IMG/VR virus record: IMGVR_UViG_3300035181_001149 | Coordinates: 1 to 49,899 of that record | Origin: a virus | Strand: one strand, 5' to 3' | DNA: 49,899 nt | In this document: positions 1 to 49,899 of the stretch, in pieces | How positions within the stretch are numbered: the stretch's first letter is position 1 | How the letters are laid out: each line of letters begins with the position of its first letter | Made by a program: the position numbers and the translations under genes | Notes under the pieces: generated by a model | What the model was told of the DNA's origin: nothing | What the model saw: only the letters and a program-made list of their open reading frames with translations | Database searches by the model: none

Positions 1-422
1 ACGCTAATAACACGTTTAAATATTTTTCTTGCTAACCAAAGAATTTCTGAGGAAAAGTTTTTATATTCTTTTTTAAACCAAAGTTTACGTCTGTTTATTT
101 TAAACAGTTGAACTCTTGTTTCATTATTAATACTACTCGCATAAACCATTGCAGTAAAATCATTCTGCCTGTTTGAAATATATGATTGCAGCGAACCATC
201 AACTTGATAAGCACAGTTACGTTTATACCTTTCTGATAATTTTGAAACAACATATCGCAAATCTGCCATTTTATTCAGTTTCTCAGCATTATAAAATAGT
301 CGCCATTGACTTTTTGATATTTGTTTACAAGCTAAACGATATTCTTTCAGTACATCAAATACATGTTTCTGCTTATACTTGTTAGTATAATGTTGTAATT
401 TATATGTGCGTATAAGGCTCAT
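1..422 (-). CDS. TnpB/Cas12-like (IS605 OrfB superfamily) protein, N-terminal part, cut by window edge
   Basis: An open frame runs from ATG at 422 to the window edge without a stop, giving about 140 residues. It starts MSLIRTYKLQHYTNKYKQK and continues with a basic, aromatic-rich stretch including SLQSYISNRQNDFTAMVY and INRRKLWFKKEY. This start followed by a helical basic region resembles the N-terminal part of TnpB and small Cas12 (RNA-guided nuclease) proteins; that is my reading of overall pattern, not a decisive motif. The RuvC-like catalytic residues would lie beyond the edge. Codon use is less AT-biased than in its neighbours (CGC, CTG, GCG), hinting at transfer. It could instead be another transposase or a phage protein with a similar start. 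Confidence 0.5.
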   Translation of the reverse strand, partial: MSLIRTYKLQHYTNKYKQKHVFDVLKEYRLACKQISKSQWRLFYNAEKLNKMADLRYVVSKLSERYKRNCAYQVDGSLQSYISNRQNDFTAMVYASSINNETRVQLFKINRRKLWFKKEYKNFSSEILWLARKIFKRVIS

Positions 423-434
423 TAGTAAAAAACG

Positions 435-547
435 CCTTCGCACAGACAGGTTGCGTAATCAACTCAAATGAGGGGATTCCTGTCCGTTTGAAGGTTTATT
501 TTAAATGTTATTTTGTTTTGATTTCATTTGAATTATAATTACGCAAC
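435..547. other. Interleaved inverted repeats, pseudoknot-like structured DNA/RNA upstream of the TnpB/Cas12-like gene
   Basis: Two inverted-repeat pairs interleave in the order A-B-A'-B'. Pair A is 435-450 with 479-494 (13 of 16 Watson-Crick pairs plus one G-U). Pair B is 450-459 with 538-547 (10 of 10) extended by 464-470 with 525-531 (7 of 7). Such interleaving gives either a pseudoknot or two exclusive folds. The element begins 13 bases before the start codon of the leftward gene at 1-422. It could be a guide-RNA-like scaffold, a transposon end or a regulatory leader; the sequence alone does not decide. Confidence 0.5.
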
Positions 548-722
548 ACAAATATACGAATTATTTTATACATAATTCAATTTGTTTTTATGCTTTTGTT
601 GAATGTTTAATATACAATCTATGTGTGTAACCTATCTGCACAACAAATATATTCATTATGTTTTTTCTGAAAATAAGTTTAAAGCACCATCCTTGTTACT
701 TATTAATGAGTTATACCCATTT

Positions 723-787
723 TTTATCTAAAAGAGTGTAAAACCCACAGGTTAAAACCATGTGGGTTTTACACTCTTTTAGATAAA
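723..787. repeat. Perfect 27-bp inverted repeat with 11-nt loop
   Basis: Arms 723-749 and 761-787 are perfect reverse complements, separated by 11 bases that can themselves partly pair (GGTT/AACC). It lies 28 bases beyond the stop of the leftward gene 816-1499. There is no U-tract after the stem in either direction, so it is not a textbook Rho-independent terminator, though it may still end transcripts or give a double-stranded RNA stem. The rest of 423-815 holds only the interleaved repeats at 435-547; I see no gene there. Confidence 0.8.
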
Positions 788-815
788 CGCTTTGAAGTTC
801 CATAACCCTAAAACT

Positions 816-1499
816 TTAAGCCTCTATTGATAAAAACTTTTCTGCAATCCTGAAAGCCTCCTTAAACATACCTATCTCGGCAGATTCTCGGTCGTCATAA
901 ATAGTGTCATAATCTTTTTGGTTCTTTGGAGATTGAAACACAAAGAAACATTTAGGATATACATGAGGTACAACAAATACGCGCATCTTTAATGTATCAA
1001 AGAAGTAATATAAGTCTCTGATGTTTAATGTTACGTTGAAGGTATCTGTTATTAGTATAACTGTATTGTTGTGTACAATAACTTTAGTTGGATTATTCAC
1101 ACCATTACAAGAGGCGAACCATGCTTTTAATTCCTGCATTGCTTTAGGATACAACCCTAAAAGTTCATCGTAGTCAATACCCTCTATCTGTTTTTCAGTT
1201 TCCTCACTAATCCCTAATTTAATTTTAGTGTACTTATATAATTCGTTAGTAATATACCAACTGCAATCATCAGGCTCTACGTAACCCAAGAATGCACATT
1301 CGTTGTAAATACTTGTGTTTCTCTTATGTATATAAGCGTTTCTTAATTGTTGACCTAAACCATGATGCAGTTTAGTATTAAACTCAGTTTCGTTTAAAGT
1401 TTTTACATCATTTATATATTCAGGCATTGATTTCCAACCTTCGTAAAGAGCTTTAACAAGCTGTTTTATTGATTCGTATTTTATTTGTTTTTCACTCAT
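816..1499 (-). CDS. Unknown 227-aa phage protein
   Basis: Soluble protein with no signal or membrane segment. The N-terminal half (YEGWKSMPEYINDVKTL, then LHHGLGQQLRNAYI) has the look of a family of small phage proteins with a conserved 'G..lRN' core. The C-terminal half is of a different character (beta-rich, then FRIAEKF), so it may be two domains. Last gene of the leftward run before the 423-815 gap. No function assigned. Confidence 0.75.
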   Translation of the reverse strand: MSEKQIKYESIKQLVKALYEGWKSMPEYINDVKTLNETEFNTKLHHGLGQQLRNAYIHKRNTSIYNECAFLGYVEPDDCSWYITNELYKYTKIKLGISEETEKQIEGIDYDELLGLYPKAMQELKAWFASCNGVNNPTKVIVHNNTVILITDTFNVTLNIRDLYYFFDTLKMRVFVVPHVYPKCFFVFQSPKNQKDYDTIYDDRESAEIGMFKEAFRIAEKFLSIEA

Positions 1500-1519
1500 T
1501 TTATATATTTTTAATTAAT

Positions 1520-1975
1520 TCAATTTTTTTGGTCAATTATTTCTTCATCTTTCGGTATATCATCAATGAAATTTACACAATGAACCTCACCTTCGTTTTT
1601 CATCCATTCTTTTGATTTCGATTCAGATTCTTCCATATCCTTTTTTTCTTGTTCAGCTCTCTTTTGAAGTGGTGATTTATATCCTATCATTTTCTTAAAT
1701 AGTGTTATTAAAGAAAAAGGTAGGAGTATTGGGCTGATTATACAAAATATTATGTATGCAACAAAAATTGAAAAAGGGTTGAATATTATTTTCCAAATTA
1801 ATTGAAACGATGCCTGTTGTTTGAATTGGTTAATAATATCTGTAACAATTTCATATTTTTTATTTTTTTTAAATTGATTCCATGAAATACTCAAGTTAAC
1901 ATAGCAATAAATTGTTTCAAATGTTATTGAAAATATCCAATAATAAAGTATGTTTTCGTTAATAGTTATAGTCAT
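1520..1975 (-). CDS. Small integral membrane protein, unknown
   Basis: About 151 residues with hydrophobic stretches near residues 9-28 and 57-93, the second long enough for two passes, followed by a charged tail rich in E, K and D. The start is supported by the typical leader AACTAAAAAAAATAAA-ATG. Likely an inner-membrane phage protein of unknown role. Confidence 0.75.
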   Translation of the reverse strand: MTITINENILYYWIFSITFETIYCYVNLSISWNQFKKNKKYEIVTDIINQFKQQASFQLIWKIIFNPFSIFVAYIIFCIISPILLPFSLITLFKKMIGYKSPLQKRAEQEKKDMEESESKSKEWMKNEGEVHCVNFIDDIPKDEEIIDQKN

Positions 1976-1990
1976 TTTATTTTTTTTAGT

Positions 1991-2362
1991 TTATTGTGCA
2001 TTACCGTAATGTACCCAACTAACTGATTCTACCTTGTTACCACTCCATGTTGGAATAATAAAATCAATACCTTCTTTCCTGTCGTATGTTTCCATAAAGA
2101 TGCAGTTTTCTTTATGCAAATATATCAAATGCTTATTGTAAATTTCAGTTATAAGTTGGTCAGCAGCATTTGTTACAGATGTCCCTTTGTTATTATCAGT
2201 AAAAAGGACTACTGCTTTATTTTTACCCCTCCATATTTCAATAGTACACTCAGAGTTGTGTACTCCAAGTCCCTTGTATCTGTATGGTTTAAGAGTAATA
2301 TCAGCAGCCCTTTCAACTGATGAAATAATTTGTTCGTATCTTAAAACTTCTTGGTTATCCAT
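1991..2362 (-). CDS. Unknown 123-aa soluble protein
   Basis: Mixed alpha/beta composition, no membrane segment, no recognised motif. It sits 15 bases upstream of the membrane protein 1520-1975 in the same leftward run and ends in WVHYGNAQ. No function assigned. Confidence 0.72.
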   Translation of the reverse strand: MDNQEVLRYEQIISSVERAADITLKPYRYKGLGVHNSECTIEIWRGKNKAVVLFTDNNKGTSVTNAADQLITEIYNKHLIYLHKENCIFMETYDRKEGIDFIIPTWSGNKVESVSWVHYGNAQ

Positions 2363-2382
2363 TAGCTCAAAAATGTTTTTTT

Positions 2383-2619
2383 TTAGTTAATTATTTCTTT
2401 GTAACCAATAGTTATCAACCCACAATCTCCGTGTTTAACGCTATTAATTAAATGCTCTGCTATTTCTTTTGCCTTTGGTAAAATTCTTGGTATTATAAAC
2501 AATATAGTTGTTTTTGTTGGTGGATAAGGAGTATCACTATGCTTAGTTTCAACCTTAGTACATGAATAGTAAAAAATGTTTTTATCTATCCTAAAAAATG
2601 TTAGTGGTGTTTTGTTCAT
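2383..2619 (-). CDS. Unknown 78-aa protein
   Basis: Short co-directional gene preceded by an A-rich leader (AAACCAAAACAA-ATG). It has a central hydrophobic patch (TTILFIIPRILP) but no clear membrane span. No family recognised. Confidence 0.65.
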   Translation of the reverse strand: MNKTPLTFFRIDKNIFYYSCTKVETKHSDTPYPPTKTTILFIIPRILPKAKEIAEHLINSVKHGDCGLITIGYKEIIN

Positions 2620-2629
2620 TTGTTTTGGT

Positions 2630-3031
2630 TTATTTAGTTAATAATTGAAACGTAATTAATAATTGAGCGTAATGTAGTAATTGGTCGAATCCAACACTTA
2701 CAAAGAAGTTGTGTATATCTCCCTTGTTATATAGGTATGTATTTAGTCGGCTTGTTAAGTAATCAGTAATCCAATGGCATACGAATGTTATTGTTGGAAA
2801 TAAAAAAACAAAACAAACACCTTTAGTTAATGTATGATAAAAAATAATATAAGCTCCGTAAAAACAAGAAAAAGCAAACCAAACTAACGTATAAGTTAAT
2901 ACGTGCATAGTAAGGTAATAATTAGACTTACTCTTATTTGTAGCTTGTTCATGTGTTTGTAATACAAAGTCAGCAAACCAATGTATCAAAATAATACTAA
3001 ATAGTATGTATATGTTTATTTCTGTTTTCAT
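2630..3031 (-). CDS. DUF3307 family membrane protein
   Basis: 133 residues with four likely membrane helices. It carries the DUF3307 pattern: IHWFADFVLQTHEQATNKSK at the N-terminus, then HWITDYLTSRLNTYLY, then HNFFVSVGFDQLLHYAQLL. This family is common in phages and plasmids of Bacteroidetes and its role is unknown. The conserved polar residues (His, Asp, Gln) inside membrane segments suggest an enzyme or a metal-binding site in the membrane; that is inference. Confidence 0.88.
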   Translation of the reverse strand: MKTEINIYILFSIILIHWFADFVLQTHEQATNKSKSNYYLTMHVLTYTLVWFAFSCFYGAYIIFYHTLTKGVCFVFLFPTITFVCHWITDYLTSRLNTYLYNKGDIHNFFVSVGFDQLLHYAQLLITFQLLTK

Positions 3032-3084
3032 TTTTACTTGTTTTAATTAAACCCGCCAACATTTAATATGTAATATGAGTAGGT

Positions 3085-4050
3085 TTATTTTAATGTATTT
3101 AATTTATTCCATTTCCTCTCTAAAAAATCAACATTATGTATGTAGTTCTTTAGTATTTTTAAATCTTTTGTTGTGCATATTTCTATTTTTGAAGTTACTT
3201 TCTTGGTTGTTTTCACTTTACTACTTATATTATAAAACTCTTTTAATTTATCTGATATTAATTGTAATGTTTTCAACCAATTAATATGAATTTCTACTCT
3301 TAAATTTAACCAACTTGATTTTTTGTCTTTACCACTATGTGTTTCCCATATACAACCATCACCATCTATAAGTCCTATAAAAAAAGGTAATAATAAATCT
3401 TTTGTTAAAAAAATATTCAAATCAGGTGGTGTGTATGTTTTAGGGCTATTAATATTTAATATTGATAACCATTTTTCTCCAAATTTTTTATCTTGTATTC
3501 TTAATATACATGAGTGAAACTCTTTTTTAGTGTAACTGTTTATGTATTTTTTTTCATAAATTTTACATCCTAAAATATCAGATATTTTTTTAAGGTGTGA
3601 TTTATCTTTTATGCTTAATCCAATAATAACCTCCCCTTTATTAGTTATATGACCATCAGCCATTATAAATCCCCACCAATATGCACTCCTTTCATTTAAT
3701 GTATCAAGAAATTTTAATGAGCCAATTCTTTTTCTTTGAGCTTCTGACTTGACACCTAACTCAATTGCTTTTTTAGTTAACATGTTATAACTTCTATTTG
3801 GAATAGCAGCTAACAAATCTTTCATTGTAGAATTTTTCCAATGAAATTTAAGTAGCTCTATTTCTTTGTCAGTCCATCTATTCCAATTAGAAGAATGCAG
3901 TCCAAGTTTTTTTGCTTTATCACCTATGGAGTTTAGTGTTCTACCCTTAATGTATTTTGCACATTCATTAGATTCTCCTGTTGGATAATATTTCTTTAAA
4001 AAACAAATATCTTCTTCTGACCACTTTTTTTTATTATTAGTCCCTTTCAT
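3085..4050 (-). CDS. Free-standing LAGLIDADG homing endonuclease with N-terminal DNA-binding repeats
   Basis: 321 residues. Two LAGLIDADG helices are visible: WWGFIMADG at 125-133 and FFIGLIDGDG at 223-232, each ending in the catalytic acidic residue, so one chain holds both half-sites. Two SANT/Myb-like or HTH repeats precede them (WSEEDICFLKKYYP at 10-23, WTDKEIELLKFHW at 59-71). It lies between phage genes and has its own -7 box (4059-4066), as mobile endonuclease genes often do. Not inside a visible intron; probably spreads by cutting relatives that lack it. Confidence 0.93.
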   Translation of the reverse strand: MKGTNNKKKWSEEDICFLKKYYPTGESNECAKYIKGRTLNSIGDKAKKLGLHSSNWNRWTDKEIELLKFHWKNSTMKDLLAAIPNRSYNMLTKKAIELGVKSEAQRKRIGSLKFLDTLNERSAYWWGFIMADGHITNKGEVIIGLSIKDKSHLKKISDILGCKIYEKKYINSYTKKEFHSCILRIQDKKFGEKWLSILNINSPKTYTPPDLNIFLTKDLLLPFFIGLIDGDGCIWETHSGKDKKSSWLNLRVEIHINWLKTLQLISDKLKEFYNISSKVKTTKKVTSKIEICTTKDLKILKNYIHNVDFLERKWNKLNTLK

Positions 4051-4058
4051 TATAAATA

Positions 4059-4066
4059 CGAATATA
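4059..4066 (-). promoter_or_regulatory. Putative -7 box of the LAGLIDADG endonuclease gene
   Basis: Reads TATATTCG on the minus strand, one change from the Bacteroidetes -7 consensus TAnnTTTG, 9 bases before the ATG at 4050. A start this close implies a very short leader. Confidence 0.4.
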
Positions 4067-4098
4067 AGAATTTAAAGCTAAGGGTGTATAATTGTTTT

Positions 4099-5622
4099 TT
4101 AAGCATTTATCCTTTCACGTATCTCAGAAAGTTTATGGTCAATTAAAAGTTTTCCATCTTTGAAAACAGGTTTAAGTTCACAGTTCATAATTTCATCCCA
4201 AGTAGCTTGGTCTTTTAAATAAAAATCACCATTTCCATCTTTAAAAACAGCAGTTAAACCTTTAGCTGATTTTTTCTCTCCACTATCAGTAATAGGGTCT
4301 TTAAATATTTCTCTACCAATTCCATCAACTTCACAAAATGTAGATTTAACTGCAATTCCGAGCGAATCCCTGCTTTTTACGTTCATCGTGTAAGAACCCA
4401 CCCCCATAACTATATTAGTAGAAGCGAATCCTTTAGTCTTTAATCTTTGGCAAATTTCTTCTGCTCTTTCTAAGGTTATCGCATCCCCGTATATAGCCCC
4501 AATATGGTTATCTAATACTTTGTAACCTTGTTCGTTTACTATACCGCCAAATACATCCCAAAGTAGTTCTATAACACCTTTGTGTTCGGATTCAGAAATG
4601 TATTTAGGTTTACCTACAACTCCATTTTCCCATTCATAATATCCACCAAAAATACCATCTTCATTGTCAACAAATCCCTTACCACAAATAATATCACAAG
4701 GATTACCGCTATCAGGACGTATAACTAATTTACCTTCACGAGCTAATATTTTATCTTTTAAAGTAGGTAGGTACTCTGTACATACTTTCCAAAGGTCAAA
4801 GCTGTCGCTAACAACAGATATTATTCCTGTTGGGAACTGATTTAATAATCTTGCGAAAGCAACAATCTCATCTTCTTTACCATAAGATGTCATAACGCTG
4901 TGTTCTGATGCAGGCACACTACTACCAACTAATTCTTTTTCAATGTTAGCGTTATAATATTCCTCTAACATCAAAACGGCAGGTATGGTATCTGTTCCTG
5001 TGAATGATAATAGCCATCCCGCTTGATTTAAAGATGTTTCGATAGAGCTTCTACCTCGCATACTAAAATCATGTCCTTGCCATTGAACAAAATCTTTTGT
5101 ACCAGTAGTTTCAATAGCGTGTTTATCTAATACATCTCTAAATTGTTTCCCAATAGTTGCATTAGTAGTTAAATCCCAAATAACTGTACTCATTTGAGTT
5201 TCTAAGAAATTAACTAACCAAGCGTGTTCAGGGTGTGTATTGTAAATTACATAATACGGAACTCTTGCTTTTATCAAAGAACCTTCGGGTAATGCAAGTA
5301 TCTCCAATGGCATGTAACCTAATTGATGTAATTTTTCAATATGAGTGGTATCAATATCACAAAAACTAAAGTTTTTATGAAACCTTTTATATTCTTTTAA
5401 TACATCTTCTAATGGAATATTAAAGAATAATTCATTCCATTGTTTTATCAGATATTCTTTTAAATAATATTGTAATCCAAACCATACTGATTTTTCTAAT
5501 CCTTCCATTCTCTTGTAGCTTCTTGGTGTCATATTAGAAACTAATTTGGTCATACCTTCAGGATACATTTTAAAGTGAAACTGTTTGTAGCTATCTGATA
5601 GCAATATTGGTAAAATTTTCAT
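4099..5622 (-). CDS. NAMPT-family enzyme: nicotinamide phosphoribosyltransferase or nicotinamide ADP-ribose transferase (Namat)
   Basis: 507 residues, near the 491 of human NAMPT, and colinear with it. Active-site residues are kept: Tyr12 in DSYK (human Tyr18), Phe186 and Arg189 in FSMRG (Phe193, Arg196), Asp211 in FTGTD (Asp219), His241 in ASEHS (His247), Arg302 and Asp304 in IRPDSG (Arg311, Asp313), Asp380 in YGD (Asp354), Arg418 in SRDS (Arg392). NAMPT joins nicotinamide to PRPP giving NMN; the phage homologue Namat joins nicotinamide to ADP-ribose pyrophosphate giving NAD+ directly. The PRPP-synthetase-like gene at 6801-7721 in the same run suggests the two act together. Motifs alone do not tell NAMPT from Namat. 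No NMN adenylyltransferase is visible nearby, which mildly favours the Namat route. Confidence 0.93.
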   Translation of the reverse strand: MKILPILLSDSYKQFHFKMYPEGMTKLVSNMTPRSYKRMEGLEKSVWFGLQYYLKEYLIKQWNELFFNIPLEDVLKEYKRFHKNFSFCDIDTTHIEKLHQLGYMPLEILALPEGSLIKARVPYYVIYNTHPEHAWLVNFLETQMSTVIWDLTTNATIGKQFRDVLDKHAIETTGTKDFVQWQGHDFSMRGRSSIETSLNQAGWLLSFTGTDTIPAVLMLEEYYNANIEKELVGSSVPASEHSVMTSYGKEDEIVAFARLLNQFPTGIISVVSDSFDLWKVCTEYLPTLKDKILAREGKLVIRPDSGNPCDIICGKGFVDNEDGIFGGYYEWENGVVGKPKYISESEHKGVIELLWDVFGGIVNEQGYKVLDNHIGAIYGDAITLERAEEICQRLKTKGFASTNIVMGVGSYTMNVKSRDSLGIAVKSTFCEVDGIGREIFKDPITDSGEKKSAKGLTAVFKDGNGDFYLKDQATWDEIMNCELKPVFKDGKLLIDHKLSEIRERINA

Positions 5623-5649
5623 ATTTTTATTTTTTTAGTTGGTTTACAA

Positions 5650-6138
5650 TTATTTATTATTTAATATTTGTTCTAATTTAAAACGGACGTATTTTACTAA
5701 GTCTTTGTACTCATAAATCAACGGTATATCATATCGGTTGCATACCACTTGAATATTACCGAATCGGTAAAACTCTTTAGGGCAGCAAACAATTAGTTTA
5801 CCTGATTTAGCATATAAACCCAATTCAAGTAACGATATAGGTGATTTACTATCGGGTAGGATATTCATAACAACGTAGTCAGCTTTCTCCATAGCATCAA
5901 GCTCCCAATTTACCTGCTGATAAAAATCAGGTGTTTCAAATGTTTGCTTAATGTTGCTATCCCATTTATCCCTTCTTGGATTAAATATATTGAGTGAAAA
6001 AAGGTCTTTTACTTGTTTTGTAAAATTAGTTTGCCAGTCATCACTTTCCCCCATATCAATAGTGCCTGCAAGGAATATTGATAAGTTACCGTTTGGGGTA
6101 ATCATTTGTGGTGGTTTAAATTCAATTGTTTTTTTCAT
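5650..6138 (-). CDS. Nucleoside 2-deoxyribosyltransferase-like protein
   Basis: 162 residues from the chosen ATG at 6138; this start has the leader AACTAAAAAAACAATAC, whereas the upstream ATG at 6171 would overlap the preceding gene. Motifs fit the deoxyribosyltransferase/N-glycosidase fold: IFLAGTIDMG at 21-30, NPRRDKWD at 53-60, WELDAMEKADYVV at 78-90, and LLELGLYA at 103-110 with Glu105 in the place of the family's catalytic glutamate. Members move or cut the N-glycosidic bond of nucleosides or nucleotides. Position between the NAMPT-like and PRPP-synthetase-like genes suggests a role in nucleotide or NAD+ metabolite turnover. Confidence 0.85.
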   Translation of the reverse strand: MKKTIEFKPPQMITPNGNLSIFLAGTIDMGESDDWQTNFTKQVKDLFSLNIFNPRRDKWDSNIKQTFETPDFYQQVNWELDAMEKADYVVMNILPDSKSPISLLELGLYAKSGKLIVCCPKEFYRFGNIQVVCNRYDIPLIYEYKDLVKYVRFKLEQILNNK

Positions 6139-6160
6139 GTATTGTTTTTTTAGTTTTTTA

Positions 6161-6607
6161 TTATGCTGCATCAGTAGGGGTTAACTTACTATTGTTGTAT
6201 GCTCTAACCCTGTATATCACATCTTCAAGTATATCTAATGTAACTGGTAAGGCACAATTTCTATCATCCAAGTAGATATTCGCGTATGGTTTGCTACCTT
6301 CGTTTCCGTATGGTAGTTCAATAGGGTTTTTATTGATTGTGTCAATATTTATACCAACTGATTCACAGTATCTCTTAATATCTTCGTATCTGTCTTCGCG
6401 GCAAGCTGTATGCACAACAACAAAGCATCCTGTTATCTTGGCTTCTTTTATCAGTTTGATAGTTCTATCAATATCATCTTTATTATCTAAAGTGTGATAA
6501 GGACTTATAGTGCTATCAAAATCAGTTGACAGGATTATTTTACCGTATTCAGACCACTCTTTAAATAATCTGTCGGCATACTTTTGTAATCTTTCGTCTT
6601 TTAACAT
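6161..6607 (-). CDS. HAD-superfamily hydrolase-like protein
   Basis: 148 residues. HAD motif I is STDFDST at 27-33 (nucleophile Asp29, acid/base Asp31), motif II is VVHT ending at Thr67, and motif IV is YLDD at 112-115. Likely a small phosphatase, perhaps on a nucleotide, since it lies in the NAD+-salvage-like block. Substrate not predictable. A second, separate HAD protein is at 41436-41870. Confidence 0.85.
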   Translation of the reverse strand: MLKDERLQKYADRLFKEWSEYGKIILSTDFDSTISPYHTLDNKDDIDRTIKLIKEAKITGCFVVVHTACREDRYEDIKRYCESVGINIDTINKNPIELPYGNEGSKPYANIYLDDRNCALPVTLDILEDVIYRVRAYNNSKLTPTDAA

Positions 6608-6629
6608 TGGTTTTTGTTTTTAAATTATA

Positions 6630-6800
6630 TTATTCGTCCAATACTGTTTTTACTCTAATAGGTAGTTCTTCATATTTTTTTCTTTGTAAAAAAAATTGTT
6701 GTGTTTTACCAACACCTAAATGAATCATAGCAAAATTCATTCTTTCATTACTATTCATTGAATCCCATTTTTGTTTACCTTTTAATTTTTCTGTTGACAT
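6630..6800 (-). CDS. Unknown 56-aa protein in the NAD+-salvage-like block
   Basis: ATG at 6800 directly abuts the stop of the PRPP-synthetase-like gene (6801-6803), and the stop is TAA at 6630-6632. Starts MSTEKLKGKQKWDSMNSNER and ends KTVLDE. Charged, mostly helical, no cysteine cluster. The zero-base junction and matching base composition support a real, translationally linked gene. Function unknown. Confidence 0.65.
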   Translation of the reverse strand: MSTEKLKGKQKWDSMNSNERMNFAMIHLGVGKTQQFFLQRKKYEELPIRVKTVLDE

Positions 6801-7721
6801 TTAAAATACATTTAACTGTTTAATAAATGGTTTAGTGTCAGGCATAAAATCCTTATAACTGTTGGTTGTGTAAATAGCATCGAAGTATTGCATTAATTCT
6901 CCTATTCCCTTACTGAAAATTCCGTGCGTAACTATAAGATATATCTTGTTTTTTAAAACATCATTTTCACAAGATACATTATAGTCGTATATTTTATTTT
7001 TAATTTCCTTTGCAATATTAATGAACGATGCCCCACCATCAAGCAAATCATCAATTATGATAAAATTCTTATTTTCATAATCAGATATATTTATAGGAAC
7101 AACTGTTTTATTTAGTTTTCCATCAACACCTCTGTGTTTACTACAAATAACAACTTCATTAGTGCAGTTTATTTGTTCAGCTACTTTGTATATTTTTTTT
7201 AAAGAGCCTCCATCAACACTCACTAAAACCATTGTGTCTAAAAAAGCATTTGTGTCAGAAATAAAACTTTCAACTAACTCTCTGTTATCTATTTTTTTGA
7301 AATTATTTAAACACGCTTCAAGAACATCGCTGTGAGCATCCATTACCGTTACACTTTCAAAATTAAGATTGTTTATAATTGGGCATATCACACCTTTCAA
7401 ATAGTTGTTAGAGCCTTCTTCAAATTTTCTGTCGCTTCTACTCCCTAAAAAATATGGTGTGTACAGGTGTATTTCCTTAACGCCTAAACCTCTTAATGAA
7501 ACTGTTGCAGCTACTATTAATTCCAAATCCATGAAATTATTTAGCCTTGATTTTATTTCAACAAATTTAACATCCCAATCTGTTTTTGTTCCGTCATTAA
7601 GAACGTATTTAAGGCTATCAGGAATTATCTTTACTTGGCTCTGACCATCAGGGAACTTACTTATTACATACTTTATATCTGATTTTTCAGGATATGCTAA
7701 ATTTAAAACTTTCATATTCAT
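6801..7721 (-). CDS. PRPP-synthetase family enzyme: ribose-phosphate pyrophosphokinase or ADPR-PP synthetase (Adps)
   Basis: 306 residues, the family's usual length. Motifs in order: FPDGQ at 23-27, GSRSDR at 93-98 (ATP region), VMDAHS at 127-131, VSVDGG at 168-172, SKHR at 194-197 (flexible loop), IIIDDLLDGGASF at 221-233 (PRPP loop; the usual Thr of DTGGT is Gly here) and THGIF at 265-269. Prs makes PRPP from ribose 5-phosphate and ATP; the phage version Adps puts pyrophosphate on ADP-ribose. With the NAMPT-like gene at 4099-5622 this forms the two-enzyme set of phage NAD+ reconstitution pathway 1. Prs versus Adps cannot be settled from motifs. Confidence 0.9.
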   Translation of the reverse strand: MNMKVLNLAYPEKSDIKYVISKFPDGQSQVKIIPDSLKYVLNDGTKTDWDVKFVEIKSRLNNFMDLELIVAATVSLRGLGVKEIHLYTPYFLGSRSDRKFEEGSNNYLKGVICPIINNLNFESVTVMDAHSDVLEACLNNFKKIDNRELVESFISDTNAFLDTMVLVSVDGGSLKKIYKVAEQINCTNEVVICSKHRGVDGKLNKTVVPINISDYENKNFIIIDDLLDGGASFINIAKEIKNKIYDYNVSCENDVLKNKIYLIVTHGIFSKGIGELMQYFDAIYTTNSYKDFMPDTKPFIKQLNVF

Positions 7722-7772
7722 TTTTTTTATTAATTTATTTATTACTCAGGAAATAATATTTCACTATTTTAA

Positions 7773-8480
7773 TTACTCAATAGTATTACTTTTTTTAAGT
7801 CTAATAAACTGGCGAACAGACATCATCCAATCTTTCATTTGTTTTCCGTGTGATTTCCATCCAAGTTTTTCGTAATGGTTATATAATGTTTTTATTTCAT
7901 CTGTTTCTGTATCAGAACAAATTGTATCGGGTTTCAATAACAAATAAAATTCAACAAACTCATCAAGTGTAGGTTTTTCAAAAGCTACATTAACCCTTCC
8001 ATTGTTAACTTGTAGGTAAGTACGAACAGCTTTTTTCCAATCTATAATTGGTTTACCCTTTGTTTTCCAATTTGCTTTTTCGTAGTAATTATATAACCAT
8101 GTTGTATCCGCCTCATCTGAAGTAGGTATTATTATTTTATAATACTCAGTAAATTCTTCAAATGTTGGTTTATCTACATTAACTGACTCAATTGTTTTTT
8201 TACCTAACTCAGTAAATACGGGAACACCTGTAACATGTAGTGGTGTACTATTTGTATTGCCTGTTGTTCCTGTTGAACTAACTGGAGGAAAAAACACTTT
8301 TTTAGCTAATAACTCATTTAACTCTCTTTGCATTTGTTTAATAACGGCTTCGGTTGCCTCTGCATGTAGAGCGGTTACAATATTCTTCTGTTCTTTATAA
8401 GAAGATTTACGCGCTTTTTCAATTTCAATATTTCCTTCTAAAAATAGGATACGAATATCCTCTGCTAATGATGTTGCCAT
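7773..8480 (-). CDS. Protein with two tandem replication-organizer-like C-terminal repeats
   Basis: 235 residues from ATG at 8480 (starts MATSLAEDI; leader GATAAAAAAACT). The upstream ATG at 8543 would overlap the next gene. N-terminal half is helical and coiled-coil-like. Two related repeats follow: KPTFEEFTEYYKII with LYNYYEKANWKTKGKPIIDW, and KPTLDEFVEFYLLL with LYNHYEKLGWKSHGKQMKDW. Single copies of this 'W..kgkpi.dWk..vr' unit are found at the ends of phage replication organizers and DnaD-like proteins, so DNA binding or replisome assembly is plausible. Confidence 0.72.
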   Translation of the reverse strand: MATSLAEDIRILFLEGNIEIEKARKSSYKEQKNIVTALHAEATEAVIKQMQRELNELLAKKVFFPPVSSTGTTGNTNSTPLHVTGVPVFTELGKKTIESVNVDKPTFEEFTEYYKIIIPTSDEADTTWLYNYYEKANWKTKGKPIIDWKKAVRTYLQVNNGRVNVAFEKPTLDEFVEFYLLLKPDTICSDTETDEIKTLYNHYEKLGWKSHGKQMKDWMMSVRQFIRLKKSNTIE

Positions 8481-8493
8481 AGTTTTTTTATCC

Positions 8494-8787
8494 TTATTTA
8501 TTTTTATTATTGTTATTACCCTGTATGTAATTAAGTCTGTCAATTTCAGCAGCTATAAATGCGCCCGCTATCGTTAATTTTTCAACCTCACTCTTTGCGT
8601 TAATTTTTTTAAAAACACTTTGATTCCAATCGGAAGGGAAGTCTTCAACTAAACCAGTTATTAATGATTGTGCCGCCCATTTTAATTGACCCATATCATT
8701 AAACTCAACATCTCTATCAATACTTATTCCATGCTTTTCAATTTGCTCCGCTCGCTCTAAGGCGATTAGTTCTAATCCTGTTTTCAT
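8494..8787 (-). CDS. Conserved small phage protein (ERAEQIEKHG family)
   Basis: 97 residues. The start MKTGLELIALERAEQIEKHG followed by GQLKWAAQSLI and AGAFIAAEIDRL matches a widespread family of phage proteins that often lie near nucleotide-metabolism genes, some compared with MazG-like all-helical folds. No catalytic acidic cluster can be assigned here. Overlaps the alternative start of the gene downstream. Confidence 0.75.
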   Translation of the reverse strand: MKTGLELIALERAEQIEKHGISIDRDVEFNDMGQLKWAAQSLITGLVEDFPSDWNQSVFKKINAKSEVEKLTIAGAFIAAEIDRLNYIQGNNNNKNK

Positions 8788-8819
8788 ATTTTTATATTTT
8801 TGTACAATGTTTAATATAC

Positions 8820-8978
8820 TTATATATTTAAAAGTTTAATTAATTTTTTTCTTCCAAACCAAACAATACTCATACAGATGTATGTTGATAAAATTACACC
8901 ACCACCACCAAGTAATAGGTAAGACAAAATATTTAGTGAAATCCAAATGCCTGTTATAATTAAAACTCCTGTTTTCAT
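8820..8978 (-). CDS. Small membrane protein, 52 aa
   Basis: ATG at 8978 with the leader AACTAAAAAA, stop TAA at 8820-8822. One or two hydrophobic helices (VLIITGIWISLNILSYLLL, then GVILSTYICMSIVWF) and a basic tail. Too short for many gene finders, but leader, spacing and hydrophobic pattern fit a real gene. Function unknown. Confidence 0.6.
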   Translation of the reverse strand: MKTGVLIITGIWISLNILSYLLLGGGGVILSTYICMSIVWFGRKKLIKLLNI

Positions 8979-8982
8979 TTTT

Positions 8983-9285
8983 TTAGTTTATTTTTTGGTT
9001 AGCATCTAATACTAATTCGTATAAGTTAAATATGTCCATTTCAAAAACTTTTATAGCTTTTTGTTTGTAACAAGATTCAAATTTGTATGTACCCATAAAA
9101 GACATTTCATTTTCTTCATCTGAATATTTTTGTATTTTATATCCATGATAAATAATATTAGATTGTTCTTTACTGTATCCCATATAGTCAAACAAATCTT
9201 GTGTTGCTTTTTCTTGTGATGAGGAACAGATAATTGGTCTGTTACCACATTTTACATCTGTTATTACATAAGTCAAATTATTCAT
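8983..9285 (-). CDS. Unknown 100-aa protein
   Basis: Soluble; begins MNNLTYVITDVKCGNRPIIC and contains a few scattered cysteines. Its start codon lies one base before the end of the MazG-like gene, so the two are likely co-translated. No family recognised. Confidence 0.7.
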   Translation of the reverse strand: MNNLTYVITDVKCGNRPIICSSSQEKATQDLFDYMGYSKEQSNIIYHGYKIQKYSDEENEMSFMGTYKFESCYKQKAIKVFEMDIFNLYELVLDANQKIN

Positions 9286-9286
9286 T

Positions 9287-9718
9287 TTAGTTTGTTAGTG
9301 TTTCGCTGTTTATAGTTCCGTGAGAAATATCTGTTTGTGATTTACGTAAAACTTTTTGATATGATAGTTCGGCATAATCTTCAATAGTTTTACCCCTGTT
9401 TAATGCAAGTGCATTTAAGTAGTACAATACATCCGCTAATTCGTTATCAAAAAGTTCTTCATTTTCTATAACTATTTCGTGTGGTTTTGCATTACCATTT
9501 CGGATAGCTTTTTTAAGCCTATCAACTTGTTCTGCTTTTTCAATAGCACCATCTAAAGGAAGTGGTGTTATAATACCGTTATGCCTTATTTTGCATTCAT
9601 TTAACACCTCGCCTGCTTCTCCAAATAATCCAAGTAAAGCAACGTTGTTTATACTTCCTTTTATGTAACCTACTTTTTGCTGAATTTCAGTTAGTTTTTG
9701 AATTGATGTTTTTTCCAT
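9287..9718 (-). CDS. MazG-like nucleoside triphosphate pyrophosphohydrolase
   Basis: 143 residues. The metal-binding pair of the all-alpha NTP pyrophosphatase family is present: EAGE at 34-37 and ELADVLYYL at 93-101 (E93, D96). Between them is a basic helix. Such enzymes hydrolyse (d)NTPs to monophosphates; phage versions may clean nucleotide pools or lower (p)ppGpp and similar alarm signals. It follows the DUF5131 gene in the leftward run. Confidence 0.88.
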   Translation of the reverse strand: MEKTSIQKLTEIQQKVGYIKGSINNVALLGLFGEAGEVLNECKIRHNGIITPLPLDGAIEKAEQVDRLKKAIRNGNAKPHEIVIENEELFDNELADVLYYLNALALNRGKTIEDYAELSYQKVLRKSQTDISHGTINSETLTN

Positions 9719-9734
9719 GATTATTTTATTTAGT

Positions 9735-10607
9735 TTATATAGGAAATTCTCTGATTTTCAACCATTCAAGGTGATGAGGATACTCCTCAAAATTTTCACC
9801 CTTTACATTAGGTAAATTATATTGCTTACCTAAAATACTACCAAGCTGCTTGAAAAATATTTTAGGCATACCAACTATACTTCGACTGTATTCAAATTTA
9901 GATATGATGCCTTTAACGTGTTCTAATTGCATCTTACGTATCTTGGTTATATGACCCGATTCACCACCAATAATAATCCAAGATAATGGTGCTTGATAGA
10001 CTTTATTACCATCTACTATTCTTGTATCATCAGTTACATTAGTATTGAAATTAACAGCACCTACAAGAGGCTCACAACTAACAAACATAACCTTAACAAA
10101 ATTATTAGAACAGAAGTCTTGTATGTGTGGGAACATAGTATCATAATCTTTTTGGGTAACAATGGTTGTACCTAACCAAATATTTCTTGGGAAAGATGGT
10201 GTTTGTAAATCAGTTGATGTAAGCCAACGTTCAGGGAAAAACTTTTTGAAGTTCTCAGGTCGCTTAGTAAGTAATAACCAATCAAGATTAGGTGTTTCTT
10301 CAATTATTTTCCAAATACGTTCTCTTGGCTCATTTAGTTCATCTCTGTCTTCCATTATATCAGACAGCGAGCTACAAAAAACACGATAACGAATACCTAA
10401 TTCACCTGCTTTTTTATTCCATTTTATAGGGTTATTCCAAACAGTTTCAGAAGTAATATGCCTTGTGCCATTGTTTCCCCATACAGCAAACTTATATCTA
10501 TCATTAAACGCTTCGGCATAACAAAACTTACAACCATCAGTTACTTTGTGGCAACCAATCCAAAAATTTTGCGAATGGTCGCACCACGAAATTTTACTAT
10601 TTTCCAT
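9735..10607 (-). CDS. DUF5131 (phage Gp37/Gp68) family protein
   Basis: 290 residues. Starts with the family's signature: WIGCHKV..GCKFCYAE with Cys19, Cys26 and Cys29, then DWLLLTKRPENF, NIWLGTTIV, FVSCEPLVG, IIGGESG and FFKQLGS. The three cysteines and barrel-like strands resemble a radical-SAM fold, so an iron-sulphur or metal site is likely, but the reaction is unknown. Common in phages. Preceded by a leftward promoter-like box at 10639-10646. Confidence 0.92.
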   Translation of the reverse strand: MENSKISWCDHSQNFWIGCHKVTDGCKFCYAEAFNDRYKFAVWGNNGTRHITSETVWNNPIKWNKKAGELGIRYRVFCSSLSDIMEDRDELNEPRERIWKIIEETPNLDWLLLTKRPENFKKFFPERWLTSTDLQTPSFPRNIWLGTTIVTQKDYDTMFPHIQDFCSNNFVKVMFVSCEPLVGAVNFNTNVTDDTRIVDGNKVYQAPLSWIIIGGESGHITKIRKMQLEHVKGIISKFEYSRSIVGMPKIFFKQLGSILGKQYNLPNVKGENFEEYPHHLEWLKIREFPI

Positions 10608-10621
10608 ATACTATTTTGATT

Positions 10622-10646
10622 TGACCGTTCAAGAGTTTCAAAATTA
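10622..10646 (-). promoter_or_regulatory. Leftward promoter: -7 box plus CGGTCA element
   Basis: On the minus strand TAATTTTG (10639-10646) matches TAnnTTTG, and CGGTCA (10627-10622) follows after 11 bases. The same pair occurs at 14828, 21256, 36936 and 45863. Drives the DUF5131-MazG run. Confidence 0.55.
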
Positions 10647-10699
10647 CTATTTTATATTCAGTTGTAAAAAAATATTAGCATAAAAAGTTATTAACCGAA

Positions 10700-11161
10700 T
10701 TACTTATTATGCGAAAATAAAACAGAAACAATTATACCAAATACGCGACCATTCAAATCGGATAGTGGATGTACCAACTGAATTTGTCTGTACCACTCTA
10801 ATAGCTGTTCTTTTGGCATTACAGCAACAGGAAACAACTTATTCGTGTATTCTTCTACCTGATTGTAATCAACGGTGGAAAGATTAACGCTATGTGTTCT
10901 AAAACCTGCCTTAACACCCTTCCAGTTGTTTTTTGATAACAACCTGTTTTGAATATTCAGTATATCTTTTATACTAAAATCTTTAAATCCTCCTAAGTCG
11001 GTTAAAATATCTTGTGTCTCAGTTATTCTGTTTTCATTCTCACCTTCTTTTTTTATATGAGGTTGATTAATTCTTTTAGCATCTTCAAATGGATTTCCAG
11101 TCCAATAAAATTTAGGTTTAAAATCACCTGTGATTACAGGGTTTTCAATTATGTTGTTCAT
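10700..11161 (-). CDS. Fic-fold protein with altered active-site motif
   Basis: 153 residues. The Fic pattern is seen in GVKAGFRTHSVNL at 82-94 and, after a helix, HPLSDLNGRVFG at 131-142. The canonical motif is HPFx(D/E)GN(G/K)R; here His131, Asp135, Asn137, Gly138 and Arg139 are kept but the first glycine (anion-hole side) is Leu. Fic proteins transfer AMP or other groups from nucleotides to proteins. The protein could be an active variant, a Doc-like kinase or a dead copy. No antitoxin-like neighbour with the inhibitory helix motif is evident. Confidence 0.72.
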   Translation of the reverse strand: MNNIIENPVITGDFKPKFYWTGNPFEDAKRINQPHIKKEGENENRITETQDILTDLGGFKDFSIKDILNIQNRLLSKNNWKGVKAGFRTHSVNLSTVDYNQVEEYTNKLFPVAVMPKEQLLEWYRQIQLVHPLSDLNGRVFGIIVSVLFSHNK

Positions 11162-11165
11162 TAGT

Positions 11166-11615
11166 TTAATTTTTTTTAAGGTAAATTGATTCGTTGTTAT
11201 AGTAAAATTCTATTAGCTTCTTACCTTCTTCACAGTCGCAAACTAAAAACCCTTGTTCCTTATAAATTTTAGTTTCTGTTGTTTCCCATTTATCATTCTT
11301 GTATTGATAAATAGTAACTAAATCACCTTCACTTAGCTTGTTGCCAAAATTATCGCAGGCAAATCTATTAAGTTGACGTTTCTCAATTATATATAATAAA
11401 CGATTACCAAACTTATGCTCAATAAAATAAAACATGTAGTGTAAAAATAAAATAGTAATAAAAAAGAAAAAATATTTTCGATATTCTTCTATGTGTAATA
11501 CATTAATACTATTCCAAATAGGTATATAAACGAAAAGAACATATATAAATACAAATAATGATTCGGTTATTACACTTGGTCTTCTTTGATTTGTTTTTTT
11601 ATTTTGCCGTTCCAT
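11166..11615 (-). CDS. Membrane protein with cytoplasmic beta domain, unknown
   Basis: 149 residues. Two membrane helices near residues 18-40 and 48-65, then a small beta-rich domain containing GNKLSEGDLVTIYQY, an SH3-like 'GD.V' pattern like that in the YopX proteins of this genome. Function unknown. Confidence 0.7.
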   Translation of the reverse strand: MERQNKKTNQRRPSVITESLFVFIYVLFVYIPIWNSINVLHIEEYRKYFFFFITILFLHYMFYFIEHKFGNRLLYIIEKRQLNRFACDNFGNKLSEGDLVTIYQYKNDKWETTETKIYKEQGFLVCDCEEGKKLIEFYYNNESIYLKKN

Positions 11616-11616
11616 G

Positions 11617-11823
11617 TTAAATTATTTTATTTAAAGTTTCAGTTAACAAGAAACGTTTATTTAACTTAGTTATTTCACCCTTTACTAATACACCACTTGT
11701 ATCCGATATAACACTTACTAAAATAACATTGTCGTCCTTCATAGACATGAATTTACCTTTAATACGAACCCCATATATATTAAAGTTTAGTTCTTCGCCT
11801 GATTTAAAATTATTATCTGCCAT
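11617..11823 (-). CDS. Unknown 68-aa beta-rich protein
   Basis: Short soluble protein (IYGVRIKGKFMSMKDDNVILV) with a strand pattern like a small SH3 or KOW barrel. Starts one base after the next gene's stop, so tightly coupled in the leftward run. No function assigned. Confidence 0.65.
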   Translation of the reverse strand: MADNNFKSGEELNFNIYGVRIKGKFMSMKDDNVILVSVISDTSGVLVKGEITKLNKRFLLTETLNKII

Positions 11824-11824
11824 A

Positions 11825-12097
11825 CTATTTATTTAAAAAATATAATTTTAATCTATTATTTACTTCTTCATTCCACTTTAAAAATACATTAGTACCATTA
11901 TGAAAAACAACTTTTATTCTACCATCAGGTTCAGGTACTCTAAAGGCACAATGAATAGTATCTAACCCAAACATAAATTCACCTTCTCCGATTTTTTGCT
12001 CAGGTATTATTTCGTTAGGTAGATTTAATCTTTCTTTTCTATCTTTTGCCTCTTGTATTTCTTTAGAGTTTGTTTCTATGTATGCTATCGCTACCAT
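11825..12097 (-). CDS. Unknown 90-aa protein
   Basis: Soluble. Leader AACTAAAAAAACAAACC before ATG at 12097 is the standard one here and identical to that at 16175. Contains GEGEFMFGLDTIHCAFRVPEPDG. No family recognised. Confidence 0.68.
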   Translation of the reverse strand: MVAIAYIETNSKEIQEAKDRKERLNLPNEIIPEQKIGEGEFMFGLDTIHCAFRVPEPDGRIKVVFHNGTNVFLKWNEEVNNRLKLYFLNK

Positions 12098-12136
12098 TGG
12101 TTTGTTTTTTTAGTTTAACTGAATATTTTACTTTTT

Positions 12137-12811
12137 TTACTCCCCTACTGTTTTATTAGTTCTGACGTATTTACTACTTAATAAAATTGGTACAAGTTGG
12201 TTCTGTCTTTGTAAATTCATTAGCTTGATGTTTTCCTGTGCAGTTGCAGACCTTATTCCGCCTTTTTGCTCTGCAATTTTTTCTACATCAATATTAACCT
12301 TTAACTCTTTAGCCTTCTCGGTAAATTGATTAGCACGTTCCTGAGCTTTTTCGTACTCCTCGTTTTTATTCTTTTGTTGTTCACGGTATTTTGAGCAAGC
12401 GTATTCATCAGGCTTGAATGAATCACCATGCTTTGCGAAAAAAGCCATTGTTAGTAGTTCTTTTTCAATACGCCAAAGTTTAGCAAAGTATCTAACCTTT
12501 TGTATAACCTCGATAAAGTCCTCATCATCTAAATCAGCGATTATAGCTTTCTTGTCGTTAAATATTTTTGCGTAAGGATTAACGGATAGGATGACGTTGG
12601 TTATAATAAGTGAATCATCTGTTTCCCTTATTTTAAATATACGTTGCTTAAACGTCCCATCAATTTCCTCCTCAGACATATTGTGCTTAATTAGGAACTC
12701 CCTTAATTTATTTTCAGCACTTGTCTTCTCACCACCAACACCTCTATCTTTTAGTTCTTTTAGCTTACGGGCTTTAGCCTTTAATTTTTCTTTATTATTT
12801 GATTCGCTCAT
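12137..12811 (-). CDS. DUF2786-like N-terminal domain protein
   Basis: 224 residues. N-terminus KAKARKLKELKDRGVGGEK followed by NKLREFLIKHNMSEEEI matches the DUF2786 helical unit (K.lA.rg..gE...A...l..ll.kh). The rest is helical and charged, with a coiled-coil-like region near residues 140-185. A second gene with the same kind of N-terminus is at 20486-20845. Function unknown; lies beside SSB. Confidence 0.72.
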   Translation of the reverse strand: MSESNNKEKLKAKARKLKELKDRGVGGEKTSAENKLREFLIKHNMSEEEIDGTFKQRIFKIRETDDSLIITNVILSVNPYAKIFNDKKAIIADLDDEDFIEVIQKVRYFAKLWRIEKELLTMAFFAKHGDSFKPDEYACSKYREQQKNKNEEYEKAQERANQFTEKAKELKVNIDVEKIAEQKGGIRSATAQENIKLMNLQRQNQLVPILLSSKYVRTNKTVGE

Positions 12812-12895
12812 AAAATATTAATCATTTATTTTTTTTATTAATTCAAAATACTCTATATGACTCTTCCTTGTATCAAGTAGAATATTATTATCTAT

Positions 12896-13306
12896 CTAAA
12901 AAGGAAGGTCATCCTTACCCGAACTACCACCTGAATTTTGTTGCTCTGAATTACCGCCACCCTCTTGTTTAGGTGCGTAACCACAAGGCTCTATGTAGCT
13001 AACAGAAACTTTGATAGATGCAACTTCATTACCTTCTCCGTTTTTGTAGGTACGTGCTTCTACTTCTTCGCCATGAATAATAATTTTATTTCCTTTTTTA
13101 AGAAGCTCGGCTACCTTTAAATATTCATTATCTCTCCATAAGGCACAATCAAGATAGGTAACTTTTTTTTGAATCTGACCTTGTTTGTCCTTGTACTGTG
13201 AGTTTATCGCTAATGTAAAGTTAATTACACTACGATTACTGTTGTTGGTTAAGGCTGTAATCTTACAGTCTCTTACTAAATTTCCTGAAGCTATTAATAG
13301 TAGCAT
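12896..13306 (-). CDS. ssb: Single-stranded DNA-binding protein
   Basis: 136 residues with a bacterial-type OB fold: GNLVRDCKITAL, SVINFTLAINS, LDCALWRD, LKKGNKIIIHGEEVEARTY. It ends in a Gly/Asn/Ser-rich linker and the acidic tip DDLPF, which in SSBs docks repair and replication partners. Acts in phage DNA replication or recombination. Confident call. Confidence 0.95.
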   Translation of the reverse strand: MLLLIASGNLVRDCKITALTNNSNRSVINFTLAINSQYKDKQGQIQKKVTYLDCALWRDNEYLKVAELLKKGNKIIIHGEEVEARTYKNGEGNEVASIKVSVSYIEPCGYAPKQEGGGNSEQQNSGGSSGKDDLPF

Positions 13307-13341
13307 GATTTTATGGTTTTTTTTTATGGTTTATATTAAAT

Positions 13342-14145
13342 TTATTTTTTATTTTTTATTTTATTTTTTCGCTTTTTAATTTTTTTTTGTTTTTCAGGAT
13401 AAGATATTTCCTTGTATATAGAATCAGTACATAGTAGTGCATAATGATGTACACCGTAAGATATAATACGCTTGTCAGATGGTTTAAAAATAATTTTGTT
13501 ATCCCATGTGTTTATAGTTAAATGGTGGTATTCATTATTTGTATCTTCTTCAAAATCCAAAGCTGTTTTAGATATAAATAATAGTTTAAATAGTTGTTCT
13601 TTGTAAACTTTGTTTTTTAATGAATTTACCGATTCTAAGATAGGGTGCAGGCGAATAATATTTGCTTTTTCTATTGTTTTAGGAATTGTATGATATGTAA
13701 TTAATATATCAATGCACCTGTAATTTATAGAATTTAAAATTTGAGTTAAAATATTACTTGCGGTTATCTCTGTAATTGCATCTCCTTGTTCAATAACTAA
13801 CAAACCATCTTTAAAATCATTATGAATGTAAGAAAGAATATAAAACAGGTCTATACCCTTAGATTTAGTATTAATTACACCAACACCTTTTTTAAAATCC
13901 TTTATTTTATCAGGAGAAACTAACTGATGTTTAAAAAACTGATATTCATTAACTAAGTCAAGTATTAAAACCTTTTCATTCTTAGCGTACTTAGAAATAA
14001 AATTTTTGTTTTCTTCTGTTTTGCCAGTACCTATTTTACCAACAACAAAAATTACTGAACGTCTTTTAATAAATTGTGTTTTGCCTATTCTTTTTGTTCT
14101 TTTTATGATAGGTACTACCATTCTTGTTCTTGTAAAATGACTCAT
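13342..14145 (-). CDS. P-loop ATPase, Zot/FtsK-HerA-like
   Basis: 267 residues. Walker A is GKIGTGKT at 36-43 with strands before it (SVIFVV), and a Walker B-like LLVIEQGD follows some 75 residues later. A basic N-terminus and a very Lys-rich C-terminus (KKIKKRKNKIKNKK) suggest nucleic-acid or membrane contact. Resembles Zot/FtsK-type P-loop proteins, but no further motif fixes the role. Confidence 0.72.
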   Translation of the reverse strand: MSHFTRTRMVVPIIKRTKRIGKTQFIKRRSVIFVVGKIGTGKTEENKNFISKYAKNEKVLILDLVNEYQFFKHQLVSPDKIKDFKKGVGVINTKSKGIDLFYILSYIHNDFKDGLLVIEQGDAITEITASNILTQILNSINYRCIDILITYHTIPKTIEKANIIRLHPILESVNSLKNKVYKEQLFKLLFISKTALDFEEDTNNEYHHLTINTWDNKIIFKPSDKRIISYGVHHYALLCTDSIYKEISYPEKQKKIKKRKNKIKNKK

Positions 14146-14169
14146 GTTTTTTTATTTAAAAATGTTATT

Positions 14170-14571
14170 CTAAATAGGTTTTATTAACTCAATAACAATT
14201 TTTTCTTCAAAAGAAGATGAATAATATTCATATATATTTGAATAGGGGTTAAATGGACTTATATCCTTATACACAGATTTACCATTATCTGAAAATCTAC
14301 GTTCTAATTTACCGTTAACAGAAACAACTAAAAAATTATATTTAGTTAAATCCATCAAAAACGCACTATAATAAATATTATCAGGTTTATTAGTTTCATT
14401 TGACACGCCAATATACTCCTTGTATTCGTCATCAAATTCAATTTTTAGTATTTCCTTACCTATTCTATTTCCATAATTACAACTAATGTAATTATTTCTT
14501 GCTCCGAATAGTATGAATGGATACTCTAATTCGTATTCGGTTTTATTTTTTAAAGTAATTGTTACCTTCAT
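14170..14571 (-). CDS. Unknown 133-aa protein
   Basis: Beta-rich soluble protein (KVTITLKNKTEYELEYPFIL at the start). No membrane segment and no known motif. Lies between the P-loop ATPase and a small membrane protein. Confidence 0.68.
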   Translation of the reverse strand: MKVTITLKNKTEYELEYPFILFGARNNYISCNYGNRIGKEILKIEFDDEYKEYIGVSNETNKPDNIYYSAFLMDLTKYNFLVVSVNGKLERRFSDNGKSVYKDISPFNPYSNIYEYYSSSFEEKIVIELIKPI

Positions 14572-14583
14572 GGTGTTTGTGTG

Positions 14584-14814
14584 TTATTCATCGTCATCAA
14601 CTAATTTTTCTCTTTTAGCTGCATTTTTTAGCATATCAGCAATTTTATTTAAGTCGTTAGCTAATTCACCATCGTATTTTTTTGCCATCTTTCTAACCAT
14701 TCTGCTTGTTTTCCAGTAAAACATTTTGTTTTTAATAAATGGAATAAAATAGAAGTATAAGAATATGGCGACACCGATAGATGTAAAAAATAATATAGGT
14801 ATAATGATGTTCAT
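14584..14814 (-). CDS. Small single-pass membrane protein
   Basis: 76 residues: one membrane helix at residues 3-25 (IIIPILFFTSIGVAIFLYFY), then a charged cytoplasmic helix rich in K, D and E. First gene after the promoter at 14828-14856. Confidence 0.7.
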   Translation of the reverse strand: MNIIIPILFFTSIGVAIFLYFYFIPFIKNKMFYWKTSRMVRKMAKKYDGELANDLNKIADMLKNAAKREKLVDDDE

Positions 14815-14827
14815 TTTTTTAAATTAT

Positions 14828-14856
14828 TGACCGTTCTACTAAGAGTTGCAAATATA
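14828..14856 (-). promoter_or_regulatory. Leftward promoter: -7 box plus CGGTCA element
   Basis: Minus strand reads TATATTTG (14849-14856), a perfect TAnnTTTG match, then 15 bases later CGGTCA (14828-14833), then the ATG of 14584-14814 fourteen bases on. Same paired motif as at 10622, 21256, 36936 and 45863. The remainder of 14857-14960 shows no gene. Confidence 0.6.
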
Positions 14857-14960
14857 ATAAATTGTATTTAGATATAAAAAAGAAACTTATTAACATCTGA
14901 TATAAATCACCATGTTTATTTATTATTTCTGTATTTTTTTGTGGTTCAATCATAATCAAT

Positions 14961-16175
14961 CTATAAATCTTCTAACATAATCATTTCTTTGTCCCATGCG
15001 CCCAATATATTCCAAAATATACCGAATGGAGATTGCACTAAAAGAATAGGGTCATTACGTTTAAATTCTTTACGAAAATCTTTTGCTTCTGCTATTACAT
15101 AGAATACTGGTCTCTTACCACAAAGCTCCATTGTTTTTGCATCGTACTCATTCATTATTTCAATAGCATCTTTAGGAAACTTAGGTATAAATAAATCAGC
15201 CCTTTCAAATGCTAATTTATACTTTGAAACTAAATCATTTATTTTATCAGTAGTAGTGGTGTCAAATACACCAAAAAATTCCTCAAACTCCTTATATTTT
15301 TTTCTATTTTCAAGTCGAGTAACCATATCAATAACTTCTTTTTTAGCATACTGATTGTACCTAATAAACTTTTCTTTCATTTTAAGTACCATAATCTTTT
15401 CATCAATATCATCATAAATAAAATCTTTAGGTACACGTTGAAGTTCATCAAATACTTCAATAGGCTTAAATATTTTAAATGGTTGAGGATTTTTATCACT
15501 TGGTTTTATAACATTTGAACTAACTGCTATAACAGATACACCAACATCGCCTTCAACTGAATCACTTGGATTTGTATCAGGTGTTGTATTACTACTTACT
15601 ACTGTTCCTATACCTCTGTTTGGAAATGAACCCACAGCAACATTACCTGATGATTGTAAATCATTCATAAATTCACCTAATGGGTTATCACTATCAGAAC
15701 CATCACTTAATAATATATCACCACCACGAACACTTATACCATTGTTAGACCATTCTTTAATAAAATCATATAGGTAAACAGATTCTTTTTTATCCCCTGT
15801 GTAACTCGATTCCATTTGGTCTTCCGATAACTGTATAGCTGCCTCACGTTTTACTTCTTTAACAGCCTGTATAAATAACCTGAGTTCATATTTTTGTTTT
15901 TCAAGAGCTTCATGCGCTTCTTTTTTGTTAGCTACAAAACCAATACTGCTTGTTTGTTCTATATTTTCAGTTTCTTTTTTGTCTTCAACTTTTTCTTCAA
16001 TATTTTTTGTTTCCTCATTTTTATCTTCCGATACCACTACTTCTTTTTTATCTGACTTATCCTTTTGTTTTTTACGACTTTTAAAAATCTTGTAAATAAG
16101 TAAGAATATAATTGTATATACTACTAATATGAAAATTACAGCAAATGCTATACTTAAATTACTGTGTTGTTGCAT
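14961..16175 (-). CDS. Membrane-anchored conserved phage protein, 404 aa
   Basis: N-terminal membrane helix (residues 8-30, AFAVIFILVVYTIIFLLIY), then a long K/E-rich linker, a helical stretch (HEALEKQKYELRLFIQAVKE) and a low-complexity Ser/Asp region. The C-terminal half, from IFKPIEVFDELQRVPKDFIY through KEVIDMVTRLENRKKY to VFYVIAEAKDFRKEF and LLVQSPFGIFWNILGAWDKE, is a conserved unit I associate with Bacteroidetes phage and mobile-element proteins of unknown role. Its leader AACTAAAAAAACAAACC is intact beside the inserted element. Confidence 0.75.
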   Translation of the reverse strand: MQQHSNLSIAFAVIFILVVYTIIFLLIYKIFKSRKKQKDKSDKKEVVVSEDKNEETKNIEEKVEDKKETENIEQTSSIGFVANKKEAHEALEKQKYELRLFIQAVKEVKREAAIQLSEDQMESSYTGDKKESVYLYDFIKEWSNNGISVRGGDILLSDGSDSDNPLGEFMNDLQSSGNVAVGSFPNRGIGTVVSSNTTPDTNPSDSVEGDVGVSVIAVSSNVIKPSDKNPQPFKIFKPIEVFDELQRVPKDFIYDDIDEKIMVLKMKEKFIRYNQYAKKEVIDMVTRLENRKKYKEFEEFFGVFDTTTTDKINDLVSKYKLAFERADLFIPKFPKDAIEIMNEYDAKTMELCGKRPVFYVIAEAKDFRKEFKRNDPILLVQSPFGIFWNILGAWDKEMIMLEDL

Positions 16176-16205
16176 GGTTTGTTTTTTTAGTTTTTTATTT
16201 TGTTT

Positions 16206-16213
16206 TTATTTTT
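16206..16213. repeat. 8-bp direct repeat, left flank of inserted element
   Basis: TTATTTTT immediately outside the left terminal inverted repeat; repeated at 17668-17675 immediately outside the right one. Fits an 8-bp target-site duplication, though the AT-rich sequence raises the chance of coincidence. Confidence 0.6.
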
Positions 16214-16240
16214 GGTAACTATATACTTATTCACCCTAAA
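16214..16240 (+). repeat. Left 27-bp terminal inverted repeat
   Basis: Begins GGTAACTATATACTTATTCA and is the exact reverse complement of 17641-17667. Matching stops at once on both the outer and the inner side, as expected for true element ends. It contains the stop codon of the 75-aa gene. Confidence 0.9.
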
Positions 16241-16463
16241 AAGGACTTTCCTGTTCAGGTATTAATTCTAATTCAGGGCGTAATGTATTTACGGACTGAA
16301 ATTTTCCTTTTATGCAATATCCGACACTACGACCACAAAGCACCTTTTTTATCTCTCTGCCAGTTCGAGAATTAAAACACTTTCCGTCCTTTGTCCACTT
16401 ATAGTTAGTGGCAAATCGGAGTTGATGTGTTAGTACGTAACTATTTGATATTGAGATATTCAT
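16236..16463 (-). CDS. 75-aa protein inside the inserted element (NUMOD/AP2-like small domain)
   Basis: Contains YKWTKDGKCFNSRTGREIKK and GYCIKGKFQSVNTLRPELE, the pattern of a small beta-domain found in Bacteroidetes phage and mobile-element proteins (a 'dGkvfn..TGreik' unit). Such domains often bind DNA next to homing nucleases. The stop lies in the left terminal repeat, so the gene travels with the element. It could aid recognition of the element ends or regulate the methyltransferase; both are guesses. Confidence 0.65.
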   Translation of the reverse strand: MNISISNSYVLTHQLRFATNYKWTKDGKCFNSRTGREIKKVLCGRSVGYCIKGKFQSVNTLRPELELIPEQESPF

Positions 16464-16476
16464 GCTTTAGTGTTTA

Positions 16477-16497
16477 TGCGACAAGCCCGTAGTTATG
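16477..16497 (-). other. attC-like half-site beyond the 3' end of the methyltransferase gene
   Basis: The plus-strand sequence TGCG..AAGCCC..GTTATG repeats, with gaps, the right arm (17613-17635) of the palindrome at 17563-17634: TGCG, AAGCCC and GTTATG are shared in the same order. I could not find a partner arm nearby, so it is at best a partial site. The surrounding 16464-16553 holds no gene. Confidence 0.4.
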
Positions 16498-16553
16498 TTC
16501 AATTTGTTTTGTTTAAAATTTAAAAGCCCACGCTCTCCTTAATTTTTTCAAAA

Positions 16554-17504
16554 TTATAAAAGGTTTTGTTCCGTTTCATCTATTCGCTTTTTCGCTTTGT
16601 TAAAGTATTTTTCGTCTTTCTCAATCCCAATAAAATTCCTATTCAGTTTCTTACAAGCAACTCCGCAAGTTCCACTTCCCATTGTATTGTCAAGCACCGT
16701 TTCATTTTCGTTTGAGTATGTGCTGACAATAAATTCCATCAACGGTAATGGCTTTTGTGTCGGGTACAGTCCATTTTCTCTATCGTATCTCAAAATGCTT
16801 TTCGGATAACCTGTTTTTGTTTGCTTGTAGTTATCTCTTTTGCTTTCACTTGATAAATGCCCTAAACTTCCTGCCTTACCTTTATTTGAGCAAATAATAT
16901 CAGTATCATTCAAATCCAAATTGTATGTAATCCTTTTTACTTTGCTCAAAATTTCTTCATATTTATTTTCAATTCCAAATAGGTTGCAAATTTTATTCCA
17001 TTGCTCTGCTGTCGGTAATTGTGAGCCATTCAGTTTGTTCGTTACCCAACCTGTCATTCCTCCTGTTCTTGATAGTTCCAATTTTGACACATCAATTTTT
17101 TTCAAGTTCAGTCGCTTCATATTTTCAATCATAATATCAGCAAATTCCATATCGGGAGTTTCATTACAAAACACAGATATAGTTTCGTGTATCTTCAATG
17201 GTTGGTAGTTCACTAATTGAAAGTTCCCTGCATTGTTCTTCTCCCAAATCCAATCGTATTTATACCAACCCAAATTACTTGTCCGTAGCAATGATGAAAA
17301 CGGTTCACTACCAAATAATACAATCACTCCCTTGTCCTTTATTATTCGTTTGTATTGCTCCCAAAGTTTGTCAAATGGAATTATCGTGTCCCAAGCACAA
17401 GCAGTCGTTCCGTAAGGCAAATCACAGCATATAAAGTCAATACTCTTTTCGGGTATCTCATTCATCAATTCCAAAGTATCACCTAAATATAAATCCTGTT
17501 TCAT
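16554..17504 (-). CDS. Beta-class DNA (N4-cytosine or N6-adenine) methyltransferase
   Basis: 316 residues. Catalytic motif IV is DLPYG at 28-32 and the AdoMet-binding motif I is DNTMGSGT at 272-279 near the C-terminus, with GLYPTQKPLPLMEFI between; this order defines the beta class. A variable middle (about 120-235) would hold the target-recognition part, larger than in the second methyltransferase at 29865-30701. No cognate restriction gene lies nearby, so it is a solitary methylase, likely protecting the element or phage DNA from restriction. It is inside the 16214-17667 element and is less AT-rich than its neighbours. Confidence 0.92.
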   Translation of the reverse strand: MKQDLYLGDTLELMNEIPEKSIDFICCDLPYGTTACAWDTIIPFDKLWEQYKRIIKDKGVIVLFGSEPFSSLLRTSNLGWYKYDWIWEKNNAGNFQLVNYQPLKIHETISVFCNETPDMEFADIMIENMKRLNLKKIDVSKLELSRTGGMTGWVTNKLNGSQLPTAEQWNKICNLFGIENKYEEILSKVKRITYNLDLNDTDIICSNKGKAGSLGHLSSESKRDNYKQTKTGYPKSILRYDRENGLYPTQKPLPLMEFIVSTYSNENETVLDNTMGSGTCGVACKKLNRNFIGIEKDEKYFNKAKKRIDETEQNLL

Positions 17505-17562
17505 AATTCTAAAATAAAATCCAACGCACCCCTCTCAAAAACCTTTTTTAAAAAACCTAAAT

Positions 17563-17634
17563 ATAACATGGGCTTTAACGCAATTTTCCCTCCCACAAGG
17601 CAACAGCACAACTGCGTAAAGCCCTGTCCGTTAT
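17563..17634 (-). other. attC-like imperfect palindrome upstream of the methyltransferase
   Basis: Arms 17563-17582 and 17613-17634 pair as ATAAC..GGGCTTT.ACGCA against its complement with a few unpaired bases on one side, and GTTATG at the right end. Length about 72 bases with bulged arms is the shape of an integron attC site. In the gene's direction the order is attC-like, methyltransferase, half-site, as in a gene cassette. Could also be an ordinary structured spacer. Confidence 0.42.
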
Positions 17635-17640
17635 GTCTCA

Positions 17641-17667
17641 TTTAGGGTGAATAAGTATATAGTTACC
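17641..17667 (-). repeat. Right 27-bp terminal inverted repeat
   Basis: Exact reverse complement of 16214-16240. It abuts the stop codon of the gene 17668-17997. Confidence 0.9.
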
Positions 17668-17675
17668 TTATTTTT
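17668..17675. repeat. 8-bp direct repeat, right flank of inserted element
   Basis: TTATTTTT, same as 16206-16213. It includes the stop codon of the leftward gene 17668-17997, so insertion left that gene complete. Confidence 0.6.
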
Positions 17676-17997
17676 TTTGTTCCTTAAAATACCTATCCCA
17701 TTGTTCGTGTGTCTTTGTTTTGAATAACTCTAAATCTTTATTTATAAACTCAATTCTTGTTGGCTTACTTACATTTTTTCTAACATCATACATTTGACAA
17801 AACCAATCCGTAAAACCTACAACATCAAATTCTTCTACTTCTTCAATAGATACTTCGTTAAGCTCTGATAACCTTTGATTAATTAGTTTTTTTAGTTTAG
17901 CAGGTATCTTCCAATGATTAAATGCGGTAAGTGTATCCCTTAACTCATCTAATAATTCCTGTGCCTGTATTTTTAATTTATCTTCGCTGTTGTTCAT
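17668..17997 (-). CDS. Unknown 109-aa protein
   Basis: Helical and charged; ends HEQWDRYFKEQKK. Overlaps the preceding gene by four bases (ATGA), so translationally coupled. Its stop is the insertion point of the methyltransferase element. Function unknown. Confidence 0.72.
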   Translation of the reverse strand: MNNSEDKLKIQAQELLDELRDTLTAFNHWKIPAKLKKLINQRLSELNEVSIEEVEEFDVVGFTDWFCQMYDVRKNVSKPTRIEFINKDLELFKTKTHEQWDRYFKEQKK

Positions 17998-18389
17998 GTT
18001 CTTGAAACTTCCTTATGGCTTACATCAAGTAAATCTAAATAGTTTACATGTGGATTAAAAAGTATTTTACCATCTACCTTGAATGATTCCATTATCTCAT
18101 GCTCTACACACATCTTGAATGCTCCATAACACGTTTTGATTACTTCGTCATCAGTCATAAACTCAGACAAGTACCATTTTCTGCCATGCCATTCTTTTTC
18201 TTCTGAGGTATGTTCTAATTCAGTACCAACCTCTTTTGTACATACAGCAGAGTAAGTCAACTGTAAAAATATTCTACCGTCTTTAGGGTGTAGGTTATCA
18301 CGTTCTACGCGAATATTAAATTGTTTACCAAATAGGTTACAACTTACACGAGCGCATAATGCTTTTACTTTTTCAATTTGTGAATCCAT
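17994..18389 (-). CDS. Conserved phage protein, 131 aa
   Basis: The core WHGRKWYLSEFMTDDEVIKT followed by GAFKMCVEHEIMESFKVDGK and FNPHVNY is a strongly conserved pattern that I associate with phages of Bacteroidetes. Role unknown. Coupled to the gene downstream by ATGA. Confidence 0.78.
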   Translation of the reverse strand: MDSQIEKVKALCARVSCNLFGKQFNIRVERDNLHPKDGRIFLQLTYSAVCTKEVGTELEHTSEEKEWHGRKWYLSEFMTDDEVIKTCYGAFKMCVEHEIMESFKVDGKILFNPHVNYLDLLDVSHKEVSRT

Positions 18390-18392
18390 TTT

Positions 18393-19136
18393 TTATTTAT
18401 TTAATAATTCAATTCCTTCATTTATTTTTTGAAGTGTTTTATCGGCTGATTCTTTTAAATTAATCAAATCTTGTTTTAATTTATCAGCACCTCCGCTTTC
18501 AATAAGTTTAATTATTTCACCTATTTTTTTTGGTTCACGATTTATGTGCCAACTATTCAAATCAATACCTGAAGATTCTTCAATAGATTTAACCAACTCT
18601 TTATGTTCTTTTACTTGGTTTTGAAGGTGAGTAATCAACCTTTGATTTTCATCTAACCCTTTTCTTCTTGCTTCCTCTATTTTATCTTCAATAGCTGAGA
18701 TATGTACAAATTGTTCTTTACTTGATGCTCTCTTTAACATAGCACACATGAAACCCTTACTTACTGGTTTAGGCTCTAATAGGGGTGCTTGTTTTTTTAT
18801 ATACACTCTTTCCCCCTTTATATTCATCCACCCCCATGCAACAGGTATTTCTTCTATTTTAGCTATACTTTCGTCGGTGGTTAATAACCAAAAGTAATCG
18901 CAGTATTGAAATATGTTTTCTGCTTTTTTTGGATTCTTCAATTCATTAAGCCAATCACCCCTGAAACTTTTTAATTCTATTCCATTTATAGCAAGACCTC
19001 TACTTGGATAAAGATTAACTGCAATATAATCAGCAGAGCGAGAACGACTAAATCCTGCTGCATCACTAACCTCCTTCATTAAAGAGTATTCGTTTTCAGG
19101 AAATTTTCTTCTTAATATTGAATAAACATCTTTCAT
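18393..19136 (-). CDS. PD-(D/E)XK nuclease-like (MmcB-type) protein with coiled-coil tail
   Basis: 247 residues. The N-terminal third shows RSRSADYIAVNLYPSRG and INGIELKSFRGDWLNEL: Asp36, Glu54 and Lys56 fit the D-ExK core of restriction-like folds such as the MmcB family. After QYCDYFWLLTTDE the C-terminal half is charged and helical, probably coiled coil. May be a DNA-repair or DNA-processing nuclease. Not a restriction partner for the nearby methylase as far as can be seen, because that methylase belongs to the inserted element. Confidence 0.72.
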   Translation of the reverse strand: MKDVYSILRRKFPENEYSLMKEVSDAAGFSRSRSADYIAVNLYPSRGLAINGIELKSFRGDWLNELKNPKKAENIFQYCDYFWLLTTDESIAKIEEIPVAWGWMNIKGERVYIKKQAPLLEPKPVSKGFMCAMLKRASSKEQFVHISAIEDKIEEARRKGLDENQRLITHLQNQVKEHKELVKSIEESSGIDLNSWHINREPKKIGEIIKLIESGGADKLKQDLINLKESADKTLQKINEGIELLNK

Positions 19137-19138
19137 AA

Positions 19139-19468
19139 TTAAATACCATTATTAGTGTTAACAATTTTTACTCTCTTACGTTTTGTTTCCCAATCATGTT
19201 CATGTATTATTTTAGCTGATTCATAAATCCTACTATTTTTATTTGCACAAACATACATTCTGCAATGTGGCTTCGTTGTATTGTGAGTGGATACTGCCAT
19301 TACTGGAAAATCTTTAGTCTCCTCCATTACAGCAACATGGTACATGTAATATTTTCTTTTGCCTCTGTTAAAATGGTACACTTTTAATAAATCCCCAACA
19401 AGAATTTGTTTTCCTGTTTGGTCGTAATATGTGTTGTCTTTTAAAATATCTAATTGTTCTTGTGTCAT
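19139..19468 (-). CDS. Unknown 109-aa protein with SH3-like start
   Basis: YYDQTGKQILVGDLLKVYHF is a 'd..Gk.i..GD.v' unit like that of YopX-type proteins. The C-terminal half is basic. Starts 12 bases after the next gene's stop. Function unknown. Confidence 0.7.
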   Translation of the reverse strand: MTQEQLDILKDNTYYDQTGKQILVGDLLKVYHFNRGKRKYYMYHVAVMEETKDFPVMAVSTHNTTKPHCRMYVCANKNSRIYESAKIIHEHDWETKRKRVKIVNTNNGI

Positions 19469-19480
19469 ATTTATTTTAAA

Positions 19481-19819
19481 TTAATCTTCTTCGTTATCAT
19501 TTTCCATTGTACTCGCTATAACATCAGGTTCATCATTTTCTTCCATCCATTGCTTGAAAGTTTTAGTTTTCCAGTTATCTTCAACACTATTAGCATCAAA
19601 ATCATTATTTGTAACAGTCATTTTACCCCAATGTTCTTTAGGTAATTCTTTTATTTCTTCATCCCCATCAAAATCTTCTAATGTGAATATTACCACCGAA
19701 CAATAAATTTGTATAGCCTGAATAATTGTATTTGCTGCAATCCATGATTTTTCACCTGTTGAAGTCCAAGTCAGTTCAAATATTTTTAGATTACTATTTA
19801 TTCTTTTTATTAATTCCAT
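19481..19819 (-). CDS. Conserved phage protein, 112 aa
   Basis: Pattern W.stGEKSWIAANTIIQAI, then LEDFDGDEEIKELPKEHW, then KTFKQWMEENDEPDVIASTM is a family I associate with Bacteroidetes phages. Acidic C-terminus. Role unknown. Confidence 0.72.
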   Translation of the reverse strand: MELIKRINSNLKIFELTWTSTGEKSWIAANTIIQAIQIYCSVVIFTLEDFDGDEEIKELPKEHWGKMTVTNNDFDANSVEDNWKTKTFKQWMEENDEPDVIASTMENDNEED

Positions 19820-19820
19820 A

Positions 19821-20291
19821 TTATTGTTTTTTTTCTTCGGCAGGAATACGTTTACTTAATTCTTCGCGATACATGACAGCTAATGGGTAGTCTTCACGAT
19901 TAGCGGCATTATTCATTAGGAACTTTAAATCTTCTGTTGAAATATCTTTTAAGAAGTTTGGGTCTTCATTAATCATTTCTTCTGTAATAGTATCTTCATT
20001 GTTTTTTAACCTGTGCCAACGACCTATAAAATTATGAAAAATATACGCTACCATAGCACTACACATAAATGGTAATACAAACTGGTGATACCAATTATAT
20101 CTATCAATTACAATAGAACAAATAACATTTATGCCAAATACCAAAATAAAAATCTTGTCAATTTTAATTTCACGTTTACGGTCGTAATGCCTTTTTTTAG
20201 CAAGTCTTTCAATAGTTAAATTTTGAAGCTCTATAATATTACAAAGGGCATCTCTTTCCAATAAGTTTAAGTTTTCTTTATTGTTGCTCAT
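19821..20291 (-). CDS. Membrane protein with C-terminal UVR-like helix
   Basis: 156 residues. Two membrane helices around residues 47-85, then a cytoplasmic part ending MNNAANREDYPLAVMYREEL, which matches the UVR motif (helical hairpin known from UvrB, UvrC and ClpC that binds partner proteins). Overlaps the next gene's end by 14 bases. Confidence 0.68.
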   Translation of the reverse strand: MSNNKENLNLLERDALCNIIELQNLTIERLAKKRHYDRKREIKIDKIFILVFGINVICSIVIDRYNWYHQFVLPFMCSAMVAYIFHNFIGRWHRLKNNEDTITEEMINEDPNFLKDISTEDLKFLMNNAANREDYPLAVMYREELSKRIPAEEKKQ

Positions 20292-20508
20292 CTATTCCTT
20301 CTTTTAATTTTTTTATTTCATTTTCAATAATATAATCATGTCCCTTGTACATTTCACATCCCAAAAGTATTTCGTATGCCTCAATCATTGTAATGTTTAA
20401 TTCATCCCTCAGTATTTTAGCGGAGTTATATGGGTCTTTATTACAAATATAATTAGCCCCCTCCGATAGTAATACTTGAACTATCCTATGATTTGTTGTT
20501 TGTACCAT
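20278..20508 (-). CDS. Unknown 76-aa protein
   Basis: Helical, with ANYICNKDPYNSAKILRDEL and MIEAYEILLGCEMYKG. Resembles small helical phage proteins with a ribosomal L7/L12-like or UBA-like look, but no firm match. Overlaps both neighbours. Confidence 0.65.
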   Translation of the reverse strand: MVQTTNHRIVQVLLSEGANYICNKDPYNSAKILRDELNITMIEAYEILLGCEMYKGHDYIIENEIKKLKEGIDEQQ

Positions 20509-20845
20509 TTTTTTTATCCTTTGCCTTTATACTTCTAAAAATTAAATTTGTTGATTCCCTTTTTAATGAATCGCTTTTAAAAACCATTCCAAAAATAACA
20601 CCAAACATACCTGATATAGCCATATCTAAATCAACTTGAAGTGCATCAAAAAACTCTGCGTAGTTCATATTGTCGTACTCAGTTTCTTTATTGAATGATT
20701 TTACTTCCGCATCAGTTATTTTAAATTTTAGTTTATAGGTATCATACATTCTTTTAGCGGTATCTTTTTCACCATCAATACCTCTATCAGCAAGTGCCTT
20801 TAGTTTCTTAGCTTTCCCTAATATCTTTTCCCGTTCCTGTGTCAA
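20486..20845 (-). CDS. DUF2786-like N-terminal domain protein, short
   Basis: 119 residues. N-terminal GKAKKLKALADRGIDGEK parallels that of 12137-12811 (KLKELKDRGVGGEK), so the two genes share a DUF2786-like first unit but differ afterwards. The C-terminal half is weakly hydrophobic (MFGVIFGMVF). Function unknown. Confidence 0.7.
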   Translation of the reverse strand: MTQEREKILGKAKKLKALADRGIDGEKDTAKRMYDTYKLKFKITDAEVKSFNKETEYDNMNYAEFFDALQVDLDMAISGMFGVIFGMVFKSDSLKRESTNLIFRSIKAKDKKNGTNNKS

Positions 20846-21229
20846 TCAATAATATTTTTTTAAACGCTTCAAAACATCTTCTGATGTATGTCCGTCATAA
20901 GCAGGAACTCTATCTACTGTTTTAGCGAAACCGCATTCATCCCAAAGATTCATTGGAAGCCTGTAAGATATTTGTTTACCCTTAATGGCATCAATACCAA
21001 TTATAAAATATTTATCCCCGCAAAATTGATTTTTGAAATCAAATCTCGTTTTATATATTTGTTTTTCAGCTATTGTATCCATAAGTCTTTTCATAAAAGA
21101 AATGAAAAGCCAATCCCTGTGGTTGTATAATTCTGAAAAAGTGTTATTACCATCCGATATTAATCCTGTATCAATATCATTGGTTAATATTTGCTTGTTG
21201 ATGAAATCAACTGAAAATTGTTTTGACAT
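20846..21229 (-). CDS. Unknown 127-aa protein, first gene of the leftward run
   Basis: I start it at ATG 21229 (MSKQFSVDFINKQILTND), because longer reading to 21406 would cross the promoter at 21256-21293 and overlap the divergent gene. Soluble, mixed fold, ends EDVLKRLKKYY. No family recognised. Confidence 0.65.
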   Translation of the reverse strand: MSKQFSVDFINKQILTNDIDTGLISDGNNTFSELYNHRDWLFISFMKRLMDTIAEKQIYKTRFDFKNQFCGDKYFIIGIDAIKGKQISYRLPMNLWDECGFAKTVDRVPAYDGHTSEDVLKRLKKYY

Positions 21230-21255
21230 ATTCAAAAAATTAAAAAAATCCCACT

Positions 21256-21293
21256 TGACCGACACGAAGATATAAATTAAAATTAACATCAAA
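21256..21293 (-). promoter_or_regulatory. Leftward promoter at the divergent junction
   Basis: Minus strand: TTTG (21290-21293), 17 bases, TATCTTCG (21265-21272, one change from TAnnTTTG), then CGGTCA (21256-21261) 3 bases on. It precedes ATG 21229 and heads the leftward run. Confidence 0.5.
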
Positions 21294-21391
21294 TAACGAA
21301 ATCTTATATTTTTATTAACACCGTTTTTTAGTAGTATTTTTAGGCTTTCAAACATACGTTGCATTATAAGTACAGAAACTAAAAAAACACC

Positions 21392-22012
21392 ATGACAAGA
21401 AATCAAAAAATAGGGTTGTTTGTTGCAGGTTTAACGGCAGCTACAATAATTACAGTTGTTGTAATTAAAAAAAGAAAAAAGAAATCAGCAGAAAGATTAC
21501 AACCCACATTTGACAAGGTTTCTAAGGATATTAAACAAATAGTAAAGGATGCTAAAATATCCACTTTTGATGGTGGAGATGGGTATTCTGAGGATAGTGT
21601 TGATTTATCTTTTAATGAACTTGAAATGTTTATGGATAAAGAAGGTGAGTTAAAGCATAACGGACTTGAATTTCTTAGAAAAGGGGTTAAAAGTATTAGA
21701 GATGAGGTTAATCAAAATGTTGTGAATCCTATTGAAAAAACGATACTAAGAACTGAAAGTGATGATAATTTCGATATTGATGAAAACAAAAACTATGAGG
21801 GTACATACCCATTGAATTTAAAAGGTTTAAATTATGTTGTTAATCTTAAAAAATCACAGATACCAACACTTAAAGGTTATTACGCTTATGTTACTTTAGA
21901 TGGTAATACAATACATTCCGTACAGGGTGTTGTGCAAAACCCTAAACAAGCTATTGATGGATTAATGCCTTTTGTCTTAAAACATTGCATGAGTCAAAAT
22001 AAAGCCGCATAA
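21392..22012 (+). CDS. Membrane-anchored protein, 206 aa, first rightward gene
   Basis: N-terminal membrane helix (GLFVAGLTAATIITVVVIKK), basic stop-transfer KKRKKKS, then a charged soluble part ending in a compact beta domain (LNYVVNLKKSQIPTLKGYYA...GNTIHSVQGVVQN). Leader AACTAAAAAAACACC-ATG. Its stop overlaps the start of the lipoprotein gene (TAATG), so the two are coupled and may form a complex. Confidence 0.75.
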   Translation: MTRNQKIGLFVAGLTAATIITVVVIKKRKKKSAERLQPTFDKVSKDIKQIVKDAKISTFDGGDGYSEDSVDLSFNELEMFMDKEGELKHNGLEFLRKGVKSIRDEVNQNVVNPIEKTILRTESDDNFDIDENKNYEGTYPLNLKGLNYVVNLKKSQIPTLKGYYAYVTLDGNTIHSVQGVVQNPKQAIDGLMPFVLKHCMSQNKAA

Positions 22013-22974
22013 TGCTAAAAAGAATTTACATATTTTTTGTTTGTTTGTTACTTAGTTACTGCACTACTGTAAGTAATAAATCATTATCTAAAAAAGGTTC
22101 TAAACACATCAGTAGCGTCGAAAGTACCAATCAAAATAATGCGATATGTGATTCAAGCTACGTAGTAACAGATTCAAGCAATGTTTATAAAACAGATAGT
22201 AACGGAGATGCAGGTGATTTATATTCAATGATTGATGTAAAATCCCCTGATGATAAGGGTGGTTTAGGTTTTGGTTCGGGTACTGGTATGCTTGAACTAA
22301 AAGAAGAACAGACAACACAAGAGGTACAAATTACCGAATCACAGCAACAACAAGAAGGTAGGCAGATTACTACTACTACAAACAAAAATGTTCAGATAAT
22401 TCATGTGAAAAACAATAAGATAGTTAAGGAAAATACTAATTTATCCGAAGGTAGAATAGTTTATAAAATTCCTGATAAGATGAAAATATGGACTACCTAT
22501 CAAGTGTTTGTAAGAATATCAAAATCAAAGGCGGTTGTTGGTATGTATGATAGTTTGAAAGGTGTTGTTAAAACAACGGAGATACCTGTTACAGAGACAA
22601 TGGAAGTTAAACTTATAGATTTATCACCACAGGAATTAAAATCATTTGATATAGTTAAAATTGATAACTCAGAACAAATGGTTGATAGTTTAGGTTACAC
22701 AGAATGGAGATGGTCTGTAACACCTGTAAGGATTGGTAATTCGAGTATAGAGGTTGTTATTTCTGTTATAAGAGATAATAATAAAAAAGATATTGTTTAT
22801 GAAGATATTATTGTGGTTGAAAAAGATATTCCAACTCAGTTATGGTTACTTTTTAAAGAATACTGGCATTATTTATTGTCATCTGTTATAATTCCATTAA
22901 TTGTTTGGTGGTATAACAAAAGAAAAAAAAGTAAAAAAGTTTACAATAACGTTAAAAATAAAGATAATGTCTAA
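22012..22974 (+). CDS. Lipoprotein with C-terminal membrane anchor, 320 aa
   Basis: Signal peptide with lipobox LLSYC at 13-17, so a lipid-anchored N-terminus at Cys17. A Ser/Asn/Gln-rich linker leads to a beta domain (RIVYKIPDKMKIWTTYQVFVRISKSK ... YTEWRWSVTPVRIGNS, shown in part) and then a membrane helix (YLLSSVIIPLIVWWY) and basic tail. Similar beta domains occur in Bacteroidetes membrane proteins of unknown role. May be a host-surface or superinfection-exclusion protein; inference only. Confidence 0.75.
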   Translation: MLKRIYIFFVCLLLSYCTTVSNKSLSKKGSKHISSVESTNQNNAICDSSYVVTDSSNVYKTDSNGDAGDLYSMIDVKSPDDKGGLGFGSGTGMLELKEEQTTQEVQITESQQQQEGRQITTTTNKNVQIIHVKNNKIVKENTNLSEGRIVYKIPDKMKIWTTYQVFVRISKSKAVVGMYDSLKGVVKTTEIPVTETMEVKLIDLSPQELKSFDIVKIDNSEQMVDSLGYTEWRWSVTPVRIGNSSIEVVISVIRDNNKKDIVYEDIIVVEKDIPTQLWLLFKEYWHYLLSSVIIPLIVWWYNKRKKSKKVYNNVKNKDNV

Positions 22975-24661
22975 TAATACGAGTTTAACAAGGGATATAG
23001 GTTCAGGCGTTTCTTTAGTAACATTTGGAGACTATGAGTTAAAAATTGATACCACAAGTGGCATTGCACAAATTATCCTTCCATCTGTTAAAGAATGGTT
23101 AAATGTAAAAATAAATGTTGGTAATATTTTTGATTTACAATCCTTGCGTTTTTCTGATGTAGGTGGTAATTCTGCTACTAACAATATTACATTCATTGCT
23201 TCGGTAGGTGATAATATAGGTGGTAGTTCTTCTTTAGTAATAAATAAAAATGGTTCGTCAGGTATATTAATTCCATCACCTGATGGTATCTCTTGGATTT
23301 ACCTTAGTTCATCTGTTGCCTCTGCTCCAGTTGTTTCAACTACATACTCAGCATTACTTACATCTATAACAAACGGAACTTTAATTGCAGGAACTTATTA
23401 TTTGATTACAAACTTTAGAACAGTTTACGACCAACCCGACTTTGATTCAAGCGGAACTCCAAAACCTACTGTTGTAACAGAAAAAGGTTCTTTAGAGCCT
23501 ATTTTAGTAGTAGCTATTTCAAGTACAGAAATATCTAACAATGCTTTATCTACTATTTATCCAAATGATGTAATTAAATACGATTATACATTTACACATA
23601 CCGAAGTTATGAATGCACCTGCATTTGGAAGAATAACTGAGCGTATAGATAACAACTATAACAGAACTGATTACGACCATCGTGCTGTGCAATTCATTCG
23701 TTATGAGAGTGCGCCAAGTTCGGGTATATATAACTCGTATAAGGATAACGGTAATCCATCTCAGCAGTTTTACACATTTAATAACAACTCTACTACTTCT
23801 ATAAATAATTACATTGGTAATTACGCTATGTATTTTAATATCACATTTGAACCTTTCTTGCTTTCAAATAATGTTTTATTAGGTTCTGCTGATTCAAATT
23901 CAATGGGTAATTATTCGTTCAATAACACATTTGGAACTGGTTTTTCATTCAATAAAATAGCGAATCAGTCATTTGGTAATACAGTTGGAAATAACTTCTC
24001 GTACAATAATATTGCTAACCAATTTATATATAATGTAATTGGGGATGATTTTTCTTATAATACAATAAACTCCACCTTGTTCTTTTTAAATACTATTGGT
24101 GGCAACTTTCAGTATAATACAATTAGTGGTGTTACTTTTAGGTTTAATACTATTGGTTTTAATTTTGCTTTAAATTCAATTGAATCAGTTTTTGAATATA
24201 ATCATACTGGTACTATTTTTGAGTATAATCTTATACAAAGTCAATTCACTCATAATACTTTGGGTAATGATTTTGAAAATAATGTTATAGGTAGTTATTT
24301 TGAACACAATACAACTGGAATAGGGTTTAAGCAAAATAATATATGCAGTTTCGTTTATAGTAATACTATTGGTGATTATTTTCAATATAACTTGATTAAC
24401 AATAGATGTAATAACAACAGTATAGGTAGTTACTGCCAACATAACCAGTTTTTTAATTTATTTGGAATTTTAGGAAATATTGTTGGTGATAATTTTAGAT
24501 ATAATGCTATAAATGCAGATGTAGATTCTGTTGATTTTACTGGTGCTACGTTTGTTTATACAGCTTATAATAAACAGATATTTTCAAGGCAAGATGGTAC
24601 GTTGAGATTATTGTATTATAACAACTCTGATGCTTCCGTAATAGTTAATGTAACAGCTTAA
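22967..24661 (+). CDS. Tail-fibre or receptor-binding-like protein with beta-helix repeats
   Basis: About 564 residues from ATG 22967 (MSNNTSLTRDIGSG), which overlaps the lipoprotein's stop; the upstream ATG at 22901 is less likely. From about residue 313 to 511 it is built of short repeats of the form F.yN.I...F..N.iG..F, for example NNFSYNNIANQFIYNVIGDD. Such spacing of Asn and aromatic residues marks a right-handed beta helix, the usual shape of phage tail spikes and fibres. The N-terminal third looks like an attachment region. No catalytic motif seen. Confidence 0.72.
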   Translation: MSNNTSLTRDIGSGVSLVTFGDYELKIDTTSGIAQIILPSVKEWLNVKINVGNIFDLQSLRFSDVGGNSATNNITFIASVGDNIGGSSSLVINKNGSSGILIPSPDGISWIYLSSSVASAPVVSTTYSALLTSITNGTLIAGTYYLITNFRTVYDQPDFDSSGTPKPTVVTEKGSLEPILVVAISSTEISNNALSTIYPNDVIKYDYTFTHTEVMNAPAFGRITERIDNNYNRTDYDHRAVQFIRYESAPSSGIYNSYKDNGNPSQQFYTFNNNSTTSINNYIGNYAMYFNITFEPFLLSNNVLLGSADSNSMGNYSFNNTFGTGFSFNKIANQSFGNTVGNNFSYNNIANQFIYNVIGDDFSYNTINSTLFFLNTIGGNFQYNTISGVTFRFNTIGFNFALNSIESVFEYNHTGTIFEYNLIQSQFTHNTLGNDFENNVIGSYFEHNTTGIGFKQNNICSFVYSNTIGDYFQYNLINNRCNNNSIGSYCQHNQFFNLFGILGNIVGDNFRYNAINADVDSVDFTGATFVYTAYNKQIFSRQDGTLRLLYYNNSDASVIVNVTA

Positions 24662-24672
24662 ATAAAATAAAG

Positions 24673-24828
24673 ATGGCAGAAATAATAATACAGACACTTG
24701 AAGAACGCACAGAGCTTGTTAGTGTAAGAATTACACATTTAAAAAGAACTCACCCTGAATATACCGAAAGGGAAGTTCGTATTGAGGCTATCAAGCAGTT
24801 GTTAGAAGAAAATAAAATAATTTATTAA
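24673..24828 (+). CDS. Unknown 51-aa helical protein
   Basis: ATG 24673 to TAA 24826-24828, starting MAEIIIQTLEERTELVSVRI and ending LLEENKIIY. Charged amphipathic helices. Lies 11 bases after the fibre-like gene with an A-rich leader. Could be a small structural or assembly protein. Confidence 0.6.
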   Translation: MAEIIIQTLEERTELVSVRITHLKRTHPEYTEREVRIEAIKQLLEENKIIY

Positions 24829-24849
24829 TTAACGTAAAATAAAAACAAT

Positions 24850-25092
24850 ATGAGTTTAAAAACAACAATAGGAACAACCGTAGATGTGGCTACGCTTGTA
24901 GGAGCAGCATCGGTAACTATAGGTGGTGTAATTGTAGGATACAATATGATTAAGCACAAAAGAGGTGCATCTTTAATTGTTGCCTCAGTAATTGTAACAC
25001 TTGTTGGTGTTGCAGCATCTAAATATTCAGTACAAAGCCTTACCGATAGAAAAAATAAGGAGAACTTTACTGCACCAAAAGTAGGTGGGTAA
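24850..25092 (+). CDS. Small two-helix membrane protein, 80 aa
   Basis: Hydrophobic helices near 14-32 (TLVGAASVTIGGVIVGY) and 41-58 (LIVASVIVTLVGVAASKY), polar tail. Preceded by the leader AAAATAAAAACAAT. Could be a holin-like or other membrane protein; no lysis gene is nearby to support that. Confidence 0.65.
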   Translation: MSLKTTIGTTVDVATLVGAASVTIGGVIVGYNMIKHKRGASLIVASVIVTLVGVAASKYSVQSLTDRKNKENFTAPKVGG

Positions 25093-25104
25093 TATCATTT
25101 TAAA

Positions 25105-25410
25105 ATGAGATTAGATAACATAAAACCTTTGTTTTTAATCGAAGAAGAATGTATGCCTGAAAAAATAGAGGAAGGTATCTTGTATATTTTAGAGCATTTT
25201 GGGTTAGCTATACATTTGTGTGCTTGTGGATGTGGTGGTAAAGTTGTAACACCAACGAGAACCATAGCTGATGTAAGTGGATGGACATTAACTAAGAATG
25301 TTGATAACAAGGTTTCTTTAAGTCCTTCCATAGGTAATTGGTCAGGAGAAGGATATAAAGGTTATCACGCCCATTATTTCATTACGGAAAACAAAATTAA
25401 TTGGTGCTAA
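25105..25410 (+). CDS. DUF6527-family metal-binding protein
   Basis: 101 residues. LAIHLCACGCGGKVVTP at 34-50 has Cys39, Cys41 and Cys43, followed by VSLSPSIGNWSGEGYKGYHA and HYFI at 90-93. This is the DUF6527 pattern (HlCPCGCG ... vsL.PSIgn ... C.sHYfI). The usual fourth ligand Cys before HYFI is absent (GYHAHYFI), so His88 or His90 may take its place. DUF6527 genes also occur beside ubiquitin-like conjugation genes (E1, E2, JAB) in bacterial conflict systems; none of those is seen here. Confidence 0.8.
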   Translation: MRLDNIKPLFLIEEECMPEKIEEGILYILEHFGLAIHLCACGCGGKVVTPTRTIADVSGWTLTKNVDNKVSLSPSIGNWSGEGYKGYHAHYFITENKINWC

Positions 25411-25444
25411 ACAAAATAATATAAATAATAAAAAAACAAAAACC

Positions 25445-25681
25445 ATGAACATGACATCTTTAAAACAAAATATAAGTTTATTTTGGAAAAACATTTTAGC
25501 TAATAAATACTGGCTACCAATAGTAATATTTGTTATTATTCAAATTGCTGCCGCTCAGGAAGAAATACGTGGTGTGTTTGATGCGCCAGTTGGATGGTTT
25601 GTTGCTATTGAAGGCTTTTCATTTGGTGTTATCATGGTAATACTTATTATGGCTTACATACAAAGAGATAGCCAAAAATAA
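25445..25681 (+). CDS. Small membrane protein, 78 aa
   Basis: Two hydrophobic segments (LPIVIFVIIQIAAA near 24-37; VGWFVAIEGFSFGVIMVILIMAY near 48-71). ATG 25445 or the in-frame ATG 25451 could start it. Function unknown. Confidence 0.68.
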   Translation: MNMTSLKQNISLFWKNILANKYWLPIVIFVIIQIAAAQEEIRGVFDAPVGWFVAIEGFSFGVIMVILIMAYIQRDSQK

Positions 25682-25713
25682 TCAACAAATTACAATTTGT
25701 ATATTAAAAACAT

Positions 25714-25721
25714 TATATTTG
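25714..25721 (+). promoter_or_regulatory. Rightward -7 box before the SWIB gene
   Basis: TATATTTG, a perfect TAnnTTTG match, with TTTG 14 bases upstream (25696-25699) and the gene's ATG 42 bases downstream. No CGGTCA element here, unlike the leftward promoters. Confidence 0.5.
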
Positions 25722-25762
25722 CTATTCATATTAATTTAATATAAACCAAAAAATCAGAAATC

Positions 25763-26080
25763 ATGGCTAAGAAAGCAGCGAAAAAAACAGCAGTTAAAAA
25801 AACAGCAGCAAAAAAAGTAGCAACTAAACGTAAAGCAAATCCCGCTTTAATGAAACCACTAACCCCAAGTGCAACATTGGCAGCAATTATTGGAAGTAAA
25901 CCAACTCCACGCGGTCAGATTGTAAAAAAATTGTGGGATTATATCAAAGCAAATAAATTGCAAGATGAAAAAGACAAACGTAACATCAATGCAGATGCAA
26001 AATTAAAAGCATTATTCGGTGGTAAATCAAAAATAACCATGTTTGAAATGGCTAAACACGTTGCAGCTAACGTTAGCTAA
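25763..26080 (+). CDS. SWIB/MDM2-domain protein with histone-H1-like N-terminus
   Basis: 105 residues. The first 30 are a Lys/Ala-rich tail (AKKAAKKTAVKKTAAKKV), like bacterial histone H1-like proteins. The rest is a SWIB domain: LMKPLTPSATLAAIIG, TPRGQIVKKLWDYIKANKLQ, INADAKLKALFGG and ITMFEMAKHV. Such small SWIB proteins occur in Chlamydiae, Bacteroidetes and some phages and are thought to bind DNA. It has its own promoter and terminator, so it is likely highly and separately expressed, perhaps as a nucleoid-type protein. Confidence 0.92.
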   Translation: MAKKAAKKTAVKKTAAKKVATKRKANPALMKPLTPSATLAAIIGSKPTPRGQIVKKLWDYIKANKLQDEKDKRNINADAKLKALFGGKSKITMFEMAKHVAANVS

Positions 26081-26107
26081 ACAAAAAAAGTAAAGTTTAA
26101 TAATTAT

Positions 26108-26147
26108 AAAAAAAAGTGTGAGAGTAGTTCTTTTACACTTTTTTTTT
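26108..26147 (+). terminator. Rho-independent terminator after the SWIB gene
   Basis: Stem of AAAAAGTGT (to 26119) with ACACTTTTT (from 26135), followed by a run of T. It ends the transcript of 25763-26080. Confidence 0.75.
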
Positions 26148-26167
26148 GAATAAAAAAATAAAGAAAA

Positions 26168-26608
26168 ATGGTATCATATATTTTAATCATCTTAGCAGCT
26201 ATATGTAATTCAGCAATGGATGTGGTTTCGTTTCATTACAGTACATCAATATTTACTAAATTAAACAACGCTCAATTTTTCGACCCATCAATAAGTTGGA
26301 CTAACAAGTACATAGACCATGACCCTAAAAAAGGTATACGTAAATGGTTCTTCGGATTATTTTATATACCTGTTATGTTTACGGATTTTTGGCATCTGTG
26401 TAAAACGATAAGTATTTTCGCGTTAATAGGCTCAGTAACATGTTATACTACATTCATAGGAGAGTTACTGTGTAAAGATTTAGCTATAACAAATACATGG
26501 ATGTGTTTTTTAGTGAGAGCTATTGATTATGTACTGATGGGTACTATATGGAACATAACGTTCTCTTTGTTTTTTAATCACATCTTTGTTTCCTCTAAAA
26601 AATCCTGA
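26168..26608 (+). CDS. Conserved integral membrane protein, 146 aa
   Basis: Four hydrophobic segments, with FHYSTSIF, DPSISWTNKYID and TDFWHLCKTISIF between them. This pattern recurs in Bacteroidetes chromosomes and phages as a membrane protein of unknown role. Its 3' end overlaps the convergent small gene 26578-26757 by 31 bases. Confidence 0.72.
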   Translation: MVSYILIILAAICNSAMDVVSFHYSTSIFTKLNNAQFFDPSISWTNKYIDHDPKKGIRKWFFGLFYIPVMFTDFWHLCKTISIFALIGSVTCYTTFIGELLCKDLAITNTWMCFLVRAIDYVLMGTIWNITFSLFFNHIFVSSKKS

Positions 26609-26757
26609 TTACATTGCACACATCTACATTCATTATTTAGTTCACTTAACTCATGTTCATCACCACAATCAATGCAATTCTTTGTTTTAATTAAAGGTTC
26701 TGCGTTTTCCAATCTATTCATTTCTGAGTAGCTATCTTTCAACCATTCATCGCTCAT
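26578..26757 (-). CDS. Small zinc-ribbon protein, 59 aa
   Basis: ATG 26757, stop TGA at 26578-26580. Contains NCIDCGDEH and, 12 residues on, CRCVQCNQD, so two Cys pairs suited to one zinc. It is a lone leftward gene inside a rightward run. Resembles small DksA/TraR-like or ribbon proteins but is too short to name. Confidence 0.55.
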   Translation of the reverse strand: MSDEWLKDSYSEMNRLENAEPLIKTKNCIDCGDEHELSELNNECRCVQCNQDFLEETKM

Positions 26758-26874
26758 CTTAATTTACATTTAATCCGATAAAATTAACCAATTTTCGGGT
26801 AACTTTAATGTTTTAATTATTAAAAAAAATAGCTATATTTTTATAGCACTTTAAAATTTAAAAAAACACATACC

Positions 26875-27312
26875 ATGCGTACAGACTTAACAATAAAATT
26901 TGAACCATCTTTTAGAGATTTAGATTTGGTTAATGCAAACTTCTCAGGAGATGAATATAAGCCTGTAACTTTAAAACAACTTGGCTTAAAAGAATCAAAC
27001 TTCGGTGGTCATGGTGGAGGAGGTGGAGGTCGTTCAGGAGGTGGTGCAAGAATGGGTGGTGGATTTAGAGGTGGGCATGGTTATGGTGGGCGTGGTAGAT
27101 TATCGCCTAATGGACTACGTTGGTTGAATGGAGGATATGGCTACGGATACTTGTTTGGATACCCCTATGATTTTTATTACCCTTATATTTATTCTCTAAA
27201 CTACGGTATTCCATTTGATGAAGCCGCTTGGTTAAGAAAATATAGAATTTCTAATTCAGTATGGGGTGGTCTAAGAAATAGACTTATAAGCGGTGGATAT
27301 ATAATCGCTTAA
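26875..27312 (+). CDS. Glycine-rich protein, 145 aa
   Basis: Residues 44-75 are almost all Gly, Arg, Ser and His (NFGGHGGGGGGRSGGGARMG), followed by a Gly/Tyr-rich stretch (GYGYGYLFGYPYDFYYPY). Leader ATTTAAAAAAACACATACC. Upstream 26758-26874 has a -7-like TATATTTT inside an inverted repeat (GCTATA...TATAGC) but no other gene. Could be a coat or matrix component that self-associates; no function proven. Confidence 0.7.
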   Translation: MRTDLTIKFEPSFRDLDLVNANFSGDEYKPVTLKQLGLKESNFGGHGGGGGGRSGGGARMGGGFRGGHGYGGRGRLSPNGLRWLNGGYGYGYLFGYPYDFYYPYIYSLNYGIPFDEAAWLRKYRISNSVWGGLRNRLISGGYIIA

Positions 27313-27328
27313 TTTTTTTTTACTTGCA

Positions 27329-28013
27329 ATGAAGTGTCCGATAATTATTGGTATTTATAAAATAACCTCTCCAACAGGAGGCGTTTATATTGGATATACT
27401 ACTAATAAGACATCAAGGTGGGGTAAATATAGAAGATTAGAATGTAATCGTCAACGATATATTTATAATTCATTAAAAAAGCATGGTGTTGAAAATCATT
27501 TTTTTGAAATGGTATATATTTTTGATAAAGGTAATTTAACGGAATCAGAAATAATAATAGAACTAAAAAAATTAGAAGTATATTACATTGATTTATTCAA
27601 ATCTTTTATAGGTGATAATAAAAACGGTATGAATCTGACAAGAGGTGGGGATGGTGGTGAAATTTCAGAAGAAACTAAAGAAAAACTTAGGGTATCTTAT
27701 AAGAAAAATAAATATATGCAGGTAAAAAAAATTGGAGAAAAAAATCCTTTTTTTTGGTAAACATCATACATCTGATACAATATCTAAAATGAAAGGTAAA
27801 AAAAAGAGTAAGGAATCAATTAGAAAAAGAGAAGAAACTAGAAAAATAAATCGTGAAGAAAATAAAATATTAGGTAAAATTAATAAATTAAGTGAAAGTA
27901 GAAAAGGAGAAAAAAACCCAATGTTCGGTAAAAAATTAAGTCCAGAATCAATGAAAAAGAGGTTAGAAACCATATCTCGGATACGTCAGGAAAAATTAAC
28001 AATGGTGTTTTAA
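27329..28013 (+). pseudogene. GIY-YIG homing endonuclease with NUMOD3 repeats, frameshifted
   Basis: First frame (27329-27760) has the GIY-YIG core: IIGIYKITSPTGGVYIGYTT at 5-24, Arg and Glu downstream, then NLTRGGDGGE and the NUMOD3 start GEKNPFFW. A second frame (about 27755-28013) goes on with GKHHTSDTISKMKGKKKSKE and GEKNPMFGKKLSPESMKKRL, which is the rest of the NUMOD3 tail. Removing one T from the T8 run at 27747-27754 restores GEKNPFFGKHH. So this is one endonuclease gene broken by a homopolymer shift, by sequencing error, true decay or slippage. Confidence 0.85.
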
Positions 28014-28108
28014 ATAGCGTTTTTACGCTCATAGACCAACCTTAATGGTTATAAGTTGTCTGAGGAGTCCGAGAGCAGTCTTAAAAAGGTTGCTTTTCGC
28101 TTTTAAAG
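28014..28108. other. Structured spacer after the GIY-YIG gene
   Basis: Contains the hairpin AGCGTTTTTACGCT (28017-28028), the pair CAACCTT/AAGGTTG (28038-28044 with 28086-28092) enclosing further short repeats, and GCTTTTCGCTTTTAAAGC. It lies between convergent genes, so it may terminate both directions, or be part of the mobile endonuclease unit. No open frame. Confidence 0.4.
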
Positions 28109-28552
28109 CTATTCGTAAACAGCTAATCCTGATTCGTGTAAAGTTTTCCAACCAAGTAGATATTGAGGTAGGTCGTAGCCTTTTGAAAGTAAATATTGAT
28201 GAACAGCAGAATCGGATAAATAACCACCCTTGTAATGTGCATGACCGTTATTTATTTGACGTTTCATATCTTTTAATGAAGGAGTATTTTGTTTTACCCA
28301 ATCAGGTCTAATCCTTCTTTGTTCGTGTAAATTATTACATGTATCATAAACCCAAACCATATCTTCGTCAGTAATAGCAGAAAGAGGTTTTAGAATTAAT
28401 TTTGTATCCATGTTAAAAATATTATTTATAGTCTGTGAGTTAAGTAAAATTGTATGTATTTTATCACCTTTAAAATCGGCTTCGCCCCATGTAATAAGAT
28501 TACCAATATACTGACCGAATACCTTTTCTTTAATTTCTTTAGTTATTTCCAT
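28109..28552 (-). CDS. Conserved phage protein, paralogue 1 of 3 (LKPLSAITDED family)
   Basis: 147 residues from ATG 28552 (MEITKEIKEKVFGQYIG). Shares with its neighbour 28558-29037 the start MEI..EIK.K...QY.G, the core LKPLSAITDED and the end YDLPQYLLGWKTLHESGLAV. A third copy is at 42526-42921. The family is widespread in Bacteroidetes phages; role unknown. Confidence 0.8.
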   Translation of the reverse strand: MEITKEIKEKVFGQYIGNLITWGEADFKGDKIHTILLNSQTINNIFNMDTKLILKPLSAITDEDMVWVYDTCNNLHEQRRIRPDWVKQNTPSLKDMKRQINNGHAHYKGGYLSDSAVHQYLLSKGYDLPQYLLGWKTLHESGLAVYE

Positions 28553-28557
28553 GTTTT

Positions 28558-29037
28558 TTAATTTTCGTTTTCGTAAATACAAAGTCCTGATTCGTGTAAA
28601 GTTTTACCGCCAAGTAAATATTGCGGCAAGTCATATCCTTTTGATTGTAAGTATTGGTAGCATAATAAAATACAAATATCACATAAATAATATTCATTAG
28701 AATCATCTCCAAGTTCACATTCAATATATCCATTGTAACCTAATCTAACAATAGTTCCATCTATTGATAATGCTACTACTATTGGAATGCCATCAGTAAT
28801 ATTTGAAACCCAAATATTAATATCAGGAAACAATGATTTAGCCATTCCAATAGCATCTTCATCCGTAATAGCAGAAAGAGGTTTTAGTACAAGCTGAAAT
28901 GATTTTTCTTTAAACCTTTGAAATGTTTTATCTGTAATTGTATTCCAATCATGCACAATACCCATGTCAGTATGTTTAACTTTACATCCAAAGTATTGTA
29001 ATAAAAGTTTATATTTTATTTCGTCTGATATTTCCAT
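28558..29037 (-). CDS. Conserved phage protein, paralogue 2 of 3 (LKPLSAITDED family)
   Basis: 159 residues. MEISDEIKYKLLLQYFGCKV, LVLKPLSAITDEDAIGMAK and SKGYDLPQYLLGGKTLHESG are shared with 28109-28552, from which it differs mainly in the middle third. Tandem duplication is likely. Function unknown. Confidence 0.8.
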   Translation of the reverse strand: MEISDEIKYKLLLQYFGCKVKHTDMGIVHDWNTITDKTFQRFKEKSFQLVLKPLSAITDEDAIGMAKSLFPDINIWVSNITDGIPIVVALSIDGTIVRLGYNGYIECELGDDSNEYYLCDICILLCYQYLQSKGYDLPQYLLGGKTLHESGLCIYENEN

Positions 29038-29056
29038 TTTTTATTTAAACTTTAAT

Positions 29057-29079
29057 TTGTACATACAATGTACGTACAA
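29057..29079. promoter_or_regulatory. Operator-like near-palindrome
   Basis: Begins TTGTAC and ends GTACAA, with two near-repeats TGTACATACA and TGTACGTACA inside 23 bases. Lies in the 58-base gap between 29096-29323 and 28558-29037, a likely place for a repressor or dimer site. No matching copy seen elsewhere. Confidence 0.4.
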
Positions 29080-29095
29080 TTTTAAAATTTTTATA

Positions 29096-29323
29096 TTATT
29101 GTATAGGAACACGATTAATGAATTTAATATTTTCAGGAGCAACAAGTATTATTACACCATCAGGTAACTCAATTATACCCATTGTATAACTCGCTATCTG
29201 TTCACTTGTTTCAGCTAAATTATTACCCCATTGATGGAATAAGCCATTAAATTCAAACTCGGTGTAAGAATAACCTGAATCACCTTCTTTTTTTATCCAC
29301 TTTCTAAATTTTACTTTTCTCAT
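29096..29323 (-). CDS. Unknown 75-aa protein
   Basis: Basic N-terminus MRKVKFRKWIKKEGDSGYSY then a beta-rich part ending in IILVAPENIKFINRVPIQ. Resembles small phage proteins made of strands only. Function unknown. Confidence 0.68.
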   Translation of the reverse strand: MRKVKFRKWIKKEGDSGYSYTEFEFNGLFHQWGNNLAETSEQIASYTMGIIELPDGVIILVAPENIKFINRVPIQ

Positions 29324-29339
29324 ATTTTTTTATAATTCG

Positions 29340-29606
29340 TTAGCTAACATAAAATAATTCTTCACCTGTTTTTAATGTAAAAAACTTTTTAAATTCTTCT
29401 ATGTCATTTGTTTTTGGGTACTCTTTTGCGTACTTATCCTTGTTTTCTTCAAAAAAGAATACTCTACCACCATCATTAGGATAATAGCTTATTGAATATT
29501 TGTCTGTTTTATATAAACAGTAACCTGTGTGTGTAGATGCTTTTTCCACCCACTCAAATCCGTAATTATTTAATAATATATCTTTAGTATATATTTCGTT
29601 TTTCAT
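29340..29606 (-). CDS. Unknown 88-aa protein
   Basis: Soluble; GFEWVEKASTHTGYCLYKTD then GGRVFFFEENKDKY. Its start overlaps the stop of 29606-29854 by one base. No family recognised. Confidence 0.68.
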   Translation of the reverse strand: MKNEIYTKDILLNNYGFEWVEKASTHTGYCLYKTDKYSISYYPNDGGRVFFFEENKDKYAKEYPKTNDIEEFKKFFTLKTGEELFYVS

Positions 29607-29854
29607 TATTTTAATTTTGTTATTGACTCGATAAATTCTTTTGATAAGTCATGTGCGTGTTTATATAAACTTACATCGCAGTTATCTCTTTTCTTAATCA
29701 AGAAATCAGTTAGTTTTTTTTCTAAGTCTTTTTGGCTTTCAGTTAACATTAAAACTAATTGCTCTGATGCAGACAATTGTTCTCTAACGTGAGTTAACTC
29801 TTTACTCAGCTTGTAGTTTTCTTCTTTAAGTTCTTTTACTTGTAATAATTCCAT
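29606..29854 (-). CDS. Coiled-coil protein, 82 aa
   Basis: Almost wholly helical with heptad-like spacing (LKEENYKLSKELTHVREQLS). No other motif. Likely a small oligomeric phage protein. Confidence 0.68.
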   Translation of the reverse strand: MELLQVKELKEENYKLSKELTHVREQLSASEQLVLMLTESQKDLEKKLTDFLIKKRDNCDVSLYKHAHDLSKEFIESITKLK

Positions 29855-29864
29855 TTACTTGTTT

Positions 29865-30701
29865 TTAAAAAATACTTATTTGGTTGTTGTTGTTTTCTTC
29901 ATCACTCTTTAATTCAGAAAATCCTTGTGTTAATAAATCAATTCTTCTTTGTATTACATTAAACCATTTTTTACTTTTTTCCATCATTATGTAATTACGC
30001 TTTGTGTTAATGGCGGCTATACCAATACTTCCGCTTCCTGCTGTGTTATCCAATACTAAATCACCTTCATTGCTATATGTTTTTATTAAATATTCACATA
30101 ATAATACTGGTTTTTGAGTTGGGTGCAATGCAATTTTCTGTTTATCTGTTTTGTATTTTAATACGCTACGTGGGTATCTTTCTGTACTATCGTAATCTGT
30201 TACAGATTCAGCTATTTCTTTGTTATACAAATAATCCTCCTTTAAATTACGTCTATCAATACAAGTAGCACGGTTTTTAGCAGAAGAAACCTTACGTATA
30301 TGACCGTCTGTCATTTGAGGATTATAGGTTGGTAAATTTTTATAAAAAACAAGTATGTTTTCATGTGCCTTCATAGGCATCTTTTTTGCATTAAGATGTC
30401 CTGTTGCCTGAGTTTTTTCCCATATCCATTCATATTTTAATAAAGGTAAATTACTTGCTCCAAGAACCTTGTCAAATGGTGTTTGTGCAAATAAAAGTAT
30501 AGGGCAATTAGGTTTTATTATTCTTTCGTATTCAAGCCACATTTTAGGTAAATCAATAATAGAATCCCAAGCACATTTTGTAGTCCCAAAAGGAGGGTCT
30601 GAAAAAATTAAATCTATACTATTATCAGGTATTAACTTCATTAAGTCAAGACAATCTCCTAAATATGTTTTATTTATTTCTATTTTATTTTTCAGACTCA
30701 T
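29865..30701 (-). CDS. Second beta-class DNA methyltransferase
   Basis: 278 residues. Catalytic DPPFG at 35-39, AdoMet loop DNTAGSGS at 218-225 and HPTQKPVLLCEYLIKTYS before it; order IV then I is the beta class. Shares layout and phrases (CAWD.I, YEWIWEK, PTQKP, DNT.GSG) with the methyltransferase at 16554-17504 but is shorter in the middle, so target specificity likely differs. Unlike that gene it is embedded in the phage run: start overlaps the stop of 30698-30880 by four bases. Solitary; DNA protection or regulation are likely roles. Confidence 0.93.
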   Translation of the reverse strand: MSLKNKIEINKTYLGDCLDLMKLIPDNSIDLIFSDPPFGTTKCAWDSIIDLPKMWLEYERIIKPNCPILLFAQTPFDKVLGASNLPLLKYEWIWEKTQATGHLNAKKMPMKAHENILVFYKNLPTYNPQMTDGHIRKVSSAKNRATCIDRRNLKEDYLYNKEIAESVTDYDSTERYPRSVLKYKTDKQKIALHPTQKPVLLCEYLIKTYSNEGDLVLDNTAGSGSIGIAAINTKRNYIMMEKSKKWFNVIQRRIDLLTQGFSELKSDEENNNNQISIF

Positions 30702-30880
30702 TTCTTTAATACTTCATCTACTTCTTCATCCTTTAGCTCTGCCGTACTTTTATAACCTTTTTGAATACCGTAAACAAGAACTTTTCTTACTTGTTCTTTT
30801 GTCATTGATTTACCCTTGTGTTCAAAGGTTCTCCAACTTGTATTAAGTTGCTTTAAAGCTCCTACTAAATCTGCTTGCAT
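30698..30880 (-). CDS. Unknown 60-aa protein coupled to the methyltransferase
   Basis: I use ATG 30880 (MQADLVGALKQLNTSWRTFE); a longer reading to 30970 would run into the gene upstream. The helical part KSMTKEQVRKVLVYGIQKGY resembles a small DNA-binding or adaptor helix pair. It ends four bases into the methyltransferase gene. Confidence 0.66.
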   Translation of the reverse strand: MQADLVGALKQLNTSWRTFEHKGKSMTKEQVRKVLVYGIQKGYKSTAELKDEEVDEVLKK

Positions 30881-30896
30881 GTTAATTGTTTTTTTA

Positions 30897-31787
30897 TTAC
30901 TCTGAGTCTCTACTTGATAATAGTAAATATATCTGTTGTTTTTGTTTATTAGTAGCATAAGCAAACACACCTAAATTTAAAAATTTAGATAATGATTCAA
31001 TGCACCTACTCTCCAGTTCAGTCATATTTCTGTTTGTCAGTTCTAAAACATATTTTTCAATATCAGATATATTTTCCTCTGAAAGGGTCATTCCCAAAGT
31101 TATATTGTCAATATTTTTATTGTGTTCATCCATTAATTGTTCAAGAGAAACTTCTTTGTTGTTTTCATCAACTGAAATTGTTTTATATATATTAAAACTT
31201 TTAAACACTTCTTCTTTATCGTATTTTAAGTCTTTTAAAAATGTATTCTGTCCATCTGATAAACCCTTTATAATTGTGTTAAGTACATTAAAAATAGCCT
31301 CTGATTCTTTTATAACATCTATTTTTTCGGGTTCATCTTCTGAGTCATAAACAAAGTGTTTTTTGAAGTTTTGTAATTCAGAACCATCATCTTTAATAGA
31401 TATATAGCCATCAATATCTTTGTTTTTTATACTTAACATTTCATTAAGGCTATTCATAACAAAAGTGCTTACCTCTAATTCTTTGGAAAAGAAATAATCG
31501 TTAGTTTCCTGACTTATTATTTTGTTTTTACAAAGTTCGTCGTGTAATTTAAGAACAAATTGTTTACACCCATTTTCGTATGTATGTAGTGCAACTTTTA
31601 AATAAGTATCACTTTTATATTTTATTTCGTAATAGGGTTCGTATTCAATTTCTTCTATCGTAAACCATTCAATATGCTTTCCCTGTGTATATACATATTG
31701 TTTACCTTTTTCTCTTACAGCCTCAAGTAAAACACTAAATGCTTTTTTTTGTTTATCGGTTAAAATCCTTGTTATTTTTTTACTCAT
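30897..31787 (-). CDS. Unknown 296-aa protein
   Basis: Charged, helical protein without membrane segment; starts MSKKITRILTDKQKKAFSVL and includes acidic stretches (YDSEDEPEKIDVIKESEA). No motif recognised. Coupled in the leftward run with methyltransferase genes downstream. Confidence 0.72.
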   Translation of the reverse strand: MSKKITRILTDKQKKAFSVLLEAVREKGKQYVYTQGKHIEWFTIEEIEYEPYYEIKYKSDTYLKVALHTYENGCKQFVLKLHDELCKNKIISQETNDYFFSKELEVSTFVMNSLNEMLSIKNKDIDGYISIKDDGSELQNFKKHFVYDSEDEPEKIDVIKESEAIFNVLNTIIKGLSDGQNTFLKDLKYDKEEVFKSFNIYKTISVDENNKEVSLEQLMDEHNKNIDNITLGMTLSEENISDIEKYVLELTNRNMTELESRCIESLSKFLNLGVFAYATNKQKQQIYLLLSSRDSE

Positions 31788-31797
31788 ATTAATTTTG

Positions 31798-32280
31798 TTA
31801 TTTAAAAAATAGTTCTTTACCGTTAGTGTTGAAGTAGTATATGTTTTGAAAATGATGGATGTATTTAAAAGATGTTACACCTTCTATATGCCACTTAGCA
31901 TCTTTGTAGTATATCCTATAATTAACATTCCTGAAATAAGAAGGAATAGTATAGAAATCGTTTTTAGCATCCTTTACAAGACCTAACTTAACAAGTAGCT
32001 CAGGGGTTGCTTTAATTGGCTTTAGCTTTGATTCAATAAACAATTCATCGTTTCTTCCTCCGCCCATTATTCTAACCAACCTTTCATCGGTATATTCAGG
32101 TTGTTTTTCTTTAGGGTTAAATTTACGGTCTAATGGTTTTTCGTAAATCTCCTTGTCTAATGGCGTTTTAAAAATACGCTGCCAACCATTTATACCCGCT
32201 ACCTGATATATACCTGCATCGTTAGATGTTTTTACACCTATGTAATTATTTATTCTGATTTCTTCTGCACGTATTCCCAT
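31798..32280 (-). CDS. Conserved phage protein, 160 aa (IHHFQNIYYF family)
   Basis: Starts EEIRINNYIGVKT and ends YIHHFQNIYYFNTNGKELFF, with ATPELLVKLGL between. These three blocks mark a very common small family in Bacteroidetes phages and prophages (typical end 'vHqLQNlyfaltg.eL'). Role unknown. Its first 31 bases overlap the end of the GIY-YIG gene. Confidence 0.78.
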   Translation of the reverse strand: MGIRAEEIRINNYIGVKTSNDAGIYQVAGINGWQRIFKTPLDKEIYEKPLDRKFNPKEKQPEYTDERLVRIMGGGRNDELFIESKLKPIKATPELLVKLGLVKDAKNDFYTIPSYFRNVNYRIYYKDAKWHIEGVTSFKYIHHFQNIYYFNTNGKELFFK

Positions 32281-32894
32281 TTACCTAATTTTGTTTTTTT
32301 AGACCTTCCGTTTAAATTATTACTTATTGATGTAGGTGATACTCCATATTTATTTGCTGCTTCTTTTATACTTGAATATACTTCTTTATTATCAAGAATA
32401 ACCATTTTTACATTAAAAGCAGGTTTACCTCTTCTTAATTCAGCAGAACGTTTAATTACTTTTGTCATATCCCTTCCTTTAGCTGCTTTACTCATATTTT
32501 GTTTTGTAATTTCCGTATGAGGTTTTCTTTTTCGTCCTGTTTGTGTTTTACTTATTTTATCTCGTGTTAATTTAGATACTGTTTTACCCGCAGAAGATAT
32601 TTCTCCACCTGATGAATTATTATATCCATATTTACTGTTTTGTGATTTGTGCTTGCTAATAAGTTTTTTTTCTAAATTATACATTTCATGTTCTTTATTA
32701 CATGATTTAACTAATTCAATAGTAAATGAATTAGCACCATATTTTTTTATTGCCAAATGTAAATAAGATTTTGTCTTTTCCTTTAAAGCGTTATGTTTAT
32801 GTTCATTCCATCTCTTTTGTAAATTATATTTTGTAATTCCAAAATATAATTTACCATTAATAATGTTTGTAATTTTATATACTAAATAATTCAT
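32250..32894 (-). CDS. GIY-YIG homing endonuclease with NUMOD-type DNA-binding tail
   Basis: 214 residues, intact. GIY-YIG core LVYKITNIINGKLYFGIT (Tyr and Phe in the two motif positions), then RWNEHKHNA, AIKKYGANSFTIELV and NNSSGGE. NUMOD3-like KTVSKLTRDKISKTQTGRKR and a final NUMOD1-like helix-turn-helix (SSIKEAANKYGVSPTSISNN). It is not in an intron; it lies between phage genes and overlaps the next gene by 31 bases, so insertion did not break that gene. Confidence 0.92.
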   Translation of the reverse strand: MNYLVYKITNIINGKLYFGITKYNLQKRWNEHKHNALKEKTKSYLHLAIKKYGANSFTIELVKSCNKEHEMYNLEKKLISKHKSQNSKYGYNNSSGGEISSAGKTVSKLTRDKISKTQTGRKRKPHTEITKQNMSKAAKGRDMTKVIKRSAELRRGKPAFNVKMVILDNKEVYSSIKEAANKYGVSPTSISNNLNGRSKKTKLGKWEYVQKKSE

Positions 32895-32937
32895 ACTATA
32901 AATATAGCAAATAATATTAGTTCTGTTGCGAGCATGA

Positions 32938-33888
32938 TTATGTTGTTACACTATTTTCTTCTTCTTCATTATCATCTTCATTAAATACTTTGTCAATAAT
33001 ATTGTTAAAGTATTCGGGTGTCATGTATTCATCTACCTTACCATTTTCTTTTTTATTATCCTGAATACTCCTTAGTATAATTATTAGTCGCTCGAAATAG
33101 GCGACATCAACACCTATTAACTGCTCCTCTAATACATCGGGGTTTTGTAAATCAAGATGAGAAATCTGAAACATTATTTTAAGAAGTTCACCTGCGTTAA
33201 TATTCCAATTACGTTTAAGGAATTTTTTTGTACGTATAATTGATGTAATAGGATAAAAAGAACCTTGATATTTTAATTGTTTAGTAAGTATTGATTCTAA
33301 AGCCTCTTTGTTAGTTACTAATCCTGTTTCAAATGTAAAATAATTTGTAGCATGTATGAAGTCAAAAGTTTTATGTATAGTTTCAGCATCACCAAAAAAC
33401 CTAATAACTATTTGTATATCATTAGATAAACTGATTGCATTTGGAGAAAAGAATAAAGGTGTGTAATTTAACTTATCTTTTTCTATTTCTTCATTTACTC
33501 TTAGTCCACCATTTCCACTCATAATAAACAATTTTATTTGTTCATCCTTTAAATTTCTGATAGCTGAACTAAAAGCCCCTTCTAATGATTCTACACGCTC
33601 TAAAGATGACCTTTCATTTATATGTTCCTCTCTATTATTTCCATCAAGAATAAGTATCTGCTTGCAATAATCCCTTACATAATACTTAATTAATTTGTGA
33701 AGCACACCTCTATCCTGAATATAAATATCATAATCATTTACAGGCATATTAAGAAACATGGAAGTAATAGAACCACCACTAACAAGTATGTTTTCTTTAA
33801 CTTGTTTTCTTAATTCTTCATCTGTAATGGTTTCTAACCATTCAGTTAATTTTGATTTGATTGTTTTGCTTATTGTTTTTACTTGCAT
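32938..33888 (-). CDS. Nucleotidyltransferase-fold protein (Pol-beta superfamily)
   Basis: 316 residues. NILVSGGSITSMFL at 33-46 followed by NDYDIYI at 51-57 is the GG/GS...DxD active-site pattern of nucleotidyltransferases such as CCA-adding enzymes and related phage proteins. A helical part with FDFIHATNYFTFE follows. Might add nucleotides to RNA (repair of tRNA ends) or modify a small molecule; the RNA ligase at 42942-43967 makes RNA repair worth considering. C-terminal tail is acidic. Confidence 0.8.
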   Translation of the reverse strand: MQVKTISKTIKSKLTEWLETITDEELRKQVKENILVSGGSITSMFLNMPVNDYDIYIQDRGVLHKLIKYYVRDYCKQILILDGNNREEHINERSSLERVESLEGAFSSAIRNLKDEQIKLFIMSGNGGLRVNEEIEKDKLNYTPLFFSPNAISLSNDIQIVIRFFGDAETIHKTFDFIHATNYFTFETGLVTNKEALESILTKQLKYQGSFYPITSIIRTKKFLKRNWNINAGELLKIMFQISHLDLQNPDVLEEQLIGVDVAYFERLIIILRSIQDNKKENGKVDEYMTPEYFNNIIDKVFNEDDNEEEENSVTT

Positions 33889-33906
33889 ATTTTTATTTAT
33901 TATAAT

Positions 33907-34512
33907 TTATTTCCTCCCAAGTAAAGCACAATTACCAATTCTACTTGCCTTCATTTCATTTTTTGAATGCCTGCCTAATAAATTACGCGAAGTAAATGTA
34001 TCAAACTTAGCACACTCAAAACCTTTAGAACCCATAACAAGAAATATGCAGCAATCGGTAGTACCAACCTTGCAAACTGCTTTTTCTTTCCCTTCTTCTA
34101 TTTTACAGCAGTTACCTTCACCTGTATAATACAATCCAAAAACTTTTTCATCAGGGTTAGGTGTTATAGAAATACCATTATCTGTTATCTCAATGATAAT
34201 ATCTCTATTATTAAATTCTTGCATTGTAGAAGACAACCAAAACTCTATGTTTTCAATACCTGTACCATGATTGCTCCAAATTGATATTGACTTTCCTTTA
34301 TTCTCATATTCAAGAACACTTTTACTAAGTGAATCCTCTCTTAAATAAAACATTTTATGGCTATCAAGGCTTATTTTTTTACCATTCAAGTTTGATAAAA
34401 CATTAAATATATAATCACGCAAGTCAATAACCTCTCCATTTTCAGCGGTTAACTTAATTATATTAAAAATAGATGTGAACTCTAACTTTCCTTTTAATTT
34501 TTCTATGCTCAT
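33907..34512 (-). CDS. Unknown protein with conserved Cys-rich C-terminus, 201 aa
   Basis: N-terminal two thirds is unremarkable alpha/beta. The C-terminal third, EGNCCKIEEGKEKAVCKVGT then DCCIFLVMGSKGFECAKFD and RIGNCALLGRK, has seven cysteines and is a conserved unit of Bacteroidetes phage proteins; metal binding is likely. Role unknown. Confidence 0.74.
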   Translation of the reverse strand: MSIEKLKGKLEFTSIFNIIKLTAENGEVIDLRDYIFNVLSNLNGKKISLDSHKMFYLREDSLSKSVLEYENKGKSISIWSNHGTGIENIEFWLSSTMQEFNNRDIIIEITDNGISITPNPDEKVFGLYYTGEGNCCKIEEGKEKAVCKVGTTDCCIFLVMGSKGFECAKFDTFTSRNLLGRHSKNEMKASRIGNCALLGRK

Positions 34513-34727
34513 AATTTACTATTATTTTTATTAACTGTTTTTTCTGTTTGAGTGAACGCCCAATCAATTTTATCATCTGCCATTTGGTCAACGACATCAT
34601 TAATTGGAAGTTCTAAATTCTTATGACAGTACATTTTCTTAAACATTAACTGTTGACTTTCTGTACATTTAGCGAGTAACTCTTTGAGTTTATCTTTCGC
34701 TATTTTTTTTAAAGTTTCGTTTTTCAT
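34509..34727 (-). CDS. Unknown 72-aa helical protein
   Basis: Helical, basic, start LKKIAKDKLKELLAKCTESQ. Coupled to 33907-34512 by a four-base overlap. No family recognised, though such short proteins with YC-K spacing are common in phage runs. Confidence 0.66.
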   Translation of the reverse strand: MKNETLKKIAKDKLKELLAKCTESQQLMFKKMYCHKNLELPINDVVDQMADDKIDWAFTQTEKTVNKNNSKL

Positions 34728-34731
34728 TTTA

Positions 34732-35007
34732 TTAGCAGGCTAAAGTGTAACTATTTGCATCCATCCAATTGCTTTTAATAACTTTTAGAGCATCAATCAA
34801 TACATCTATGCTTTCTAAGCGAGTGAACTCCAATTCAATCTTAGGTAATTCCTTCGCATCACCTTCCTCTAATTTTTCGCCAATTTGCTTTTCTTTAGCT
34901 AATTCTTGCAGGGTTAGTGTTCCCTTGTTTGCTAATACGGCAATTTTAGCTTTGTTACCTGAATCACCAAATTTTACTTTTGCTGTTAAAGCATCTATTG
35001 TTATCAT
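34732..35007 (-). CDS. Conserved small phage protein, 91 aa
   Basis: Soluble; ends IKSNWMDANSYTLAC. The block IELEFTRLESIDVLIDALK is shared by small Bacteroidetes phage proteins of unknown role. Overlaps the first YopX gene's stop by four bases. Confidence 0.68.
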   Translation of the reverse strand: MITIDALTAKVKFGDSGNKAKIAVLANKGTLTLQELAKEKQIGEKLEEGDAKELPKIELEFTRLESIDVLIDALKVIKSNWMDANSYTLAC

Positions 35008-35411
35008 TTTTCTAATAAATTAAGGTTATTGTAAATGTTTCCTGCAACATAGAAGTAATCGTTGTTTTCTAAATCTTCTTCTGATAAAACTTCATCATAC
35101 AATTTAAAAGCACAATCTTTAAACTCCACTAATCCGTATTGAGGTGGATTGGGATACATTTCAGGTGCATCAAAATATTGAGGGTGTTTAATTATGTCAT
35201 TTACATAAACATCATTTCCTTCGCTATCTTTAAAGCCAGTAAATTCATCGCAAGAAACTATTTCCCAATGCTTGTCAATAGGAAACCTCACTAAACCGTT
35301 TTGTTCGTCTAATAGGTTAATAAAGAAGAAATCAATATCCCCTTTTTTATAACTACCCCAAGATTCTTCAAGCATCTTTAACCTGAATCTAAATTTAATC
35401 TGCTTACTCAT
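35004..35411 (-). CDS. YopX-family protein, copy 1 of 4
   Basis: 135 residues. YopX pattern: IKFRFRL at the start, EFTGFKDSEGNDVYVNDIIK near the middle and VAGNIYNNLNLLEK at the end. YopX is a small beta-barrel phage family of unknown function. Overlaps copy 2 by four bases. Confidence 0.88.
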   Translation of the reverse strand: MSKQIKFRFRLKMLEESWGSYKKGDIDFFFINLLDEQNGLVRFPIDKHWEIVSCDEFTGFKDSEGNDVYVNDIIKHPQYFDAPEMYPNPPQYGLVEFKDCAFKLYDEVLSEEDLENNDYFYVAGNIYNNLNLLEK

Positions 35412-35851
35412 TGTTTTTTTAATAAATTATGGTTAGAATAAATATTGCCAATAATTTCAGAATCCTTAATCCAAGTGGCTGTTTGAACTTCATTTACAGG
35501 ATGGGAAACTAATTCATTGTATGTTTGCCCGTAAAAATGCGTGTTAAGTATTGATAAGCCACCTAACATAGGTATAATTACAAAATTATCCTTGTGGTTT
35601 CCTTTCACTATATGTCCTTCGTACACGGGATTATCATTATTATCAAATAATCCAGTAAATCTTAATAGTTCAATATCCTCATGTGGGCAGAACCTTCCGT
35701 CTTCAGGAGCAACAATAATATACCTGCGACTAACTGTATCATCTCCTTTTTTAACTCCAATTAAAAAAGCACCATTTTCATTTAAAGTAGATACCTCACA
35801 CATTAATTTTTCTGTTTTGTGCCAAGCACGGAATTTAATTTCTTTTGTCAT
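35408..35851 (-). CDS. YopX-family protein, copy 2 of 4
   Basis: 147 residues: KEIKFRAWHKTEKLM, RFTGLFDNNDNPVYEGHIVK, and EIIGNIYSNHNLLKK. Leader AACTAAAAAAACA-ATG. Part of a four-gene tandem array. Confidence 0.9.
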   Translation of the reverse strand: MTKEIKFRAWHKTEKLMCEVSTLNENGAFLIGVKKGDDTVSRRYIIVAPEDGRFCPHEDIELLRFTGLFDNNDNPVYEGHIVKGNHKDNFVIIPMLGGLSILNTHFYGQTYNELVSHPVNEVQTATWIKDSEIIGNIYSNHNLLKKQ

Positions 35852-36231
35852 TGTTTTTTTAGTTTATCATTGTCATCGTATATATTTCCAATAACCTCGT
35901 AATTATCAGGCATTAATGGTGCGTTGTTTATGTATCCGTCAGTCCATTTTAAAGACCACATGCCGCATGATTTGTTCCAAATAATTTCACAGGTAACTAA
36001 CTCTCTTTTACTTAATGGGTTCTTAGGATTCTTGTACCAAAGTGAAACTAAATCTCCTTCGTAAATATCATTGCCCTTTTTATCTTTTTCACCTACGCAT
36101 TCTAAATAATAATCGGGTTTAGTTCCGTTGAAAGCAGATAAATTACATCTTATCTCATCTATTGTTAAAATCTGCCAATAGATATAACCTGACTTTTTAA
36201 ACCCAATTTTAAATTTAATCTCCCTACTCAT
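35848..36231 (-). CDS. YopX-family protein, copy 3 of 4
   Basis: 127 residues: REIKFKIGFKKSGYIYW, GEKDKKGNDIYEGDLVSLWY, and YEVIGNIYDDNDKLKKQ. Overlaps copy 2 by four bases (ATGA). Confidence 0.9.
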   Translation of the reverse strand: MSREIKFKIGFKKSGYIYWQILTIDEIRCNLSAFNGTKPDYYLECVGEKDKKGNDIYEGDLVSLWYKNPKNPLSKRELVTCEIIWNKSCGMWSLKWTDGYINNAPLMPDNYEVIGNIYDDNDKLKKQ

Positions 36232-36238
36232 GCAAAAA

Positions 36239-36604
36239 TTAATGATTATATTTTTTTAATATATCCATATTCTGATATATGTTTCCAATAACCTTTATTT
36301 CACCCCTAACTCTAAATTTTTTATCAACACCAAGTAACTCTAAATTAGCCTCTTTGTCATCAAGCCATTGAATCCAAAAAAAACCTTGACCTTTTGTAAC
36401 TATCCCTACACCATAAGGAACTTCAACAATATCTGATTCATAAATCTCTTTTTTTTGTTCATCGAAAACACCTGAGAACTGCATTAGCTTCATCATGGGT
36501 TTCATTTCGTTATTAGTTGGCACTTCTACGGCAGAAGTAGTACAGTTAAACATTATACCACTCGTGGTCATACGCATGCCATCCCAAGCTCTGTATTTAT
36601 TCAT
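36239..36604 (-). CDS. YopX-family protein, copy 4 of 4
   Basis: 121 residues: MNKYRAWDGMRM, LMQFSGVFDEQKKEIYESDI, and IKVIGNIYQNMDILKKY. The most divergent copy at the N-terminus. The four copies share layout but differ in sequence, so the duplication is old or they arrived separately. Confidence 0.88.
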   Translation of the reverse strand: MNKYRAWDGMRMTTSGIMFNCTTSAVEVPTNNEMKPMMKLMQFSGVFDEQKKEIYESDIVEVPYGVGIVTKGQGFFWIQWLDDKEANLELLGVDKKFRVRGEIKVIGNIYQNMDILKKYNH

Positions 36605-36919
36605 TTATTTTGTTTTAATCTCTTTTAATAACTTAACAGGAACGCCAACACAGGTGCAAAAAGCTATAATACCTTTATGCCCATTATTTTTTATGTTTTC
36701 CTGTATGTGTTCTTCGCTGTGAGGGAACTCAATAGTTCTGTGGTTCTTTTCCCATTGATGGGTTTTTTCACCTACATCTTCAATACGGCTTATTCTTTGG
36801 TTTTTCACCAGTACAATAGTTCCTTTCTTAATATAAAGTTGATTATCTCCTTCGTAGATAGCTATATAGCCATCATACCCGTGATTATTGATTAAATTTA
36901 AGTGCTTACTAATATCCAT
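36605..36919 (-). CDS. Unknown 104-aa protein, first gene after an internal promoter
   Basis: ATG 36919 (MDISKHLNLINNHGYDGYIA) is chosen because the upstream ATG at 36952 lies within the promoter's -7 box. Contains IYEGDNQLYIKKGTIVLVKN (SH3-like). Ends in CTCVGVPVKLLKEIK. Function unknown. Confidence 0.7.
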   Translation of the reverse strand: MDISKHLNLINNHGYDGYIAIYEGDNQLYIKKGTIVLVKNQRISRIEDVGEKTHQWEKNHRTIEFPHSEEHIQENIKNNGHKGIIAFCTCVGVPVKLLKEIKTK

Positions 36920-36935
36920 TATAAAATAATTAACC

Positions 36936-36957
36936 TGACCGTTAGACTGCAAATATA
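36936..36957 (-). promoter_or_regulatory. Leftward promoter: -7 box plus CGGTCA element
   Basis: Minus strand TATATTTG (36950-36957), perfect TAnnTTTG, then 8 bases and CGGTCA (36936-36941), followed by ATG 36919. Drives the YopX array and genes beyond. Confidence 0.62.
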
Positions 36958-36997
36958 CTATTTTATAGTTAAATATAAAAAAGATTTAAAAATAAAG

Positions 36998-37195
36998 TTA
37001 TAAACATATTTTATTATTGATTTTACAATAAAGTTTCCAATGTTCATCTATAATAAATTGTAATGGCTTTATAGAGGTAGCCCAAGCCTGAATTACAGAA
37101 GATATGTCGTTATCACTTACAATTCCTTTATATTCAATATTTTTGTATTTAGCAACCAAAGCACGTTCACATTCTTTGTCTAAAAACATAAACAT
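36998..37195 (-). CDS. Unknown 65-aa protein
   Basis: Soluble; FLDKECERALVAKYKNIEYK and SSVIQAWATSIKPLQFIIDE. Ends just before the promoter region 36936-36957. No family recognised. Confidence 0.65.
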   Translation of the reverse strand: MFMFLDKECERALVAKYKNIEYKGIVSDNDISSVIQAWATSIKPLQFIIDEHWKLYCKINNKICL

Positions 37196-37221
37196 TTCTT
37201 TTGCTAATTATTTTTCCATTT

Positions 37222-37686
37222 TTAAATTAATTTTAGTGCTTCTTCTATTGCCGTATTTAAAGCATCATAGTAAGTATTAAACTTTACTCCTTGATATTTC
37301 GCTCGTAAATCAAAAAATAATCTATCCTCACGTTCTTTTTTATCTATTCTACCAATGTTAGGTAACTCCCAACCTTCTAATCCACCCAAAGACCAAGTAC
37401 GCATATCTCCATAAGGGGTAATGTAAAAATGTAGATTATGTTTATCTCTAAACCAATCAGTAATTTGTTGATAAAGTGGTGCTGTAATAGCATTATTTTT
37501 TAAATGAATACAACTATTTTTTATACCGAAATTACTCCAAAACAGGTCATTGTCAAGTTTTCCATTTCCATCATATATTCTACTACATCCTTCATCAAAA
37601 CCTTTTTCTTTTAATTTAACCGATAATTCGTAGGTAACGAATAAATACTTCATTTCATGTAAACAATTAATTTCTTCCCATTTCAT
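37222..37686 (-). CDS. Conserved phage protein, 154 aa (QITDWFRDKHNLH family)
   Basis: The block ITAPLYQQITDWFRDKHNLH and the end TYYDALNTAIEEALKLI are hallmarks of a small family found widely in Bacteroidetes phages and prophages. Soluble. Role unknown. Confidence 0.78.
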   Translation of the reverse strand: MKWEEINCLHEMKYLFVTYELSVKLKEKGFDEGCSRIYDGNGKLDNDLFWSNFGIKNSCIHLKNNAITAPLYQQITDWFRDKHNLHFYITPYGDMRTWSLGGLEGWELPNIGRIDKKEREDRLFFDLRAKYQGVKFNTYYDALNTAIEEALKLI

Positions 37687-37692
37687 AATTTT

Positions 37693-37932
37693 TTATATAA
37701 TATTTTTAATACTAAAACGCAAAAAAAAAGATAATAATGATACTATTCCAATATAATTATATCCCATGTATATGTATATAATTCCACTAAGTAGCAATTC
37801 AAGTATGGCTACTAATATTAATACAATAGCAAAATAAACCATAATCCTTTCAAACCTTGTTAGTTTATACAACGCACTATGAAGTAAATCCTTAGTTATC
37901 GGTTTACGTGAAAAAAAATTATATTGACTCAT
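37693..37932 (-). CDS. Small membrane protein, 79 aa
   Basis: Two hydrophobic helices (IMVYFAIVLILVAILELLL near 30-48; MGYNYIGIVSLLSFFL near 56-71). Basic N-terminus. Function unknown. Confidence 0.66.
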   Translation of the reverse strand: MSQYNFFSRKPITKDLLHSALYKLTRFERIMVYFAIVLILVAILELLLSGIIYIYMGYNYIGIVSLLSFFLRFSIKNII

Positions 37933-37936
37933 GTTA

Positions 37937-38137
37937 TTATTTATTATAGGTTAATTCAATAATATTGAAAATAGCACCAAATAAAGCGCAAACAAATTCG
38001 TTTTCAGCACGTTTTTTCCATTGTCTTTTAGGGAAGGTAAATACAATATAATTACGGGCTTCCTCTGCCGAATTAAATACCTTGTTTTTAAATGGAAGTC
38101 CTTTATGTAATATTACGAAAGCGTTATCCTGATTCAT
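37937..38137 (-). CDS. Unknown 66-aa protein
   Basis: Soluble; VFNSAEEARNYIVFTFPKRQ looks like a small alpha/beta domain. Start and stop fit the neighbours' spacing. No family recognised. Confidence 0.64.
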   Translation of the reverse strand: MNQDNAFVILHKGLPFKNKVFNSAEEARNYIVFTFPKRQWKKRAENEFVCALFGAIFNIIELTYNK

Positions 38138-38143
38138 TTTTGT

Positions 38144-38500
38144 TTATAGTTTAATAAATTTAGAACTTCTAACAAGGTAGCCTTTACCATTGCATTTGTC
38201 ACAATCTTTGTTGCATGGAATCCACTCATGTTCATTTACACCACCATTACCAGTTACTTGTGTGGTAACACCTATGTAATCTCCCTTACCATGACATTGA
38301 GTACAAACCATTTTATCAGGGTCATTAATCGCATCTAAAATAATCTCTGCACGTTGTTTGCTATCAAAAACATAACTACCAACCTTATACTTTTTTACCG
38401 TGTATTCCTCTAATACAATTTTTTTAGTTTGCTCACTTGAGTTTAAACCTTGCTTGGTAATTTCTTTACCATGTATATTATTGTTACTGTTTATCATCAT
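38144..38500 (-). CDS. DnaJ-type zinc-binding protein, 118 aa
   Basis: C-terminal half has CTQCHGKGDYIG and, 22 residues on, CDKCNGKGYLVR, the CxxCxGxG repeat of the DnaJ cysteine-rich domain, here two of four repeats. No J domain is present. Could bind unfolded protein or nucleic acid through zinc. Confidence 0.78.
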   Translation of the reverse strand: MMINSNNNIHGKEITKQGLNSSEQTKKIVLEEYTVKKYKVGSYVFDSKQRAEIILDAINDPDKMVCTQCHGKGDYIGVTTQVTGNGGVNEHEWIPCNKDCDKCNGKGYLVRSSKFIKL

Positions 38501-38514
38501 TTTTTTTATTTAAT

Positions 38515-39006
38515 TTATTTTTTAACCTCTGTGCGTTCAACTTTATTTAGATAAGCATAATTTTCTCCGTAATATTTTATAGCCGCTCTATTGTATTCGA
38601 GAGCAGCTTCATATACATCTCTTATGTATCCTAAATGTTTTTTCTTACCTTCCACTTTTATACTGACACCGTATGCTTTAGCATTTCTATTCCAAGAAAC
38701 ACCCTTATAACCACTTGTATTATTTTTAGGTGTTTTACTTTTAAAATGTGATTTTTGGTGATTTATTACTTCTAAATTATCTTTTTTTAAATTTAGTGGA
38801 TTATTGTCCTTGTACTTTATAATAGACTTTCCTTCTATATTAAGAATTAATTTAGCTATAGGAATACCTGTGTGATTAGACACCATTTTATTGTATGTTG
38901 TCATCACTATTCCTCTATTCTTATCTAAGAATAAGGTGTTATTACGTAACAAAAAATAATCCTCATCATCAAACATAATTTCATCTCCACCAGTAGTTCT
39001 TACCAC
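38515..39006 (-). CDS. AP2-domain HNH-type homing endonuclease-like protein
   Basis: 163 residues. C-terminal AP2 domain: SGYKGVSWNRNAKAYGVSIK, KKHLGYIRDVYEAALEYNRA and YGENYAYLN. Before it is a worn HNH region (NPLNLKKDNLEVINHQKSHF), with the usual H-N-H residues incomplete, so activity is doubtful. Probably mobile, as the 39007-39144 gap holds a truncated small frame. Confidence 0.82.
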   Translation of the reverse strand: MVRTTGGDEIMFDDEDYFLLRNNTLFLDKNRGIVMTTYNKMVSNHTGIPIAKLILNIEGKSIIKYKDNNPLNLKKDNLEVINHQKSHFKSKTPKNNTSGYKGVSWNRNAKAYGVSIKVEGKKKHLGYIRDVYEAALEYNRAAIKYYGENYAYLNKVERTEVKK

Positions 39007-39022
39007 CTTAAACTGATTAGCA

Positions 39023-39051
39023 TATTCTTACATACATTTATGTAAAGAATA
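39023..39051. other. Hairpin upstream of the AP2/HNH gene
   Basis: TATTCTTACATA (39023-39034) pairs with TATGTAAAGAATA (39039-39051) with one bulged base. Overlaps the end of the small frame 39028-39105. May be an attenuator or an insertion scar. Confidence 0.45.
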
Positions 39052-39105
39052 CAAAGTCCTTGTAGAATCAAAATGTTGATTAATTATTTCTTCTTTAGTT
39101 TTCAC
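39028..39105 (-). CDS. Possible 25-aa remnant of a small phage gene
   Basis: GTG start at 39105 with an A-rich leader, MKTKEEIINQHFDSTRTLYS and a stop at 39028-39030. The beginning MKTKEEI.N.HF recalls a small Bacteroidetes phage family that is normally longer, so it may be truncated by the AP2/HNH insertion. Weak call. The rest of 39007-39144 shows nothing. Confidence 0.3.
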   Translation of the reverse strand: MKTKEEIINQHFDSTRTLYSLHKCM

Positions 39106-39144
39106 TTTTTAATAAAAATTACTAAATAATATTATTTTTTTTAA

Positions 39145-39840
39145 TTATTTCACATTACATTTTTCTAAAACAGACACCACCTTGTATAAATCAAAAAATC
39201 TGTCATCATAAGAACGTAGGTGTGTTTCCATATCAATCCAAATGGTAGCATCACCAACCTTTTCCTCAATTAGCTGTAATTGATTAACTATATTCTGAGG
39301 AGAAAGCCCGCCTGCATAACCGCATTTAACACCCTCTATTGGAGCTTTCCACTCTTTTGGTACAACACCTGCGCCATGAGATAAATCGTATAAGGCAGAT
39401 ATGTTTGGTAAATCCTTAACGGATTCTAAAATATGCTTGTTAACCTCGTCGTACTGGAATATAAATTCTTTGTCAGGATTATTTATAATGGTTGTACGTA
39501 ATAAAGCGGGTGAAAATTTATGTTTTATGCCATGTGTATTTATTTGCAATCTTTTAAACATAGACCACTTTGTATCAAGCTCATTAATAAAACGGTTATC
39601 TCCCAAAAGTATCTCGTTAACATAATCACCACATAAATGCAATGACAAGTTAAGTTTTTGATATTCCAAATCAAATAACCTATCAAGCCACACCTTAGAT
39701 GGAAACCTGTAATTACCATGACTCCTCCTTGATGTCAGTAAACCCCATTCAACTTGCGGGTACTTCTCGGATATTGCAAATAATTCTTCGGGCTTAATGC
39801 TATCGTCAGCACCAGTCATTGTTACTTTTTCTATCTTCAT
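39145..39840 (-). CDS. TrpF-like TIM-barrel protein (phosphoribosylanthranilate isomerase-like)
   Basis: 231 residues with barrel-type strand motifs: TMTGADDSIKPEELFAIS, VEWGLLTSRRSHGNYRFPS, LSLHLCGDYV, RLQINTHG, FIFQYD, ALYDLSHGAG, CGYAGGLSPQNI and IWIDMETHLRS. The GYAGGLSP loop near the end is a phosphate-binding site like that of PRAI. No other tryptophan gene is present, so the substrate is likely something else. The family is recurrent in phages and uncharacterised bacterial genes. Confidence 0.82.
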   Translation of the reverse strand: MKIEKVTMTGADDSIKPEELFAISEKYPQVEWGLLTSRRSHGNYRFPSKVWLDRLFDLEYQKLNLSLHLCGDYVNEILLGDNRFINELDTKWSMFKRLQINTHGIKHKFSPALLRTTIINNPDKEFIFQYDEVNKHILESVKDLPNISALYDLSHGAGVVPKEWKAPIEGVKCGYAGGLSPQNIVNQLQLIEEKVGDATIWIDMETHLRSYDDRFFDLYKVVSVLEKCNVK

Positions 39841-39843
39841 GGT

Positions 39844-40137
39844 TTATTGTTTTTTATATTGCATTTTAAATACTCGTTTAGCGAAATTACAACTTGGTAT
39901 CATCTGAATAATAACATCGTTAAATGTGGTGTAAATCTTTTTGATAACAGTATATTCATAACTTTGTAGAAATGGTTTAATAACTTCTCCTTCTGAAACC
40001 AAAACTCTATAATAATCTGTGTTATTTCCACCTTTGTCATCTATGTAAATATGTTTTTGTTTAAATCCAACTGGATTTTTAACTGGATTATCATAACTGA
40101 AATCATCGTGGTCAAATATTTCGTAAACAACAGTCAT
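39844..40137 (-). CDS. Unknown 97-aa protein
   Basis: Soluble, Asp/Phe/Tyr-rich start (MTVVYEIFDHDDFSYDNPVK). No motif recognised. Directly after the TrpF-like gene's start in the leftward order. Confidence 0.66.
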   Translation of the reverse strand: MTVVYEIFDHDDFSYDNPVKNPVGFKQKHIYIDDKGGNNTDYYRVLVSEGEVIKPFLQSYEYTVIKKIYTTFNDVIIQMIPSCNFAKRVFKMQYKKQ

Positions 40138-40140
40138 ATC

Positions 40141-40437
40141 TTATTTTTTTAGTTTTTTATCAAACTCCTGCGGGAATTTTTCGCCTGCCCAAAGTATTTT
40201 ATGTTTTGGTTGAACAGAACCTAAAATTAAGCAGGCATCATAAATCAATTGCGCTGTTTTCGTAATTTCACTTTTACAATCTCCACCAACTCGCGCAGGT
40301 GTTTCAGAATATCCATCAGGCTTACCATTTGTATAGTAAACAGAATGTACCTGAAAGAATATATCTCCTTTAGGTGATTCAAATGCTAATACCCTGTAAT
40401 TCCAAGTTGCCTTACCCTTAACTTTATTTTTAGCCAT
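40141..40437 (-). CDS. Unknown 98-aa protein
   Basis: Contains TWNYRVLAFESPKGDIFFQV and DGYSETPARVGGD, a pattern that recurs in small phage proteins. Basic C-terminus. Function unknown. Confidence 0.7.
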   Translation of the reverse strand: MAKNKVKGKATWNYRVLAFESPKGDIFFQVHSVYYTNGKPDGYSETPARVGGDCKSEITKTAQLIYDACLILGSVQPKHKILWAGEKFPQEFDKKLKK

Positions 40438-40447
40438 TTTATTTATT

Positions 40448-41041
40448 TTAGTTGGTTAAGAATACTTTTAATGTACGGTTATTGTCTTGATAGCTTAATT
40501 CAACCTTAACACCTTCTTTTACCAACATACGACCGCTTTCATCTGTAATGGGTGTTAAATGGTCTATAACCTCAAATCGGGTTACGGTGTCAATAGGATT
40601 AGGTGTGTATGTGTTTTGTTCCTTAGAATCAGATGTATTATTGTTTTTAGGTATATAGTAATGAGTTTCACCATCTGCATGTACATCCACTTCGCTACCA
40701 CAAGTAGGACACGTAGTAACTGAGTTTATTTGGTCGGTATTTTTGCTTGGTTCGTTATTAACTTTTGTGCAATATTCAATTTGAATTTTACCAATTTCTT
40801 TATCAAAAATAATACAACCACCTTGAATATCTTTTACCTCATAAGGTTCACTTGGTTTGTTTTGAAAAGCAGGTACGAAAACTGTTACATAATCCCCAAC
40901 TTTAATTTTTTCATTGATAGGAAATAACATTTCGTAGGCTTTGTTAAACCCATCAATAAAACCACTACAAGCCTCTGTTGTGTTTTTTTCCTTAACGTAA
41001 TTAGTTAGGGCAATACTTAGTTGTTTCTCTTTGTTTTGCAT
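40448..41041 (-). CDS. Composite phage protein with SH3-like, CxxC and VELSYQD domains, 197 aa
   Basis: Three parts: N-terminal helical ACSGFIDGFNKAYEML; a beta part with KIKVGDYVTVFVPAFQN; a CPTCGSE half-ribbon near residue 117; and a C-terminal unit FEVIDHLTPITDESGRMLVK ... SYQDNNRTLKVFL that I know mostly as a separate small phage protein. Looks like a fusion of phage domains. Role unknown. Confidence 0.72.
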   Translation of the reverse strand: MQNKEKQLSIALTNYVKEKNTTEACSGFIDGFNKAYEMLFPINEKIKVGDYVTVFVPAFQNKPSEPYEVKDIQGGCIIFDKEIGKIQIEYCTKVNNEPSKNTDQINSVTTCPTCGSEVDVHADGETHYYIPKNNNTSDSKEQNTYTPNPIDTVTRFEVIDHLTPITDESGRMLVKEGVKVELSYQDNNRTLKVFLTN

Positions 41042-41070
41042 GATTATTTTATTTAAGTTGTTTTATAATT

Positions 41071-41436
41071 TTATTTAATAGTTATACCGTGTTTGGATGC
41101 TTCTGCCTTTAGCTTGTTATAGCTCTCATAATTAACACCTTCTATTTTTAAAAATCTTTTTTTGTCAATATTTATTAAATCAGCTATACTGGATTCATTT
41201 GTAAAGCCATAATCCCTTAATGCGTATTTTATTCTGTAATGCAAATCAAGAGAAAACAAACCAATTACAATTTTAGGTTTATTAAATAATTTAGGGTTGT
41301 TTAACTTAAACTCATCAAGTCTCTTTTTGAAGTTTGGCTTACCACCATCCCTTGAAATAGATTTAAGTATTCCGTCTGCTGCTCCCAATAAATAGAAATA
41401 TTCTGCTATTTCATCAAAATTTTTAACTGTTTCCAT
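41071..41436 (-). CDS. Protein with HhH / RNA-polymerase-alpha-CTD-like tail, 121 aa
   Basis: C-terminal LRDYGFTNESSIADLINIDK and FLKIEGVNYESYNKL resemble the alpha-CTD/helix-hairpin-helix unit (L..yG...i.dL..i....L..i.GvG). May bind DNA or RNA. N-terminal half is helical with YFYLLGAADGILK. One-base overlap with the HAD gene upstream. Confidence 0.62.
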   Translation of the reverse strand: METVKNFDEIAEYFYLLGAADGILKSISRDGGKPNFKKRLDEFKLNNPKLFNKPKIVIGLFSLDLHYRIKYALRDYGFTNESSIADLINIDKKRFLKIEGVNYESYNKLKAEASKHGITIK

Positions 41437-41870
41437 TATTTTATTTTTTCGTACAATCCTTTTTCTTCAAACTGCTTATCCAATACATCCCAATCAACCA
41501 TCATGTTATTAACCATACATGCTTTCTTTAAGGGGATACCGTATGCAATATCATCAATATACATTTCGTTTTTTGATAATATATAATCCCAATCCCATGT
41601 TGGTGGATTGTACTTGGATTTAGTGTGTTCGGTAACAGTAATACATGGGTCTCCCTCTTTATCTTCAAAAAACATCCAAGAGTCCTCAAACCATTTTAAA
41701 GCATCTTCTAATGAGTTATCCTTGCACTCTACGCGATAAGTGTTTAAAATGAATGTATGACCTGCATCTTGCAATTTCTTTAACACCTCTACACATCCAA
41801 AGTTGCATCTACCTATCTTAGGGTACTCATGCTCTACTACCGTGCCATCAAAATCTAAGTATATTATCAT
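41436..41870 (-). CDS. HAD-superfamily hydrolase
   Basis: 144 residues. Motif I YLDFDGTVV (Asp6, Asp8), motif II FILNTYR, and YIDDIAYG as motif IV. Small phosphatase type without a large cap. Distinct from the HAD protein at 6161-6607, which has DFDST. Substrate unknown. Confidence 0.86.
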   Translation of the reverse strand: MIIYLDFDGTVVEHEYPKIGRCNFGCVEVLKKLQDAGHTFILNTYRVECKDNSLEDALKWFEDSWMFFEDKEGDPCITVTEHTKSKYNPPTWDWDYILSKNEMYIDDIAYGIPLKKACMVNNMMVDWDVLDKQFEEKGLYEKIK

Positions 41871-41883
41871 TTAAAATATTTAT

Positions 41884-42399
41884 TTAATTTATTTTAAAAT
41901 ATTCTTTATACCAATAATTATAATTTCTACCACTTCTTACCGCTTTGATTGTGGCGACCGTTACGTTAAATTCTTTAGATAATTTTTCTCTCCAATTTTT
42001 ACCTTTTTGAGAAAGTATTTTAAATACCTGTTCTTTTGTTAAAGTTCTGTTATGAATAATATGTCCTAATTCAGAATACCTATGTGATTGATTATAAGAA
42101 TTATCACACCACTCTAACTCAGAATATCTATTATCAATTTTAATTCCTTTTTTGTGATTTACTTGTGGTAAATTATTTGGGTTAGGAATAAAATGTTTTG
42201 CTACTAAACGATGTACTGTATGTGTTTTTCCTGATAAACCAACAATATAATATTTATCTCTATTTATTAGTGGCTTCAAAATTGTATCATTAGACCTTCT
42301 ACCTACTGCTTTTATTCCAACTGATTTTACTCTCCCTAAATTAGATATTTGGTATAATCCTTCATAGCCAATAATATCTTTCCAAATTTCTGTTTCCAT
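41884..42399 (-). CDS. NUMOD4-HNH homing endonuclease
   Basis: 171 residues from ATG 42399 (METEIWKDIIGYEGLYQISN). NUMOD4 unit IGYEGLYQISNLGRVKSVG, then HNH motif TVHRLVAKHFIPNPNNLPQV, NHKKGIKIDNRYSELEW and CDNSYNQSHRY, then a helix-turn-helix tail (WREKLSKEFNVTVATIKAVR). The longer frame to 42504 runs back through a structured leader. Has its own -7 box and a pseudoknot-like 5' leader (42409-42497). Not in a visible intron. Confidence 0.93.
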   Translation of the reverse strand: METEIWKDIIGYEGLYQISNLGRVKSVGIKAVGRRSNDTILKPLINRDKYYIVGLSGKTHTVHRLVAKHFIPNPNNLPQVNHKKGIKIDNRYSELEWCDNSYNQSHRYSELGHIIHNRTLTKEQVFKILSQKGKNWREKLSKEFNVTVATIKAVRSGRNYNYWYKEYFKIN

Positions 42400-42408
42400 A
42401 AAAAAACA

Positions 42409-42497
42409 ACCATCCTCATAGCGGTTGCTTACACCTTGCTCGACCGAGCTATTGCTACTTGGATGGTATATTTTTAATAAGTTCATAAGGTGTAAGC
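42409..42497 (-). promoter_or_regulatory. Pseudoknot-like structured leader of the HNH gene
   Basis: Minus-strand elements in order: P1 (42487-42497) pairs perfectly over 11 bases with 42427-42437; inside, P2 5' strand ACCATCC (42461-42467), then hairpin P3 GCTC..GAGC (42438-42449); after P1, GGATGGT (42409-42415) pairs with P2 over 7 bases. Order P1-P2-P3-P1'-P2' is a pseudoknot with a nested hairpin. The fold starts about 5 bases after the -7 box, i.e. near the transcript's first base, and ends 10 bases before the ATG, so it could control translation, or be an intron or ribozyme remnant. Confidence 0.6.
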
Positions 42498-42501
42498 GAT
42501 A

Positions 42502-42509
42502 CAAATATA
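42502..42509 (-). promoter_or_regulatory. -7 box of the HNH gene
   Basis: TATATTTG on the minus strand, perfect TAnnTTTG. No CGGTCA follows at the usual place, although GCTCGGTCGAGC in the leader contains a similar core. Lies in the 21-base gap before 42526-42921. Confidence 0.55.
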
Positions 42510-42525
42510 ATGTTTTTATTTAAAA

Positions 42526-42921
42526 TTATACCAATTTATATATACCATTATCAACCAAATCCTGAACACTATAATATAAAAATGGTAGGGCGTAACCTTT
42601 TGACTGCAAGTATTGATAAACTAATACATTCCTCATAACACTACTAATGCTTGATAAAAATTCCTTTCCATTTACCACGCTGTTTTCAATATTAGACATC
42701 CCTGCTAATTTAGCCACCTCAGAAGCGTGTTCATCTGTAGCAGATGATATTGGTTTTACTAAAACCGTCATACTATCACACCCATCATTTTCAACAACAG
42801 CTAATGAAAGTAGTATATATTTTAATGGGACAGTAGTGTCTTTTTCTTTTGTTTTTACACACACGTTGCAAACCCCTACATACGGAGCTATTATTCTTGC
42901 TTTAATTTCGTTGCTTATCAT
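42526..42921 (-). CDS. Conserved phage protein, paralogue 3 of 3 (LKPLSAITDED family)
   Basis: 131 residues: MISNEIKARIIAPYVG, VLVKPISSATDEHASEVAKL and YQYLQSKGYALPFLYYSVQD. Same layout as 28109-28552 and 28558-29037 but more diverged and shorter at the C-terminus. It has two Cys (CNVCVK) near the start not shared by the others. Function unknown. Confidence 0.78.
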   Translation of the reverse strand: MISNEIKARIIAPYVGVCNVCVKTKEKDTTVPLKYILLSLAVVENDGCDSMTVLVKPISSATDEHASEVAKLAGMSNIENSVVNGKEFLSSISSVMRNVLVYQYLQSKGYALPFLYYSVQDLVDNGIYKLV

Positions 42922-42941
42922 TTTAATTTTTTTTTTAGTTT

Positions 42942-43967
42942 TTACTCCTCATGTTTTAAAAGAAACTCAGGTGATATAACCTTTAATATCACTCTACCTA
43001 TAATGTCGTTTATTTCAACTAATGGTACTATAACAATGCCTTCGCGTTTTGTATCGTAAAGCATAGATTTACCGTTTGATAATGCAACCAAATCATTAAT
43101 GTCGTTGCTTAAAACAAGTTTATCGTTTATTACAGGCACTCTTTCAAGTTTCAGGTCATTAGTTACACGAACAAAGGCATCGTAATCTAAATACCTGTGC
43201 TTGTCAATATTAAATATGTTATACAGGAATACTTTTTTACCCTTTATTTTATACTTGTTTTTCTTAATACCCTCTCCGACTATTTCACCCTGCATGGATA
43301 TATTCTTAGGTATATTAACTGACTGGTTAGAGCGTAGTATGCTCTCAATATTTAGTTTTCTTGCCATTTGCCAATGAATAGAATCTGATGACTCTAAATA
43401 ATCAACCTCTTTTGAACAAACACCGAATACATCATTTTTTAAGTAGAAAGTAATACTTTCGCCATCGAGCTTTTCCGAAGCAACACAAATTATTCCTTGA
43501 TATTTATCTAAAACTGGCTGCATTGTCTGTACACGATAAATATCCGATTTAGGTATATCTGATGGCATATATCCTTTTGCCGCCCCTAATAGCTCGTTAG
43601 GTAGCTTATCTTCGTGCTTGGTAACACGCATAGCAGTAGTAACATCCTGACCGATAATCATATCTTCGGGTAATAAACCAAAGTGTTCTACAATATCAAT
43701 AGGAAAGCAGATGCCTTGTGATACCTGACCACGCATCCTAACAGTACGGATACGCATTGTACCACTTGTTATTTTTTTAACTCCTTCAAATAATTCAATA
43801 TCAGGAAGAAGTGAGTCTATTTCACAGTAAACTACTGCGCTACCAACATTGAACTCACCTTTTCTTACTACTACCTGCCACCCCAAAATAGTGGCAACTT
43901 CAATAGCCTGTGCATCTTTGATTGGATTTAAAGCTGTAATTTTTTGTATGCTTGCTAAATTTCTCAT
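42942..43967 (-). CDS. RNA ligase, DRB0094 (Rnl5) family
   Basis: 341 residues. N-terminal OB-like part (MRNLASIQKITALNPIKDAQ, GWQVVVRKGEFNVGSAVVYC) precedes the ligase domain. Motif I is EKLDGES with nucleotidyl-lysine Lys166, motif IV is QGEIVGEGI at 226-234, then EGIVI and motif V VILKVISPEFLLK at the C-terminus. This order, OB part first, is the DRB0094 type. Joins RNA ends with ATP. In phages it may repair tRNAs cut by host anticodon nucleases. Confidence 0.93.
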   Translation of the reverse strand: MRNLASIQKITALNPIKDAQAIEVATILGWQVVVRKGEFNVGSAVVYCEIDSLLPDIELFEGVKKITSGTMRIRTVRMRGQVSQGICFPIDIVEHFGLLPEDMIIGQDVTTAMRVTKHEDKLPNELLGAAKGYMPSDIPKSDIYRVQTMQPVLDKYQGIICVASEKLDGESITFYLKNDVFGVCSKEVDYLESSDSIHWQMARKLNIESILRSNQSVNIPKNISMQGEIVGEGIKKNKYKIKGKKVFLYNIFNIDKHRYLDYDAFVRVTNDLKLERVPVINDKLVLSNDINDLVALSNGKSMLYDTKREGIVIVPLVEINDIIGRVILKVISPEFLLKHEE

Positions 43968-43981
43968 TTTGTAGTTATTTT

Positions 43982-44290
43982 TTAATAAGCGTGATATTTG
44001 TCGTAAGTTTTATAATATTTTTCTACGGTAATGGTTTTACCACACGCATCTGTAAGTAAAGTTTTTTTACCCCTTTCTGTGTGTGGGTTGATAATATAAA
44101 AAGCAAGCGTATGTGTTTTTTCTCCTAAATGTTTTTTATCGGGGCAAGTAACCGAGTGAACATATCCACAGGTTTTGCATACAGAGTTAAATATTGAGTT
44201 AATACTTTTTTTAGCCGCAGCAAGTCTTTCTGCATGTAGTTTATCTCTACTTTTATCTAATTCTTCCTTGTCTTTTCTTGTAAATATCAT
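43982..44290 (-). CDS. Small Cys/His protein, 102 aa
   Basis: Has CKTCGYVHSVTCPDKKH and later DACGKTITVEKYYKTYDKYH, so a zinc site is possible. N-terminus is helical and basic. Function unknown. Confidence 0.68.
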   Translation of the reverse strand: MIFTRKDKEELDKSRDKLHAERLAAAKKSINSIFNSVCKTCGYVHSVTCPDKKHLGEKTHTLAFYIINPHTERGKKTLLTDACGKTITVEKYYKTYDKYHAY

Positions 44291-44302
44291 TATGTAAATT
44301 TT

Positions 44303-44569
44303 TTAACCTCCGTAATACTCTTTCATTATTTCCTCTATCTGTTCTTTTGAAATTTTGGCTGTAAGTAAATTAAATAACTCATCGGCAATGCCATCTGTTT
44401 TATCCTCTACTTTTTTAAGTAACTCCTTTTTATTTGAAATTAATTTACAGTCAGCTAAAACTTTAATTAAATCTTCTGCATCCGATATAATTAAAACATC
44501 TGTTTTATAACTGAAAACAAACTCAGCTATTACGTTTCTTTGTTCTTTTGTTAATTGTATTGTATTCAT
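44303..44569 (-). CDS. Unknown 88-aa helical protein
   Basis: Charged helices with LTKEQRNVIAEFVFSYKTD at the start and ISKEQIEEIMKEYYGG at the end. No motif recognised. Confidence 0.66.
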   Translation of the reverse strand: MNTIQLTKEQRNVIAEFVFSYKTDVLIISDAEDLIKVLADCKLISNKKELLKKVEDKTDGIADELFNLLTAKISKEQIEEIMKEYYGG

Positions 44570-44575
44570 GTTTTT

Positions 44576-45154
44576 TTAAATTAAAATGTATGGAACGAAT
44601 TTACCCTGATTACAACCAACAAGGGGCATTAAGTCATGGCTCATAATGTTTAGTTCTGATTTGAATGGATGACCTTGTAAAGCCTGATACCATTTTTTGC
44701 CTTGTGTTGAAAAATCAGATTCTTTTGTAGGTTCAAAAACTATGTCTTGAAAATCTCCAAATGGATGTTTTTTAGTTTTAATCATTGAAATAAGACAATG
44801 AAACCCACCATTAGTTTTTATAATTGTTAAGTATTTTTCATTTATTATTGACTTAATGAATTTAACTATATCTAAATAATCTTCACCTTCTTTAATATCT
44901 ACATCAAACATGGTTGTAACCTTGTAGTTTTCGTCAATAGATACAATATTACCGTATCTACGGATAAAGTTATTGCAATGGTTACAGTTGTGCGATGTAC
45001 TCTCAGGGTCTCTGAATACAGGGTCATTTTCTTTCGAGAATGATTTAAGATATAAATCCCAAATTTCACCACCAGTTAATTCTACTCTAAACAATTTACC
45101 TGTACTACACATTGCAGTAAACTTAGCCTGTATTTTTTTGTTAAACTCAATCAT
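44576..45154 (-). CDS. Fusion of two phage protein families, 192 aa
   Basis: N-terminal part GEIWDLYLKSFSKENDPVFR, then HNCNHCNNFIRRYGNIVSI, is one recurrent Bacteroidetes phage domain with a CxxC. The C-terminal part (TMFDVDIKEGEDYLDIVKF, IIKTNGGFHCLI, MPLVGCNQGKFVPYIL) matches another small phage family that usually stands alone; its 'kTnGGFH' block resembles the nucleotide-binding core of primase-polymerase-like folds, but the match is loose. Likely a gene fusion. Confidence 0.72.
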   Translation of the reverse strand: MIEFNKKIQAKFTAMCSTGKLFRVELTGGEIWDLYLKSFSKENDPVFRDPESTSHNCNHCNNFIRRYGNIVSIDENYKVTTMFDVDIKEGEDYLDIVKFIKSIINEKYLTIIKTNGGFHCLISMIKTKKHPFGDFQDIVFEPTKESDFSTQGKKWYQALQGHPFKSELNIMSHDLMPLVGCNQGKFVPYILI

Positions 45155-45189
45155 GTTACTTTGTTTTTTTAGTTTTTAAAATTATTAAT

Positions 45190-45372
45190 TTAATCCTGCC
45201 ATGTAATTACCATTTTTTCAACCTCTCCAAATAACTCACCATTTTTTATTCTAATTTTAATACTCGGATATACCTCCATTCCGTTAGGACAATCAACAAC
45301 TAATGGTAATTTCCTTTTATCAGGACTAATCTTTTGTAAATCTTTAATGAAGTCATCAATCGTTGTTTTCAT
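45190..45372 (-). CDS. Small conserved phage protein, 60 aa
   Basis: LPLVVDCPNGMEVYPSIKIR is the core of a short beta-rich phage family. Ends VITWQD. Role unknown. Confidence 0.68.
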   Translation of the reverse strand: MKTTIDDFIKDLQKISPDKRKLPLVVDCPNGMEVYPSIKIRIKNGELFGEVEKMVITWQD

Positions 45373-45378
45373 AAAATT

Positions 45379-45834
45379 TTAATTTATTGTTTTGTATTCC
45401 TCGAATAGTTCTAAAGCTGTTTTTACATTCGTGTAACCCAACTTTGAAATTACTTTATTTACAAATTCATCTCGCTTGGTAAACTCGGTAGCTTGCTCAA
45501 ATAAGTGAAGGTTAATTGGGTAGAATGGCTCGTCATCACAATCATTTTCATCTAAGTAGCCACCAAATGTTTCACATAGGTATTTCATTATCTCAACTGA
45601 GTTACCGAAACATCCAATACTTAACCAAATACCATCTATGCCGTGTTCTTTTTTTGTGTCATCAAAAGAAATCCACATAGTTCTTGCTTCTTTACCATCT
45701 AAGAATAAAGCCATAAAAAAATTTGGTGAATTTGTAACTCTGATGGTAATCTTACCATATTTTGACTCTAAAGCATTTTCTATTTGCTCTAATGATACGC
45801 CCTTGCGTATTATAGCCTTTGTATCTGTTGCCAT
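45379..45834 (-). CDS. Conserved phage protein, 151 aa
   Basis: The run IWLSIGCFGNSVEIMKYLCE followed by FGGYLDENDCDDEPFYPIN is a conserved block in Bacteroidetes phage proteins. Soluble alpha/beta. First gene of the leftward run after promoter 45863-45880. Confidence 0.74.
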   Translation of the reverse strand: MATDTKAIIRKGVSLEQIENALESKYGKITIRVTNSPNFFMALFLDGKEARTMWISFDDTKKEHGIDGIWLSIGCFGNSVEIMKYLCETFGGYLDENDCDDEPFYPINLHLFEQATEFTKRDEFVNKVISKLGYTNVKTALELFEEYKTIN

Positions 45835-45862
45835 TTTTTAATTTATAAGAAATTTTACTACC

Positions 45863-45898
45863 TGACCGAATGCAAATGTAATAAATAAAGTTTACAAA
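45863..45898 (-). promoter_or_regulatory. Leftward promoter at the second divergent junction
   Basis: Minus strand: TTTG (45895-45898), 14 bases, TACATTTG (45873-45880, perfect TAnnTTTG), 4 bases, CGGTCA (45863-45868). Heads the long leftward run 45834-28109. Confidence 0.6.
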
Positions 45899-45965
45899 AA
45901 AACACGAAACGAAAAAATAGTTATTAACAAATTAATAATATATACTAAAATACAAAAAAGATAAT

Positions 45966-45990
45966 TATATTTGTATCTGAAACAGTCAAG
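45966..45990 (+). promoter_or_regulatory. Rightward promoter of the last module
   Basis: TATATTTG at 45966-45973, then AACAGTCAAG ending at 45990: a rightward relative of the CGGTCA element (one base different). ATG 46013 follows after AACTAAAAAA. The two divergent promoters share about 90 bases of spacer with no gene. Confidence 0.55.
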
Positions 45991-46012
45991 TATTTATTAA
46001 AAAACTAAAAAA

Positions 46013-46573
46013 ATGGAAGCAACCTCATTAGTTAACAAGGCAGAAGAAAAAAGAATTAAGCAAGCTACTGAAACATTAACCTATAAATTAAATTTAGAAT
46101 TAATAGATTTTAAAGAACGTTTTTTAACTTCTTACGTGAATTACAGGTTTGCTGAGTTTGATGCTCAGATAAAACAAATTAAAGATATAATATATGATGA
46201 AAAGCAAATGAAATATCGTTATACACTCGAAATGTTTAATAAAGACCAAGCACACAAAATTAAAATTATTGAGAAACAGAAAGCTCTTACATCAACAAAC
46301 ACCTTGAAGTTTATTAATGAGGCTAATGAAAACTACATTACTAAATTCACCCGATTGGTATCTGAGTTGGTTAAGCATGATGTTCGTTCATACCCATTAA
46401 CAATAGATAAAATTACAAGTGGAAGTACAGAACACGATTTTAACTTCTTAATTACACACTCAACCCAAGTTAAAACAGTACAAGTGTACGCGAGAATCAT
46501 ATTTGCGGAAGGAGAGATTAATGCACCACATTACAGGTTTATAATTACCGCTAATAAAAACTTAAAACATTAA
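46013..46573 (+). CDS. Unknown 186-aa protein with coiled coil, head of the last module
   Basis: Leader AACTAAAAAA-ATG. The first 115 residues are helical and charged (NKAEEKRIKQATETLTYKLN), probably coiled coil; the last third is beta-rich (HSTQVKTVQVYARIIFAEGE). No family recognised. The strong promoter suggests early or abundant expression. Confidence 0.72.
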   Translation: MEATSLVNKAEEKRIKQATETLTYKLNLELIDFKERFLTSYVNYRFAEFDAQIKQIKDIIYDEKQMKYRYTLEMFNKDQAHKIKIIEKQKALTSTNTLKFINEANENYITKFTRLVSELVKHDVRSYPLTIDKITSGSTEHDFNFLITHSTQVKTVQVYARIIFAEGEINAPHYRFIITANKNLKH

Positions 46574-46585
46574 TTTTAAAAAAAA

Positions 46586-46756
46586 ATGGCAAAAAAGATA
46601 AAAACTTTTGAAGATTGTAAATCTCATTTAGATACTTTTATTAAATCCCCGTTTACCAATAAAGAAGGATTGATAAAACAAGTTAATTCTTGGGTTACTG
46701 TTCCGATAGAACAAAGAAAGAAATTGATACAACATATTAATAAAACAAAAAAGTAA
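46586..46756 (+). CDS. Unknown 56-aa basic protein
   Basis: ATG 46586 to TAA 46754-46756; MAKKIKTFEDCKSHLDTFIK at the start and LIQHINKTKK at the end. Leader is A-rich and spacing to both neighbours is tight. Helical, basic; maybe nucleic-acid binding. Confidence 0.62.
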   Translation: MAKKIKTFEDCKSHLDTFIKSPFTNKEGLIKQVNSWVTVPIEQRKKLIQHINKTKK

Positions 46757-46761
46757 ATAAG

Positions 46762-47160
46762 ATGAAAAAGATTAATATAACAATACCTGATAACCTTAAT
46801 GAAATACAGGAAGCAAAATTAATTCAGGAAAAGTTAACTCAAAAAGCATTAAGTGGTAATGGTAACAATTTAATTAATAAAAGGATTGGTGATGAGGTTA
46901 TTGTAAAGGACTTGGTTACTCAAATAACCATAAAAAGAACAGGTGAGAAGCCAGTAGAGTTAATGGATTGCCCTATTTGTAAAACACAGTTTCAAAATAA
47001 TTTTTTTAACCCTGTTTTCACTAATTACGGTGGTGTTATTAAGCGGCATAAAACATGTTCTAATAATTGCCAACAAAATTTTATTGAATTTTGCGGAGAT
47101 GGTAGGGCATCAGTAAAGCGTAAGGATTTAAAACCGTTAATTGATTTTAATAAACATTAA
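46762..47160 (+). CDS. Zinc-binding-like protein, 132 aa
   Basis: CPICKTQFQNNFFNPV and, further on, CSNNCQQNFIEFC give two Cys pairs for one zinc. The N-terminal 60 residues are helical then beta (KINITIPDNLNEIQEAKL). Function unknown. Confidence 0.72.
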   Translation: MKKINITIPDNLNEIQEAKLIQEKLTQKALSGNGNNLINKRIGDEVIVKDLVTQITIKRTGEKPVELMDCPICKTQFQNNFFNPVFTNYGGVIKRHKTCSNNCQQNFIEFCGDGRASVKRKDLKPLIDFNKH

Positions 47161-47165
47161 ATAAA

Positions 47166-47378
47166 ATGACAATAGCACAGATAAAAAAGCAAATGTTGGA
47201 ATATAGAGATTTTTTCGGTGGTGATATTATGTACACCGATGAAATTGAAAAAGCTACTACCAAAAAACAATTAAATGAGTTGTTAGATAGATATAGCGGA
47301 CATTTAGAAATGGTTGCTGTTGATGCTCAAAGCCACTTGAATAACTTTAGGATAAGATTAAATATAAATGGATATTAA
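47166..47378 (+). CDS. Unknown 70-aa protein
   Basis: Starts MTIAQIKKQMLEYRDFFGGD, with EKATTKKQLNELLDRYSGHL. This looks like a family of short helical phage proteins. Function unknown. Confidence 0.68.
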   Translation: MTIAQIKKQMLEYRDFFGGDIMYTDEIEKATTKKQLNELLDRYSGHLEMVAVDAQSHLNNFRIRLNINGY

Positions 47379-47405
47379 TTAACTAACCCTTTAAAAACAA
47401 ATAAC

Positions 47406-48251
47406 ATGATAGAAGAATTAGAAAAAATACTTTTAACCAAAAATAGATGCACAATTACCGAAGAAGCTGCTGACGAGGATGAAAACTATTATTTCAAATG
47501 GAATGATGTTTTAAATGCAATGGAAGAAGCCTTAAAGCTGCAAGAGGGTAAAAAACCCTTAACGGTTGAATACATGGCTAAACTTATGCAAAATGCAGAA
47601 AGTAATTGTCTTGGAGCTTGTGGAACTATTGATATTTGTAATGAAGAAAATTGTAGTGGTATATGTGTACAATATAAAAAAGCCGCCCAACAAATCTATT
47701 CAGAAATGTTATCCACCCCACCAACACCAATAGACAAAAAGGATATTACGGAATTACAGGCTGATATTAGAAATAAATTAACGCCATTCAAATCACTTAT
47801 AAGTTTTGCAAGCATGAGTGAAGTTGATAGAAGTAAAGTAGAGCATTTAATTTTGCCTGAATTAATAGAAACTTGTTTTAAAAATATAGAATATTTATCT
47901 AAACTCCCTATTAATATAGAGGTAGAGAAAACGCCAAACTTATTGTTGTCTGCTGTTGAAGAAGAAATTACCATACTGAAAGAAGATAACGAAAATCTTA
48001 CTTTTTCATTAGAAGATAAAACAAAAAGTGCTTCTATGTGGGCAGCAAAATCTTTAGAAAAACATCAACAATATTTAAAGTTAAAATCTGAAATTACCTC
48101 TCTGCAATTACAGTTAAAGGACAAAGAGAATAAGTTGAACGAGGCTATTGAATTAATAAATAAAATATCTGAAATGGATTATACCAACATGATGGGATAT
48201 AACTGCGTTAAAATGACACAAAATTTTTTACAAACCCTAAACACCAAATAA
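47406..48251 (+). CDS. Composite protein with coiled-coil C-terminus, 281 aa
   Basis: N-terminal 30 residues are followed by NAMEEALKLQEGKKPLTVEY, a Cys cluster (CLGACGTIDICNEENCSGIC) with metal-binding potential, and a long helical part (about 180-260) rich in E, L and K. Function unknown; mosaic build. Confidence 0.7.
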   Translation: MIEELEKILLTKNRCTITEEAADEDENYYFKWNDVLNAMEEALKLQEGKKPLTVEYMAKLMQNAESNCLGACGTIDICNEENCSGICVQYKKAAQQIYSEMLSTPPTPIDKKDITELQADIRNKLTPFKSLISFASMSEVDRSKVEHLILPELIETCFKNIEYLSKLPINIEVEKTPNLLLSAVEEEITILKEDNENLTFSLEDKTKSASMWAAKSLEKHQQYLKLKSEITSLQLQLKDKENKLNEAIELINKISEMDYTNMMGYNCVKMTQNFLQTLNTK

Positions 48252-48252
48252 G

Positions 48253-48606
48253 ATGAAAACAAAAATTAAAAACTTTATTTACAACGCTGTAATTAAGGTA
48301 ATTGCAAAAAGACTTGTATATAATCAAAATTCATTAACACCTGATTATCTTATAAAAAGAGGTTGGATAACAGAATTTGACGAAGTAAGACAAAAAACAT
48401 ACTACGTTGAAAGCGGTATAAAAAGTCGTGATATGATTTCGGTCGAATTTGAAGCCCATTACTACCGCATTTGGCACGGAAAAGAAAGGGTGTTTGTTGC
48501 CTTGGAATCATCAAAAGAATGGTTTGATATTTACTATTTAATGATGCACGGAGATAATGGCAGGCACGATATATCTAAATATTTAAAAACAATAAATAAT
48601 ATTTAA
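48253..48606 (+). CDS. Unknown 117-aa protein
   Basis: Basic N-terminus and a beta-rich middle (SVEFEAHYYRIWHGKERVFV), ending in YLKTINNI. Starts one base after the previous gene's stop. No family recognised. Confidence 0.68.
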   Translation: MKTKIKNFIYNAVIKVIAKRLVYNQNSLTPDYLIKRGWITEFDEVRQKTYYVESGIKSRDMISVEFEAHYYRIWHGKERVFVALESSKEWFDIYYLMMHGDNGRHDISKYLKTINNI

Positions 48607-48609
48607 ACC

Positions 48610-49113
48610 ATGAATTACAGATATTTTGAATTAATACAAATAAATGGCGAGTTAGTTATAAGGGCTAATGAAAATGAAAAGCCAAAACAATGGATTGAAG
48701 TAAAAAGGCAATTAGACTTTAACACAACTAAACTAAACCCCAAATTCGTTAAATGGCAATCCAGCCACAAAGAGATACCTTTTGCGAGTAAGGCAGAAGA
48801 ACAATTCACTTACTCATATTTATTTAATAATTATAAAGATAAAAGCATTCAAGAAAATCCAATTAAGCTGCTTGAAACAGAATTTCGTGATGATTTAAAA
48901 ACAGGCATTCAAATAGACTGTGTAGAGGTAAAAAATATAACCGACATAGACAAACAAATTATTAATAAAGTAGCCTGTTTCAAACCCAAAGTAGAGGAAA
49001 CTAAAGAAATTTTAGAAAAACTTTTTGCTCAAAGAGAAATAATTGAAGAAAAAATACTTCATATTGATAAAATGGCTCTTATTAATTATGAATTAAAAAA
49101 ACTACAATCTTAA
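48610..49113 (+). CDS. Unknown 167-aa protein
   Basis: Soluble, charged; LNPKFVKWQSSHKEIPFASK then a helical C-terminal third (IIEEKILHIDKMALINYELK). No motif recognised. Confidence 0.68.
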   Translation: MNYRYFELIQINGELVIRANENEKPKQWIEVKRQLDFNTTKLNPKFVKWQSSHKEIPFASKAEEQFTYSYLFNNYKDKSIQENPIKLLETEFRDDLKTGIQIDCVEVKNITDIDKQIINKVACFKPKVEETKEILEKLFAQREIIEEKILHIDKMALINYELKKLQS

Positions 49114-49129
49114 CTAAACTATAACCACT

Positions 49130-49495
49130 ATGAATAAAGAAGAAAAATTACAGGCAGCAGCAGAAAAACGGTATATAGAATTAAAGCAACCGATTACTAT
49201 TAGTAAAAAATTTATAAATGATTTCGCTATTGATTTAACCACCTCCGAAGCAGCCCGTGAATACTGGAAAGAACTATTTGAGCAAGAAAGTAAACAAAAT
49301 GCTATTGAGTTTGAAACATGGCTAACCGACGAAGGATGGATAAGAGACCCATTTCCGAGAAAAGATTTTGAAGATTGTGAATTACGTTATACCAACATAG
49401 CAACCATTGATGAAGAAGTCAACGAAAAACTAAGTTGTCTTACAATAACCGAACTATATGACATATTTATAAACAATAAACAAAGTAAAGGATGA
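49130..49495 (+). CDS. Unknown 121-aa protein
   Basis: Helical N-terminal half (NKEEKLQAAAEKRYIELKQP), then FETWLTDEGWIRDPFPRKD. The stop overlaps the next start (ATGA), so coupled. Looks like a small phage family of unknown role. Confidence 0.7.
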   Translation: MNKEEKLQAAAEKRYIELKQPITISKKFINDFAIDLTTSEAAREYWKELFEQESKQNAIEFETWLTDEGWIRDPFPRKDFEDCELRYTNIATIDEEVNEKLSCLTITELYDIFINNKQSKG

Positions 49496-49758
49496 ACAAC
49501 GAACAAGAAATGGAAAATTTAATTTCCGAAGAAAAATTAAAAGAAGTGTTTGCTAATGCAAATTTCGGAATAACTTCAAGGCGTGATGTAGTAAAATACG
49601 CTTTACTTAAATCCTCGTGTGGATACCACAATGGACATACAGCGCAATGTATAATTCAAGAACTTGGATTGGTTGGTAAAAGCCACATGAAATCAGCAAC
49701 CTTAACAAAACTTGGAAAACAATATTTATGGGCGTGTTTTGGATATAAAAATGTTTGA
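49492..49758 (+). CDS. Unknown 88-aa protein with HTH-like C-terminus
   Basis: NFGITSRRDVVKYALLKSSC then TAQCIIQELGLVGKSHMKSA and LTKLGKQYLWACFGYKNV. The 'TLTKLGKQYLW' end is like a winged-helix 'lT..Gr.yl' unit, so DNA binding is possible. Coupled to its upstream gene by ATGA. Confidence 0.68.
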   Translation: MNNEQEMENLISEEKLKEVFANANFGITSRRDVVKYALLKSSCGYHNGHTAQCIIQELGLVGKSHMKSATLTKLGKQYLWACFGYKNV

Positions 49759-49846
49759 TTACAACATACCCATTGACAATCCAGTATTAACAATGGAAGA
49801 AATAATTAAAAGTTTAACCACCAATAACAAAAGTAAACATGAGTAA
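49751..49846 (+). CDS. Small 31-aa protein
   Basis: ATG 49751 lies inside the end of the previous gene, stop TAA at 49844-49846; MFDYNIPIDNPVLTMEEIIK at the start. Short, but spacing and overlaps fit this tightly packed run. Low certainty. Confidence 0.4.
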   Translation: MFDYNIPIDNPVLTMEEIIKSLTTNNKSKHE

Positions 49847-49899
49847 GGAATTACGATTCCATTCAAAAAGAAAGCCTGCATCTTTAGATGTGGGATGAA

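What the first reader, a model, noticed from the sequence alone, without database searches (positions are those of the whole stretch)
4099..7721. Phage NAD+ reconstitution (NARP1-like) operon with three extra genes
A NAMPT/Namat-family gene and a PRPP-synthetase/Adps-family gene lie in one leftward run, both with intact active-site motifs. Known work on phages describes such pairs rebuilding NAD+ from ADP-ribose and nicotinamide to defeat NAD+-depleting immunity (Thoeris, DSR, Sir2-type systems). Here a deoxyribosyltransferase-like enzyme, a HAD phosphatase and a 56-aa protein are inserted between the two, and no NMN adenylyltransferase is seen. The extra genes could extend the pathway, for example by handling other NADase products.
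Basis: partly seen in the sequence, partly recalled or inferred. Interest (0 to 1): 0.8.

Follow-up and report, generated by a model that had tools for sequence, protein, structure and literature searches.

The report
Phage NAD+ rebuilding operon, four enzymes
This virus of bacteria carries a compact operon that probably rebuilds the essential molecule NAD+ after the host's defences break it down, and it includes two further enzymes, a phosphatase and a sugar-bond-cutting enzyme, that turn up again and again beside the same pair in other phages and in bacterial chromosomes, which suggests an extended version of a known counter-defence pathway.

Summary
Five co-directional, tightly packed minus-strand genes (4099-7721) encode, in transcription order, Adps-like, a 56-aa ORF, a HAD phosphatase, a PF15891 deoxyribosyltransferase-like (NDT-like) enzyme and Namat-like. 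The Namat groups with proven phage Namat, not with Nampt/NARP2 enzymes, even with the specificity columns masked; it keeps the catalytic set and most of the ADPR-PP selectivity clamp but has Val at usually aromatic position 396. The Adps separates from housekeeping Prs. A NARP1 core is likely.

The two larger extra genes are not accidental. Scans seeded with the HAD alone find Namat within 6 kb in 33 of 39 non-redundant viral loci, and Adps plus Namat in 41 of 51 bacterial loci; NDT-seeded scans find Namat in 28 of 61. Ten further loci, three bacterial, share the four-gene order. Bacterial versions often adjoin NrtR, the ADPR-responsive repressor; others carry ADP-ribosylglycohydrolase, Macro, KptA or NADAR between the same pair. 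Best reading: NARP1 core plus exchangeable enzymes feeding ADP-ribose into it. HAD and NDT substrates are inferred, not shown. The 56-aa ORF is an orphan.

The parts
6801..7721 (-). Adps-like ADP-ribose pyrophosphokinase (PRPP-synthetase fold), first gene of the run
   Evidence: PHROG 619 E=1.3e-54; below the Prs cut-off of TIGR01251; groups with Namat-paired Adps, split from E. coli and archaeal Prs at SH-aLRT 98, sister L144 (99); motifs FPDGQ, SRSDR, HSDV, K.R, DDLLDGGASF
6630..6800 (-). 56-aa ORF, start codon directly after the Adps stop codon; orphan
   Evidence: no Pfam, PHROG or NCBIfam match; no homologue among 138 loci
6161..6607 (-). C0-type HAD phosphatase, recurrent NARP1 companion
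   Evidence: D29, D31, T33, T67, K106, D114, D115 invariant in 30 relatives; AF2 pLDDT 89.6, best fold 2obb/BT0820 Z 10.5, then T4 Pnkp phosphatase Z 6.7; Adps/Namat neighbours
5650..6171 (-). PF15891 nucleoside 2-deoxyribosyltransferase-like enzyme (likely true start about 6138), recurrent NARP1 companion
   Evidence: PF15891 113.9 bits; E116 and NPRRD/W..E invariant in 45 relatives; AF2 pLDDT 90; 4mcj Z 21.6, DNPH1/RCL about 12, MilB 11.8, TIR domains about 10
4099..5622 (-). Namat-like nicotinamide ADP-ribose transferase, last gene of the run
   Evidence: Namat clade, SH-aLRT 100 against Nampt/NARP2 rows with clamp columns masked; catalytic set complete, R39 (=R40) kept, SCH motif GSYTMNVKSRD

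Best explanation
A phage NAD+ reconstitution operon of the NARP1 kind, extended by two ADP-ribose-releasing enzymes. Adps converts ADP-ribose plus ATP to ADPR-PP; Namat joins ADPR-PP to nicotinamide to give NAD+ (both steps inferred from homology to characterised enzymes). The HAD phosphatase and the NDT-like glycosidase widen the input: the HAD most likely removes a phosphate from a phosphorylated ADP-ribose (first candidate ADPR-1''-phosphate, second 2'-phospho-ADPR from NADP+), and the NDT-like enzyme most likely hydrolyses a glycosidic bond of an ADP-ribose conjugate or NAD-derived signal. Both would return plain ADPR to Adps. Shown here: gene identities, clade membership, intact catalytic residues, and recurrent co-directional linkage in phages and bacterial chromosomes, often beside the ADPR-responsive regulator NrtR. 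Inferred: every substrate and the counter-defence role.
For: Namat and Adps clades. Clamp motif splits Namat-paired from NARP2/lone Nampt rows. HAD-seeded viral scan: Namat within 6 kb in 33 of 39 and Adps in 32 of 39 non-redundant loci with HAD score >=150. HAD-seeded genome scan: Adps plus Namat in 41 of 51 bacterial loci with HAD score >=130, often with overlapping frames. NDT-seeded viral scan: Namat in 28 of 61. On contigs >=100 kb: 17 of 29 (NDT) and 21 of 26 (HAD) against about 2.3 expected even if every contig held one Namat placed at random. All four genes together in 31 non-redundant loci, always on one strand; window order ADPS-HAD-NDT-NAMAT in 7 viral and 3 bacterial loci. NrtR adjoins most bacterial copies, and other ADPR-releasing genes (ADP-ribosylglycohydrolase, KptA, Macro, NADAR) lie in the interval between Adps and Namat in Flavobacteriaceae. 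Precedent: RyDEP, a glycosidase beside NARP1 in a mycobacteriophage, turns 2'/3'cADPR into ADPR for NAD+ synthesis (PMC13232231).
Against: HAD and NDT are accessory, not obligatory: in a Namat-seeded Flavobacteriaceae sample only 1 of 20 had the HAD and 4 of 20 the NDT-like gene, and the proven SPbetaL1 operon and a Felixounavirus operon lack both. NDT-like relatives also occur without Namat nearby (22 of 22 and about half). The window Namat has Val for the usual aromatic at position 396 and SRD for TRD. No substrate of HAD or NDT is known; folds do not tell substrates. Namat can also make NMN from PRPP in vitro (PMC12774641). Related sequences are not independent, so counts overstate the evidence.
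Confidence: 0.58

Rival explanations
1. The NARP1 core is real, but the HAD and NDT-like genes serve nucleotide clean-up (for example DNPH1-like hydrolysis of unwanted dNMPs and dephosphorylation), and cluster only because phages group nucleotide-metabolism genes.
For: The closest characterised folds of the NDT-like protein are (deoxy)nucleoside-monophosphate glycosidases DNPH1 and MilB. MazG-like and DUF5131 genes lie upstream in the same run. NDT-like genes also sit beside dCMP deaminase or PhoH in phages without NARP1 nearby.
Against: The linkage also holds in bacterial chromosomes with overlapping frames and NrtR. HAD relatives are nearly confined to NARP1 loci. In related bacterial operons the interval between Adps and Namat holds enzymes of ADP-ribose metabolism.
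Confidence: 0.2
2. Ordinary salvage: a PRPP synthetase and a nicotinamide phosphoribosyltransferase make NMN, and the host adenylyltransferase completes NAD+.
For: Fold and annotation as Prs and Nampt; the window Namat lacks one clamp aromatic; Namat keeps PRPP activity in vitro (PMC12774641).
Against: Adps and Namat both fall outside Prs and Nampt groups; clamp R40, F392 (as Tyr), R399 and D400 are kept, whereas Nampt and NARP2 rows have GG in the motif.
Confidence: 0.12
3. The HAD is a 2'-phosphatase acting on NADP+ or 2'-phospho-ADPR rather than on ADPR-1''-phosphate, so that the NADP pool is also recycled.
For: C0 HAD fold related to T4 Pnkp 3'-phosphatase, which acts on ribose phosphates; it would supply ADPR from NADP+ cleavage.
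Against: No direct evidence; another C0 HAD among the structure matches, phage AfhF (9iqw), is described as a sugar 1,5-diphosphate phosphatase, which fits an anomeric phosphate equally well.
Confidence: 0.2
4. The window lineage has shifted donor specificity: Adps (SPD to SVD, GRTF to GASF) and Namat (Y396V, T398S) changed together and use a donor other than ADPR-PP.
For: Both proteins deviate at usually conserved positions.
Against: Other Adps share GATF or AASF and other Namat vary at position 396 (H, M, A); single clamp mutants lose only 1.3- to 1.7-fold (PMC12774641).
Confidence: 0.08

Closest known systems
NARP1 (Adps plus Namat), phage SPbetaL1, Bas63 and bacterial Paenibacillus foliorum (PMC12774641)
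   Same: Both enzymes, close together and co-directional; Namat catalytic core and most of the selectivity clamp; the Namat group in the tree.
   Different: Two further enzymes between the pair; one clamp aromatic replaced by Val. PMC12774641 does not mention a phosphatase, a deoxyribosyltransferase or Bacteroidota.
RyDEP plus NARP1 of mycobacteriophage DyoEdafos (PMC13232231)
   Same: An extra glycosidase beside NARP1 that feeds ADPR to it; the closest functional precedent.
   Different: RyDEP is a RyR-domain (PF02026) protein with an H/D dyad; the window has an unrelated DNPH1/TIR-like Rossmannoid enzyme plus a phosphatase.
NARP2 / NadV plus NadM or NadR phages (Kabachok, BONAISHI; PMC9503650)
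   Same: Nicotinamide-based NAD+ synthesis carried by a phage.
   Different: Those pair Nampt with an NMN adenylyltransferase and have GG[GE] in the motif; no adenylyltransferase is found in the window.
ADP-ribose-processing enzymes surveyed in viruses and hosts: Macro, ADP-ribosylglycohydrolase, KptA, NADAR, NrtR (PMC9503650)
   Same: Several of these families flank or interrupt the bacterial Adps/Namat pair.
   Different: In the passages of that survey read here, phage NadV partners are NadM and NadR (plus NADAR nearby) and viral DrHyd proteins are only ADP-ribosyl cyclases; PF15891 and this HAD are not mentioned there.

Membership tests
NARP1 | Adps homologue distinct from housekeeping Prs | tested here: met
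   Tree (split SH-aLRT 98, only two Prs references); TIGR01251 below cut-off.
NARP1 | Namat homologue on the Namat side of the Nampt/Namat tree | tested here: met
   SH-aLRT 100 with clamp columns masked; long outgroup branches.
NARP1 | SCH motif GSX.X.X.TRD with aromatics at positions 3 and 7, and a stacking residue in the SCL | tested here: inconclusive
   Window GSYTMNVKSRD: position 3 Tyr, position 7 Val, SRD for TRD; SCL Arg kept. The paper states a usual consensus, and other Adps-paired rows also vary at position 7.
NARP1 | Adps and Namat encoded together | tested here: met
   Same run, 1.2 kb apart, 3 ORFs between.
NARP1 | ADPR plus ATP to ADPR-PP, then NAD+ with nicotinamide | not testable with these tools
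   Needs enzymes.
NARP1 | Overcomes NAD+-depleting defence | not testable with these tools
   Needs infection assays.
NARP2 (Nampt plus NMN adenylyltransferase) | NMN adenylyltransferase encoded nearby | tested here: not met
   No motif in six frames nor among scanned proteins; the record is a fragment.
HAD phosphatases | Motifs DxDxT, S/T, K, DD | tested here: met
   Invariant in 30 relatives; fold.
BT0820-type HAD (NF046079) | Curated cut-off 165 bits | tested here: not met
   18.9 bits; similar fold only.
PF15891 Nuc_deoxyri_tr2 | Gathering score 30 bits | tested here: met
   113.9 bits.
RyDEP (PF02026) | RyR domain | tested here: not met
   No PF02026 match among ten proteins from 4099 to 11161.

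The most novel reading that the evidence does not exclude
HAD and NDT-like proteins are enzymes that turn immune signals or toxin products derived from NAD+ (ADPR-1''-phosphate, 2'-phospho-ADPR, N-linked or cyclic ADPR such as Thoeris messengers) into plain ADPR, which Adps and Namat then rebuild into NAD+. One operon would both erase the alarm signal and repair the damage, and bacteria keep the same kit, often beside an ADPR-responsive regulator, as protection or salvage against their own NADases.
Probability: 0.3. Interest if true: 0.82.

Novelty: new variant of a known kind. Interest (0 to 1): 0.62.

Why it matters
NARP1 is known as a two-enzyme shortcut from ADPR to NAD+. If it has a set of exchangeable partner enzymes, shared between phages and Bacteroidota or Paenibacillaceae chromosomes and often next to an ADPR-responsive repressor, then NARP1 is part of a wider ADP-ribose salvage system, and each partner enzyme points to a NAD+-derived molecule that the host or a rival makes. 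That gives a direct way to look for unknown immune signals or toxin products: assay the partner enzymes on ADPR derivatives.

Tried and rejected
The 56-aa ORF as a conserved component: no homologue in any locus. NDT-like gene as NARP1-specific: rejected, since the first NDT-seeded scan found 0 of 22 loci with Namat (scored) and the deeper scan 28 of 61; it is a recurrent but not exclusive partner. HAD as an obligatory partner: rejected (1 of 20 in Namat-seeded Flavobacteriaceae). Housekeeping Prs/Nampt: rejected by trees. NMN adenylyltransferase or Nudix in the window: none found. HAD as a BT0820 orthologue: far below cut-off. Literature: the original NARP1 paper is not held; a search for papers joining NAMPT, Prs, deoxyribosyltransferase, phage and NAD gave none; no paper on AfhF was found. 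Earlier comparative work on NrtR regulons and NADAR neighbourhoods that I recall but could not read may already list some bacterial neighbours.
Full report
Observation. The window is a linear 49,899-base IMG/VR virus record, about 30% GC, with no tRNA. Genes of the finding lie on the minus strand in a tight run: Adps-like 7721-6801, a 56-aa ORF 6800-6630, HAD 6607-6161, NDT-like 6171-5650 and Namat-like 5622-4099, with gaps of 0, 22, -11 and 27 bp. The starts are preceded by A/T runs and no clear Shine-Dalgarno sequence, which would fit a Bacteroidota host (inference). Homologues suggest that the NDT-like protein starts at the internal ATG near 6138.

Namat identity. The closest solved chains are 9w5w and 9w5x. 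The sequence read from that chain is 100% identical to a protein of Bacillus phage SPbetaL1, and the residues named in PMC12774641 fall where that paper puts them. In a tree of 91 rows with both clamp regions masked, the window joins 86 other rows, including SPbetaL1 Namat, against mouse NAMPT, NARP2 phages Kabachok and BONAISHI, and a lone Straboviridae Nampt (SH-aLRT 100; long outgroup branches are a caution). Nearest is L011 (74% over 461 columns), then L009 and L010. The motif that PMC12774641 gives for ADPR-PP specificity separates the groups: nearly all Namat rows carry GS[FY] (one GSC, and PDB 9ke8 GAQ), while NARP2 and lone Nampt rows carry GG[GE]. The window has GSYTMNVKSRD and keeps the stacking Arg of the loop, but position 7 is Val and TRD reads SRD. 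Single clamp mutants lose only 1.3- to 1.7-fold in that paper, so this weakens the case without overturning it.

Adps identity. The protein scores 71.7 bits against the Prs model with a cut-off of 113. It groups with Namat-paired Adps from phages and bacteria, apart from E. coli and an archaeal Prs (SH-aLRT 98, only two references). Closest are L144 (Adps-HAD-Namat, 71% over 282 columns), L017 and L024. Catalytic K..R, HSDV and the DDxxDGG loop are kept; SPD is SVD.

HAD. All HAD catalytic residues are invariant in 30 relatives. The AF2 model (pLDDT 89.6) is a small cap-less HAD: BT0820 Z 10.5, T4 Pnkp phosphatase Z 6.7, phage D-arabinose 1,5-diphosphate phosphatase AfhF Z 6.2 with rmsd 8.5. 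In viral contigs, scans seeded with the HAD alone gave, among loci scoring at least 150, Namat within 6 kb in 33 of 39 and Adps in 32 of 39 non-redundant loci. It occurs in complete crAss-like genomes DAC15, cr111_1 and cr126_1, where it overlaps both Namat and Adps. In bacteria, 41 of 51 relatives scoring at least 130 lie with both genes, in Flavobacteriaceae, Saprospiraceae, Cytophagales, Chitinophagaceae, Cohnella and Paenibacillus. Paenibacillus is the genus whose P. foliorum Adps and Namat were shown to be active (PMC12774641).

NDT-like enzyme. PF15891; AF2 pLDDT 90; nearest fold 4mcj (Z 21.6), then YtoQ (13.5), DNPH1/RCL (about 12), MilB (11.8), deoxyribosyltransferases and TIR domains (about 10). 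E116, in the position expected for the catalytic glutamate of this superfamily (by motif, not by superposed coordinates), is invariant. A first narrow scan found no Namat beside 22 relatives; a wider one found Namat near 28 of 61. On contigs of at least 100 kb, 17 of 29 NDT loci and 21 of 26 HAD loci have a Namat within about 6 kb, where random placement of one Namat per contig would give 2.3. This test does not correct for shared ancestry. The varied gene orders argue for repeated assembly: 31 non-redundant loci hold all four genes, always on one strand; ten (seven viral, three bacterial) have the window's order ADPS-HAD-NDT-NAMAT.

Chromosomal context. Most bacterial copies adjoin a Nudix-HTH protein matching NrtR_WHD and, best among NCBIfam, the ADPR-responsive repressor model, though below its strict cut-off. 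Paenibacillus psychroresistens adds PnuC and a NadR-like gene. Flanks such as ClpP, uroporphyrinogen decarboxylase or sugar transporters look chromosomal rather than prophage (read from sequence, not scanned). A Namat-seeded draw from the Flavobacterium family found Namat in 24 of 299 genomes. Of 20 widened loci, 14 have Adps, 11 NrtR, 4 NDT and 1 HAD within about 5.5 kb. Between Adps and Namat lie, in various loci, ADP-ribosylglycohydrolase, KptA, Macro, SLOG, NADAR or metallophosphoesterase genes; a sirtuin lies beside a Namat whose Adps was not in reach. HAD and NDT are thus exchangeable accessories of an ADP-ribose-centred operon.

Mechanism. Shown: identities, clades, catalytic residues, linkage. 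Inferred from characterised relatives: ADPR to ADPR-PP to NAD+. Inferred from context: HAD and NDT return ADPR from phosphorylated or glycosidically linked derivatives. PMC13232231 gives the precedent, RyDEP with NARP1. PMC9503650 names ADPR-1''-phosphate as a toxic NAD+-derived product made by RES enzymes, which makes it a plausible HAD substrate; that is a hypothesis. The orphan 56-aa ORF gets no role.

Novelty. In the held literature that I could search, nobody reports the HAD or PF15891 gene with NARP1: PMC12774641 mentions no phosphatase, deoxyribosyltransferase or Bacteroidota, and the passages read in the 2022 survey give NadM and NadR as NadV's partners. The original NARP1 paper was not readable here, so this is not a complete check. 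I file it as a new variant of a known kind.

Noticed in passing
window 3085-4050 (minus): LAGLIDADG-type homing-endonuclease-like ORF (by reading its sequence) directly downstream of Namat; relatives lie near NARP1 in L005, L007, L010 and L085, and HNH genes sit between Adps and Namat in phages LinBro and Weasels2.
   Followed up: partly
L135 7077-9796, L224 2661-5083, L263 3082-5505, L019 8257-9897: Namat (or Adps in L019) appears as two separated halves, as if an intron or mobile element interrupted it.
   Followed up: no
window 2630-3031 (minus): DUF3307 membrane protein; relatives recur near Namat in 11 of 88 loci.
   Followed up: no
window 8494-9718 (minus): A weak MazG-like ORF (9287-9718) and a 97-aa ORF with weak PHROG matches just upstream of Adps.
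   Followed up: no
window 42942-43967 (minus): RNA ligase with PHA02142 OB-fold domain; RNA-ligase-like, SPFH-like and metallophosphoesterase-like clusters (read from sequence) also recur near Namat in about 20 of 88 loci.
   Followed up: no
window 16554-17504 and 29865-30701 (minus): Two separate N6/N4 DNA methyltransferase genes of the same PHROG.
   Followed up: no
L142 5887-8200 (Persicobacter sp. JZB09 632-kb plasmid): Adjacent Adps and Namat on a large Bacteroidota plasmid, without HAD or NDT.
   Followed up: partly
L095 6113-8770 (Citrobacter phage Tr1): An 885-aa annotated Nampt, far longer than usual, next to Adps.
   Followed up: no
L067 3806-4321: Weak Macro-domain match; the cluster it belongs to recurs in 15 of 88 Namat loci.
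   Followed up: no

Follow-up and report, generated by a model that had tools for sequence, protein, structure and literature searches.

A probable IS1595-type mobile cassette carrying a DNA methyltransferase gene in an environmental phage

A repeat-bounded segment and its genes

The window (the whole stretch of viral DNA analysed here, 49,899 nucleotides) contains an element of 1454 bp, at positions 16214-17667, whose terminal arms are complementary at 27 of 27 positions, the match stopping at 27, as the first-pass annotation had described. The element and its immediate surroundings comprise the following features.

16206..16213, no strand: left copy of the 8-bp target duplication TTATTTTT, exact
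16214..16240, plus strand: left terminal inverted repeat, 27 bp
16236..16463, minus strand: 75-aa open reading frame (ORF), stop codon inside the left repeat
16554..17504, minus strand: N6/N4 DNA methyltransferase, 316 aa (PF01555, 6.2e-27, 95.4 bits against a cut-off of 26.7)
17641..17667, minus strand: right terminal inverted repeat, 27 bp
17668..17675, no strand: right copy of the target duplication TTATTTTT, its first three bases being the stop codon of the 109-aa neighbour
17668-17997, minus strand: 109-aa neighbour gene, stop codon within the right duplication copy

Shuffled windows (n = 100) gave an expectation of 0 inverted-arm pairs within 3 mismatches, and the chance of the 8-bp flank match is about 5e-5 to 1e-4 at the composition of the window. 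The shuffles, together with the flank duplications found across end pairs (see below), rule out a chance inverted repeat. Since the duplication contains the stop codon of the 109-aa neighbour, the insertion disrupts no gene. The element is also compositionally distinct, in line with the earlier description: its GC content is 0.351, against a mean of 0.298 and a maximum of 0.342 outside, so that all 911 equally long sampled windows lie lower. Joining the flanks in silico yields a stop codon, an A/T-rich spacer, the leader AACTAAAAAAACAAACC and the ATG of a 404-aa gene. The restored gene junction that had been proposed thus stands in its stop codon, spacer and leader, and its description of that leader as standard is partly supported, because exact AACTAAAAAAACAAACC recurs at one further place (12115), with looser versions elsewhere. 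Between 16000 and 18100, promoter-like sites (6 against 9.5 expected) and terminator-like sites (0 against 0.8 expected) gave uninformative counts.

The main cargo is the methyltransferase, as had been claimed. In addition to the PF01555 match, it carries a DLPYG motif, located by script, and a C-terminal DNTMGSGT, noted by eye, and its sequence relatives in the PDB include DpnA, CcrM and RsrI. Enzymes of this type recur in phages, with 674 of 50,697 INPHARED records matching (tblastn, 1e-5). No cognate restriction endonuclease was found beside the gene, the other candidate ORF being 75 aa long and without a family match. The likely benefit of the methyltransferase would be protection of phage DNA from host restriction. 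The 75-aa ORF ends in the left arm, as the first-pass annotation had stated; it is a candidate gene, unproven because searches of Pfam, PHROGs and INPHARED (tblastn) matched nothing. Elsewhere, the window phage encodes a nicotinamide phosphoribosyltransferase (4099-5622, minus strand; phrog_448, 4e-179) and an RNA ligase (42942-43967, minus strand; phrog_968, 4.8e-61).

A profile search of the 49.9-kb record found no PF12762 (IS1595) transposase, in agreement with the absence claimed earlier, and the element itself encodes no DDE_Tnp_IS1595 transposase. Therefore, it is described here as an IS1595 derivative and not as an insertion sequence (IS) in its own right.

Viral relatives of the ends and the source of the transposase

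The exact 23-bp end occurs in seven stretches on six contigs of IMG/VR and in none of 84,980 bacterial and archaeal genomes. Degenerate versions of the end, a search that the first-pass annotation had suggested, led to 36 IMG/VR contigs besides the window (records G001-G036). Their insertion sites differ, which excludes a family confined to one phage lineage. Among the resulting 37 records, window included, 17 hold transposase-less pairs (18 distinct elements, spanning 0.3-1.45 kb), 11 hold transposase-bearing pairs and nine hold a single end (L028, L008, L038, L036, L037, L035, L231, L243 and L245). In some of these nine the partner may lie past the contig end; a script seeking it in L037, L036, L028, L035, L038 and L008 found none. 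L228, identical to L226 with the same flanks, was left uncounted, L230 and L234 (the same 2341-bp element) are both within the 29 pairs, and elements of L125-L204 that were found solely through the duplication filter lie outside them. A 30-base end query retrieved no INPHARED phage record at 80% coverage, the best reaching 63%, and the best coverage in plasmids was 73%.

Two isolated ends have peculiar settings. A third, unpaired end lies at 3562-3585 of L031, inside the 970-bp L031 element, and is perhaps a nested or older insertion. The inner sequence of the solo end at 10411-10434 of L028 repeats ACCCTACT inverted, in a hairpin-like manner, beside phage structural-looking genes.

In 11 contigs, a complete pair of ends encloses an IS1595-type transposase gene, one of them truncated (L227). 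One of them, of the kind that the first-pass annotation had advised looking for as an autonomous relative, is the following.

L005/L029, 1297-3222: transposase-bearing element; transposase of 310 aa (PF12762 3.5e-45, PF12760 1.5e-9), duplication TTCTGTAA

The earlier guess that the ends are of IS1595 type is thereby confirmed, the same ends enclosing a PF12762 transposase in these relatives. The ends of L029 (= L005) and L033 score 21-23 of 23, and perfect duplications also flank the transposase-bearing elements of L033, L225, L229, L232 and L241. Within the 11, the PF12762 profile test covered L005/L029 and L033; seven others (L225, L230, L234, L229, L233, L241 and L237, which correspond to L127, L128, L129, L130, L131, L133 and L135, respectively) are tblastn relatives of the L005 transposase at 61-73%, and L232 and L227 were assigned by reading and by blastn, among the matches listed. 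The L033 transposase is 93% identical in protein to that of L005/L029. Among the matches listed, L029 aligns with L033 over 1.2 kb at 83% and over the right-hand 135 bp at 87%; the small ORFs that lie between these stretches differ. IS6-type elements, considered as a candidate on account of their 8-bp duplications, were set aside, as the relatives carry PF12762.

Some transposase-bearing elements also hold passengers. Transposase and a PF01555 methyltransferase occur together in L225 and L229, and transposase and a PAPS-reductase-like protein in L230, while L227 retains just the 129-aa front part of its transposase. These cases make plausible a path from an IS with a passenger, through decay of the transposase, to a cassette. 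Very long, repeat-containing passenger proteins were seen in L232 (3728-7126, 1132 aa), L241 (2976-7307, 1443 aa) and L237 (4518-8783, 1421 aa). Among more distant viral IS1595 elements (L134 3908-6339, L141 3913-7933, L158 492-3011 and L202 3935-8363), the passengers resemble D12, type I (HsdM/S-like) and N4/N6 methyltransferases, on a reading of the translations only.

The tree of IS1595 transposases, built from 68 of 160 loci (a motif filter kept 83, and viral loci after L172 were left out), contains a virus-only clade of nine rows (L125-L130, L132, L133 and L135) with support 100/100. Viral IS1595 transposases overall do not form one clade: the tree has 12 changes, and other viral loci sit among cellular ones.

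Transposases of the host bacteria could also move the cassettes, in which case phages would be mere landing places for host IS1595 derivatives. IS1595-type transposases accompanied by related outer ends (GGTAACTATATAC...) are frequent in genomes of Bacteroidota and of other groups, and no PF12762 match was found in 15 of the 17 records with transposase-less elements, which may be fragments; of the remaining two, G012 has the match in a 98-aa frame and G027 has a full copy. Against a host source stands the exact end, found in viral stretches and in no cellular genome. The looser end was absent from 395 Bacteroidota genomes as well, a weak argument given that about one match would be expected at viral density (a rough estimate with an assumed IMG/VR size). 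Moreover, within the best 80 matches retained, the nearest cellular transposase is 55% identical, whereas nine other viral ones are 61-93% identical and have similar inner end sequences; in cellular ends, the outer GGTAACTATATAC is often common and the inner part is different. We regard a host source as unlikely and favour a transposase supplied by other phages.

Insertion sites, orientation and cargo

Pairs of these ends flank other cargos together with 8-bp duplications, as the first-pass annotation had proposed to check. A perfect 8-bp duplication borders 18 of the 29 end pairs and a 9-bp match none of them. For the transposase-less elements, the duplication is 8/8 in 11 of 18, 7/8 in one (L039) and 1-3 of 8 in six; for the transposase-bearing pairs, it is perfect in seven of 11 and absent in four. 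When left and right flanks of different elements were compared as a control, 3 of 812 pairings matched at 8/8. In the records with more than one end (G008, G012 and G027), the pairing was chosen by the analyst, partly guided by the duplication. Targets are mostly A/T-rich, TTCACAGG in L242 being an exception.

In all 18 elements the cargo shares the strand of its right neighbour, and in 16 of 17 (the exception being L236) that of its left neighbour, neighbours being defined mechanically as ORFs of at least 60 aa. For fifteen of the 18 elements, a neighbouring ORF is no more than 50 bp away, a count that has no control and comes from phages with dense genes. An element edge directly abuts the stop codon of a neighbour in four cases (window, L032, L238 and L227), and four bases separate the two in L027 and L236; the 262-aa replisome gene of L030 ends on a stop codon provided by the left end of the 4394-5388 element.

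This L030 locus provides a comparison with relatives, all 19 of which lack ends within 4 mismatches. In two of them (L259 and L264), the replisome gene directly overlaps a gene for a DnaB-type helicase, whose L030 counterpart is on the far side of the cassette; protein identity to L030 is 59-61% over the front of the replisome protein and 32-34% for the helicase. The remaining 17 have no detectable DnaB homologue as the following gene, which leaves only two relatives informative about the empty site. Gene order in L259 and L264 indicates an empty site for L030 4394-5388 at the level of genes, not of bases. For the RecT-like gene beside L034, the three relative loci are L034's own contig and two others, also end-bearing; as the far flank is not conserved, this is a one-sided empty site only.

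For the window insertion, no empty site and no relative of the window phage were found: the 404-aa neighbour has no relative in the viral contigs, the 109-aa neighbour has none in INPHARED, and among the fetched loci the number of window proteins matched never exceeds two. The elements might accordingly be dead relics, once mobile and since inherited vertically, with the methyltransferase an ordinary phage gene. Several pairs without a duplication and the truncated L227 transposase fit this idea, as does the lack of any transposase-less element repeated at a different site among the fetched loci, where the sole second copy (L228, of L226) sits between identical flanks. It is improbable in view of the intact window ends (27/27) and duplication (8/8), of surroundings that differ between phages, and of a GC content above that of every sampled window. 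We thus retain the reading of a mobile cassette.

Cargos are diverse. DNA methyltransferases of at least five families occupy 10 of the 18 transposase-less elements, and the 18 elements carry the following.

Methyltransferase, PF01555: window, L242
Methyltransferase, PF05869: L027, L236
Methyltransferase, PF02086 (D12): L032
Methyltransferase, PF02384: L224
Methyltransferase, PF00145 (C5): L226
Methyltransferase, phrog_11619: L030 2936-3492, L034
Methyltransferase, phrog_799: L039
PAPS-reductase-like (2/18): L030 4394-5388, L244
Radical SAM (1/18): L240
No known family (5/18): L031 (twice), L235, L238, L239

PHROGs, and not Pfam, where the scores stay under the cut-off, provide the methyltransferase assignments of L027, L030 2936-3492, L034 and L039, as well as the PAPS assignment of L030 4394-5388 and the radical-SAM assignment of L240. 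Methyltransferases account for 10 of 19 cargo proteins (leaving out the 75-aa ORF of the window and a 78-aa ORF at L031 6105-6410), against at least 3 of 131 neighbours within 4 kb (Fisher p 1.9e-8; one overlapping ORF was dropped from 132 neighbours, and one Mom protein, involved in DNA modification, was uncounted). With five of 18 cargos lacking a known family, DNA modification is not the sole cargo.

Among the matches listed, the PAPS-reductase-like element at L030 4394-5388 shares its right-end 70 bp at 95.7% with the D12 methyltransferase element of L032, and its left end matches L008 over 87 bp at 88.5%. As these alignments indicate, the cargo slot is exchanged while the ends are kept.

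The methyltransferase may, alternatively, serve the element itself and not protect the phage, for instance by timing transposition through methylation of the ends. Methylation controls some transposons, such as IS10 and IS50, and methyltransferases are enriched in the present elements. The cargo enzymes, however, belong to several unrelated families that are hardly expected to recognise a common site in the ends, and the elements with PAPS-reductase-like, radical SAM and unassigned cargos do without a methyltransferase, which makes this option quite improbable beside a role in phage protection. An assembly artefact can practically be dismissed, for the contigs are metagenomic but many separate ones show the same anatomy with different duplications.

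Several further arrangements were observed. The L030 phage carries two cassettes, at 2936-3492 (methyltransferase) and 4394-5388 (PAPS-reductase-like), on either side of the replisome gene. A PAPS-reductase-domain cargo recurs at L030 4477-5325, L244 1427-2314, L038 4628-5509 and L230 1813-2814, for which a function in DNA modification or in metabolism is possible. In L242 (3214-4453), a PDDEXK_5 protein adjoins the methyltransferase, possibly forming a transposable restriction-modification pair. The C5-methyltransferase element of L226 (3299-4191) aligns at 78% with a 468-base stretch of L224 that belongs to no cassette recognised there; this gene thus occurs both with ends (L226) and without them (L224).

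Interpretation and comparison with known systems

We consider the window segment to be a mobile insertion cassette without a transposase, belonging to an IS1595-type family in phages, moved in trans and read from a phage operon, with a probability of about 0.82. An IS1595 (DDE_Tnp_IS1595) transposase would be supplied in trans, probably by the virus-only clade on other phages; it would recognise the GGTAACTATATACTTATTCACCC ends and insert the cassette at mostly A/T-rich sites, generating the 8-bp target duplication. Selection would then retain insertions between genes or at their very ends, in the direction of transcription, such that transcription of the phage operon could express whatever occupies the exchangeable cargo slot. 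Here this is a beta-class DNA methyltransferase, and methylation of the phage DNA would block host restriction. The analysis establishes the ends, the duplications, the relatives with a transposase, the variety of cargos and their orientation; mobilisation in trans, the origin of the transposase, expression from the operon and the anti-restriction role follow by inference. The interpretation given in the first-pass annotation is thus supported, most of the checks it proposed having turned out in its favour.

On a wider scale, there is perhaps an even chance that this represents a phage-dedicated gene exchange, in which the virus-only IS1595 clade maintains a pool of single-gene cassettes shared across unrelated phages, enriched for DNA-modification enzymes and inserted at gene ends in operon orientation. 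Anti-restriction genes would then be swapped by transposition and not by homologous recombination. The methyltransferases of phages come from many unrelated families and are patchily distributed; the transposon-cassette route, if true, would explain part of this distribution and predict which genes get swapped. That dozens of environmental viruses carry these ends around differing genes suggests a common pool of hopping genes, with whose help viruses may escape bacterial defences. The ends also offer a handle: whatever gene they enclose in a viromic contig can be taken as a candidate for counter-defence, including cargos without a known family.

Miniature inverted-repeat elements (MITEs) are short and non-autonomous, with inverted ends and a target duplication, whereas mobile insertion cassettes (MICs) carry cargo between IS ends. 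Unlike MITEs, each of the 18 elements described here contains an ORF (78 aa or longer) that runs in the direction of the right neighbour, and the window element has the structure of a MIC, with transposase-less cargo, IS ends and a target duplication. MITEs and MICs are the known IS derivatives without a transposase, and IS with passengers are termed transporter IS (tIS; accessible parts of PMC3129680 and PMC7986276). MICs are IS-related and have no transposase of their own, although some can be activated by the cognate transposase of a related IS (accessible part of PMC3129680); MIC231 of Bacillus cereus, by the titles cited there, belongs to another IS group, IS231, whereas the present elements have IS1595-type ends, reside in phages and carry several kinds of methyltransferase.

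Within the IS1595 family, the tIS tISCpe8 and MTnSag1 carry passenger genes and have 25-bp inverted repeats and 8-bp duplications (accessible part of PMC5704250). The relatives found here likewise combine such ends with PF12762/PF12760 transposases, and passenger genes occur in both. The window element has the 8-bp duplication and ends matching those of transposase-bearing elements; it differs in having no transposase of its own, and the carriers here are phage contigs. Furthermore, tISCpe8 is a lincomycin-resistance element (by a title cited in PMC5704250), in contrast to the cargo seen here, which most often concerns DNA modification. Phage orphan DNA methyltransferases (PF01555; DpnA/CcrM/RsrI-like) belong to the same enzyme family as the window enzyme, whose gene here is the cargo of a transposon end pair.

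Among the titles and abstract openings listed by literature searches, we found no report of phage-borne IS1595 elements or methyltransferase cassettes, and the accessible part of PMC6563490 describes no such element; the IS1595 literature (e.g. Siguier et al. 2009) may describe passenger methyltransferases. As far as these listings go, what seems to be new beside the known systems is a family of this kind in phages, together with the bias in its cargo and its orientation along the operon.
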